A stretch of DNA of 40,503 bases. Source: Candidatus Omnitrophota bacterium. GTDB taxonomy: Bacteria; Omnitrophota; Gorgyraeia; Gygaellales; JAMWCP01. Shown piece after piece: positions 1 through 40,503 of this stretch. How positions within the stretch are numbered: position 1 is the stretch's first letter; each line of letters starts with the position of its first letter. Position numbers and translations under genes: made by a program. The DNA lies in assembly GCA_023819665.1 (NCBI GenBank), contig JAMWCP010000003.1, positions 1 to 40,503 of the forward strand, in the 5' to 3' direction. A model generated the notes under the pieces. The model searched no databases. It worked only from the letters and a program-made list of their open reading frames with translations, and had not been told where the DNA came from.

Positions 1-2
1 TT

Positions 3-341
3 AGTTATTCTGTAGGTAATTTCGAGGAAGCGATCGATTTTTATCGTAAAGCCATAGAAAATTCTTCTTCTAAACAGGCAGTTTTTTTTCAGTTTAGAAT
101 TGCAGAGTGTTTTCAAGAAGCCTTTCGTTTAGATGAAGCCATCCAGGAGTACCTTAAGGTAAGTTATTTTTATCCACAGAATAAATCTTTATGCGCAAAG
201 GCATTGTTAAGGATAGCTCAAATTTATGAAGACAGAGAGGATATTCAATCAGCTAAAAGCATATATCAGAAGATATTACAGATGGATGTTCAAGAAGCAA
301 AGTACGCAAAGGAGAGGCTTGATTTGCTTGGTTTACAATAA
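3..341 (+). CDS. TPR-repeat protein, C-terminal part (5' truncated)
   Basis: An open frame enters from the left edge and runs to a TAA at 339-341, giving 112 residues; the start lies outside the window. The visible part has alternating helical repeats typical of tetratricopeptide repeats, for example FEEAIDFYRKAIE, LDEAIQEYLKV and IQSAKSIYQKILQ. TPR proteins are protein-interaction scaffolds. It ends 17 bases before an ExbB/TolQ gene, so a role as a periplasmic YbgF/CpoB-like or other envelope helper is plausible, but that is inferred from position only. The ORF track missed it because it has no start in the window. Confidence 0.75.
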   Translation, partial: SYSVGNFEEAIDFYRKAIENSSSKQAVFFQFRIAECFQEAFRLDEAIQEYLKVSYFYPQNKSLCAKALLRIAQIYEDREDIQSAKSIYQKILQMDVQEAKYAKERLDLLGLQ

Positions 342-358
342 AAGAAAGGAGCTTAGAG

Positions 359-976
359 ATGTGGCAACTGTTTTTGAAGGGTGGGGCAGTGATGTGGCCA
401 ATTCTTATTTGTTCGATATTTGCTTTAGCAATTATTCTAGAGAAGTTATATTTTTTACATAAAAATAGTATTGATGATGCTCAACTGTTCTTAAAGGATA
501 TTAAGGATAAATTAAAGCGACACGATATAAAAGAGGCAGTTAAATTATGTGATCAACAAAACACTTCTGTTTCTCGTGTAGTGAAGGCGGCAATCTTGAA
601 ATTCGATCGCGGCAAAGAGGAAATAAAAGAAGCAATTGAGGAAACCGCTCTCTATGAGATACCGCATTTAGAGAAAAATTTGAATATGCTGGCTACCATT
701 GCCCACATTTCTCCTCTTTTAGGTCTTCTGGGCACCGTTACAGGAATGGTAAAATGTTTTTATACTATTCAGACAAAAACAAGTACCTTTAATCCAGTTT
801 CTGCGGCTGATTTGGCAGGAGGAATTTGGGAAGCTTTGCTTACTACAGTTTTTGGTTTAGTAGTGGCAATACCTACTTTTGTAGCTTATAATTATCTTGT
901 AGGTAGAGTAAATCATGTTATTCTAGAAATGGAACAGATTTCTACGGAAATAGTGAATTTTTTACACAATAATTAA
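359..976 (+). CDS. exbB: MotA/TolQ/ExbB-family proton channel
   Basis: A 205-residue inner-membrane protein of the ExbB/TolQ family. With ExbD/TolR it forms the proton-driven motor that energises TonB- or TolA-type transducers. It shows the family layout: an early membrane helix (about 12-32, WPILICSIFALAIILEKLYF), a cytoplasmic loop, then two helices carrying the conserved SPLLGLLGTVTGM and GGIWEALLTTVFGLVVAIP motifs. A GGAG sits about 7 bases before the ATG. ExbD follows after 7 bases, so the two are surely co-expressed. Whether the complex serves TonB-like uptake or Tol-like envelope constriction cannot be told from this protein alone. Confidence 0.93.
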   Translation: MWQLFLKGGAVMWPILICSIFALAIILEKLYFLHKNSIDDAQLFLKDIKDKLKRHDIKEAVKLCDQQNTSVSRVVKAAILKFDRGKEEIKEAIEETALYEIPHLEKNLNMLATIAHISPLLGLLGTVTGMVKCFYTIQTKTSTFNPVSAADLAGGIWEALLTTVFGLVVAIPTFVAYNYLVGRVNHVILEMEQISTEIVNFLHNN

Positions 977-983
977 AAGAGTT

Positions 984-1382
984 ATGCGTTTTAAAAGACA
1001 TATAGAATTTGAGCATGGTTTAAGACAGATTGATATCGCTCCTTTAGTGGATATGATATTTCAGTTACTTATTTTCTTTATGCTTACCTCCTCTTTTATT
1101 ATTCAACAGGGTATCAGGGTTAATCTTCCCCGTGCTATTACTTCTGAAATGGTAAAGAGGGAAAATATAGAAATTTCTATATCTGCAGAGAATGTTATAT
1201 ATCTAAACGAACAAGTAGTAACTTTGCAGGAACTTAAAGAGATACTTAATAATTTTAATCGTAAAGATATCTCTGTTTTAATTAAAGCAGATCGTCGAGC
1301 AATATTGGGAAGGGTAGTAGAAGTTTGGGATATTTTACGAGAAGTAGGTTTATCTCATATAAATATTGCTACTACCCAATAA
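984..1382 (+). CDS. exbD: ExbD/TolR-family transport protein
   Basis: A 132-residue partner of the upstream ExbB. It has a short cytoplasmic N-terminus, a single transmembrane helix containing the proton-carrying aspartate (APLVDMIFQLLIFFMLTSS, about residues 19-37), and a periplasmic domain rich in the usual ExbD pattern (ISVLIKADRRAILGRVVEVWDILREVG). Length fits the family. It is 7 bases after exbB and 16 bases before a TonB-like reading frame, which suggests an ExbB-ExbD-TonB operon. Confidence 0.93.
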   Translation: MRFKRHIEFEHGLRQIDIAPLVDMIFQLLIFFMLTSSFIIQQGIRVNLPRAITSEMVKRENIEISISAENVIYLNEQVVTLQELKEILNNFNRKDISVLIKADRRAILGRVVEVWDILREVGLSHINIATTQ

Positions 1383-1398
1383 ACAATACTAAGAATAT

Positions 1399-1623
1399 AT
1401 GCGGAATTTATCTTTCAATACGACCGTTATTCTTTCTCTATGCGGTCATATTTTAGGATTTACTTTTATTCAACCTACTTTAGGGAATATATTTCAAAAG
1501 TCAGAATGGTTAAAAATATTTTTTTTAGGTTCTTTATTTAATCAAAAAGATCTTTTATTTTCTGTAGATAATGATTTATTAAAAGAAAAGAGGTTTTTTG
1601 TTAATATTAACATAGAAGAATAA
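1399..1623 (+). pseudogene. TonB-like energy transducer, N-terminal fragment before an apparent frameshift
   Basis: A 74-codon frame placed right after ExbD, where a TonB/TolA transducer is expected. Its start resembles a TonB N-terminal anchor (NTTVILSLCGHILGF), a short membrane helix containing the SxxxH-like pattern. The frame stops at TAA 1621-1623 with no periplasmic domain. The next frame (+2/-1) opens at 1611 and continues as plausible protein without any start codon until 1695. I read the two as halves of one gene separated by a single-base frameshift, either a true mutation or a sequence error. The function assignment rests on position and the N-terminus only. Confidence 0.5.
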
Positions 1624-2045
1624 ATCTAAGAAAACTCGTTAGTTTAGATTATCATAATAATTTTTATTATCCCAAAGAACGCAATTTATTCCAGATGAGT
1701 ATAGAGGAGAAAAAAGCCTTATTTTATCCTAAATCAACTCTCTATGTAGAATCATTAGACTCAGAAGAGAAGGAAGGTTCTTTGATGTTTTATCCTTACT
1801 TACCTTATAGTTTTATTATCTATTTTAAAGATCGGCAGAAGATATCATTGGAGTTTTTATTCTATACCTCCAAAAGAGAAGGAATAGCTTATCTTAAAAG
1901 AAAGATATCTTGCGGTAATTTAGAGGTTGATCTATTGGTGATGCGCTATATTACGAGGAGTTTGTGTTTATTAAAAGATTTTTTTTCTGTTAACGAATGG
2001 CAAACAGTAAAGATAGAACTTAGTCGTAAAGATGATAAGGATTGA
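1611..2045 (+). pseudogene. TonB-like protein, C-terminal fragment after the apparent frameshift
   Basis: This frame opens just after a TAA at 1608-1610, overlaps the end of the previous frame and reads through to 2045. The ORF track starts it at ATG 1695, but no ribosome binding site precedes that ATG, and the 28 codons upstream (including RKLVSLDYHNNFYYPKER) look like real protein. No ATG, GTG or TTG lies between 1611 and 1695. The C-terminal part (for example ISLEFLFYTSKREG and RKISCGNLEVDLL) looks like a small periplasmic beta domain, as in the C-terminal region of a TonB-like transducer. I cannot confirm the family. It overlaps the next gene by 14 bases. Confidence 0.5.
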
Positions 2046-2265
2046 TTTTTACTGTCTGATAGCGTTTTACTTAAGCATATTTATCATTTTTTTCTTCCTT
2101 TTTGAATTAGGAAGAAAGATCCCCCGTCGGGATTTGAATATTAATCCCCATTTCATCTGGTATTGTTCCGTTTGTACTTATACCTATATAGATACACGGA
2201 GTGATTTTTATAGTATTTGTCCACGTTGTGGTTTTATCACCCAGAAAATTATAAAAAGTGATTGA
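2032..2265 (+). CDS. Small membrane protein with a zinc-ribbon-like tail
   Basis: A 77-residue protein of unknown function. Residues 7-25 form one strongly hydrophobic helix (LIAFYLSIFIIFFFLFEL), followed by a basic stretch and a four-cysteine CxxC...CxxC pattern (YCSVCTY and ICPRCGF) that looks like a zinc ribbon. It would sit in the inner membrane with a small metal-binding knuckle, probably cytoplasmic. It overlaps the upstream frame by 14 bases and so belongs to the ExbBD cluster. A consensus promoter for the next gene begins on its stop codon. I do not recognise a family with a known role. Confidence 0.65.
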   Translation: MIRIDFYCLIAFYLSIFIIFFFLFELGRKIPRRDLNINPHFIWYCSVCTYTYIDTRSDFYSICPRCGFITQKIIKSD

Positions 2266-2289
2266 CATATTTAAAATTATAATTATAAT
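2262..2289 (+). promoter_or_regulatory. Consensus sigma70-type promoter
   Basis: A perfect TTGACA (2262-2267) is followed after 16 bases by a perfect TATAAT (2284-2289). It overlaps the stop codon of the preceding gene. The expected transcript start is near 2296, leaving only a very short leader that contains the AAGGAGGG ribosome site before ATG 2306. It marks the start of the pilus cluster transcription unit. Confidence 0.8.
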
Positions 2290-2305
2290 TTAAAAAGGAG
2301 GGATA

Positions 2306-2512
2306 ATGATTACCGAGATAGGTATTGTAGCCGGAGAGATATGGCATTATTTGGATCAACATGGAGAGACAAATTTTTCAGAGTTGGTTAGTAATATTGA
2401 CAAACCCCGCGATACTATCTTGATGAGTTTGGGGTGGTTGGCAAGAGAGGGGCATGTTATTCTGGTAGAATATAATAATGATTATCGAGTAAGTTTAAGA
2501 AGAAATGTTTAA
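2306..2512 (+). CDS. Winged helix-turn-helix protein (DUF2582-like)
   Basis: A 68-residue protein resembling the small stand-alone winged-helix family DUF2582 (PF10771). The pattern is an initial helix (GIVAGEIWHYLDQHGETNFSEL), a recognition region (KPRDTILMSLGWLAREG) and a short beta wing (VILVEYNNDYRVSL). Such proteins are thought to bind nucleic acid, but no member I know of has a firm role. It has a strong AAGGAGG ribosome site and its own consensus promoter. It overlaps the following pilin-like gene by 8 bases, so it may regulate, or simply travel with, the pilus operon. Confidence 0.7.
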   Translation: MITEIGIVAGEIWHYLDQHGETNFSELVSNIDKPRDTILMSLGWLAREGHVILVEYNNDYRVSLRRNV

Positions 2513-2861
2513 AAGAAGAACTTCTAATAAATCAGTAGCCTTAGTTTATGTTTTAGGTGTCCTTGTGGCAATGATGGCGATTGCCTCTCTTATAATCACA
2601 ATTTTTTTGAGCCAATTCCGATTATCTCATCACCATACATCTCGAATGCAGGCTTATTATGCAGCAATGGCGGGGATAAATTATGCTTTTGAAAAAGTAA
2701 GGACAGGACAGATTGGTCCAACACAAGCTTATAATTATACTTTACATGATGAAGATTTTCCTGTTACGGTGAGGAATAAAAATGTTTATATAGAGGTAGC
2801 TCCCTATAACACTACCCGACAGCAACGCAGAATTAAAGTGAGAGTTAATTACCTCAATTAA
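2505..2861 (+). CDS. PilX/GspK-like minor pilin
   Basis: A 118-residue protein with a basic N-terminus followed by one long hydrophobic helix (ALVYVLGVLVAMMAIASLIITIFL, about 12-35). Next comes the region seen in PilX_N/GspK-type minor pseudopilins, where an aromatic-rich helix (RMQAYYAAMAGINYAFEKV) continues the pilin spine. The classical G|FxxxE prepilin site is not clear, as is common in GspK/PilX-type tip proteins. The C-terminal domain is very short compared with GspK (about 300 residues). A role in pilus tip or initiation is inferred from the fold pattern and from the pil genes that follow. Confidence 0.65.
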   Translation: MFKRRTSNKSVALVYVLGVLVAMMAIASLIITIFLSQFRLSHHHTSRMQAYYAAMAGINYAFEKVRTGQIGPTQAYNYTLHDEDFPVTVRNKNVYIEVAPYNTTRQQRRIKVRVNYLN

Positions 2862-2987
2862 TTCTTCTAATTCTTCCTTATCCCAAATTAAAAAATTTAT
2901 AATCTAAGTAAATTTATTATAATTTAATTTATTTTTTTACAACTTTATAATTTTTTTAAAAATAAGTAAATTTATATAAAAAAATAC

Positions 2988-3016
2988 TTGACAAAGTAAA
3001 AATATTATGTTTTAAT
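2988..3016 (+). promoter_or_regulatory. Putative promoter upstream of the HTH-pilM operon
   Basis: TTGACA (2988-2993), a 17-base spacer and TTTAAT (3011-3016) lie in the very AT-rich 187-base gap between the minor pilin and the HTH gene. The rest of that gap shows only A/T runs and no convincing hairpin terminator. Confidence 0.65.
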
Positions 3017-3048
3017 ATTTTTTGTTTTAAAGTAATGAAATAGATAAA

Positions 3049-3249
3049 ATGAAAAGATTGATGAATATTGATGAATTGGCTAACTATTTAAGGTTACGCA
3101 AACAGACTATTTATAATTGGCTTTATCAGAAGAAAATATCGGGGTTTAAAGTAGGAGGGGTTTGGAGATTTGATAAAAGAGAGATTGATGCATGGTTGAA
3201 AAGCAGGAAACCGGAAGTAAAGACTAAGGAGAACAATGAGAAACAATGA
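3049..3249 (+). CDS. Excisionase-type (MerR-like) HTH DNA-binding protein
   Basis: A 66-residue protein that is almost entirely one excisionase/MerR-like winged HTH (MNIDELANYLRLRKQTIYNW, then FKVGGVWRFDKREIDAWL). These proteins bind DNA; most are regulators, some are recombination directionality factors. No integrase or mobile element is nearby, so a regulatory role is more likely. It overlaps pilM by 14 bases and has no strong ribosome site. The start could also be the ATG at 3061. Related HTH modules occur again in this window in the bactofilin fusion (23193) and the membrane-anchored protein (23698). Confidence 0.85.
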   Translation: MKRLMNIDELANYLRLRKQTIYNWLYQKKISGFKVGGVWRFDKREIDAWLKSRKPEVKTKENNEKQ

Positions 3250-4747
3250 TATAGGTATATATTTTGGGATAAAAGGAATTGAAATCGTTTGGGTAAAAGC
3301 AGGTAAAATTATAGATAACCTTGAGATACCTGCAGAAAAATATATTGGTACAGAGTTGGAAGAAAAAATTCCTCAAAAAACAAAAATTATAACATTAATA
3401 AAAGAAGGGTTAAGAAAAAAGGATATAGAAAGTTATGGAGTAGGTATCTGTTTTGCGGGGAGAGAGTTAATTATTCGTTCTTTTGAGCTACCTTTGAATA
3501 TTCCTTACAAGGAGTTACCCCAGGCAGTTAGTTATGAAGCCAAAAAATACATTCCTTTTAAACTGGAAGAGATATTGTATGATTTTCAGATTAAAAAAGA
3601 GTACAAAGAAAAGAAGATATTAGTAAGTTTCTTAGGAATTAAAAGGGAAACTTTTGATTTTTATTCTTCTTTAATAAGAGAAATCGGCCTTAAATTAAAT
3701 AATGTAGAATATGCAACTTTTAGTTTATTTAGATTTGCCAGAGCACTTAATTTAGAAAAAAAAGGAAGTTATGCTTTTTTGACCATCGATATTGAAGATG
3801 AAACAAGTTTTATGGTAATAGAAGAGAATTTCCCCTTATTTACACGCGATATTTATATAGAAACAAAAGAGGTCAGTAATGAATTCTGGATAGAGAAATT
3901 AAAAAGCGAGATTCAATTATCTCTGGATTATTATTATCATCGTAAATTTCCTTCCAAACATATAGAAAAGATAATTATTTTAGGAACGCCTCAGATTAAA
4001 GAGGCATGTGTCAAATTAAGTCAGCAGGTGGAATGGATATTGGAATTTGTGGATATATCAGATATAACTCAATCTTACAAATATACTTTGAGTTCTTTGA
4101 AATCTTTTGGCATTTGTTTAGGTTCTACTGTGAAGCTTCCTTTTAGGTTTGATCTTCTTGGAATATGGGAAAAAGAGAGAAAAAAAGAGCGAATAAAAGA
4201 GCCGTTATGGGAGGAGGTTTCTTTACAGAGTATAAAGCCTTCGTTAGGGGTAATAATCTTATCTATTTTTATGGTTGTTGTTACATTTATGGTGCAATTT
4301 TATGAAGGTATCCCTATAAAAAAAGAGATAGAAAAGATGGTTTCTACAATGTTAAAAAATTATCCTCTGTTAGGAACAAAAACCATCGGAGAATTGGAAG
4401 ATAAAAAATCAGATTACAATAATAAACTCTATAATATGCATAATGCTTTTAGAGGTTATTCCTATATTACCCCTAATCTAAACATAATTCCTCAACTTCT
4501 TCCGCAGGGTGTATGGTTAGTAGAGTTGAATTTTAAGCAAGGAAAGGATGATAAAGGGTTTTTGTTGAAGGGGAGAGCTTATCTTAAAGATTATAATAAA
4601 GAGATAGAGGCTATCAATAAGTTTTTTTCTGATTTAAAAAATAAATCCGAGATTGCAAAGATCTATAAGAATATTGAGTTAGTTTCTATAGAACGTTCGG
4701 AAATAGAAAAAGAATTGGTAACTAATTTTATTATTATAGGTAAGTAG
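3236..4747 (+). CDS. pilM: Type IV pilus assembly PilM fused to PilN-like domain
   Basis: A 503-residue protein. Residues 1 to about 310 look like PilM, the cytoplasmic actin-like component of the pilus alignment complex (GIYFGIKGIEIVWVKAG start; LPQAVSYEAKKYIPF; ILGTPQIKEA). Stand-alone PilM is about 350 residues and has no membrane helix. Here a helix at about 334-355 (LGVIILSIFMVVVTFMVQF) is followed by a coiled region and a small periplasmic domain (LLPQGVWLVELNFKQG...LLKGRAYLKDYNKEIEAINKFFSDLK), which is the PilN pattern. No separate pilN gene is present, so this appears to be a PilM-PilN fusion that fixes the normal PilM-PilN tail contact in one chain. AAGGAG lies just before the ATG. 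Confidence 0.85.
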   Translation: MRNNDIGIYFGIKGIEIVWVKAGKIIDNLEIPAEKYIGTELEEKIPQKTKIITLIKEGLRKKDIESYGVGICFAGRELIIRSFELPLNIPYKELPQAVSYEAKKYIPFKLEEILYDFQIKKEYKEKKILVSFLGIKRETFDFYSSLIREIGLKLNNVEYATFSLFRFARALNLEKKGSYAFLTIDIEDETSFMVIEENFPLFTRDIYIETKEVSNEFWIEKLKSEIQLSLDYYYHRKFPSKHIEKIIILGTPQIKEACVKLSQQVEWILEFVDISDITQSYKYTLSSLKSFGICLGSTVKLPFRFDLLGIWEKERKKERIKEPLWEEVSLQSIKPSLGVIILSIFMVVVTFMVQFYEGIPIKKEIEKMVSTMLKNYPLLGTKTIGELEDKKSDYNNKLYNMHNAFRGYSYITPNLNIIPQLLPQGVWLVELNFKQGKDDKGFLLKGRAYLKDYNKEIEAINKFFSDLKNKSEIAKIYKNIELVSIERSEIEKELVTNFIIIGK

Positions 4748-4750
4748 AAT

Positions 4751-5296
4751 ATGGGGATTAAAAATATAAAAGAGATTGTCAATGCATTTATTTTAATTAT
4801 AGGAATTATTGTTAGTTTAATTACTTATAATCTTCAAAAAAATCAAAATACTGCTCACAAGAAAAGATTGGAGATGGAAAAATATAAAAGTGGATTATTA
4901 AATGAGTTATTAAATTTAGAAGACAATTTAAAGAAGTGTCGAAAAATTTTAAAAATAAAAGATACTTCCGAACTTATGGGTAAGATTAATCAATTAGCAG
5001 AAAGAAGCGGGGCAAAGGTTCTTTCGATCAAACCTGAAGAAGAAGATTTTGCTAAGAAAAATCCTTTTTATACAAAATCAACTTTGAGGCTTATTTTAGA
5101 AGCAGGAGATTACCATGCTTTAGGGAATTTTATTGCTCAATTAGAATCAGATGAGGATTTATATAAGATTGAGTCTTTAACTATAAAACCGTCAAGAAAA
5201 AAAAGTGGTGAATTTCTTAAAGATGATGTAAAAATAGAAGAGATAACGGTGCTTAAGGCGGAGATGGTAATTATAAGGTTTAATTTTAAAGGATGA
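4751..5296 (+). CDS. pilO: PilO-like type IV pilus alignment protein
   Basis: A 181-residue inner-membrane protein with one N-terminal helix (VNAFILIIGIIVSLITYNL), then a coiled-coil region and a small alpha/beta periplasmic domain containing the PilO-like strand-helix run LRLILEAGDYHALGNFIAQLES. PilO pairs with PilN in the inner-membrane ring that links PilM to PilP and the secretin. Order, spacing (3 bases after the PilMN fusion, 4-base overlap with pilP) and length all fit. Sequence signal is modest, as usual for PilO. Confidence 0.8.
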   Translation: MGIKNIKEIVNAFILIIGIIVSLITYNLQKNQNTAHKKRLEMEKYKSGLLNELLNLEDNLKKCRKILKIKDTSELMGKINQLAERSGAKVLSIKPEEEDFAKKNPFYTKSTLRLILEAGDYHALGNFIAQLESDEDLYKIESLTIKPSRKKSGEFLKDDVKIEEITVLKAEMVIIRFNFKG

Positions 5297-5748
5297 AAAA
5301 AGAGATTATCTTTTTTATTTTTGTTAGTTATGTATTAATAAGCAGAGGAATAATCTGTGCAGAAGAGAAAAAGAATTCTGATTTTCTTTCTCCTTCTTCA
5401 GTAAGATACACTTCTTATAACCTTAGAGATCCCTTTGAAGATTACCTTATACCCAAAATGAAACTACAATCTAAAAAAGAAGAAAAAACCCAATTGCCTC
5501 CTGCCGTCTCTATTCAAGGGGTGATTTGGCAAGGAACGGTACCCATGGCTATCATTGATAATAAAGTAGTAAAAGTAGGAGATACAATAGCGGTCAGGAA
5601 TGAATTAATTAAAATTACTGAAATTAATAAAGAAGGGGTCAAATTTCTCTATCAGGGAAATGAATTTAGCTTATTATCTCCCGGTTCCATTTATAAAATT
5701 AGAAGCGAAAAAAGTAAAAAGGATAAAAAAGAAGGAGGGAAAGAATGA
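5293..5748 (+). CDS. pilP: PilP-like periplasmic pilus protein
   Basis: A 151-residue protein with an N-terminal signal sequence (IIFFIFVSYVLISRGIICA). The RDPFEDY segment is the typical start of a PilP/GspC homology region. It is followed by a small beta domain (SIQGVIWQGTVPMAIIDNKVVKVGD...ITEINKEGVKFLYQG) that docks on the secretin N0 domain. The cysteine at the signal end could allow lipidation as in classical PilP, though no clean lipobox is seen. It overlaps pilO and the secretin gene by 4 bases on each side, which indicates translational coupling. Confidence 0.82.
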   Translation: MKKEIIFFIFVSYVLISRGIICAEEKKNSDFLSPSSVRYTSYNLRDPFEDYLIPKMKLQSKKEEKTQLPPAVSIQGVIWQGTVPMAIIDNKVVKVGDTIAVRNELIKITEINKEGVKFLYQGNEFSLLSPGSIYKIRSEKSKKDKKEGGKE

Positions 5749-7262
5749 GAAGGATGTCCTTTTTAATTATTAGTATAATAATATTAAGTTTGGTTTTAAT
5801 AAAACCGGCGAACTCAGAATTATCTTCTGATTTTGAAGAGATACTCTTTGATGAAGAGACAGGAGAGGAGCCATTGATTTCTTTAGATTTTAAAGATGCG
5901 AGTTTAAAAGATGTACTTAAGGTTTTTTCTATGCAGGCAGGATTGAATTTTATTGCTTCGGAAGATATACAGGATAAAAAAATTACCCTTTATTTAGAAG
6001 GAGTGCCTTTAAGTAAAGCTATGGAGAAAATATTTGAAGCAAATAATCTTACCTATAAATTTGATGAGAAAGCAAAAATATATATTGTTAAACCTCCTCC
6101 TACCCCTCCGCCTGTAGAACCTATCACTAAAGTCTATTTCTTAAAATATGTTACGGTTGGTTCCTCCTCTTTGGTTAAAGAGATGAGGAGTTATTTAGAG
6201 GAAGAAAAAGGAGGTTCTATAGGAGAAAGCGTGGGAATCACAGAGGCGATCAGAAAAGTTCTTTCTGATAAAGGTAAAGTAGTTGAAGAACCTCAGACTA
6301 ATAGTTTAATTGTTACTGATTTTCCCAAACAATTTCCTCTTGTTGAAGAAGTGATTAAGCGTTTAGATACCCCGATAGTTCAGGTGATATTAGAGGTAGA
6401 AATGTTGGATGTCAATAAAAATAAATTAGAGCGGATGGGGATAAAGTTTGGAGATATTAATGATTTTCCTTCTGTTTTAGCGATGACAATTACGGGAGCA
6501 CAACGAGGGACAAAATTCCCTTTTTCTGCTCTTTGGCCAAAACCGGAAGATGATATTTCTACTCCTCGGTCAGAAGTTACAGAAGCAGGTAAGATAAGTT
6601 TTGCTAATTCCTATCAAGTACTTTTAGATCTTATTAAATCTTATTCTGATACGAAGATTCTAGCGCGTCCTCGGATATTAACTTTAAATAATCGTACTGC
6701 AGAAATAAAGGTTGTTTCTAATGAGGCAGTCAACGAAGAGGTAACTTTTGATGAAAAGGGTAACATTGTCGGGCGTGATTATGAACGTATAGAAGTAGGG
6801 GTTTCTTTAAGAATTACTCCCCAGGTTAATTTAGAAGAGAGAGAGATCACTATGTTTATTATACCAAAAGTTTCTAATACCAAAATAAGTGGTATTTCTT
6901 CTGTAGTGCTTGATCCGGAGGAGCGTACAACAAAGAGCTTGGTAAGAGTAAAAGATGGAGAGACAGTTATTTTAGGAGGACTTATTCATAATGATTTCAA
7001 TAAAATTAATACCAAGGTCCCTCTTTTAGGAGATATACCTGTTATTGGTGCTCTTTTTAGGCATAAAGAAGTCAAAAGAAATAAAGAGAGAGAATTATTG
7101 GTTTTTATAACTCCTCGTATTGTAATGGATAAAAAATTAGCTAAACTTACCGAAATTCCTGTTCCCGAAGAAGAAAAAGGTTTTTATGTTTTTCAGCAAA
7201 AAGATGAACTTCGCTACAAAACCATAGGTAATTTTCTAAATAATTTTGAAAAAGCGAAGTAG
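5745..7262 (+). CDS. pilQ: Type IV pilus / type II secretion secretin (PilQ/GspD family)
   Basis: A 505-residue outer-membrane channel subunit. It has a signal peptide (about 1-24, ending KPANS), an STN/N0-type domain (ISLDFKDASLKDVLKVFSMQAGLNFIAS, about 45-120), a proline-rich linker, one N-module and the conserved secretin domain from about 220. The C-terminal signature is clear (VILGGLIHNDFNKINTKVPLLGDIPVIGALF, then RELLVFITPRIV). It is shorter than many PilQ proteins and lacks AMIN domains, so GspD-like use cannot be excluded. The outer-membrane pore implies a diderm cell. Confidence 0.95.
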   Translation: MRRMSFLIISIIILSLVLIKPANSELSSDFEEILFDEETGEEPLISLDFKDASLKDVLKVFSMQAGLNFIASEDIQDKKITLYLEGVPLSKAMEKIFEANNLTYKFDEKAKIYIVKPPPTPPPVEPITKVYFLKYVTVGSSSLVKEMRSYLEEEKGGSIGESVGITEAIRKVLSDKGKVVEEPQTNSLIVTDFPKQFPLVEEVIKRLDTPIVQVILEVEMLDVNKNKLERMGIKFGDINDFPSVLAMTITGAQRGTKFPFSALWPKPEDDISTPRSEVTEAGKISFANSYQVLLDLIKSYSDTKILARPRILTLNNRTAEIKVVSNEAVNEEVTFDEKGNIVGRDYERIEVGVSLRITPQVNLEEREITMFIIPKVSNTKISGISSVVLDPEERTTKSLVRVKDGETVILGGLIHNDFNKINTKVPLLGDIPVIGALFRHKEVKRNKERELLVFITPRIVMDKKLAKLTEIPVPEEEKGFYVFQQKDELRYKTIGNFLNNFEKAK

Positions 7263-7263
7263 T

Positions 7264-8982
7264 ATGCCTAAGGAAAAATATCTAAAACTAGGAGATATGC
7301 TCCTTAAGGAAGGGGTAATTACTCCTCAACAATTAAAAAAAGCTTTGGATATTCAAGCGAAAGAAGGAGGTAGATTAGGAGAGATTTTAATAAAGATGGG
7401 GGCAGCAAAAGAAGAAGAGGTGGTAAGTATTTTGGGAAAGCAATTAGGAATCCCTTATTTTTCTTTAGGCACAGGTATGCTGAAACCAGCAGCGGATCAA
7501 GGATTAGAGGAACTTATTCCTCGAGACTTTGCTATTAAGAATTTGGTTTTGCCACTTTCGCGCGTTTTAAAATCTTTAACTTGCGCAATGTATGATCCTT
7601 TGGATTTAGTTTTGATCGATAATTTAAGAAAACTTACAGGATGCGAAATAAATCCAGTTATTGCTACCCGTGCAGATATCATCAAAGCCATTGAAGAGTT
7701 TTATGGAAAACAGACTTTTTTAAAACAAGCAGTAGAAGCAACCTATGAGGTTGCTCCAGCAATAGAGGAAGCCATAGAGCTTGCTGAGGGACAATTGAGT
7801 TTAGATGCATTGATTGCTCGGGCAGAAGAAGCACCGGTAGTAAAACTTACCGATCTTATTATTCGTCAGGCAATTAATGAACGCGCTTCAGATATTCATA
7901 TCGAGCCATTCAAAGATAGGATTTCTTTAAGATACAGAATAGATGGTAAGCTTTATGAGATACCTCCACCCGCAAAACATCTGCATCTTCCTATTATTTC
8001 GCGTATAAAGATTCTGGCTAAATTGGATATTGCAGAAAAACGTTTACCTCAGGATGGAGCATTCTTTGTGAAGTTAGAAGATAGGGTAATAGATATTAGA
8101 GTTTCTACTATTCCTACTATTTATGGAGAAAAAGTGGTATTGAGACTTCTGGATAAAAGTTCAGTAGTTTTAGATCTTAATCAATTAGGATTTGAAACAC
8201 ATCAGTTGGAACAGATTCGTAAGTGTATAAATATGCCATATGGGCTTATACTTTTAACCGGTCCCACAGGAAGTGGGAAGACCACTACTCTTTATTCGAT
8301 TCTGAATGAGATAAAAGATCCTACAAAAAATATTATTACTATTGAAGATCCTGTAGAGTATCGATTAGAGGGGATAAATCAGGTACAGGTAAAGCCAGAG
8401 ATTGGGCTTACTTTTGCTACAGCACTACGTAGTTTTTTAAGACAGGATCCGGATGTAATGTTAGTAGGAGAAATCAGGGATATGGAGACAGCAGAGATAT
8501 GTATCCGTTCTGCACTTACTGGGCATTTAGTTTTTAGTACTCTCCATACCAATGATGCTCCTTCCGCAATAAATCGTTTAATAGATATTGGAGTACATTC
8601 TTATCTTATCACTCCTTCTTTGTTAATGGTAGTTGCTCAACGATTATTAAGAAAACTCTGTCCTGACTGCAAAGAAGCCTATGAACCTGATCCTGAACAG
8701 TTGGGAGGTATAAAATTGAATGCTGAACTTATATATAGACCTAAGGGTTGTTCTAAGTGTTCTCAGGTGGGGTATAAAGGGAGACTCTGTGTGGCAGAGG
8801 TGATGGTAGTTACTGATAAAATAAGAGAAGCAATTACAAAACATGCTACTTATCAAGAGATAAAGGAATTGTGTATTTCTGAAGGTATGCAGACATTGTA
8901 TCGATCTGCATTAAGAAAGGTAGAATCAGGCATTACTTCTTTAGAAGAAGCACTAAACGTTACAATGGAAATAGGAGGATAA
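7264..8982 (+). CDS. pilB: Pilus assembly / secretion ATPase (PilB/GspE)
   Basis: The hexameric motor ATPase that drives pilin polymerisation. It has an N-terminal GspE_N domain (LGDMLLKEGVITPQQLKKAL to about 150), then the T2SSE core with Walker A GPTGSGKTT (about 333-341), an Asp box around TIEDPVEY, a Walker B/His box region (RQDPDVMLVGEIRD and TGHLVFSTLHTNDA), and a zinc-binding tetracysteine knuckle (LCPDCKEAYEP...CSKCSQVGY). The track starts at TTG 7246, but ATG 7264, just after the pilQ stop, gives the normal N-terminus; neither start has a strong ribosome site. Length 572 residues is normal. Confidence 0.95.
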   Translation: MPKEKYLKLGDMLLKEGVITPQQLKKALDIQAKEGGRLGEILIKMGAAKEEEVVSILGKQLGIPYFSLGTGMLKPAADQGLEELIPRDFAIKNLVLPLSRVLKSLTCAMYDPLDLVLIDNLRKLTGCEINPVIATRADIIKAIEEFYGKQTFLKQAVEATYEVAPAIEEAIELAEGQLSLDALIARAEEAPVVKLTDLIIRQAINERASDIHIEPFKDRISLRYRIDGKLYEIPPPAKHLHLPIISRIKILAKLDIAEKRLPQDGAFFVKLEDRVIDIRVSTIPTIYGEKVVLRLLDKSSVVLDLNQLGFETHQLEQIRKCINMPYGLILLTGPTGSGKTTTLYSILNEIKDPTKNIITIEDPVEYRLEGINQVQVKPEIGLTFATALRSFLRQDPDVMLVGEIRDMETAEICIRSALTGHLVFSTLHTNDAPSAINRLIDIGVHSYLITPSLLMVVAQRLLRKLCPDCKEAYEPDPEQLGGIKLNAELIYRPKGCSKCSQVGYKGRLCVAEVMVVTDKIREAITKHATYQEIKELCISEGMQTLYRSALRKVESGITSLEEALNVTMEIGG

Positions 8983-10208
8983 TGCCTTACTATTTATATA
9001 TTGCCCGCGATAAAACAGGAAAAAGAATTACAGGTAGAGAAGAGGCTTTAAATAGCGAGGAGTTAGCTGCAAGATTGCAGGCACAAGAACTTATTGTAAT
9101 AAATATTATTCCCGAAATAGAAAAGACTGTTAAAACTACTTCTCCTGTAAGATCGAGATTTATTCATCAACATAAACGGATTACTTCGGGTGATCTTGTT
9201 CTCTTTTGTCAACAACTCCATACTCTTTTAGAGGCAGGAGTAACAATTTTGCAAAGTTTAAAGATTATTGCTAAACAGGTTTCCAGCGCAAGATTAAATA
9301 AGATCATTTATGAGATCATCTCCAATATGGAAAAAGGTATGAGTCTTCATGAAGCGATGGCAGAATATCCGGATGTTTTCTCGGAATTATGGTTAAATTT
9401 GATAGAAAGCGGGGAGGCCTCGGGAAATCTGGTAGAAGTTTTGAAGCGTCTTTCAAGTTATTTAGAAAGAAACGCTCAATTCCAACGTAAAGTTATATCT
9501 AGTTTAATGTATCCTGCTATACTTTTGATGGTAGGAATATTCGCTTTGCTCTTTTTGAATATAAAAATTATTCCTGTTTTTGCGGAGCTGTTTAAGAGTT
9601 TTAATGTACAACTTCCTTTGCTTACCCGAATTTTAATTTTTGTAAGTACTATTATTAAAAAGTACTCTATATTTATATTTGCGGCATTAGTGATCTTTAT
9701 ATTTTTATTACGTAAAGTATTAAGGACTAAAGAAGCAAGAAAGAGATGGGAAGAGATTTTATTTAAGTTGCCTTTGGCAGGTGTTTTTTTTCGTTCCCTT
9801 ATTATAGAGCGATTCTCTTCTAACATGGCTACTCTTTTAGAGAGCGGAGTACCTGTTCTTTATGCTTTGGAGATAAGTGAGCGTAGTATTGTTAATTTAG
9901 TAGCAGCCGATATAATTCGTGAGATAAAAAATGAAGTAAGAGGAGGAAAGAGTTTAAGTATTCCTATGGAGAAAACCGGATTCTTTGAACCAATGGTAGT
10001 ACAGATGGTAGCGGTAGGCGAAGAAATTGGAGAGTTGCCTAATATGTTTAAAAGGATAAATAGTTTTTATCAGGAATATATAGATACCTTTTTGACTCGT
10101 TTTACTACTCTGTTTGAACCTTTAATGTTAATAATTTTAGGAGGAATTATTGGTTTGATGGTGGTGGGAATATTTTTACCTTTATTTCAAATTACTCAGA
10201 TACGTTAA
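8982..10208 (+). CDS. pilC: Inner-membrane platform protein (PilC/GspF)
   Basis: A 408-residue polytopic protein of the GspF/PilC family, the platform that contacts the ATPase and pilins. It has the short N-terminal segment (YYLYIARDKTGKRITGRE), two homologous T2SSF repeats (FCQQLHTLLEAGVTILQSLKII and FSSNMATLLESGVPVLYALEIS) and three membrane helices, the last near the C-terminus (LIILGGIIGLMVVGIFLPLF). The start overlaps the ATPase stop by one base (TAATG), so translation is coupled. Confidence 0.95.
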   Translation: MPYYLYIARDKTGKRITGREEALNSEELAARLQAQELIVINIIPEIEKTVKTTSPVRSRFIHQHKRITSGDLVLFCQQLHTLLEAGVTILQSLKIIAKQVSSARLNKIIYEIISNMEKGMSLHEAMAEYPDVFSELWLNLIESGEASGNLVEVLKRLSSYLERNAQFQRKVISSLMYPAILLMVGIFALLFLNIKIIPVFAELFKSFNVQLPLLTRILIFVSTIIKKYSIFIFAALVIFIFLLRKVLRTKEARKRWEEILFKLPLAGVFFRSLIIERFSSNMATLLESGVPVLYALEISERSIVNLVAADIIREIKNEVRGGKSLSIPMEKTGFFEPMVVQMVAVGEEIGELPNMFKRINSFYQEYIDTFLTRFTTLFEPLMLIILGGIIGLMVVGIFLPLFQITQIR

Positions 10209-10212
10209 TATC

Positions 10213-10245
10213 TTGACAGATTTCATTTTAAGTGATAAACTTAAA
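10213..10245 (+). promoter_or_regulatory. Putative promoter with a palindrome ahead of the pilin genes
   Basis: TTGACA (10213-10218) lies shortly after pilC. A weak -10 (TAAACT, 10236-10241) sits 17 bases on. It overlaps a perfect 7-base inverted repeat TTTAAGT-GATAA-ACTTAAA (10227-10245), which could be an operator or a small hairpin. A separate promoter would let the abundant pilin be expressed above the machinery genes. The -35 is convincing; the -10 and the operator idea are inferences. Confidence 0.5.
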
Positions 10246-10296
10246 TTAGAATGAGAGGTAAAATAAATTGTTTAATTTAATGAGAGGAGGTATAAA

Positions 10297-10683
10297 ATGA
10301 AGAAAGGTTTTACATTATTGGAACTTTTAATTGTAGTTATAATTATAGGACTGTTGGCAACCTTGGCTTTACCTAATTTTTTAAGAGGTGCAGAACGTGC
10401 TAGATGGTCTGAAGCAAAGAACCTCTTAGGAGCTTTAAGAGGATCGCAGATAAGGTATTATGCTCAGTATGAAACGTATGCTACTAACTTGGAGAATTTA
10501 GATGTAAATATTACTGATCTAACTGGCTCAGGGGCGGGTAAACATTTTTCCTTCACGGTTGAGGCGAATGAGAATAATTTAGCTCAAGCTACTCGTACAG
10601 GTGGACCCTATAGGGGCGCAACTGTTAGTATTGATTTCTATGGAAATTTTTCATACAGCGGAGCTCCTGAGTGGCTACAGTAA
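10297..10683 (+). CDS. Type IV pilin / major pseudopilin (GspG/PilA-like)
   Basis: A 128-residue prepilin with a very short leader and a textbook processing site, MKKG|FTLLELLIVVIIIG, including Glu5 of the mature protein. The hydrophobic spine is followed by helix alpha-1C (RARWSEAKNLLGALRGSQIRYYAQYETYA) and a small beta head (SFTVEANENNLAQATRTG and VSIDFYGNFSYSG) as in GspG-type pilins. It has a strong GAGGAGG ribosome site and its own putative promoter, so it is the best candidate for the main fibre subunit. Confidence 0.9.
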   Translation: MKKGFTLLELLIVVIIIGLLATLALPNFLRGAERARWSEAKNLLGALRGSQIRYYAQYETYATNLENLDVNITDLTGSGAGKHFSFTVEANENNLAQATRTGGPYRGATVSIDFYGNFSYSGAPEWLQ

Positions 10684-10705
10684 TTATTATACATATAAGT
10701 AATAT

Positions 10706-11107
10706 ATGAAAAAAAATGGTTTTTCTCTTTTAGAATTAATTGTAGTAGTAATAATTATAGGTATATTAGCGGGTTTGGCTTTACCTTTATTTTATCGAAC
10801 ACGTGAACGCGCTTTAGATGAAGAAGCCAAAGCAAATCTTAAACTTATTCAGGCAGCTGAAAAAGTATATGTTATGGAAAATGGTACATATCTTGGCTGT
10901 AGTAGTATAGATTGTATAAATGAGAACCTAAGATTATCTCTTCCTACTTCATTGAGTAGAGCCTGGGATTATTCTGTTGTTCTTCAGGGTGTCGATAATA
11001 TTATAATTACGGCAACAAGAAGAATAAACAATCCTGTCCTCAGGAGAAACTGGAGATTAGATAAAGATGATGAAGAGCCCGCTTGTCAAGGTCAAGGTTG
11101 TCCTTAA
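10706..11107 (+). CDS. Type IV pilin-like protein
   Basis: A 133-residue prepilin with the processing site KKNG|FSLLELIVVVIIIGILAGLALP. The head has a close cysteine pair (LGCSSIDCIN) and a C-terminal pair (EPACQGQGCP) that could form disulfides outside the cell. It follows the major pilin by 22 bases and shares the alpha-1 pattern with it. A minor or alternative pilin; which one is structural cannot be decided from sequence. Confidence 0.88.
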   Translation: MKKNGFSLLELIVVVIIIGILAGLALPLFYRTRERALDEEAKANLKLIQAAEKVYVMENGTYLGCSSIDCINENLRLSLPTSLSRAWDYSVVLQGVDNIIITATRRINNPVLRRNWRLDKDDEEPACQGQGCP

Positions 11108-11112
11108 TCACT

Positions 11113-11496
11113 ATGTCTAAGTCTAAAAAGAGTTTTTCCTTAACAGAAGTTATTGTGGCATCTGTTATATTAAGTATTGCAATGGTAGGAATAACTAATC
11201 TATTTTTAAGTAGCAAAAAATATTTTCAGCACAGTCGTTGTTATGCACAAGCGACAAATCTAATTAGATTCTTTTTGGATGAATTTGTTATGGCAGTAAG
11301 AGCAGATCAGTTTAGAGGAGGAGATTATATTAGCAGTAATCCTTTAAACTTAGGAAACCATAGTTTAGCTACCATAAGATTAGGTTTACCTTATATCAAT
11401 TATTTCCCTCAATATCGGGTATCGGAAGTAGAAAATGAAGTGCGCAAGGTTAAATTTACCATAAGGTGGTGGGAATCTCCATTTTATGCCGGTTAA
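11113..11496 (+). CDS. Minor pseudopilin (GspI/PilV-like)
   Basis: A 127-residue prepilin-like protein. The hydrophobic N-terminus KKSFSLTEVIVASVILSIAMVGITNLFL, with Glu5 retained, matches GspI/PilV-type minor pilins. The residue before the mature Phe is Ser rather than Gly, which is less usual. The ORF track start at 11083 is a TTG within the upstream gene; ATG 11113, six bases after the upstream stop, gives the normal short leader. It overlaps the next pseudopilin by 11 bases. Confidence 0.8.
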   Translation: MSKSKKSFSLTEVIVASVILSIAMVGITNLFLSSKKYFQHSRCYAQATNLIRFFLDEFVMAVRADQFRGGDYISSNPLNLGNHSLATIRLGLPYINYFPQYRVSEVENEVRKVKFTIRWWESPFYAG

Positions 11497-12151
11497 ATTT
11501 TCTTTTAAAAAAGCAATTACCCTTGTAGAGTTAATAATTGCTATAACTTTGGTGATAGTGGTAGCAGCGGGTGTGGTAAGTTTAGATAAGTTTGCTACTT
11601 ACCAACTTCACGTTGCTGATCAGCAAGCTCGACTTCAAAATGAGTTATCTTATGTTTTGGATCATATGGCAAAATTTATTGGGGGAGCAGAAATAGGAGG
11701 AGCAATTGGAAGCGTAAATGATCCGCCGGTAAGGATCGAGAGAGTTCCTGGTCGGGGGCAATTCTTGAAGGTACGTATTGATAAAAATAGAAATGGAAGG
11801 GTAGATCCGTATCCCGAGGATATATGGATAGCATATCAAGCAACTATCCGAGATACGCCAGCGTATCGTCTTTTTTTCTGGGCTCCTTGCGGAAATCCTC
11901 AGAGCATGGGATGTCAACAAATAGAAGGGCACCCTCCATTAGTTATTTCAGAAAAAATTCATTGTTGTTGTGAAGCAGGAGGAGATTGTTATAATTTCGC
12001 TGTTTATAATTCTACCACAAATTATGTGGAGATAAGATTAGGAGCCTGTTATGATCCTTCGGGATATGTAGGTTATGTCTGTGGTAGTAGGGAAAATCCT
12101 GCAGTTTATATGCGCACGCGGATAAGAATGCCCGCCGTTTCTGCAAATTGA
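11486..12151 (+). CDS. Minor pseudopilin (GspJ/PilW-like), cysteine-rich
   Basis: A 221-residue prepilin-like protein with leader and helix FSFKKAITLVELIIAITLVIVVAAG. The site reads KKA|ITLVE, keeping Glu5, in the style of GspJ/PilW minor pilins. The large head carries an unusual cysteine set (IHCCCEAGGDC plus single cysteines around CGNPQSMGC, GACY and YVCGS) that would be expected to form disulfides. It is 1 base before the next pilin gene. A tip or adhesin-like role is an inference from size. Confidence 0.82.
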   Translation: MPVKFSFKKAITLVELIIAITLVIVVAAGVVSLDKFATYQLHVADQQARLQNELSYVLDHMAKFIGGAEIGGAIGSVNDPPVRIERVPGRGQFLKVRIDKNRNGRVDPYPEDIWIAYQATIRDTPAYRLFFWAPCGNPQSMGCQQIEGHPPLVISEKIHCCCEAGGDCYNFAVYNSTTNYVEIRLGACYDPSGYVGYVCGSRENPAVYMRTRIRMPAVSAN

Positions 12152-12152
12152 T

Positions 12153-12572
12153 ATGAAAAATAAAGGTTTTTCTTTATTGGAGATGATGATAGTCATAATA
12201 ATAATAGGGATATTGGCAAGTATAGCAGGTTATTATATATATAAAAATACTGAAAGGGCACGTTGGACAGAAGCAAAGACAATTTTAAATGCTTTATTAG
12301 CGGGTCAACTTAGGCATAGAATCCAAAAATTTGGAAATACTACCTATTGTACTTCTTCCTATGATTATACCGTTAAGGGTTTCCGCTGTATAGAGGTATA
12401 TTTTAATCCTTCTAAGTATTTCAATTACTTTTTAATGGATAATCCCAATTTGTTAGCTTGCGCAAGGAGAACAAGAGGGAGTTGTAGCCATTGTACTATA
12501 TGTATTGATCAAAACGGAATTATTAAGGAATATACTGGTTGCAGTCCAGGATGTAATAAGTTTTTTCAATAA
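12153..12572 (+). CDS. Cysteine-rich type IV pilin-like protein
   Basis: A 139-residue prepilin with the clear site MKNKG|FSLLEMMIVIIIIGILASIAG. The alpha-1C part (ERARWTEAKTILNALLAGQLRHRI) resembles that of the pilin at 10297, so the two are probably paralogues. The head is dense in cysteine (RGSCSHCTICIDQNG and YTGCSPGCNKFF, plus three more), an uncommon feature that suggests either disulfide knitting or metal binding. It is the last gene of the pilus block; a tRNA gene follows. Confidence 0.88.
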   Translation: MKNKGFSLLEMMIVIIIIGILASIAGYYIYKNTERARWTEAKTILNALLAGQLRHRIQKFGNTTYCTSSYDYTVKGFRCIEVYFNPSKYFNYFLMDNPNLLACARRTRGSCSHCTICIDQNGIIKEYTGCSPGCNKFFQ

Positions 12573-12625
12573 AATCCTACCCATATTTTATTTGCCAAAA
12601 AATTAAATTGTGTTAAATTATTTTA

Positions 12626-12696
12626 GGGGCCATAGTTAAAAGGGATAACATAGCGTTCGCAACGCTAAATTCCGGGTTCAATTCCCGGTGGCTCCA
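12626..12696 (+). tRNA. tRNA-Ala (anticodon CGC)
   Basis: A full cloverleaf of 71 bases. The acceptor stem GGGGCCA/TGGCTCC has the G3:U70 wobble pair that identifies alanine tRNA. The D stem is GTTA/TAAC. The anticodon stem TAGCG/CGCTA has the loop TTCGCAA, so the anticodon is CGC (12658-12660). The T arm is CCGGG-TTCAATT-CCCGG and the discriminator is A12696. CCA is not encoded. It reads GCG codons only, a specialised isoacceptor for an AT-rich genome. Confidence 0.93.
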
Positions 12697-12764
12697 GATT
12701 AGTCTGTAGTTAATAGTTTTTAATTTATAAAAGAGAGGAATTTCAAGGAGAAGTTATTAGCAGA

Positions 12765-14267
12765 ATGAGAGATAAATATATTTTTTTATTTATATTTTGT
12801 TTAACCTTGATTAATATAAAAGTATGGGCGCAAGCAATTAAGGAACCTAATGTTTCAGGAAGTTTTTATCCTCGCGAACCCAAAGAACTTTCTTTGATGA
12901 TTGATAAGTTTCTTTCTGAGGTTATACCTGAATCTCTAGAAGATGAAGTTTTTGGTTTAATTTTACCCCACGCCGGTTATCTTTATTCAGGTAAGACTGC
13001 AAGTTTTGGATATAGACTTATTAAAGGTAAATCCTATCGTACGGTAATTATTATGGGACCTAGCCATTATTATGGTTTTACAGGTGTTTCTATATATCCG
13101 GAAGGAAAATTTAGAACACCTTTGGGTGATATAGAGATAGATAAAGAATTTACCCGGAAGTTACTCTTTAAAGATAAATATATTTTCTTTAACCCTCTCG
13201 CATTTGAAAAGGAGCATTCAATAGAAGTTCACCTTCCTTTTTTACAAAAAGTATTAAAGGATTTTAAGATTGTTCCTGTAGTAATGGGAAAGATGGATTT
13301 AGAAATGAGCAAAAGATTCATTAAAATTTTAAAAGAGTCCATCGATGGATATAAGGATATATTAGTAATTGCTTCTTCAGATATGTATCATGGTTATGAT
13401 TACGAATTGTGTAGGTTAGTGGATACCGTTACATTAACTTATTTAAAAAATATGGATGTAAATGGACTTTATGAAGCAATACAGGAACAGAAAGCTCAAC
13501 TCTGTGGTGCTTGGCCGGTTTTAACTTTGCTTATGTTAGCCAAAGATATCGGATATTATAATTTAAAGATATTAAACTATACTAATTCCAGTGAGGTTAT
13601 GGGAAACAGAACCAAAGGTATCTGGACAGTAGGTTATGCGAGTTGTGTATTAGGAAGATATTTTCCTTCTTCTGCTAATGAGATAAGTCATTTCCAGAAT
13701 AAGGAGGTAATTATGTTAAATAAAGAACAAAAGAGGATACTTTTAGAAATTGCCCGCCGCTCTATTGAGTTTTATCTTAAGACAGGAAAGAAATTAGAGA
13801 TAAATCAGGCAGATCCTATGTTAATAGAAAAGTGTGGGGCTTTTGTTACATTGCATAAACATGGTCAATTGCGGGGTTGTATTGGGAATATAATAGGAGA
13901 TAAACCACTTTATTTAACGGTACGAGATATGGCGATTGAATCTGCAGTAGGTGATCCTCGGTTTGCTCCTTTGGATTTAGAAGAATTAAAAGAGGTAGAA
14001 ATCGAAATTTCTGTACTTTCTCCTTTAAAGAAGGTAGATGATCCTCAAGAGATAATCCTTGGAAAACATGGTGTTATGGTGAGAAAGGGATTTAGAAGTG
14101 GAGTATTTTTACCTCAGGTAGCCACAGAAACAGATTGGTCTAAAGAAGAGTTTTTATCTTATCTTTGCAGTCACAAAGCAGGACTCTCCCCTTATGCCTG
14201 GAAAGATAAGGATACCGAGCTTTATATCTTTAGCGCCGAAGTTTTTTCAGAAGAAAAGTTGGAATAA
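12765..14267 (+). CDS. MEMO-AMMECR1 fusion protein with signal peptide
   Basis: A 500-residue fusion of two members of the AmmeMemoRadiSam set. Residues 1-23 look like a Sec signal (FLFIFCLTLINIKVWAQ). Residues about 27-300 are a MEMO domain that keeps the three residues which bind metal in human MEMO1: His69 (LPHAGYLYSG), His101 (GPSHYYG) and Cys247 (QLCGAW). Residues 317-500 are an AMMECR1 domain (LHKHGQLRGCIGNI, SAVGDPRFAPL). An in-frame ATG at 13713 has a perfect AAGGAGG 5 bases upstream, exactly at the domain junction. The own start at 12765 has only AAGGAG 14 bases away. No radical-SAM partner gene is in the window. The biochemical role of this set is not settled. Confidence 0.9.
   Translation: MRDKYIFLFIFCLTLINIKVWAQAIKEPNVSGSFYPREPKELSLMIDKFLSEVIPESLEDEVFGLILPHAGYLYSGKTASFGYRLIKGKSYRTVIIMGPSHYYGFTGVSIYPEGKFRTPLGDIEIDKEFTRKLLFKDKYIFFNPLAFEKEHSIEVHLPFLQKVLKDFKIVPVVMGKMDLEMSKRFIKILKESIDGYKDILVIASSDMYHGYDYELCRLVDTVTLTYLKNMDVNGLYEAIQEQKAQLCGAWPVLTLLMLAKDIGYYNLKILNYTNSSEVMGNRTKGIWTVGYASCVLGRYFPSSANEISHFQNKEVIMLNKEQKRILLEIARRSIEFYLKTGKKLEINQADPMLIEKCGAFVTLHKHGQLRGCIGNIIGDKPLYLTVRDMAIESAVGDPRFAPLDLEELKEVEIEISVLSPLKKVDDPQEIILGKHGVMVRKGFRSGVFLPQVATETDWSKEEFLSYLCSHKAGLSPYAWKDKDTELYIFSAEVFSEEKLE
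13701..13715 (+). promoter_or_regulatory. Internal ribosome binding site and start for a free AMMECR1 domain
   Basis: AAGGAGG at 13701-13707 is followed 5 bases later by ATG 13713, in frame with the host gene (codon 317) and at the exact start of the AMMECR1 domain (MLNKEQKRILLEIARR). It is stronger than the site before the full-length start. It would yield a separate, leaderless AMMECR1 protein of 184 residues. Confidence 0.6.
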
Positions 14268-14292
14268 TTTTAGACAAACTTAAATTAACACA

Positions 14293-15027
14293 ATGATTCA
14301 TATATATATTGCACAACCCTCTATTTTTAAAGAAGAATTAGTTATTAAAGATAAAGAAAAAATTCACTATCTTAAAGATGTTTTAAGAATAGATAAAAAA
14401 GAAAAACTTACAGTGTTTGATGTCCAAGGAAAACATTATATCTGTGAGGTTAAAGATATATCTAAATGGAGTATCGTTTTAAGCATAAATAAAGAGATAA
14501 ATAAAAAGATGATGCCGCCTCTGATTAAGATTGGTTTTGGTCTAATTAAAAGGACACATATTTTAGATGATTTAATAGATAAACTTACTCAGTTAGGGGT
14601 TTATAAGATAATTCCTTTGGTTACCCAGAGGGTAATGGTAAAATGGGAGGAAGAGAAGAAAAAGGGGCGTCTTCTTCATTGGCAGAGGATTGCGGTTAGT
14701 GCTAGTCAACAAGCACATCGTAGTTATGTACCATTAATTGAAGGGATTAAACAGATGGAAGATATAATTGCTCAGGAAGAAGCAGAGCTTAAGCTCATTT
14801 TTACCCTTTATGAAAAAGGAAAGTCTTTGAAGTCTATTTTTGTTAAAGAGAAGGAATTTAGAGATATTCTTGTTTTAATTGGTCCAGAAGGGGATTTTTC
14901 TCCTTCTGAATTACAGTTGGCAAAAGATAAAGGTTTTATTCCTGTATCTTTAGGAGAATTAGTCTTAAGGACCGAAACCGCTGTGCTTTCTATTGCAAGT
15001 TTTATTAGGTTGTATGTTCAAGGTTAA
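14293..15027 (+). CDS. rsmE: 16S rRNA (uracil-N3)-methyltransferase RsmE
   Basis: A 244-residue SPOUT methyltransferase that methylates U1498 of 16S rRNA. It has the N-terminal PUA-like domain (HYLKDVLRIDKKEKLTVFD) and the C-terminal SPOUT knot with the SAM-binding motifs IGPEGDFSPSE and LGELVLRTETA. Length is normal. The following mtaB gene starts inside its last codons (14-base overlap), a pairing often seen in bacteria. Confidence 0.93.
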   Translation: MIHIYIAQPSIFKEELVIKDKEKIHYLKDVLRIDKKEKLTVFDVQGKHYICEVKDISKWSIVLSINKEINKKMMPPLIKIGFGLIKRTHILDDLIDKLTQLGVYKIIPLVTQRVMVKWEEEKKKGRLLHWQRIAVSASQQAHRSYVPLIEGIKQMEDIIAQEEAELKLIFTLYEKGKSLKSIFVKEKEFRDILVLIGPEGDFSPSELQLAKDKGFIPVSLGELVLRTETAVLSIASFIRLYVQG

Positions 15028-16300
15028 ATTTTTTACTGTTGGTTGTAAAGTAAATCAATACGATACCCAACTTTTACGTGAACAGGTTTTATCATGTGCA
15101 GATTTTAAAGAAGTAAATGATTTTTTACCCGCCGATATTTATATAATTAATACATGCACTGTCACTCACAAAGCGGATACAGATTCGTTTTATTTGATCC
15201 GTAAGGTAAAAAAAGAAAATCCCAGAGCAAAAGTTGTGGTTACAGGGTGTCTTGCAGAGCTAGAGGAAGATGTAAAAAGAATTAGAGATGTTGAGAGGAT
15301 AGATTTAATTGTTAAAAATAGAGATAAATTTAAAATTCCATTTTTACTGAACTCTTTTATCTCTAATTCTTCTTTTATCCATAGTTCCTGTAGAGGTATT
15401 TCGTACTTTAAGTCTCATACGCGTGCTTTTTTAAAAGTTCAGGAAGGATGTGATAATTTCTGTAGTTATTGTAAAGTGCCTCGAGTTAGAGGTAGATCAA
15501 GAAGTAAAAATCCTCAAGATATACTTGAAGAATTTAAGAGGTTAATTAAAAATGGTTATAAGGAGATAGTACTCTGTGGTGTATGCTTAGGCAGTTATGG
15601 TAAAGATATCGAACCATCTTTAGAGTTAATTGATCTTTTGGTGATACTAGATAATCTGGGAGGTGATTTTCGTATCCGTTTAAGCTCTATTGAGGCTTGG
15701 GATATAACAGAGAGATTTATTCAAAATATAGATAAGATTAAAAAACTCTGTCCACATCTACATATACCTATACAGAGCGGCGATAGAGATATCATTTTTC
15801 TGATGAATAGACCGATAGATCCAACAGGATACTTAGAAATAATCCAGAGATTAAGAGAAAGGATACCCTCATTAGTGATTACTACTGATGTTATGGTGGG
15901 TTTTCCACAAGAAAAAGAAAAAAATTTTTTAAATACCGTAGAGATAATTAGAAAGATAAGACCGCTTAAGGTTCATATCTTTAGTTTTAGTGCTCGAAAG
16001 GACACTGCAGCTTATTTCTTGAAAGAGAAGATTCCGTCTTGGCAGATAAGAAACAGAGTGGCTTTTCTTAAAAAACTTACCGCTGAGATTTCATTTGAGG
16101 TTAAAAAGAGTTTTTTAGGAAAGACTGGTTCTGTACTTTTTGAACAAGAGATTAAGGAATCTACTAATCGGTGGTGGTATGGCCTTTCTGAGCATTATTT
16201 AAAAGTGAAAGTAAATTCTTTTGAAGAGCTAAAGAATAGATTTAAGAAAACAGAGCTTTGTTCATTGGATGAGGGTTATATAATTGGTGTAGTTCAATAG
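15014..16300 (+). CDS. mtaB: tRNA t6A37 methylthiotransferase MtaB
   Basis: A 428-residue radical-SAM methylthiotransferase that turns t6A37 of ANN-decoding tRNAs into ms2t6A. The N-terminal UPF0004 domain holds cysteines 11, 48 and 79 (VGCKVNQ, NTCTVT, TGCLAE) for the auxiliary 4Fe-4S cluster. The radical-SAM motif CDNFCSYC uses Cys146, 150 and 153. A C-terminal TRAM-like tail follows. The VGCKVNQYDT motif favours MtaB over MiaB or RimO. The track start at TTG 14993 is replaced by ATG 15014, which gives the usual N-terminus. TsaD, which makes the substrate t6A, is also in this window. Confidence 0.93.
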   Translation: MFKVKFFTVGCKVNQYDTQLLREQVLSCADFKEVNDFLPADIYIINTCTVTHKADTDSFYLIRKVKKENPRAKVVVTGCLAELEEDVKRIRDVERIDLIVKNRDKFKIPFLLNSFISNSSFIHSSCRGISYFKSHTRAFLKVQEGCDNFCSYCKVPRVRGRSRSKNPQDILEEFKRLIKNGYKEIVLCGVCLGSYGKDIEPSLELIDLLVILDNLGGDFRIRLSSIEAWDITERFIQNIDKIKKLCPHLHIPIQSGDRDIIFLMNRPIDPTGYLEIIQRLRERIPSLVITTDVMVGFPQEKEKNFLNTVEIIRKIRPLKVHIFSFSARKDTAAYFLKEKIPSWQIRNRVAFLKKLTAEISFEVKKSFLGKTGSVLFEQEIKESTNRWWYGLSEHYLKVKVNSFEELKNRFKKTELCSLDEGYIIGVVQ

Positions 16301-16329
16301 AAGAGGATATAGAAGATAAAAACTATACT

Positions 16330-16358
16330 TTGACTTTTTTAAAAGAGGATGTTATATT
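16330..16358 (+). promoter_or_regulatory. Promoter for the gatCAB operon
   Basis: TTGACT (16330-16335), a 17-base spacer and TATATT (16353-16358) are close to consensus. The expected transcript start at about 16365 is only some 8 bases before the gatC ATG (16373), and no ribosome binding site is visible, so gatC may be translated from a nearly leaderless mRNA. Confidence 0.7.
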
Positions 16359-16372
16359 ATTAAAAGTTTAAT

Positions 16373-16675
16373 ATGATTAGCAAAGATAAGTCTATAGATA
16401 TTAAAACTGTTAATTATATTGCAGACCTCGCCAGAATAGCATTGTCCCAAGAAGAAGCTGAGATTCTGTCGCATCAGCTTAAAGAAATCTTGGATTTTAT
16501 TGATAGATTAAAAGAGATCAATATTGAAGATATGCCGGCTACTACTCATATTCTTGAGGTTAAAAATGTTTTGAGAGAAGATATCCTCCGTCCTTCGATT
16601 TCATCAGCTAAAGTCTTGGATATGGCTCCACTTAAAAAAGATAATTTTTTTGTGGTTCCCAAAATAATTGAATAG
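16373..16675 (+). CDS. gatC: Aspartyl/glutamyl-tRNA amidotransferase subunit C
   Basis: A 100-residue GatC, the small clamp that holds GatA and GatB together in the amidotransferase that converts Glu-tRNA(Gln) or Asp-tRNA(Asn) to the amide form. It shows the family pattern VNYIADLARIALSQEEAE, LKEILDFIDRLKEINIEDMPAT and LREDILRPS near the end. It starts a gatC-gatA-gatB operon with an 8-base gap to gatA. Confidence 0.92.
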   Translation: MISKDKSIDIKTVNYIADLARIALSQEEAEILSHQLKEILDFIDRLKEINIEDMPATTHILEVKNVLREDILRPSISSAKVLDMAPLKKDNFFVVPKIIE

Positions 16676-16683
16676 AGTTAAGT

Positions 16684-18123
16684 ATGGAATTAAATAAACT
16701 TACTGCTCATCAGCTTCTAGGGTTACTTAAGGAAGGCGTGATAAAATCTTCGGATGTTATACTTGCTTTGAAGGAGAGAATAGATGTTATTGATTCTCAA
16801 ATAAATGCCTATGTAAGAAAAAACGAAAAGATAGAGTTGTCTTATGTGCAAAATGGACCTTTACAGGGCTTACCGGTTGCCGTAAAAGACAATATTTGTA
16901 CCTTAGATCTAAATACTGAATGCTGCTCGAAAATTTTAGAAGGATTTAAGCCGCCTTACGATGCTACAGTGATTAGCAAATTGAAATCCCAAGGCGCTTA
17001 TATCTTCCCTTTAAAGACAAATATGGATGAGTTCGCTTTTGGTTCTTCATGTGAGAATTCATGTTTTGGTCCGGCGCATAACCCCTGGAATTTAGAGTAT
17101 GTCTGCGGAGGTTCTTCTGGCGGTTCAGCAGCAGCGGTAGCCGCAGATGAAGCAATCTTTGCTTTAGGAACAGATACTGGAGGTTCAATCAGGCAACCTG
17201 CTTCTTTTTGTGGAGTAGTGGGGTTAAAACCCACTTATGGAAGGGTTTCGCGTTATGGTTTGATTGCTTTTGCTTCCTCTTTGGATGTAATTGGACCGAT
17301 CACTAAGGATGTTTATGATTCTGCGCTAATTTTGAGTATTATTTCAGGTTACGATCCATACGACTCTACGTGTGTTAATCTTAGCGTACCGGATTTCACT
17401 CAAAATTTATCTAAAGATATAAAAGGGATAAAGATAGCTCTGCCTAAAGAATATTTTATTGAAGGATTAGACAAGGATGTTGAACAGAATATAAAAGAGG
17501 CTATTGAGGTCTTAAAGAAATTAGGAGCGAGTTTCACAGAGGTTTCTTTACCCCACACTAAATATGCGGTTGCCACTTACTATATTATTGCTACTGCTGA
17601 GGCAAGTTCAAACTTGGCACGTTTTGATGGGGTACAGTATGGTTTAAGAATAAATTCTTTTGAAGGAGATTCATCTTTATTACAGATGTACAAGACGACG
17701 CGGGCTAAAGGATTTGGAGAGGAAGCGAAGCGTCGAATTATTTTAGGAACTTTTGCATTGGCACACGGTTATTATGAAGCATACTATTTGAGAGCTCAAA
17801 AGGTAAGAACCCTTATAAAGAAAGACTTCGAGGAAGTTTTTAAAGAGTTTGATTGTATTCTTACACCTACTTCCCCTACGGCGGCATTTAAAATAGGAGA
17901 AAAGATAAGAGAGCCTTTGAAGATGTATCTTTCCGATATATTTACTATTAGTGCAAATTTGGCAGGGATCCCTGCTATCTCTGTCCCTTGTGGATTTACT
18001 AAAAAAGGATTACCGGTGGGATTGCAGTTTTTGGCAGGATATTTCAGAGAGGATATGCTTCTACAAGTCGCTTATAATTATGAGCAGAATACTATTTGGC
18101 ATAAGATGAAACCAAAGATATAA
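16684..18123 (+). CDS. gatA: Aspartyl/glutamyl-tRNA amidotransferase subunit A
   Basis: A 479-residue amidase-signature enzyme that frees ammonia from glutamine for the GatB kinase/transamidase. The catalytic triad is visible: Lys68 (VAVKDNI), cis-Ser144 (GGSSGGSAA) and nucleophile Ser168 (TDTGGSIRQPA). Length and C-terminus (GLPVGLQFLAG) are normal for GatA. Its presence, with gatB and gatC, implies that the organism makes Gln-tRNA and/or Asn-tRNA indirectly. Confidence 0.96.
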   Translation: MELNKLTAHQLLGLLKEGVIKSSDVILALKERIDVIDSQINAYVRKNEKIELSYVQNGPLQGLPVAVKDNICTLDLNTECCSKILEGFKPPYDATVISKLKSQGAYIFPLKTNMDEFAFGSSCENSCFGPAHNPWNLEYVCGGSSGGSAAAVAADEAIFALGTDTGGSIRQPASFCGVVGLKPTYGRVSRYGLIAFASSLDVIGPITKDVYDSALILSIISGYDPYDSTCVNLSVPDFTQNLSKDIKGIKIALPKEYFIEGLDKDVEQNIKEAIEVLKKLGASFTEVSLPHTKYAVATYYIIATAEASSNLARFDGVQYGLRINSFEGDSSLLQMYKTTRAKGFGEEAKRRIILGTFALAHGYYEAYYLRAQKVRTLIKKDFEEVFKEFDCILTPTSPTAAFKIGEKIREPLKMYLSDIFTISANLAGIPAISVPCGFTKKGLPVGLQFLAGYFREDMLLQVAYNYEQNTIWHKMKPKI

Positions 18124-18171
18124 AAGTTATTTCAAATTTAAATTTTTTTAAAATTCATTATTGAACTTAGA

Positions 18172-19605
18172 ATGGAATACGACGTCGTTATTGGTTTAGA
18201 GACACATGTCCAACTAAAAACAAAAACCAAGGCATTCTGTAGTTGTTCTACTGAATTTGGACAGGTGCCTAATACTAGCATTTGTCCAGTTTGCTTGGGG
18301 TTGCCGGGAAGTTTGCCGGTATTGAATAAGCTGGCGTTAGAATTTGCAGTTAAGACTGCTTTGGCGCTTAACTGTCGGATTCAGAGATACTTTCGTTTTG
18401 ATCGTAAAAACTATTTTTATCCGGATTTACCTAAAAATTATCAAATTTCTCAATATGATTTACCTGTGGCTTTGCAAGGTTTTTTAGAGATTGAGCCTCA
18501 AGAGGGAGTAAGGAAATGTATTGAGATAAAGAGGATTCATTTAGAAGAAGATGCAGGAAAGTTAATTCATACTGAAGGTTATTCTTTGATTGATTTTAAT
18601 CGTGCAGGAATTCCTCTTTTAGAAATTGTAAGCGAACCACAAATAAATTCTCCAGAAGAAGCATATGAGTATCTTTTGAGTTTAAAAGAAATTTTGCGTT
18701 ACTTAGAGGTATCGGATTGTGATATGGAAAAAGGGTCTTTGCGTTGTGATGCTAATATCTCCTTAAAAAAAAGAGATCACTTTCAGTTAGGAGCTAAGAT
18801 AGAGCTTAAGAATATGAATTCATTTAAAGCGGTAAAAGATGCACTTGCTTACGAGATTGAACGACAGAGTAAATTATTAGATAAAGGTAGAATATTAACC
18901 CAAGAGACTCGTCTATGGGATGCAAAGGAGGTGAGGACAGTTTCTATGCGTACAAAGGAATCTGCACCAGATTATCGTTATTTTCCCGAACCCGATCTTC
19001 TACCTTTTGTTTTAGAAGATTCTTATATAGAAAAGATAAAAGAGTCTTTACCGGAGTTACCTTATTACAAAAAACATAGATTCATCGAGACATATGGATT
19101 ATCTTTCAATGAGGCAAGGTTTATTGTTTCAGAGAAAAAATTAGCAGATTATTTTGAGTTATGTGTAAATTTGTTTCCTTTTCCAAAAATAATATATAAT
19201 TGGATTGTTGGTCCGTTGATGGGAGAACTTAACGAACGAAAGATAAGCATAGAAGATATAAATATCTTACCACAAGACTTTGTTTGTCTGATTAAAGATG
19301 TAGAATCAGATAAGATAAATAGTCTTAAAGCAAAAGAGGTGTTAAAGAAAATTCTTGATACAGCTAAATCCTATGCGGAAGTTATCAAAGAAGAGTCGGT
19401 TATTATGATCTCTGATAGTAATATTTTAAAAGGAGTAGTTCAGAAGGTGTTAGATGAGAATCCTAAATCAGTTTCGGATTATAAATCAGGAAAGACCAAT
19501 GCCTTGATGTTTTTAGTAGGACAGGTAATGAAGAAGACGCAGAATAACGCGGATCCTAAGATTGTCCAGAAATTACTTAAAGAACTTTTGGATGGTAGTG
19601 TTTGA
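18172..19605 (+). CDS. gatB: Aspartyl/glutamyl-tRNA amidotransferase subunit B
   Basis: A 477-residue GatB that phosphorylates the misacylated aminoacyl-tRNA and transfers ammonia to it. The cradle domain has GLETHVQLKTKTKAFC and CPVCLGLPGSLPVLN, with cysteines as in zinc-binding GatB, and RKNYFYPDLPKNYQISQYD. The tail domain resembles YqeY (NPKSVSDYKSGKTNALMFLVG). It lies 48 bases after gatA. The next gene starts 10 bases downstream. Confidence 0.96.
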   Translation: MEYDVVIGLETHVQLKTKTKAFCSCSTEFGQVPNTSICPVCLGLPGSLPVLNKLALEFAVKTALALNCRIQRYFRFDRKNYFYPDLPKNYQISQYDLPVALQGFLEIEPQEGVRKCIEIKRIHLEEDAGKLIHTEGYSLIDFNRAGIPLLEIVSEPQINSPEEAYEYLLSLKEILRYLEVSDCDMEKGSLRCDANISLKKRDHFQLGAKIELKNMNSFKAVKDALAYEIERQSKLLDKGRILTQETRLWDAKEVRTVSMRTKESAPDYRYFPEPDLLPFVLEDSYIEKIKESLPELPYYKKHRFIETYGLSFNEARFIVSEKKLADYFELCVNLFPFPKIIYNWIVGPLMGELNERKISIEDINILPQDFVCLIKDVESDKINSLKAKEVLKKILDTAKSYAEVIKEESVIMISDSNILKGVVQKVLDENPKSVSDYKSGKTNALMFLVGQVMKKTQNNADPKIVQKLLKELLDGSV

Positions 19606-19615
19606 AAAAGATAAG

Positions 19616-20884
19616 ATGAAAAAAATAAACCGTATATTTTTTATATTAGTTTTTATCTCAATTTTAATTTGGATTAGAAATTCGTTTTCGGCATCCACCT
19701 TGGAGCGCAAAAAGAAAGAAGAGCTTTACCGTGAGATTGAAATTTTTTCTTCGGCTTTGGGTATTATAGAAAGTGATTATGTAGAAGAGGTTTCATATAG
19801 GGATCTTATCTACGGAGCATTAAAAGGAATGCTTTCTAGTCTTGATGCGCATAGTCAGTTTCTTGATCCGGAGAGTTATAAAGAGTTGAAAATGGAGACA
19901 GAGGGAAGGTTTGGAGGTTTAGGGATGGAGATAACTATAAAAGATGGTCTTTTGACTGTAGTTTCACCTATCGAAGATACACCCGCTTGGAAAGCAGGAA
20001 TAAAACCCGCTGACCGTATTGTTAAGATCAACGGTCAGTCCACACGTAATATTACTTTAGATGAAGCGGTAAAAAAGTTAAGAGGAAAGCCGGGTACAGA
20101 GGTATATCTTACTATTTTAAGAGAATCAGTGGGTAAGGTTTTAGATTTTAAATTAACGCGTGATATTATAAAACTGCAGGATATTAAAGAAGCCAAAATT
20201 TTGGAAGACAAAATCGGCTATATTCGGATAGTAGAATTTAGAGAGAATACTTATCTTCAGTTAGAACAGGCCTTGAAGCGCCTAAAAGAAGAAGGGGTGT
20301 CTGCTTTAATATTAGACCTTCGGAACAATCCGGGAGGATTATTGGATAGCGCAGTAAAGATTGCAGGAAAATTTATTGAAAGAAAAAAACTCATTGTTTC
20401 TACTAAAGGTAAAAAAGAAAATCAAAGTATAGATTTCTTTTCTGAAGAAAACGATCCTATTTTGGATATACCTATGGTAATATTGGTAAATAAAGGTTCC
20501 GCTTCTGGCTCAGAGATTGTAGCTTCTGCTCTCCAGGATTATAATAGAGCAATTATTTTAGGAGAGAAGACTTTTGGGAAAGGTTCGGTGCAGACAATCT
20601 TTCCCTTATCCGATGGTTCTGCTTTAAAACTTACTACCAGTAAGTATTTTACTCCTAAAGGTAGACTTATTCATAATGAAGGAGTGATGCCGGATATTGT
20701 AGTACAACAGAAAGAATTAAATTCTGAATCTGTAAATGATAAACCTCTGGATATATTTGACCAATTAGAGGATAAAAAAGATGCTCCTTCTTTGACGCAG
20801 CCCTTAGATTATAAAGATGACTTACAGCTTCAACGCGCGGTAGATCTTTTAAAAGCAATTCAGATTTACCAACATAAAAAATAG
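19616..20884 (+). CDS. ctpA: C-terminal processing protease, S41 family (CtpA)
   Basis: A 422-residue periplasmic serine protease. It starts with a signal or anchor sequence (IFFILVFISILIWIRNSFSA), followed by an S41 N-terminal helix region, a PDZ domain (about 80-165, GGLGMEITIKDGLLTVVSPIEDTPA) and the catalytic domain with the Ser/Lys dyad motifs NKGSASGSEIVASAL and GEKTFGKGSVQ. The TTG start of the ORF track (19562) lies within gatB; ATG 19616 gives the proper signal sequence. It probably trims envelope proteins or controls peptidoglycan hydrolases. The polysaccharide deacetylase next to it is a frequent neighbour. Confidence 0.93.
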   Translation: MKKINRIFFILVFISILIWIRNSFSASTLERKKKEELYREIEIFSSALGIIESDYVEEVSYRDLIYGALKGMLSSLDAHSQFLDPESYKELKMETEGRFGGLGMEITIKDGLLTVVSPIEDTPAWKAGIKPADRIVKINGQSTRNITLDEAVKKLRGKPGTEVYLTILRESVGKVLDFKLTRDIIKLQDIKEAKILEDKIGYIRIVEFRENTYLQLEQALKRLKEEGVSALILDLRNNPGGLLDSAVKIAGKFIERKKLIVSTKGKKENQSIDFFSEENDPILDIPMVILVNKGSASGSEIVASALQDYNRAIILGEKTFGKGSVQTIFPLSDGSALKLTTSKYFTPKGRLIHNEGVMPDIVVQQKELNSESVNDKPLDIFDQLEDKKDAPSLTQPLDYKDDLQLQRAVDLLKAIQIYQHKK

Positions 20885-20888
20885 AAAT

Positions 20889-21677
20889 ATGAGGAATTTA
20901 ATAAGATATAGGATAGTTGGGAGTATTTTGTTGTTGATTATTTTTATTCAGGCAGGATTTATCTGGAGATTCTTTTTTAAAAAAAGACTGATAGGGCGGT
21001 TTCCTGTAATAAAAGGGGAAATAGTAATTGTTTTAGATGATTGGGGATATAATCTAGATAATTTAGAAATATTAAAAGAAATACCTCAACCTTTAGTATT
21101 GGCTATTTTACCTCATCTGGAATATTCTCGAGAGATTTCAGATTTTGCTAAATCAATCGGTAAAGAAGTAATTTTGCATCTTCCTCTGGAGCCCAAAAAG
21201 AGCAGCGATTATTTGGGCTGGGAAAAATTTACTATCACTGTTAATATGGGTGAAGAAGAGATAAAAAGGATTGTTTCTAAAGCCATAATTAATTTAGGAG
21301 AAGTAAAAGGTGTTTCCAATCATATGGGTTCACGTGCTACAGAACACGAAAAAACAATGAACGTAATCTTTAAGGAAATTAAGAAGAGAGGGTTTTATTT
21401 TTTGGATAACCGTGTTAGTGGTGGTTCTATTTGTAGATATTTATCAAAGAAGCTCTCCTTAAAATTTATCAGTAGAGATATTTTTTTAGATAACGAAAAG
21501 AGGATTGATTATATAAAAACTCAACTGAATAAATTGAAAATTATAGCTTTAAACAAAGGCCACGCAGTAGGAGTGGGACATAATCGTCCTTTAACGCTTA
21601 AGATCTTGAAAGAAGAACTTCCTAAAATAGAAAAAGAGGGATTTAAGTTTGTTTTTTTATCAGAATTAATTAAATAA
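20889..21677 (+). CDS. Divergent polysaccharide deacetylase family protein (YibQ-like)
   Basis: A 262-residue protein with an N-terminal membrane anchor (VGSILLLIIFIQAGFIWRF) and a divergent polysaccharide deacetylase domain (Pfam PF04748): EIVIVLDDWGYN, VILHLPLEP, GVSNHMGSRATEH, YFLDNRVSGGS, and VGVGHNRPLTLK. The DD and HMGSRxT motifs correspond to metal-site motifs. The substrate is unknown; position after the CtpA protease gene is common for this family and suggests an envelope role. Four bases separate it from ctpA and 2 from tsaD. Confidence 0.88.
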   Translation: MRNLIRYRIVGSILLLIIFIQAGFIWRFFFKKRLIGRFPVIKGEIVIVLDDWGYNLDNLEILKEIPQPLVLAILPHLEYSREISDFAKSIGKEVILHLPLEPKKSSDYLGWEKFTITVNMGEEEIKRIVSKAIINLGEVKGVSNHMGSRATEHEKTMNVIFKEIKKRGFYFLDNRVSGGSICRYLSKKLSLKFISRDIFLDNEKRIDYIKTQLNKLKIIALNKGHAVGVGHNRPLTLKILKEELPKIEKEGFKFVFLSELIK

Positions 21678-21679
21678 AG

Positions 21680-22702
21680 ATGAATATATTAGGGATCGAA
21701 ACATCCTGTGATGAAACCTCCCTTTCTCTGATAAAAGATGGAGAAAAAATTTTAAATCAACAGACTTCTTCTAGTTTAAGATATCACCGTAAGTACGGCG
21801 GAGTGGTTCCTGAGATTGCTTCCCGTATGCATTTAGAGGTAATTGGTTTTTTGTTTGAAGTTTTATGGAAGCAAAGTGGATTGACTCCTAAAGATATAAA
21901 TTTAGTAGCAGTGACTACCGGTCCCGGTCTTTTGGGATCTTTATTGGTAGGGGTATGTTTTGCTAAAGCCATTTCTTACGCTTTAGATGTTTCTTTGGTA
22001 GGAGTAAATCATCTTCACGGACATCTCTATGCAGTTTTTTTAGGTGAGGAGCGTAAAAAGATAAAATTCCCATTTATAGGTTTAGTAGTTTCAGGGGGAC
22101 ATACGTGTTTATTTTATGTAAGGGATTTTTTGGAACCGTACTTATTGGGCTCTACTCTTGATGATGCATGTGGAGAAGTTTTAGATAAAGTTGCCCGTGT
22201 TCTCAACTTAGGCTATCCCGGTGGTCCAATTATTGAAAGATTAGCTAGGAAAGGTAACCCTAAGGGTATTCATTTTAATCCCATCAAAACAAAAAATCCA
22301 TTGGATTTTAGTTTCAGTGGGGTAAAAACCGCTGTGCTTTATTATTTGAAGCAGAGAGGATATAAAATAGATTCTCTTAGTAAAAGCATAAAAGTTCCTT
22401 TAGGATTAATTAGAGATATCTGTGCTTCTTTTCAGGAAGTTGTTTTTGATTCTTTGATAGAAAAATCTTTACTTGCTTGTAAACTTAAAAAAGTAGATAC
22501 TGTGGTAGTAGGCGGAGGGGTAGCAATAAATAATCGGCTAAGAGAGAAATTTTTTATTTCTGCAAAAAAAGAAAAAATAAAAGTTTATTTTTCTCCTCCT
22601 CAATTATGTTTAGATAACGCTAGTATGATTGCAGGTTTAGGGTATATATTATTTAAATTTGGTAAGAGAGATAGTTTTACTTTAAAGATACACACTGATT
22701 AA
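21680..22702 (+). CDS. tsaD: tRNA threonylcarbamoyltransferase TsaD
   Basis: A 340-residue ASKHA-fold enzyme that attaches threonylcarbamoyl to A37 of ANN-decoding tRNAs. Motifs seen: ILGIETSCDETS at the start, GGVVPEIASRMH, the metal-binding HLHGH motif, VSGGHTCLFYV, DDACGEVLDKVAR and VVGGGVAINNRLR. Full length. It makes the t6A that MtaB (15014) later methylthiolates. Confidence 0.96.
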   Translation: MNILGIETSCDETSLSLIKDGEKILNQQTSSSLRYHRKYGGVVPEIASRMHLEVIGFLFEVLWKQSGLTPKDINLVAVTTGPGLLGSLLVGVCFAKAISYALDVSLVGVNHLHGHLYAVFLGEERKKIKFPFIGLVVSGGHTCLFYVRDFLEPYLLGSTLDDACGEVLDKVARVLNLGYPGGPIIERLARKGNPKGIHFNPIKTKNPLDFSFSGVKTAVLYYLKQRGYKIDSLSKSIKVPLGLIRDICASFQEVVFDSLIEKSLLACKLKKVDTVVVGGGVAINNRLREKFFISAKKEKIKVYFSPPQLCLDNASMIAGLGYILFKFGKRDSFTLKIHTD

Positions 22703-22716
22703 AAGGGAGGTTAACA

Positions 22717-23166
22717 ATGTCAGATAGATTAGTTTTTTTAAGGCTCCTTATTTCTTTATTATTAGGTGGTCTTGTAGGATTAGAACGTCAGTTCCATCGG
22801 AGAACCGCAGGATTGCGTACCCATATATTGGTCTGTATGGGGTCGTGTCTTATTATGTTGACATCTCTTTATGTTTTTGATATATATAAAGAAAAAGTTA
22901 ATTTAGATCCCGCCAGAATCGCCGCGGGGGTAATTACCGGGATTGGGTTTTTGGGTGCAGGAACAATTATAAGAGCGGGAGAGGCAGTAAAAGGACTTAC
23001 TACCGCTGCTAGTTTATGGTTGGTAGCAGGAATTGGTTTAGCGGTAGGTTGTGGTTTTTATAGTGCGAGTATTTTTGTTACCGTTTTAGGATTAATTACT
23101 CTTTTTTTCTTAAGGTACATAGAGAATCTCTTTTTTGATTCTAAAATAGATAGGTCTGAAAAATAA
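22717..23166 (+). CDS. MgtC/SapB-family membrane protein
   Basis: A 149-residue protein with about four membrane helices and the family motif LLLGGLVGLERQFHRRTAGLRTHILVCMGSCLIML, then ARIAAGVITGIGFLGAGTIIR and GLTTAASLWLVAGIGLAVG. MgtC-type proteins are linked to growth at low magnesium and, in pathogens, to ATP synthase control. This is the short form without the C-terminal ACT-like domain, so a simple membrane role is all that can be said. It has a good GGGAGG ribosome site. Confidence 0.9.
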   Translation: MSDRLVFLRLLISLLLGGLVGLERQFHRRTAGLRTHILVCMGSCLIMLTSLYVFDIYKEKVNLDPARIAAGVITGIGFLGAGTIIRAGEAVKGLTTAASLWLVAGIGLAVGCGFYSASIFVTVLGLITLFFLRYIENLFFDSKIDRSEK

Positions 23167-23192
23167 ATTAAACTTGTAGGAAGGAGGTGAGT

Positions 23193-23693
23193 ATGGCTTT
23201 AGTCAAGAAACCGCAAGAAAAAATTTTAGACGTAGATGCTTTTCTTCAGGGAAATCTGTCTTTTAAAGAACCCGTTAATTTAAAAATAAATGGGAGATTT
23301 GAGGGGAATTTAGAGACTAAAGGAAACCTTACTATTGGTACCTCAGCGGTAGTAAATGCAGAAATTATCGGAGAAAATATTATTATTGCAGGAAAAGTTA
23401 AAGGTAAGATAGTGGCTAACCATTTGCTTACTCTTTTGCCCACTGCGGTAGTAGAAGGAGAGATTTTCCCGGCGCGTTTAAATGTAGCGGAAGGAGCAAT
23501 CTTTGAAGGAAGTTGTAGAATGTTACAGGATGTATTTAATGTGGAAGAATTAGCACGTTATCTGGAATTGGATACAACCAGTATTTTAGAACTGGCAAAT
23601 GCAGGTAAAATTCCTGCTTTCAAAGATGGTGAGGAATGGAAATTTGAACGCCGAGCCATAGATAATTGGCTTGTTTCAAATAGATTGAAATAG
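23193..23693 (+). CDS. Bactofilin fused to an excisionase-type HTH domain
   Basis: A 166-residue protein. Residues about 12-112 are a bactofilin beta-helix: repeating short strands such as FLQGNLSFKEPVNLKINGRFEG, LTIGTSAVVNAEIIGENIIIAG and GEIFPARLNVAEGAIFEG. Bactofilins polymerise into cytoskeletal filaments that guide cell shape and envelope synthesis. Residues about 116-164 are an extra HTH of the excisionase/MerR type (VEELARYLELDTTSILELA...EEWKFERRAIDNWL), absent from normal bactofilins. The start is ATG 23193 with AGGAGG upstream; GTG 23187 lies within that ribosome site. The gene 4 bases downstream encodes a second HTH of the same type with a membrane anchor. Confidence 0.88.
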   Translation: MALVKKPQEKILDVDAFLQGNLSFKEPVNLKINGRFEGNLETKGNLTIGTSAVVNAEIIGENIIIAGKVKGKIVANHLLTLLPTAVVEGEIFPARLNVAEGAIFEGSCRMLQDVFNVEELARYLELDTTSILELANAGKIPAFKDGEEWKFERRAIDNWLVSNRLK

Positions 23694-23697
23694 GAGT

Positions 23698-24006
23698 ATG
23701 CCCCAAGAAAAATTACTTACAGTAAGAGAGGTTTCTATTTTGCTTCATCTTACCGAGAAAGAGGTATTGGATTTAGTAGAGAAAGGACAAATCCCTGCTT
23801 ATAAAGTAGCAGGGATATATTTAAGGTTTAGACGCAATGATATAGAGGAATTTAAAAAAGAGAGATTAAAGTCAGGTGAGTTGTCCCCTCAATCTAAAAT
23901 AACTTTAAAGGAAAAAATATATGATTTTTTATATTTTAATGATTTCTATATCTTTTCCCTTTTTTTGATTATCTGGTTAATTGTTATAATTATTAAGAGT
24001 CAATAG
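23698..24006 (+). CDS. Tail-anchored excisionase-type HTH protein
   Basis: A 102-residue protein. Residues 5-55 are an excisionase/MerR-like HTH (LLTVREVSILLHLTEKEVLDLVEKG, then VAGIYLRFRRNDIEEFKKE). After a polar linker the last 25 residues form a single membrane helix (IFSLFLIIWLIVIIIKS), which would anchor the DNA-binding domain to the inner membrane from the cytoplasmic side. It is translationally close to the bactofilin-HTH gene (4-base gap), so the two probably work together. The partner and DNA target are unknown. Confidence 0.82.
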   Translation: MPQEKLLTVREVSILLHLTEKEVLDLVEKGQIPAYKVAGIYLRFRRNDIEEFKKERLKSGELSPQSKITLKEKIYDFLYFNDFYIFSLFLIIWLIVIIIKSQ

Positions 24007-24039
24007 AAGGATAGTTTGGGGTTGATCAGGATAGATAAA

Positions 24040-24462
24040 ATGAGAAGTATTAAGATAGAAGAGGCTGTTCGTTTTCATGGACATTTAGGCCCATGGTTGA
24101 TAATGGGGATTTTGGCAGGGGAATTCGCTTTAAAGAGATTGAAGGCAGAAAAATATTTTGGATTAGATGTTAAAGTCAGCGGAGCAAATGATAAGCCTCG
24201 TTCTTGTATTATTGATGGTTTACAGCTTTCTTCAGGGGCAACTTATGGAAAGGGGAATATTAAAAAGTTAAGTAATCATTCTAAAATTGAAATTATTTTT
24301 GTAAATAAAAAAAATAATAAAAAATTAATCTTGATACCAAAAGAGAAAATAGTTAAAGAATTAGATAGGATAACTTCTCATAGAGAGTCGGAAGAAATAG
24401 CGAAAAATTTGTATAAGAAAGATTGCCTACAAATTTTTGACTTAATCTACCATAATTTATAA
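24040..24462 (+). CDS. FmdE-like (formylmethanofuran dehydrogenase subunit E family) protein
   Basis: A 140-residue protein resembling the N-terminal FmdE domain (PF02663): the metal-site motif FHGHLGPWLIMGILAGE and the cysteine-containing CIIDGLQLSSGATYGKGN. The C-terminal zinc ribbon of full FmdE is absent. The family has no firm reaction in bacteria; formylmethanofuran dehydrogenase itself is not expected here. It directly precedes acsC, suggesting an accessory role in C1 or corrinoid metabolism. ATG 24040, with AGGA 8 bases upstream, is chosen over the TTG at 24016. Confidence 0.8.
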   Translation: MRSIKIEEAVRFHGHLGPWLIMGILAGEFALKRLKAEKYFGLDVKVSGANDKPRSCIIDGLQLSSGATYGKGNIKKLSNHSKIEIIFVNKKNNKKLILIPKEKIVKELDRITSHRESEEIAKNLYKKDCLQIFDLIYHNL

Positions 24463-24475
24463 TCGGAGTACCGAT
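24462..24475 (+). promoter_or_regulatory. Perfect hairpin over the acsC ribosome binding site
   Basis: ATCGG-AGTA-CCGAT is a perfect 5-base stem with a 4-base loop. It ends directly before the acsC ATG (24476) and contains its GGAG Shine-Dalgarno (24465-24468) in the stem and loop. It begins on the last base of the upstream stop codon. If formed, it would limit acsC initiation unless ribosomes arriving from the upstream gene open it. Function is inferred. Confidence 0.4.
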
Positions 24476-25804
24476 ATGGCTCTATCGGGTTTAGAGATAT
24501 ATAAACTTCTTCCGAAGACCAACTGTCGAGAATGCGGATTTTCTACGTGTTTAGCTTTTGCTATGCAGTTGGCAAAAAAGGCAGTAGCTTTAGATAAATG
24601 CCCTTTCTTAACAGAAGAGTCAAAAAAAATTTTGGAGGAATTGAATCTTCCGGCAATAAAATTAATTACCATTGGTAAAAACGATCAAAGAGTACAGATT
24701 GGTAATGAGAATGTGCTTTTTCGACACGAGGAGAGATTTTATAATCCGCCGGGGATAGGCATTATTATTAACGATGATTTAGCGCAGACCGAGGTACTTA
24801 ATATTATTAGAAAGATAAAGGATTTAGAATTTGAACGTATAGGACAGAGGCTCAAAATAGAACTCCTCGCCATAAGAAATAGATCTTCAGAAGAAAATTT
24901 TTTAAAAACCATAGACCTAGTAGTTCATAATACTTCTTTTGCCCTTGTTCTGATGTGCGAAGAACCCCGTAGAGTTAAAAAAGTATTAGAGTTATATAAA
25001 GATTTAAGACCTCTTATCTACCGCATAACCCCAGATAACTTTTTACAATTCTCTCAATTACTTAAAGGAGATAATGTGCCTGTAGTGGTATGGAGTGAGG
25101 ATTTAGAAGGAATTTCTTATTTGACTCAACAGTTAAACAGAAATCAGATAAACGAATTAGTTTTGGAGGTAAGCAATAAATCTCCGGCTTTTGCCCTATG
25201 GCAACTTACCCAAATAAGAAGACTCTCTTTAAAGAAAAAAGAGCGGAGTTTAGGATATCCTGTTTTGGTGTTAATAGAAAATCAGGATAAAGACTTAAGT
25301 CTTTTATTTACAGTTAGTTATATTGCTAAATATGCGGGGATTATACTTCTGGATACATTTTCTCCAGAAGATATTTTTGGTATTTTAACTTTAAGACAGA
25401 ATATATATACTGATCCCCAAAAACCTTTACAGATTGAACCAAAACTTTATAGTATTGGAAGTGTAAATACTTATTCTCCTGTGCTGGTTACTACCAACTT
25501 TTCTCTTACCTATTATACCGTCTTAGGAGAAGTGGAGGCCAGCAGAGTCCCTTCTTATATATTAAGTGTAAACACAGAGGGAATGTCAGTCTTAACCGCA
25601 TGGGCAGCAGAAAAATTTACTCCGGAGAGTATTATTGAAGCAATTGAAAAGTCGGAGTTAAAAAAGTTCGTCAATCACAATCGTATAATTATTCCCGGTT
25701 ATGTAGCAATGATGAGCGGAGATTTGCAAGAGAAGTCAGGTTGGCAGGTAATAGTAGGTCCAAGGGAGGCTGCGGGAATACCTAGGTTTTTAAGAGATTT
25801 ATAA
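24476..25804 (+). CDS. acsC: Corrinoid iron-sulfur protein large subunit (CODH/ACS gamma)
   Basis: A 442-residue AcsC/CdhE. It carries a cobamide and a 4Fe-4S cluster and shuttles the methyl group from methyl-tetrahydrofolate to acetyl-CoA synthase. The N-terminal cluster domain has Cys17, 20, 25 and 42 (NCRECGFSTC...DKCPF). A TIM-barrel middle and a C-terminal cobamide-binding region follow (VNTEGMSVLTAWAAEKFTPESI). Partner subunit AcsD lies two genes downstream. The start is ATG 24476 with GGAG upstream. Confidence 0.95.
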   Translation: MALSGLEIYKLLPKTNCRECGFSTCLAFAMQLAKKAVALDKCPFLTEESKKILEELNLPAIKLITIGKNDQRVQIGNENVLFRHEERFYNPPGIGIIINDDLAQTEVLNIIRKIKDLEFERIGQRLKIELLAIRNRSSEENFLKTIDLVVHNTSFALVLMCEEPRRVKKVLELYKDLRPLIYRITPDNFLQFSQLLKGDNVPVVVWSEDLEGISYLTQQLNRNQINELVLEVSNKSPAFALWQLTQIRRLSLKKKERSLGYPVLVLIENQDKDLSLLFTVSYIAKYAGIILLDTFSPEDIFGILTLRQNIYTDPQKPLQIEPKLYSIGSVNTYSPVLVTTNFSLTYYTVLGEVEASRVPSYILSVNTEGMSVLTAWAAEKFTPESIIEAIEKSELKKFVNHNRIIIPGYVAMMSGDLQEKSGWQVIVGPREAAGIPRFLRDL

Positions 25805-25889
25805 TTTTTATTTTAGGTTAAAGAATAAGAAATACTTAAACAAAGAAAACAGATAACGAAAATTATTGTAGGGTGGGAGAATTTATATT

Positions 25890-27821
25890 ATGGAAAAGTT
25901 TAAAGTTACTTTTTACCCGGATCATAAGACCGTTGAGATACAGAAGGGGCAGAGTATTCTTTCTGCTGCACTTGCCGCAGGTATCTATATCAACTCAAAT
26001 TGTGGGGGAGAGGGGATCTGTGGGAGATGTAAGATAATTTTAAGAAAGGGAGAGGTTTTTACTCAACCTAGTGGAAGACTTTCGTGGGAAGAGAGAAAAC
26101 ACAACTACTATCTCGCCTGTCTTACTACGGTGCAGAGCGATTTAGAGGTAGAGGTTCCTGAGGAATCACGGTTAAGTTTTGAAAAACTTGCTGTTGAAGA
26201 GATAGCATTGCGTTTTAAAGGATTTTATGAAAAACCTGAAAGTATTGAGACTACCCAATCAATTCTAGATGAAGTTTTTGTACATTCACCATTAGCTACC
26301 AAATTATATATAGAATTGCCTCCACCCAATTTAAATGACCGCGTAAGCGATCTCGAAAGGTTGTATCGAGAGATCCGCAAGAGACACGAAATCCCTATTA
26401 TTCAGACATGCCTTACTAATATAAGATCCTTAGGGCATCTTTTGCGGAATTCAGATTGGAAAGTGACGGTTACGTTGGGGAAGAGAGACGGGGTGGTAGA
26501 GATTGTTCTTGTTGAACCAAATAATACTTCTTTGCATAATTATGGGTTTGCTTTTGATATCGGAACCACTACCATCTGTGGTGAACTTATAGATCTGAAT
26601 AACAAAAAGATTTTAGGGGCACGTGCAATTTATAATAAACAAACAGTGTTTGGTCCTGATGTAATTACGCGTATCATCTACGGTTCGCAAGCCGATGGCT
26701 TGGAGAAGTTACATCATGCCGTCGTTGATGGAATGAATGAAATTATTCAAGAACTCATCCAAGAAGAAAAAATTGATTTAAACAATGTTACCTGTGTTCT
26801 CTGTGCCGGTAATCCTACCATGATCCATCTTTTACTTAAAATAGAACCTACTTATTTAAGGAGAGAGCCTTATATACCGGTTGCTAATTTTATCCCCACT
26901 ATCCGTGCCAGTGAGACAGGAATTAAGATAAATCCACGCGGACTACTTTTCTGTCTACCGGGGGTTTCTAGTTATTTAGGTGGAGATATAGTGGCAGGAG
27001 TACTTTCTTGCGGGATGTATAAAGAAGAGGGAATCTGTCTTTTGATTGATATTGGAACAAACGGAGAAATTGTTTTAGGAAATAGAGATTTTCTTGTAGG
27101 TTGTAGTGCTTCTGCAGGTCCTGCTTTTGAGGGCTCAGGAGTAAACTATGGTATGCGTGCCAGTGGTGGTGCTATACAGAAAGTGAAGATTTTACCCAAC
27201 GCTGATAAGGTAGAATTTTCTACTATCGGTAATATACCCGCACGGGGAATATGTGGTTCAGGATATATTGATATTCTGGCGCAGATGTTGATGACAGGGG
27301 TCATTGATCGTTCAGGAAAGATAAGATGGGAAGACCATCCGCGGATAAAACAAAGAGAGCTTGAGAAAGAGTTTATAATAGCTTTTAAAGAGGAGACTAA
27401 TTTGGATTCTGATATCGTAATTACTGAGACAGATATTGAGAATTTAAAACGTGCAAAAGCCGCCATCTTTGCGGCTACTTCTGTTTTAGTAAAACATATG
27501 AATTTGGATTTGAAACAGATAGAGAAAGTGTTTATTGCGGGTGGATTTGGTAGTTATCTAAATATTCAAAATGCTAAACTTATTGGTTTACTTCCAGATT
27601 TAGAAGAGAGAAGGTTTATCTTTGTAGGAAACAGCTCTTTGATAGGCGCATCTTATGTTCTTTTATCTCATCAGGCAATGCAGAGAGCAGAGGAGCTGGC
27701 ACACAAGATTACTTATTTTGAATTATCGGTGGATCACAGTTATATGGAAGAGTATATGGCTGCTTTGTTTTTCCCGCACACGGATATCTCAAGGTTCCCT
27801 AATCTTAAAGGCATGATATGA
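25890..27821 (+). CDS. RACo-type reductive activator of corrinoid protein (2Fe-2S + ASKHA domain)
   Basis: A 643-residue ATP-dependent activator that re-reduces inactive Co(II) corrinoid protein to Co(I). It has an N-terminal 2Fe-2S ferredoxin domain with Cys38, 44, 47 and 77 (NCGGEGICGRC...LAC), a linker/middle domain and a C-terminal ASKHA ATPase (DUF4445) with FAFDIGTTTICGELID, LLIDIGTNGEIVLG and EKVFIAGGFGSYLNIQNA. Length and order match RACo of acetogens. It sits between acsC and acsD, whose product it would activate. The 85-base gap before it shows no strong promoter. Confidence 0.93.
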   Translation: MEKFKVTFYPDHKTVEIQKGQSILSAALAAGIYINSNCGGEGICGRCKIILRKGEVFTQPSGRLSWEERKHNYYLACLTTVQSDLEVEVPEESRLSFEKLAVEEIALRFKGFYEKPESIETTQSILDEVFVHSPLATKLYIELPPPNLNDRVSDLERLYREIRKRHEIPIIQTCLTNIRSLGHLLRNSDWKVTVTLGKRDGVVEIVLVEPNNTSLHNYGFAFDIGTTTICGELIDLNNKKILGARAIYNKQTVFGPDVITRIIYGSQADGLEKLHHAVVDGMNEIIQELIQEEKIDLNNVTCVLCAGNPTMIHLLLKIEPTYLRREPYIPVANFIPTIRASETGIKINPRGLLFCLPGVSSYLGGDIVAGVLSCGMYKEEGICLLIDIGTNGEIVLGNRDFLVGCSASAGPAFEGSGVNYGMRASGGAIQKVKILPNADKVEFSTIGNIPARGICGSGYIDILAQMLMTGVIDRSGKIRWEDHPRIKQRELEKEFIIAFKEETNLDSDIVITETDIENLKRAKAAIFAATSVLVKHMNLDLKQIEKVFIAGGFGSYLNIQNAKLIGLLPDLEERRFIFVGNSSLIGASYVLLSHQAMQRAEELAHKITYFELSVDHSYMEEYMAALFFPHTDISRFPNLKGMI

Positions 27822-28786
27822 TAAAAGAATATATTGAAAATTGGTCGGGAGAAGTAAATACACTAGTTATTGGAGCTACTCCTGAAGAAGGAGGTAGCCG
27901 GCGTTTTAGTGTGAAGATAGGGGGCGAAAGGACATTACCTTTTTTATTTAAAGAAGCGTTGCTTCCTTTTAAACCTGTAATTGCTTATGAGATTTGGGAT
28001 ATAGAGCCAATTGATTGGGCAACAGCTCTATCTAAATATTATGGAGATGTTTGGGGTAACACCTTGGAGTGGGCAGATAAGTTAATTAGAGAATATAAAG
28101 CAGAACTTCTGTGTTTAAAACTAGCAGGAGCACATCCGGAAATAGGGAAAGATTTAGATGAGATAGTAAAACTTTTAGAGGGTCTTTTAAAGAAAGTCGA
28201 TATACCTTTGATTATTATTGGCTGTGGAGATGTTCAGAGAGACAACTTTATTCTTCCTTTGTGTTCTCAGATACTTAAAAATGAACGTTGTCTTATTGGG
28301 GAGGTAAATCAGGACAATTATAAAACTTTAACTGCAGCAGTATTGGCTGATGGTCATAGTATTATTGCTCAATCTCCTATTGATATAAATATTGCGAAAC
28401 AGTTGAATATTTTAATTTCTGATATGGGTTTGCCTTTGGAACGGATTGTGATCAATCCCACGGTGGGTGCCTTAGGATATGGTTTAGAATATACCTATTC
28501 TATTATGGAGCGTTTGAGATTAGCCGCCTTAAACAACGATAGAGTAGTAGCATCACCTTTTATCTGTTTTGTAGGACAAGAGAGTTGGCGGGTAAAAGAA
28601 GCAACTACTCCCGAGAAAGAATTTTCTCGTTGGGGTAGTGAATGGCGGCGTGGTTATCTATGGGAATTGATTACTGCTGGCGCTTTATTACAGGCAGGAG
28701 CAAATATTTTGGTGATGAGACATCCAAAAGCGATAGAAAAAATAAAGGAGTATATAGACAAACTATATGAATTTAAAATAAATTAA
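27818..28786 (+). CDS. acsD: Corrinoid iron-sulfur protein small subunit (CODH/ACS delta)
   Basis: A 322-residue AcsD/CdhD, the TIM-barrel partner of AcsC in the corrinoid iron-sulfur protein. Clear family segments are GATPEEGGSRRFSVKIGGERTLPFL, AYEIWDIEPIDW, LKLAGAHPEIGKDL and NPTVGALGYGLEYTYSIMERLRLAAL. It overlaps the activator gene by 4 bases and is followed 11 bases later by acsE, so the methyl-transfer unit is one operon. Confidence 0.94.
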   Translation: MIKEYIENWSGEVNTLVIGATPEEGGSRRFSVKIGGERTLPFLFKEALLPFKPVIAYEIWDIEPIDWATALSKYYGDVWGNTLEWADKLIREYKAELLCLKLAGAHPEIGKDLDEIVKLLEGLLKKVDIPLIIIGCGDVQRDNFILPLCSQILKNERCLIGEVNQDNYKTLTAAVLADGHSIIAQSPIDINIAKQLNILISDMGLPLERIVINPTVGALGYGLEYTYSIMERLRLAALNNDRVVASPFICFVGQESWRVKEATTPEKEFSRWGSEWRRGYLWELITAGALLQAGANILVMRHPKAIEKIKEYIDKLYEFKIN

Positions 28787-28797
28787 AGGATGCTATT

Positions 28798-29586
28798 ATG
28801 TTTATTATTGGAGAGCTAATCAATGGAATGTACAAAAATGTTGGTCAGGCAATCAGAAAGAGAGATAAATCTATAATTCAAGAGATCGCATTAAAACAGA
28901 TTGAAGCAGGAGTGGATGCTTTGGATTTAAATTGCGGTCCTCTTTCGGAAAACCCTTTAGAGGATATGTGTTGGTTAGTAGAGACAGTGCAAGAGGTAGT
29001 AGATAAACCTCTCTGTTTAGATTCAAGTAAGCCAAGGATAATTGAAGCAGGGCTTAAAATAATTAAAAATAAAGCAATTATTAATTCTACCAGTGCAGAT
29101 TTAGAAAAATTAGAGATATTGGTTGATTTAGCCAAAAGATATAATGCAAAACTTATTGGACTTACATTGAGTAGTAAAGGAGTGCCTCAAAATAAAGAAC
29201 AGCGATTAGAATTGGCTGCCGAGATAGTGGCGTATTGTAGCCGAGAAGATTTCTCTATAGAAGATCTTTATTTGGATCCAGTAGTTCTCCCTATAAATGT
29301 AGCCCAGGATCGGCAGAGAGATATTTTAGATTCTATTCAGGAGTTTAAAGTTATTTCCGAGCCCCCACCGAAGACTATCGTAGGATTGAGCAACATTTCG
29401 CAAGGGGCATCTCAACGTCCTCTGTTAAATCGTACTTTTATCACCATGGCAATTTCTTTTGGATTGGATGCAGCAATACTTAATCCATTGGATAATGAGT
29501 TAATAAATGCTATAATTACTAGTGAATTGATTTTAAATAGACAGATATACTGTGAGTCGTTTTTAAAAGCTTATAGAAAGAGATAA
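28798..29586 (+). CDS. acsE: Methyltetrahydrofolate:corrinoid protein methyltransferase
   Basis: A 262-residue pterin-binding TIM barrel that passes the methyl group of 5-methyl-tetrahydrofolate to the corrinoid protein. Motifs seen: IGELINGMYKNVGQAI, ALDLNCGPLSENP, LDSSKPRIIEAGL, KAIINSTSAD and VGLSNISQGASQRPLLNRTF, the latter with the Asn that helps pterin activation. Length equals the acetogen enzyme. Last gene of the acs group here. Confidence 0.94.
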   Translation: MFIIGELINGMYKNVGQAIRKRDKSIIQEIALKQIEAGVDALDLNCGPLSENPLEDMCWLVETVQEVVDKPLCLDSSKPRIIEAGLKIIKNKAIINSTSADLEKLEILVDLAKRYNAKLIGLTLSSKGVPQNKEQRLELAAEIVAYCSREDFSIEDLYLDPVVLPINVAQDRQRDILDSIQEFKVISEPPPKTIVGLSNISQGASQRPLLNRTFITMAISFGLDAAILNPLDNELINAIITSELILNRQIYCESFLKAYRKR

Positions 29587-29588
29587 TC

Positions 29589-29984
29589 ATGTCAAATAAA
29601 AAGATATTTCGTGAAGTATTTAATTTTAGTGATTTAAAAGAAAGCTTAAAATTTGCTACGCGAGGTATAGTTTATCTTTTTATATTCCATAGAAATTTGA
29701 GGATCATTTTTCTGTTGGGGTTCATAGCCTTGTTATTAGGTTTTTATTTTAGACTAAAAGGCGTAGAATTGATGGTTCTTTGTTTAACTATAACTCTAGT
29801 TTTTCTAGCAGAGGTAGTTAATACTACTGTAGAACTTATTTTAGATACTTTCTGTGATCGTTATCATCCTAAGATAAAGATTATTAAGGACATTGCTGCT
29901 GCGGTAGTTTTGATTACAGTATTTAATGCTCTTGCCGTTGGTTATATAATTTTTATTCGTCGGATTATATACTTAATGAAATAA
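29589..29984 (+). CDS. Diacylglycerol / undecaprenol kinase (DgkA family)
   Basis: A 131-residue membrane kinase of the DgkA family with three membrane helices and the conserved motifs FATRGIVYLFIFHRNLRI, LAEVVNTTVELILD (ExxNTxxE) and KIIKDIAAAVVLI. Gram-positive-type members phosphorylate undecaprenol and others diacylglycerol; the sequence does not let me choose. It starts 2 bases after acsE, so it is likely read-through with that operon. Confidence 0.88.
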   Translation: MSNKKIFREVFNFSDLKESLKFATRGIVYLFIFHRNLRIIFLLGFIALLLGFYFRLKGVELMVLCLTITLVFLAEVVNTTVELILDTFCDRYHPKIKIIKDIAAAVVLITVFNALAVGYIIFIRRIIYLMK

Positions 29985-29993
29985 TTTATTTGT

Positions 29994-30070
29994 GGCGGAG
30001 TAGCTCAGCCTGATAGAGCAGACGGCTCATACCCGTTAGGTCGTCGGTTTAAATCCGACCTCCGCCACCA
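29994..30070 (+). tRNA. tRNA-Met (anticodon CAT)
   Basis: A 77-base cloverleaf with CCA encoded. Acceptor GGCGGAG/CTCCGCC, D arm GCTC/GAGC, anticodon loop CTCATAC (anticodon CAT), T arm TCGG-TTTAAAT-CCGA. The paired first base excludes a standard bacterial initiator. The C at position 38 after CATA fits elongator Met, but a CAT tRNA could also be the lysidine-modified tRNA-Ile2. The next gene is tilS, which makes lysidine. Confidence 0.9.
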
Positions 30071-30151
30071 CGTCGGTGCAAATATCATATATCAATTAAA
30101 ATTCCATTTTGTTGTAAATACAAATTTTAAAATTATTAATTTTTAATTTAA

Positions 30152-31138
30152 ATGATTATAAAGAAAGTAAAAGAATTTATTCAAGATTACAGGCTTATCG
30201 AGAAGAATGATAGAATTGTGGTGGGTGTTTCGGGAGGGGCTGATTCAGTTGCTTTGATTTATATACTTAATAGATTAAAAAGAGAGATGGGGTTTTATCT
30301 ACACATTGCGCATTTGGATCATATGTTACGATTAGATTCTTCTAAAGATAAGGAATTTGTAGAAAATTTAGCTAAAAAACTAAATCTTCCTTTTAGTTCC
30401 GCATCTATTAATATTAAGGAGTTGGCTCACTATTCTTCGATTGAGCAGATTGCTCGGAATGTCCGGTTGGCTTTTTTATTCAAGGTAGCCAAAGATATAA
30501 AAGCAAAAAAGATTGCTTTAGGACATAATTTTGATGACCAGGCAGAAACAGTTTTGATGCGTATTTTAAGAGGCGCAGGACTTTATGGCTTATGTGGAAT
30601 TTTGCCTAAAAGGGGAATATACGGTTTTACTATTATTAGACCACTTTTAGGATTAAGAAGGAAAGAGATTGAGAATTATCTAAAGAAAAAAAAGCTAAAG
30701 TTCTGCCAGGATTATACCAATTTAAAAGATATTTATTTTAGAAATCGTATTCGTCACCATCTATTGCCCCTCTTAGAAAATAGATACAATAAAAATATAC
30801 GCAGAGTTCTGGTAAATATGGCAGAGAGTATTGGTTATGATTATGAATACCTTTTAAGATCGAGCCAGAAGGCTTTTTCAAAAAAAGCCCGTGTCTACGG
30901 AAGAAAAAGAATAGTGTTCAATCTTAAGGAATTTTTGAATTTAGATACTGCTTTACAGAGAATGCTTATCCGCGTAAGTGTAAAGAGGATAAAGGGAGAT
31001 TTGCGTCATTTGGAGTTTCGGCATATCAGAGAGATTGAAGATCTTTTGTATAAACGCCCACATAATTCAGTTGTAGACTTACCCAAAGGTGTTTTTATCA
31101 TAAAGACAAACAAAAGTATCTCTATAATGAAGCGATAA
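30152..31138 (+). CDS. tilS: tRNA(Ile)-lysidine synthase
   Basis: A 328-residue PP-loop enzyme that converts C34 of tRNA-Ile(CAT) to lysidine so that it reads AUA. The ATP-binding motif is VSGGADS (27-32). It also has HLDHMLR, GHNFDDQAETVLMRILRGAGL, RPLLGLRRKEIENYL and DYTNLKDIYFRNRIRHHLLP. This is the shorter form without the extra C-terminal tRNA-binding domains of E. coli TilS. The tilS-ftsH-folP order is common in bacteria. Confidence 0.93.
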   Translation: MIIKKVKEFIQDYRLIEKNDRIVVGVSGGADSVALIYILNRLKREMGFYLHIAHLDHMLRLDSSKDKEFVENLAKKLNLPFSSASINIKELAHYSSIEQIARNVRLAFLFKVAKDIKAKKIALGHNFDDQAETVLMRILRGAGLYGLCGILPKRGIYGFTIIRPLLGLRRKEIENYLKKKKLKFCQDYTNLKDIYFRNRIRHHLLPLLENRYNKNIRRVLVNMAESIGYDYEYLLRSSQKAFSKKARVYGRKRIVFNLKEFLNLDTALQRMLIRVSVKRIKGDLRHLEFRHIREIEDLLYKRPHNSVVDLPKGVFIIKTNKSISIMKR

Positions 31139-31142
31139 TTTG

Positions 31143-31151
31143 TGGTATAAT
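31143..31151 (+). promoter_or_regulatory. Extended -10 promoter for ftsH
   Basis: TGTGGTATAAT contains a perfect TATAAT (31146-31151) preceded by the TGn extension (31143-31145). It starts just after the tilS stop codon. No -35 hexamer is recognisable, as is usual for extended -10 promoters. The ftsH ATG is about 24 bases past the expected transcript start. Confidence 0.6.
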
Positions 31152-31181
31152 AAAATAAACCAATTTTAAAAAAGTTAGACT

Positions 31182-33014
31182 ATGGCAAGAGATAAACAGC
31201 AAAAGCGTGTATTGATATGGATTCTAATAATTTTTGGGTTATTTTATCTTCTGAGTAATATAGAGATTTCGGTTAAAAGCATACCCCGTGAGATTTCCTA
31301 TAGTCAATTTTATCGGATACTAAAAGAAGAGCCTCAGAGCATAAAAAGCCTTGCTAAAACAGAACTTCTTCTCCAAGGTGAGTTCCAAGATGGTTCTCGT
31401 TTCTTTGTAAATATACCTGAAAATGATCAGGAGTTGCTATCGTTGATACGTGAGAATGTGGTTAATTTCAAAATAAACCCTGCACGTACCATTTGGAGCA
31501 ATCTGTTTTTTTCCTTGGGACCGATTTTACTTCTGATCATTTTTTGGTGGATAATGGCTTCTCGTGGAGAGCGCTTGGGAGATCGTATACTTTCTTTTGG
31601 TAAAGCACGTGCGCGTATCCATACGGAGAAGGAAACGGGAAGGATTACTTTTAATGATGTTGCGGGTGTAGATGAAGCAAAGGAGGAGTTAAAAGAGGTA
31701 ATTGAGTTTTTAAAGGATCCTAAAAAATTTCAACGTTTGGGAGGGAAGATTCCAAAAGGAGTTTTGTTAGTGGGGCCACCCGGCACAGGAAAAACTCTCT
31801 TAGCAAGAGCTGTAGCAGGAGAAGCAGAAGTTCCTTTTTTTAGTATCAGCGGTTCTGATTTTGTAGAGATGTTTGTGGGTGTGGGGGCCAGTAGAGTAAG
31901 GGATCTGTTTGAACAAGGTAGACGCGCGGCTAAGAGTTCCAATAAAGGAGCAATTATTTTTATTGATGAGATTGATGCAGTAGGAAGATTGCGTTTTGCC
32001 GGTATAGGTGGTGGTCACGATGAAAGAGAGCAGACGTTAAATCAATTATTAGTAGAGATGGATGGATTTGATAGTACTCAAGGGCTCATTCTTATTGCTG
32101 CTACTAACCGACCGGATACATTGGATCCTGCGCTTTTACGTCCGGGAAGATTCGATCGTCAGATTGTTGTTAATCTTCCTGATATTAAAGGTAGGGAAGA
32201 GATCTTTAAAGTGCATACTCGTAAATTAAGACTTAGTTTTCAGATTGACCTTAAGACTTTAGCGGCACTTACTCCCGGTTTTTCCGGAGCAGATATTGCC
32301 AATGTTTGTAATGAATCTGCCTTGATTGCCGCACGTTATAATAAAGAGGCAATTGAAATGGAAGATTTTGAGAAAGCGATTGAGAGAGTCCTTATGGGTC
32401 CAGAAAAAAAACACCGTATTATGTCTAAGAAAGAAAAACATATCACTGCTCTTCATGAATCCGGTCATGCTTTACTATCCCTTTTACTTCCCGAAGTAAA
32501 TCCTTTAAAGAAGGTCTCTATTATTCCTCGCGGTTTATCCGGAGGTTACACTTTCACTCCACCTATAGAGGACCGCCACTATTGGACAAAGAATGAATTA
32601 CTAGCAGAGATTACTCTTATGTTAGGAGGAAGGGCATCTGAAGAGTTAAATTTAGGAGATATTACCACAGGTGCCCAGAATGATTTGGAGATGGCCACTC
32701 AAATGGCGCGGAGAATGGTAACCCAGTTTGGAATGTCTGAGAAGTTAGGTAATCTTACTTTGGGTAGAAGGGAAGGGTTGGTATTTTTGGGACGGGATAT
32801 TATTGAAGAGAAAAATTATAGTGAAGAGACTGCCCGACTTATTGATGAGGAGGTTAAAAAGATTATTGACACTGCCTATAATAAAGCAAAGTTCCTCCTT
32901 AAGGATAACTTAGACAAGTTAAATATCCTTACCAATGCTCTTTTAGAGAAAGAAGTGTTGGATGGGGAAGAGGTAAAGAGACTTTTAGGTATAGATAAGA
33001 AAGAAGAAAATTAA
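31182..33014 (+). CDS. ftsH: ATP-dependent zinc metalloprotease FtsH
   Basis: A 610-residue membrane AAA+ protease. It has two membrane helices ([17 protein letters not shown] and [18 protein letters not shown]) flanking a small periplasmic domain. The AAA module has Walker A GPPGTGKT (about 198-205), Walker [12 protein letters not shown] and the SRH region [19 protein letters not shown]. The M41 peptidase has HESGH (His425-Glu426-His429; HEAGH is more usual) and the GAQNDLE segment carrying the third zinc ligand. The C-terminal tail is short. It degrades misassembled membrane proteins and short-lived regulators. Confidence 0.97.
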
Positions 33015-33024
33015 TTTTTTAAAT

Positions 33025-34245
33025 ATGCGAATTATTGAGGTGTATAATTCGAAAGATTTAGAAAGATTATTAAAAAAGATAAAAGTCGATTCTTACGGTA
33101 TTAAGATTATGCTTCCTAAAACAGTGAGGCGTTTGATCTTAATAAGAGGTGTCTCTAATATCTATGCCAATATCTTAAAACAGGAATTGCTTTCATTAGG
33201 TGGAGATGTAGCGGTATCAAGAGGAGCTTTAACCGGTCAAGATAAAACCACAGATTGTTTGATTATGGGCAATCTTTCTCAGTTGATAGGTTTAAGAGAA
33301 AAGCTAAAAAAGCAGCCCTTTGGTTTGGATAGATTGGCTAAAGATATCTCTAATGCTTTGAATAATTATCAAAAGGAAAGTTTTACCCTTAAATTAGGTG
33401 ATTATAGACTGAATTTGAATAATAAAAAAGTTTTAATTATGGGTATTGTGAATCTTACCCCTGATTCTTTTAGCGGCGATGGGCTTTATCAAATTCCGAA
33501 TGTTAAATCCCGTTTATCCGAGATAATCGATTTTGTAGAGAAAAAAGTTCAGGATGGCGCGGATATTATTGATGTAGGAGGACAATCATCAAGGCCGGGA
33601 GCAAGACCTGTTTCTCTGCAGGAAGAGTTAGAGAGGATCATTCCCGTATTAAAAAAAATGGTAAAAAAAATAAAAGTTCCTATTTCCATTGATACCTATC
33701 GGCCGGAAGTTGCTGAGCAGGCTTTAGATAATGGAGTAAGCCTCGTTAATGATATTACCGGATTAAGAAACCCCAAAATGCGCAAGCTTCTAAAAAGATA
33801 TAAAAAAGCAGCAATAGTGATCATGCATATGCAGGGTATGCCTTCTACCATGCAGATAAATCCACATTATGAATCTCTTATAGATGAGATTATAGAATTT
33901 TTATCAAGAGTAATAAAAAAGGCAGAAGATTCGGGTATAGAAAGAGAAAGAATTATAGTTGATCCCGGCATTGGTTTTGGTAAGACCTTAGAGCATAATC
34001 TTTTAATTTTGAAGGCATTAAAAGAATTTAAGATCTTAGGAAGGCCCATTCTTGTTGGTCCTTCACGCAAGTCATTTATTGGAAAGATCTTGAATTTAGA
34101 ACCTTCTCAGAGACTATATGGAAGCATAGCCTCTGTATGTCTATGCGCCATTAATGGGGCCAGTATTGTACGTGTGCATGATGTGAAAGAGACAAGACAG
34201 GCATTGTCAATTTTAGAAAATGTCTTTAAAATAAATTATACTTAA
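33025..34245 (+). CDS. folP: Dihydropteroate synthase with N-terminal extension
   Basis: A 406-residue FolP that joins 4-aminobenzoate to the pterin diphosphate in folate synthesis. The TIM barrel begins at about residue 138 with IMGIVNLTPDSFSGDG, then DVGGQSSRPGA, SIDTYRPEVAEQAL, NDITGLRNPKM, IVDPGIGFGKTLEHN, GPSRKSFIG and IVRVHDVKE. The extra 130-residue N-terminal domain (for example ANILKQELLSLGGDVAVSRGAL and KQPFGLDRLA) is the extension seen in DHPS of several anaerobic and thermophilic bacteria. Folate is also the methyl carrier for AcsE. Confidence 0.94.
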   Translation: MRIIEVYNSKDLERLLKKIKVDSYGIKIMLPKTVRRLILIRGVSNIYANILKQELLSLGGDVAVSRGALTGQDKTTDCLIMGNLSQLIGLREKLKKQPFGLDRLAKDISNALNNYQKESFTLKLGDYRLNLNNKKVLIMGIVNLTPDSFSGDGLYQIPNVKSRLSEIIDFVEKKVQDGADIIDVGGQSSRPGARPVSLQEELERIIPVLKKMVKKIKVPISIDTYRPEVAEQALDNGVSLVNDITGLRNPKMRKLLKRYKKAAIVIMHMQGMPSTMQINPHYESLIDEIIEFLSRVIKKAEDSGIERERIIVDPGIGFGKTLEHNLLILKALKEFKILGRPILVGPSRKSFIGKILNLEPSQRLYGSIASVCLCAINGASIVRVHDVKETRQALSILENVFKINYT

Positions 34246-34254
34246 TTCTTAATT

Positions 34255-35016
34255 ATGGTTTTAAATTTTAGAATTATCTTAGAGATAATTATCCTTTGGT
34301 TTATAATCTATCATATTATGCTCTTCTTTGAAGGAACACGCGCGATAAATGTATTAAGAGGGATAATTCTAATTTTATTAATGTTCTTTATTATTCAACG
34401 TTTACGCTTAGAGATATTAGATTGGATATTTACCAAACTTTTTGCTATCTCCATTATTGCACTTTTAGTCATTTTTCATCCCGAGATTAGACAGGGGTTG
34501 GCATATCTTGGGAAGAGACATTTTCTGTTTAGGATAGCCTTGAAGGAGGAAGAGCTTGAGCACATCTTAAAAGAGATTATTAAAGCAGTAAGCAACCTTT
34601 CAGAGAAGAAATTAGGTGCACTTATTGCTATTGAAAATGAGATTTCTTTAAAATCCTATGTAGAAAGTGGAGTAATTCTCGATGCTTTAGTTTCAAGCGA
34701 ATTAATTGAAAGTATTTTCGCACCCATGTCTCCTTTGCATGATGGAGGATTAATTGTCCAACAGGCAAGAATTACCGCGGGTGGCTGTATTTTTCCGGTA
34801 GCAGAGGATCCTACTTTGAGTCGAGAGTATGGTATGCGACATCGTGCAGGAGTTGGGCTTTCCCGAGAGACAGATGCCTTCGTGATAATTGTATCGGAAG
34901 AACGAGGAAGCATATCTTTAGCTTTGGCAGGAAGATTATATGAAGGTATAAATAAAGAGGAACTTTTTATGCGAATAAAAGAGATAATGAAATTAAAGAG
35001 AAACAGAAAAGAATGA
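34255..35016 (+). CDS. cdaA: Diadenylate cyclase CdaA
   Basis: A 253-residue membrane enzyme that makes cyclic di-AMP from two ATP. It has three N-terminal membrane helices, then a DAC domain: GALIAIENE, SPLHDGGLIV (Asp163-Gly164-Gly165), AGGCIFPVAEDP and GMRHRAGVGLS (Arg195-His196-Arg197), then IIVSEERGSISLA. The canonical catalytic DGA reads DGG here, a mild change. Normally cdaA is followed by cdaR and glmM; here a tiny cdaR-like gene overlaps its stop and pdxJ comes next. Confidence 0.94.
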   Translation: MVLNFRIILEIIILWFIIYHIMLFFEGTRAINVLRGIILILLMFFIIQRLRLEILDWIFTKLFAISIIALLVIFHPEIRQGLAYLGKRHFLFRIALKEEELEHILKEIIKAVSNLSEKKLGALIAIENEISLKSYVESGVILDALVSSELIESIFAPMSPLHDGGLIVQQARITAGGCIFPVAEDPTLSREYGMRHRAGVGLSRETDAFVIIVSEERGSISLALAGRLYEGINKEELFMRIKEIMKLKRNRKE

Positions 35017-35135
35017 GAAAAGGGTTTAAAGAAATAATTATCCATTGGTTGACAAATCATCCTTGGCTTAAGCTCATTTCTTTAATTTTGGCAATTATCG
35101 CTTGGTTATATGTAGCAGGAGAAATAAAAAGGTAA
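35013..35135 (+). CDS. CdaR-like membrane microprotein (40 aa)
   Basis: A 40-codon frame missing from the ORF track. Its ATG overlaps the cdaA stop (ATGA), so it is translationally coupled. It encodes a short amphipathic start, NHPWLKLISLILAIIAWLYVAGE as one membrane helix, and a basic tail. The pattern W-LK-ISL-LA-W-YV is the N-terminal membrane segment of CdaR, the regulator that binds CdaA, but all the extracellular YbbR repeats are missing. Function as a minimal CdaA partner is inferred from position and this pattern. Confidence 0.75.
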   Translation: MRKGFKEIIIHWLTNHPWLKLISLILAIIAWLYVAGEIKR

Positions 35136-35138
35136 ACT

Positions 35139-35864
35139 ATGCCTAAACTGGGAGTAAATATTGATCACATTGCTACATTAAGGGAAGTAAGAAAAGGAAA
35201 AGAGCCACAGCCGGTTTTTGCTGCTCTTATCTGTGAGACAAATGGTGCAGATAGTATTGTGGTACATCTACGAGAGGACCGCCGACATATAAAAGAGGAA
35301 GATCTTTATTTATTAAAAAAAGTAGTAAGAACAAAACTTAATTTAGAGATGTCTGTAGCTAAAGATATTGTAGAGATCGCCTGTAAGGTTAAACCGCATC
35401 AGGCAACTTTGGTACCGGAAAAAAGAAAGGAGTTAACTACAGAGGGAGGATTAGATGTTATTTCTAATTTTAAGAAAGTAAGAGAGGTTTTTGAGAAATT
35501 AGGTAGAGAGAAAATCGAAGTAAGTTTATTTATCGATCCCGATAAGAAACAGATAGAATCAGCTAAAAAAATAGGCGTGAGAATGATTGAGTTACATACG
35601 GGTCGGTATGCAGATGCCGAAGATAAAGATTTGAAAGAAAGATATCTTTTAGAAATAAAGAAAGCAACCGAATTTGCTAAAAATATAGGCCTAATAGTTA
35701 ATGCCGGACATGGCTTAAATTATTATAATGTCTCTGCGGTTGCGCAGATAAAAGGGATTGAGGAATTAAATATTGGTTATTCGATTATCTGTCGAGCAGT
35801 TATTGTAGGTTTGGCTGAGGCCGTAAAAGAAATGAAGGCATTGATTAGCGATGATAAATATTAA
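35139..35864 (+). CDS. pdxJ: Pyridoxine 5'-phosphate synthase
   Basis: A 241-residue TIM-barrel enzyme that condenses 1-deoxyxylulose 5-phosphate with 3-amino-2-oxopropyl phosphate to form pyridoxine phosphate. Motifs: LGVNIDHIATLREVRKG, IVVHLREDRRHI, LNLEMSVAKDI, ATLVPEKRKELTTEGGLDV, MIELHTGRYAD and VNAGHGLNYYNV. Length is normal. It overlaps acpS by 14 bases. Confidence 0.96.
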   Translation: MPKLGVNIDHIATLREVRKGKEPQPVFAALICETNGADSIVVHLREDRRHIKEEDLYLLKKVVRTKLNLEMSVAKDIVEIACKVKPHQATLVPEKRKELTTEGGLDVISNFKKVREVFEKLGREKIEVSLFIDPDKKQIESAKKIGVRMIELHTGRYADAEDKDLKERYLLEIKKATEFAKNIGLIVNAGHGLNYYNVSAVAQIKGIEELNIGYSIICRAVIVGLAEAVKEMKALISDDKY

Positions 35865-36213
35865 AGGAATAGGTATAGATATAACCGAGGTAAGACGAAT
35901 TAAAACGGCTATTGAGAGATGGGGAGATAATTTTTTAGAAAGGATATTTACTTCTCGAGAACTCGACTTCGCTTCAAAACATCAGAATTTCTATCAACAT
36001 CTGGCAGGTAGATTTGCTGCCAAAGAAGCGATTTTTAAAGCTTTAGGAGATTTGGAACTTAGTTGGAAAGATATGGAAATTTTAAATAACTCAGAAGGAA
36101 AACCGTATTGTAATCTCTTAAATACCAAAGGGAAAGACGTAGAGATTTTTCTTTCTATTTCTCATATAAAGAATTATGCGCTTGCCCAAGCAGTTGCGAT
36201 TAAGAAAACTTGA
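35851..36213 (+). CDS. acpS: Holo-[acyl-carrier-protein] synthase
   Basis: A 120-residue AcpS that transfers 4'-phosphopantetheine from CoA to acyl carrier protein. The magnesium and CoA motifs GIGIDITEVRRIKTAI and LAGRFAAKEAIFKALG are clear, and SISHIKNYALAQAV closes the domain. It follows pdxJ and overlaps nnrD, the usual pdxJ-acpS-nnrD order. Confidence 0.94.
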   Translation: MINIKGIGIDITEVRRIKTAIERWGDNFLERIFTSRELDFASKHQNFYQHLAGRFAAKEAIFKALGDLELSWKDMEILNNSEGKPYCNLLNTKGKDVEIFLSISHIKNYALAQAVAIKKT

Positions 36214-37033
36214 TTCTCATAAAAAAGATTTTGGGCATATATTTATTTTAGCAGGTTCTCCGAGGTTTTCAGGAGCGGCAGTTTTATGTGCTGAGGCTTG
36301 TATGCGTTCAGGCGCAGGATTAGTTACTTTAGGGATACCCAAAGGATTGAATAATGCAATCATAAAGATTAAACCTAAAGAGGTGATGACCCTTCCTTTA
36401 GAAGAAACCCAAAAGGGTAATTTAAGTTTTATAAATTATAATAAGATAAAGAGATTTTTAAGAGATATTGATGTGGTGGTAATTGGCCCCGGTTTAGATA
36501 AACATATTTCTACACAGAGATTAGTAAGAAAGCTTATCTATGAAATAAATAGACCTATGGTAATAGATGCCGATGGTCTTAATGCTTTAGTTGGACACCT
36601 CGATTTACTCCGTGTTCTTTGCTTCTCTACTCGTATACTGACTCCTCATCCTGGAGAAATGGCGAGACTTTTGGATAAGACTACAGAAGAGGTTCAGAGA
36701 GAAAGAAAAGATATTGCCAAATCGTTTTCTAAAAGGTATAATTGTATTCTTGTATTGAAAGGATACAGAACCGTTGTTTCGGAACCCAACGGAAGAGTTT
36801 ATATAAATAAGACGGGTAATCCCGGAATGTCTACCGCGGGAAGCGGAGATGTTCTCACAGGAATGATTGCTGCCTTTTTAGGGCAGAGATTAAATCCTTT
36901 TGACTCTGCTAAGTATGCAGTTTATATTCATGGATTAGCGGGAGATTTAGCAGCCAAGAAAAAAACACAGGTGGGAATGATTGCCTCAGATATTATTGAG
37001 AAGATTCCGGAAGCCATTAGTATTAGTTCGTAG
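36176..37033 (+). CDS. nnrD: ADP-dependent NAD(P)H-hydrate dehydratase
   Basis: A 285-residue ribokinase-like enzyme that repairs hydrated NAD(P)H. Motifs: HIFILAGSPRFSGAAVLCAEACMRSGAGLV, VVIGPGLDKH, MVIDADGLNAL, LTPHPGEMARLL, LKGYRTVV and TAGSGDVLTGMIAAFL. Only the dehydratase (YjeF C-terminal) domain is present; no NnrE epimerase is fused or adjacent. The start at ATG 36176 overlaps acpS by 38 bases; in-frame TTG codons slightly downstream are alternatives. Confidence 0.92.
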   Translation: MRLPKQLRLRKLDSHKKDFGHIFILAGSPRFSGAAVLCAEACMRSGAGLVTLGIPKGLNNAIIKIKPKEVMTLPLEETQKGNLSFINYNKIKRFLRDIDVVVIGPGLDKHISTQRLVRKLIYEINRPMVIDADGLNALVGHLDLLRVLCFSTRILTPHPGEMARLLDKTTEEVQRERKDIAKSFSKRYNCILVLKGYRTVVSEPNGRVYINKTGNPGMSTAGSGDVLTGMIAAFLGQRLNPFDSAKYAVYIHGLAGDLAAKKKTQVGMIASDIIEKIPEAISISS

Positions 37034-37042
37034 TTTATAGAT

Positions 37043-37114
37043 GCTGGCGTGGCGCAATGGCAGCGCAGCTGATTTGTAATCAGCGGGTTGGAGGTTCGAC
37101 TCCTCTCGCCAGCT
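37043..37114 (+). tRNA. tRNA-Thr (anticodon TGT)
   Basis: A 72-base cloverleaf. Acceptor GCTGGCG/CGCCAGC, D stem GCGC/GCGC, anticodon stem GCTGA/TCAGC with loop TTTGTAA (anticodon TGT), T arm GGAGG-TTCGACT-CCTCT. The discriminator is T and CCA is not encoded. Confidence 0.95.
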
Positions 37115-37147
37115 TAAACTGAAAACTGACCACTGATAATTAAATTT
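37115..37147 (+). repeat. Short spacer repeat copy 1 (AAAACTGAYCACTGA)
   Basis: The spacer between tRNA-Thr and tRNA-Tyr contains AAAACTGACCACTGA (37122-37136). The spacer after tRNA-Gly contains AAAACTGATCACTGA (38258-38272), 14 of 15 bases the same. The copies lie in short spacers directly after tRNA genes. Confidence 0.5.
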
Positions 37148-37234
37148 GGGCAGGTACCCAAGCGGCCAAAGGGGACAGACTGTAAATCTGTTGCACTTCG
37201 TGCTTCGGGGGTTCGAATCCCTCCCTGCCCACCA
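37148..37234 (+). tRNA. tRNA-Tyr (anticodon GTA)
   Basis: An 87-base class II tRNA with a long variable arm (TGCACTTCGTGCTTC region) and encoded CCA. Acceptor GGGCAGG/CCTGCCC, anticodon stem ACAGA/TCTGT with loop CTGTAAA (anticodon GTA), T arm GGGGG-TTCGAAT-CCCTC. Confidence 0.96.
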
Positions 37235-37258
37235 AATAAATAGGGATAAATTTTAAAG

Positions 37259-37738
37259 ATGAGACAAGTATTTATCCATATTAAGAAAAAAAAAGTTCTT
37301 TTAAATCTGCTTAAAAATGAGATTAAGAAATTCTATAAAGAAAATCTCGTATCTCTAGTCATCTTTGGTTCTTTTGCCAGGTCTGATTTCTTCTCGGATA
37401 TAGACTTGCTGATTGTCTGTAAGCGATTACCTGTCCATAGGATAAGACGTGTAGAAGATTTTATGCGGATAGAGGATATTTTGATTCGCAAGGGTTTTGA
37501 TTTTTTCTATTCACCCGTAATAAAGACTACAGAAGAGGTAAAGTTAGGCAGTCCTCTTTTTTTTGATATGATTGAAGATGCCATAATTCTCTATGACCGG
37601 GATAATTTTTTCAAGAATTATCTAAATATATTAAAGAAAAGATTGAATCAACTGGGTGCGACAAAAATGAAATATAAAGATTACTGGTTCTGGTTATTAA
37701 AAAAGGATTATCACTTAGGAGAGATATTTAGCCTATGA
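37259..37738 (+). CDS. Nucleotidyltransferase (MNT) of a HEPN/MNT pair
   Basis: A 159-residue minimal nucleotidyltransferase. The polymerase-beta signature is clear: LVIFGSFARSDFFSDIDLLIVC (about 32-53), matching GSxAR...SDxD. In known HEPN/MNT toxin-antitoxin pairs the MNT partner neutralises the HEPN toxin, often by adding AMP to it. The HEPN gene overlaps its stop by 4 bases. The pair sits between tRNA-Tyr and tRNA-Gly, which suggests insertion into a tRNA cluster. Confidence 0.85.
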   Translation: MRQVFIHIKKKKVLLNLLKNEIKKFYKENLVSLVIFGSFARSDFFSDIDLLIVCKRLPVHRIRRVEDFMRIEDILIRKGFDFFYSPVIKTTEEVKLGSPLFFDMIEDAIILYDRDNFFKNYLNILKKRLNQLGATKMKYKDYWFWLLKKDYHLGEIFSL

Positions 37739-38154
37739 CAAATTTGGATTTAAGTAAAAGTTATTTAATAAAGGCAGAAAAAAGGCTTAAGATTTTAGAG
37801 GTGCTTTTGAGAGAGGATGATTATTCTGATGTAATAAGGGAGGCCCAGGAGATTGTAGAATTAAGCTTAAAAGCTCTTTTAAGATTCAAAGGAATAGATG
37901 TGCCCAAGATTCACGAGGTAAGTGGTTTAATTTTAAAATTTAAAGAAAGACTTTCTCCTTCCTTAAAGAAGAACCTGAGGCGAATAGTAAGGATTTCCCG
38001 CTACTTAAGAAAAGAAAGAGAATTAAGTTTCTATGGAGATATAGATTTTATTCCTACGGAGATGTATAGCCGGCTAGATGCACAGAAGGCAATTTTAGAT
38101 TCCCATTTTATTGTGAGAGTAGTAAAAAAGGAATTTTCTCATAAGTATAAATAA
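37735..38154 (+). CDS. HEPN-domain protein (partner of MNT)
   Basis: A 139-residue helical protein with the HEPN pattern (SDVIREAQEIVELSLKALLRFKG followed by PKIHEVSGLILKF). HEPN toxins usually carry an R-x4-6-H RNase motif in the C-terminal half. I see none here; the nearest Arg-His pairs are spaced differently. It may therefore be a non-catalytic or otherwise diverged HEPN, and a toxin role is not secure. It is coupled to the MNT gene by a 4-base overlap. Confidence 0.8.
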   Translation: MTNLDLSKSYLIKAEKRLKILEVLLREDDYSDVIREAQEIVELSLKALLRFKGIDVPKIHEVSGLILKFKERLSPSLKKNLRRIVRISRYLRKERELSFYGDIDFIPTEMYSRLDAQKAILDSHFIVRVVKKEFSHKYK

Positions 38155-38165
38155 AGAGAATATCT

Positions 38166-38236
38166 GCGGGTGTAGTTCAATGGCAGAACAACGGCCTTCC
38201 AAGCCGTATATGACGGTTCGATTCCGTTCACCCGCT
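38166..38236 (+). tRNA. tRNA-Gly (anticodon TCC)
   Basis: A 71-base cloverleaf. Acceptor GCGGGTG/CACCCGC, D stem GTTC/GAAC, anticodon stem ACGGC/GCCGT with loop CTTCCAA (anticodon TCC), T arm GACGG-TTCGATT-CCGTT. The discriminator is T, as in bacterial glycine tRNAs; CCA is not encoded. Confidence 0.95.
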
Positions 38237-38255
38237 CTTTTTACTATAATTTATC

Positions 38256-38284
38256 TAAAAACTGATCACTGAAAACTAATAATT
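38256..38284 (+). repeat. Short spacer repeat copy 2 (AAAACTGAYCACTGA)
   Basis: AAAACTGATCACTGA (38258-38272) followed by AAACTAATAATT, matching the spacer after tRNA-Thr at 37122-37136. It lies between tRNA-Gly and the thymidylate synthase-like gene, reaching to just before the ATG at 38285. Confidence 0.5.
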
Positions 38285-39043
38285 ATGGAAAGAGAATTTT
38301 TAAAACCCATATTCATTGATGCCTTTGATTTAGATGATGCATGGTTTCAGTGTTTGTCCAAGATTTTAGAAGAAGGTTATGTCTATACCGTAGAGCGGGG
38401 CAGTTATAAAGGCCAAAGACGTTTAGAATTTGATTTTGTGGTAGTAAGGGTAAGAAAACCTTCTCACCAGATAATTCCCATTATTCCGGAAGGGATGAGT
38501 ATTCCTGCTCCTACTGATATGGAATATATTCAAAGCTATTTGAATTATTTGTTAACCGGTGCAAAGACTGATACCGAAGATTATACCTACGGCGAAAGAC
38601 TTGTTGAGCCCAAGGTAAAGATAAAAGATAACTCTTCTGGTAAAGAGATGATTAAGGAGATTCCTCTGAATGTAAATCAGGTTGAGGAGATAATTCGGAT
38701 GTATAAGGAGCAGGGCTTTGGTACAAATCAAGCAATTATGGAAATTGGTATGCCTTCGGATATAAAATTAGTTGATCCTCCATGCTTAAGACTTATTGAT
38801 ACACGCGTGCGATATGGAAAACTACATTTTATCTTATATTTTAGATCGTGGGACCTCTGGGGTGGTTTCCCTTCTAATTTGGGAGGCTTACAACTTGTAA
38901 AACAGTATATGGCAGAAGAAATTGGGGTGGAAGATGGCGAGATAGTGGCGGTAAGTAAGGGATTACATTTATATGAATATAGCTGGGAGTTAGCCAAGAT
39001 AAGGACAATGAAGTATGATGTTAAAATAGGAAATGATAAATAA
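38285..39043 (+). CDS. Thymidylate synthase-like protein, methanogen type
   Basis: A 252-residue protein resembling thymidylate synthase of the kind found in methanogens. The catalytic-cysteine region is VDPPCLRLIDTRV (Cys about 166). It is followed by YFRSWDLWGGFPSNLGGLQL, matching the nucleotide-binding R-S-x-D...G-x-P-x-N pattern of ThyA, and by VSKGLHLYEYSW, matching its GxxHxY motif. The N-terminal half is not like E. coli ThyA. It would methylate dUMP using a folate or pterin C1 donor; a related hydroxymethylase activity is possible. It abuts gpsA with no gap. No other thymidylate synthase is in the window. Confidence 0.7.
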   Translation: MEREFLKPIFIDAFDLDDAWFQCLSKILEEGYVYTVERGSYKGQRRLEFDFVVVRVRKPSHQIIPIIPEGMSIPAPTDMEYIQSYLNYLLTGAKTDTEDYTYGERLVEPKVKIKDNSSGKEMIKEIPLNVNQVEEIIRMYKEQGFGTNQAIMEIGMPSDIKLVDPPCLRLIDTRVRYGKLHFILYFRSWDLWGGFPSNLGGLQLVKQYMAEEIGVEDGEIVAVSKGLHLYEYSWELAKIRTMKYDVKIGNDK

Positions 39044-40042
39044 ATGAACATAGCTGTATTAGGTGACGGCGGTTGGGGTACGACCTTAGCCATCCTTCTT
39101 AATAATAAAGGTTATAATCTTACGTTGTGGAGTGCTTTCGCTGATTACGCTTTATATCTGGATAAGAAAAGAGAGAATAAAAAATTTCTTCCCGGAATAA
39201 GAATTCCTGAAAATATAAAAATTACTTCCAATTTAGAAGAGGCACTTTTGGGAAAAGAGATAGTCATTTTTGCTATTCCTTCTATATACTTACGTTCTGT
39301 ATTAAAAGAGATAAAGAAGTATAAGATTACAAAGAGTATTTTTGTCAGTGCCACTAAAGGAATAGAGCGCAAAACCCTTATGCGTATGTCTGAGGTAATA
39401 AAGGATGAATTAAAAAATATAAAATTGAGTGTTCTTTCCGGACCCACTATTGCTCAGGAGGTAGCCCGCGGCGTTCCTACTACGGCGGTGATCGCCTCTT
39501 TTGATAAAAAAATGAATTCTTTTTTGCAGGAAGTTTTTATTACGGAAAGATTTAGAGTCTATACTAATGTAGATTTAATTGGAGTAGAATTGGGAGGTAG
39601 CCTTAAAAATGTGATTGCTATTGCCTGCGGAATTGCTGATGGTTTAGGCTTTGGTACCAATACTAAGGCAGCAATTTTAACCCGAGGACTCGTGGAGATT
39701 ACACGTTTAGGTGTAGCTATGGGAGCAAATTCTAAAACTTTTTCAGGCATAAGCGGTTTGGGAGATATGGCAACTACGTGTATGAGTTGTTTTAGTCGCA
39801 ACCGTTATGTGGGAGAGGAGATTGGTAAGGGCAGATGTTTAAAGGATATACTTAAAAAAATGGCTATGGTAGCCGAGGGTGTCTTTACCGCGGAATCCGC
39901 TTATAAGTTGAGTCTCAAATACAAAATAGATATGCCCATAACGAGAGAAGTTTATTTTGTCCTTTACAAAGACAAGCCTCCTCACGTAGCAGTGAGAGAT
40001 TTAATGTCGAGAGAGAGAAAAGATGAGATGACAGATGATTAA
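39044..40042 (+). CDS. gpsA: Glycerol-3-phosphate dehydrogenase [NAD(P)+]
   Basis: A 332-residue GpsA that reduces dihydroxyacetone phosphate to sn-glycerol 3-phosphate for phospholipids. The NAD-binding start is GDGGWGTTLA (GAGxWG is more usual). Next come VSATKGIERKTLMRMSEV, LSGPTIAQEVARGVPT, GVELGGSLKNVIAIACGIADGL with the catalytic Lys, and GISGLGDMATTC...SRNRYVG. Length is normal. It starts directly at the end of the preceding gene. Confidence 0.96.
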   Translation: MNIAVLGDGGWGTTLAILLNNKGYNLTLWSAFADYALYLDKKRENKKFLPGIRIPENIKITSNLEEALLGKEIVIFAIPSIYLRSVLKEIKKYKITKSIFVSATKGIERKTLMRMSEVIKDELKNIKLSVLSGPTIAQEVARGVPTTAVIASFDKKMNSFLQEVFITERFRVYTNVDLIGVELGGSLKNVIAIACGIADGLGFGTNTKAAILTRGLVEITRLGVAMGANSKTFSGISGLGDMATTCMSCFSRNRYVGEEIGKGRCLKDILKKMAMVAEGVFTAESAYKLSLKYKIDMPITREVYFVLYKDKPPHVAVRDLMSRERKDEMTDD

Positions 40043-40045
40043 TAG

Positions 40046-40074
40046 TTGAAGAATATAAATCTTTATGCTATACT
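40046..40074 (+). promoter_or_regulatory. Promoter for the small exported protein
   Basis: TTGAAG (40046-40051), a 17-base spacer and TATACT (40069-40074), the latter preceded by TGC as an extended -10. The transcript would start near 40081 and carry an AAGGAG ribosome site 7 bases before ATG 40100. Confidence 0.7.
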
Positions 40075-40099
40075 TACTTATAGAAGAAGGAGTTAATTA

Positions 40100-40345
40100 A
40101 TGCAAATAAAAAGAATTAAAATTATAAGTGTTATTTTAATACTTATATTCTTAGGAAGTGTACTTTTTGTTGTTATAGCTAAAGAGAATAACCAGAAAGA
40201 AGAAAGCGATATTTTGGAACCCCCCTCTATTTCTAAACTTCCTGAACTTTCTGTTTTTAAACCGGTAGAGAAAGAAAAGGATAAGATTGTCACTCGCTTT
40301 ATCTTGTGCGAACCTCTAATAGCTACCCCTATTGAGACCGAATAA
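40100..40345 (+). CDS. Small signal-anchor protein, unknown function
   Basis: An 81-residue protein with a basic start and one hydrophobic helix (IISVILILIFLGSVLFVVIA), then a proline- and charge-rich tail (DILEPPSISKLPELSVFKPVEKEKD). It would be secreted or anchored with the tail outside the inner membrane. A strong promoter and a good ribosome site support it being real. I do not recognise a family. Confidence 0.6.
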   Translation: MQIKRIKIISVILILIFLGSVLFVVIAKENNQKEESDILEPPSISKLPELSVFKPVEKEKDKIVTRFILCEPLIATPIETE

Positions 40346-40385
40346 ATCCTCTTTTAACCATATTTTATTTAACAGAATAGTTTTG

Positions 40386-40414
40386 TTGCCAACTTATTTT
40401 CTTTTTGTTATAAT
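40386..40414 (+). promoter_or_regulatory. Promoter for purB
   Basis: TTGCCA (40386-40391), a 17-base spacer and a perfect TATAAT (40409-40414) preceded by TGT as an extended -10. It lies 28 bases before the purB ATG. No terminator hairpin is evident between the preceding gene and this promoter. Confidence 0.75.
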
Positions 40415-40441
40415 AAATTTCTCATCGAAAGGAGCAGAAAA

Positions 40442-40503
40442 ATGATCGAGAGATATTCTTTAAAAAGGATGAAGAGTATATGGAAGGAGGAATATAAATT
40501 TAA
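40442..40503 (+). CDS. purB: Adenylosuccinate lyase, N-terminal start (3' truncated)
   Basis: Only 20 codons are in the window: MIERYSLKRMKSIWKEEYKF. This is the characteristic opening of adenylosuccinate lyase (MIERY-x5-M-x2-IW-x-EE-K/Y), which acts twice in purine synthesis. AAAGGAG lies upstream of the ATG, and a strong promoter precedes it. The rest is beyond the edge, so the call rests on the N-terminus alone. Confidence 0.78.
   Translation, partial: MIERYSLKRMKSIWKEEYKF

Follow-up and report, generated by a model that had tools for sequence, protein, structure and literature searches.

Do a bactofilin with a C-terminal wHTH domain and the tail-anchored HTH protein (TA-HTH) encoded directly downstream of it hold DNA at the cell envelope, or has their DNA-binding fold been put to another use? 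The question is raised by two adjacent genes in the window, i.e. the whole stretch of 40,503 nucleotides analysed here, which comes from an Omnitrophota MAG of 1.24 Mb; a genome search found the bactofilin-wHTH fusion to be the sole bactofilin gene there. The earlier note on this DNA preferred a DNA tether, such as chromosome anchoring, kept a re-use of the HTH domains for protein contacts as a fallback, and knew of no described system of this design. On the last point we can concur, as the open-licence literature searched contained no description of a bactofilin-HTH fusion and, on bactofilins in Omnitrophota, nothing but one passing co-mention. Two testable questions are at stake: how bactofilins come by membrane partners of their own, and whether a fold for binding DNA has been turned into a matched docking pair, with one member on the filament and the other on the membrane.

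Architecture of the gene pair

The features of both genes are collected in Table 1. The fusion gene starts with ATG, preceded by a Shine-Dalgarno sequence (aaggaggtg, 23181-23189), and its product combines a nearly complete bactofilin domain with a MerR/excisionase-type wHTH. The TA-HTH gene follows after 4 bases, and its own Shine-Dalgarno sequence (aggag) overlaps the stop codon of the fusion, so translation of the pair is probably coupled. Hydropathy of the best 19-residue segment, taken over 226 TA-HTH orthologues, averages 2.35 and exceeds 1.6 in 99%; the segment lies at the extreme C-terminus, with a median of one residue beyond it. The protein thus carries a single C-terminal membrane helix with almost nothing after it, as is typical of tail-anchored proteins. 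Pfam matches and hydropathy therefore bear out what had been noticed at first reading, namely a bactofilin extended by an HTH next to an HTH protein that ends in a membrane helix. Matches to the anti-phage system MADS1 / MAD1 (46.5 and 42.2 bits) fell under the curated cut-off of 80 and were dropped as generic HTH matches.

Table 1. Features of the bactofilin-wHTH fusion and TA-HTH genes in the window
Feature	Position	Strand	Basis
Bactofilin-wHTH fusion gene, 166 aa	23193..23693	+	PF04519 and PF12728; orthologues phylum-wide
N-terminal MTS-like peptide MALVKK (family consensus MAFKKK)	23193..23210	+	Alignment of 226 orthologues
Bactofilin beta-helix domain, residues 12-108	23226..23516	+	PF04519, E 1.1e-23, profile positions 3-97 of 98; AF2 strands; Foldseek 2n3d, TMt 0.84
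C-terminal wHTH of the fusion, residues 115-160, acidic recognition helix	23535..23672	+	HTH_17 (PF12728), E 1.6e-9; charge analysis
Acidic turn L-E-[VI]-[DE], residues 124-127, between helix 1 and helix 2	23562..23573	+	Proposed docking head
TA-HTH gene, 102 aa	23698..24006	+	HTH_17 (PF12728), E 2e-9
wHTH of TA-HTH, residues 6-56	23713..23865	+	PF12728; AF2
A34-Y35-K36 strand, face relaxed in lineages without the fusion	23797..23805	+	Conservation comparison
Juxtamembrane aromatic motif DF.YFNDFYI, residues 76-85	23923..23952	+	Y84 conservation
C-terminal membrane helix	23953..23997	+	Hydropathy; AF2 helix

Most fusion orthologues begin with a MAFKKK-like peptide, and some begin with MAKKK, which has no hydrophobic residue. 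Since the common form is close to the published membrane-targeting consensus of bactofilins, MFSKKKK (PMC12448750), the filament probably has a membrane contact of its own as well. For structure prediction, the orthologous pair of locus L030 was read through its natural in-frame gap, with the stop replaced by Gly. In the resulting AF2 model (mean pLDDT 88.6, pTM 0.57), the beta-strands of the bactofilin domain are followed by a first and a second wHTH, then by an interfacial and a terminal helix. A Foldseek search with the model retrieved bactofilin 2n3d and the wHTHs of BldC, RacA and Xis (6ama and 6amk, TMt 0.75-0.87; 5i44; 4j2n).

In the window, the pair is part of a same-strand run, gatA-gatB-S41 protease-polysaccharide deacetylase-tsaD-mgtC-[pair]-FmdE-like-CdhD-RACo, and the closest named relatives are Omnitrophota MAGs. 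In loci L038, L045 and many relatives, the TA-HTH gene is directly followed by an AIRC-domain (LarB-like) gene, the place of which is taken by the FmdE-like gene in the window. Further downstream, Pfam matches indicate a Wood-Ljungdahl cluster (24476-28783), in which CdhD-family proteins flank a RACo-type reductive activator.

Distribution and one-way dependency in Omnitrophota

We searched 384 Omnitrophota genomes, most of them MAGs, with the fusion as a query and with a profile of TA-HTH. Presence was tallied by hand at E < 1e-20 for the fusion and E <= 1e-12 for TA-HTH, and the counts vary with these thresholds. The fusion was found in 318 genomes and TA-HTH in 338; 317 genomes have both genes, one (G376) has the fusion alone, 21 have TA-HTH alone and 45 have neither. 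The pair is a near-core gene module of a large uncultured phylum, and its conservation across the whole phylum excludes chance as the source of its design. Outside the phylum, a pattern-based, insensitive contig scan gave a WOR-3 bactofilin without an HTH (L054) as the sole match; plasmid matches, in HTH proteins, covered at most half of the fusion, and a phage search with TA-HTH gave zero matches.

The two genes also stay together in position. Every locus picked by the fusion alone, without regard to TA-HTH, has TA-HTH next to it; in total, TA-HTH lies immediately downstream in all 226 fetched fusion loci, with an intergenic gap of -32 to +339 bases. In other locus classes the surrounding genes are wholly different (AcpS, GreA and others) and the pair is still together. 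As it stays intact although all other neighbours change, we regard the pair as a unit. Both the recurrence in other genomes and the joint conservation of the neighbours, on which the earlier note had made its proposal depend, were thus confirmed. In one locus (L084, genome G024) the fusion is split, with a bactofilin ORF that stops early and the HTH part just downstream in another frame, which is due to a frameshift or a sequencing error.

Four of the 21 genomes with TA-HTH alone (G258, G152, G313 and G285) were removed as contig-end artefacts; the remaining 17 each have 1 kb or more of sequence upstream of TA-HTH that is free of any fusion-profile match. The fusion was lost in six lineages: the genus g55 together with G260, the family f15 (8 genomes), G175, G010, which is counted here with a diverged TA-HTH that falls under the tally cut-off, G350, and the family f32. 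In several of them, TA-HTH occupies the usual site of the pair (mgtC-TA-larB or tsaD-TA-polA), and among 25 genomes in which the fusion matched weakly or not at all, 24 lack any bactofilin. Because the fusion almost never occurs without TA-HTH (1 of 318), and TA-HTH stands alone in six lineages, the dependency runs in one direction, with the fusion as the dependent partner. A role of TA-HTH solely as a membrane anchor was dropped, since it outlives the fusion.

Two further families, f35 and f14 (e.g. G165, G193, G029 and G085), have lost both genes yet keep MreB, and lend themselves to the question of what the module contributes to cell shape.

Recognition helices and a candidate contact face

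In the complex of BldC with DNA, Arg30 and Lys26 contact bases, Thr27, Thr29, Lys33 and Trp31 contact phosphates, and His46, Arg47 and Arg48 make the wing contacts; the R30A substitution "essentially abrogated" DNA binding (PMC5859096). TA-HTH aligns to BldC in the same register, without gaps. Its orthologues have D or E at the Arg30 site in 65%, an acidic residue at the Thr27 site in 72% and at the Lys33 site in 63%; 142 of the 226 have retained Lys26. In the fusion wHTH, the Arg30 site is D or E in 88%. As proof of lost DNA binding this acid is weakened by the fact that some paralogues also have E there, so the charge of the whole recognition helix was used as the better argument. The mean charge over the 226 orthologues is -1.88 in TA-HTH and -1.05 in the fusion, versus about +1.5 in 17 paralogous Omnitrophota HTH_17 domains (one listed row, the fusion's own domain, was left out of this set) and +3 in BldC. 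The basic DNA-reading recognition helix of HTH_17/BldC domains, together with the Arg30, Lys26 and Lys33 contacts, was thus not found in the pair, and sequence-specific reading of the major groove is unlikely for each of the two wHTHs. The wing of TA-HTH is basic, with K or R at the Arg41 site in 97% and Arg at the BldC Arg48 site (Arg43 in TA-HTH) in 226 of 226, and may contact the DNA backbone.

These results bear directly on a tether in which the filament wHTH, the membrane wHTH or both would hold a chromosomal site at the envelope, comparable to RacA-DivIVA or to BacP-PadC-ParABS of Myxococcus. The likeness of the wHTHs to BldC, Xis and RacA, the basic wing with its invariant Arg43, and the positioning of ParABS by bactofilins in Myxococcus (PMC5703909) speak for it. 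We nevertheless consider it improbable, given the acidic recognition helices, the mostly acidic or replaced equivalents of Arg30, Lys33 and Thr27, and a mean net charge of -2.4 for the fusion wHTH. Moreover, among the Omnitrophota genomes, ParB is present with or without the pair, as is MreB, and neither is co-lost with it, so no link to segregation or elongation is shown. Slightly less probable again is joint DNA binding, non-specific or at some particular site, by the bactofilin filament and the membrane-anchored wHTH to hold the nucleoid at the envelope, which, if true, would be a phylum-wide device for chromosome anchoring unlike ParABS, RacA or PopZ. The reading preferred in the earlier note is therefore weakened, and its fallback of protein contacts fits better. 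Absence of DNA-contact residues, which the note had named as evidence against itself, holds for most of the sites; Arg43 and the basic wing of TA-HTH are kept.

Lineages with the membrane part and without the filament can be regarded as natural deletion experiments that point to a contact face. The comparison took the TA-HTH positions at which at least 90% of the 226 genomes with the fusion share a residue class. The positions most relaxed in fusion-less lineages are A34, Y35, R45, K36, E11, L7, A38 and T8; the juxtamembrane residues (F77 and Y84), I49, Arg43 and the core are mostly retained, and Y84, invariant in the 226 genomes with the fusion, is kept in all loss lineages. Residue 35 is aromatic in 226 of 226 genomes with the fusion and changed in four of the six loss lineages (f15, G175, G010 and G295 of f32; Fisher 1.3e-7, in a test that ignores phylogeny). 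The Y35 face is thus released upon loss of the partner; K36, for its part, is common in HTH_17 domains generally. E11, Y35 and A38 correspond in position to Glu16, Ile40 and Leu43 of BldC, the residues on one side of its head-to-tail interface (PMC5859096). As a group, the interface-equivalent positions are shifted (Mann-Whitney p = 0.02), weakly so inside the HTH alone (p = 0.09), and the Arg22-Glu16' bridge of BldC is not reproduced, as both sides are acidic in this pair.

On the side of the fusion, the turn between helices 1 and 2 (L-E-L-D in the window) has L124 in 226 of 226 orthologues and an acidic residue at E125 in 93% and at D127 in 96%. At the two equivalent positions, acidic residues are absent from all 17 paralogous HTH_17 domains, and the first position is mostly K or R. 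Trp is common at position 134, where the window has Leu. The net charge of the TA-HTH wHTH is +1.1, opposite to that of the fusion. Mean-field DCA of 225 pairs (Neff ~130-175), with partners shuffled inside sequence clusters, gave z = 4.8 between the two wHTHs and 2.0-2.8 for blocks with the bactofilin domain. The first wHTH and the membrane helix scored 5.3, with implausible pairs that involve the far end of that helix, so the DCA partly reflects shared phylogeny; the signal between the two wHTHs is suggestive of a contact. For both wHTHs joined by the natural linker, AF2 reached a pTM of 0.42, and no confident relative placement of the two domains was obtained on natural read-through constructs.

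A possible cytoskeleton-to-membrane adaptor

Because of the opposite wHTH charges, the adjacency, the one-way dependency, the acidic recognition helices, the relaxation of the Y35 face and the DCA signal between the wHTHs, we tentatively favour a phylum-typical adaptor between cytoskeleton and membrane, in which the wHTHs of the fusion and TA-HTH would bind each other rather than DNA. Judging from family knowledge and the MTS-like N-terminus, the bactofilin domain would polymerise on the inner membrane and display one wHTH per subunit. TA-HTH would be fixed in the membrane by its terminal helix and the aromatic helix at the interface, and its wHTH would be cytoplasmic. The filament wHTH would dock by its acidic turn (L-E-V-D) and Trp 134 on the Tyr35/Lys36 face, perhaps head-to-tail, like the packing of BldC subunits, and this docking would recruit TA-HTH, or its cargo, to the filament. 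TA-HTH would have a further role, served by the juxtamembrane motif and surviving without the filament. The module may contribute to envelope organisation or shape.

Each element of the adaptor has a precedent: the RodZ HTH binds MreB and not DNA (PMC6946637), the MerR-like fold of CbpM binds a J-domain (PMC4063869), and the membrane client PbpC binds, and is recruited by, the bactofilin BacA (PMC12448750). Canonical bactofilins (BacA of Caulobacter, 2N3D; Thermus, 6RIA/6RIB), together with PbpC, share with the pair the beta-helix, the MTS-like N-terminus and a small membrane partner, but most of them have a short C-terminal tail of low conservation, whereas the fusion ends in a folded wHTH and is paired with a tail-anchored wHTH. 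BacNOP-PadC-ParAB of Myxococcus xanthus likewise uses a bactofilin C-terminal extension to recruit a client, as proposed here; in that system, however, BacP has a disordered tail and PadC a ParB-type domain, while the pair has no ParB domain and its locus is unlinked to parAB. Like RodZ, TA-HTH is bitopic, with an N-terminal cytoplasmic HTH that would serve a cytoskeletal polymer instead of DNA; RodZ differs in its XRE-type HTH and actin-like partner MreB, whereas TA-HTH is of MerR/excisionase type without a periplasmic domain and its filament itself bears an HTH. CbpM offers a MerR-like fold without DNA-binding residues acting as a protein binder, as the wHTHs of the pair may do, but it is a coiled-coil dimer, a chaperone regulator, and has an unrelated partner. 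The pair shares its wHTH fold with BldC, excisionases and RacA, and is distinguished from them by acidic recognition helices, the loss of most DNA-contact residues, and fusion to a filament or a membrane anchor.

An alternative is a scaffold whose two wHTHs bind different protein partners within one envelope-organising pathway, without mutual contact. Acidic recognition helices in both proteins, the persistence of TA-HTH in six lineages without the fusion and the AF2 models without an interface agree with such a scaffold; strict adjacency, the one-way dependency and a Y35 face that relaxes specifically upon fusion loss do not, and we regard it as rather unlikely. Membrane-bound HTH regulators exist, and TA-HTH could be a one-component regulator of transcription with an activity set by its capture on the bactofilin-wHTH polymer, as its basic wing and its solitary occurrence in some lineages would allow. 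This is the least probable of the readings considered: the recognition helix is acidic, the 26 bases between mgtC and the fusion, in a tightly packed strand, leave hardly any space for a separate operator, and the gene is near-core, unlike that of a horizontally variable regulator.

Apart from the pair, the window encodes a standalone HTH_17 protein of 66 aa with a basic recognition helix (3049-3246; RKQTIYNWLYQKK). Small HTH_17 genes of this kind are found repeatedly in the phylum, and another one in the genome of the window is located directly upstream of an SMC-like gene (L032).
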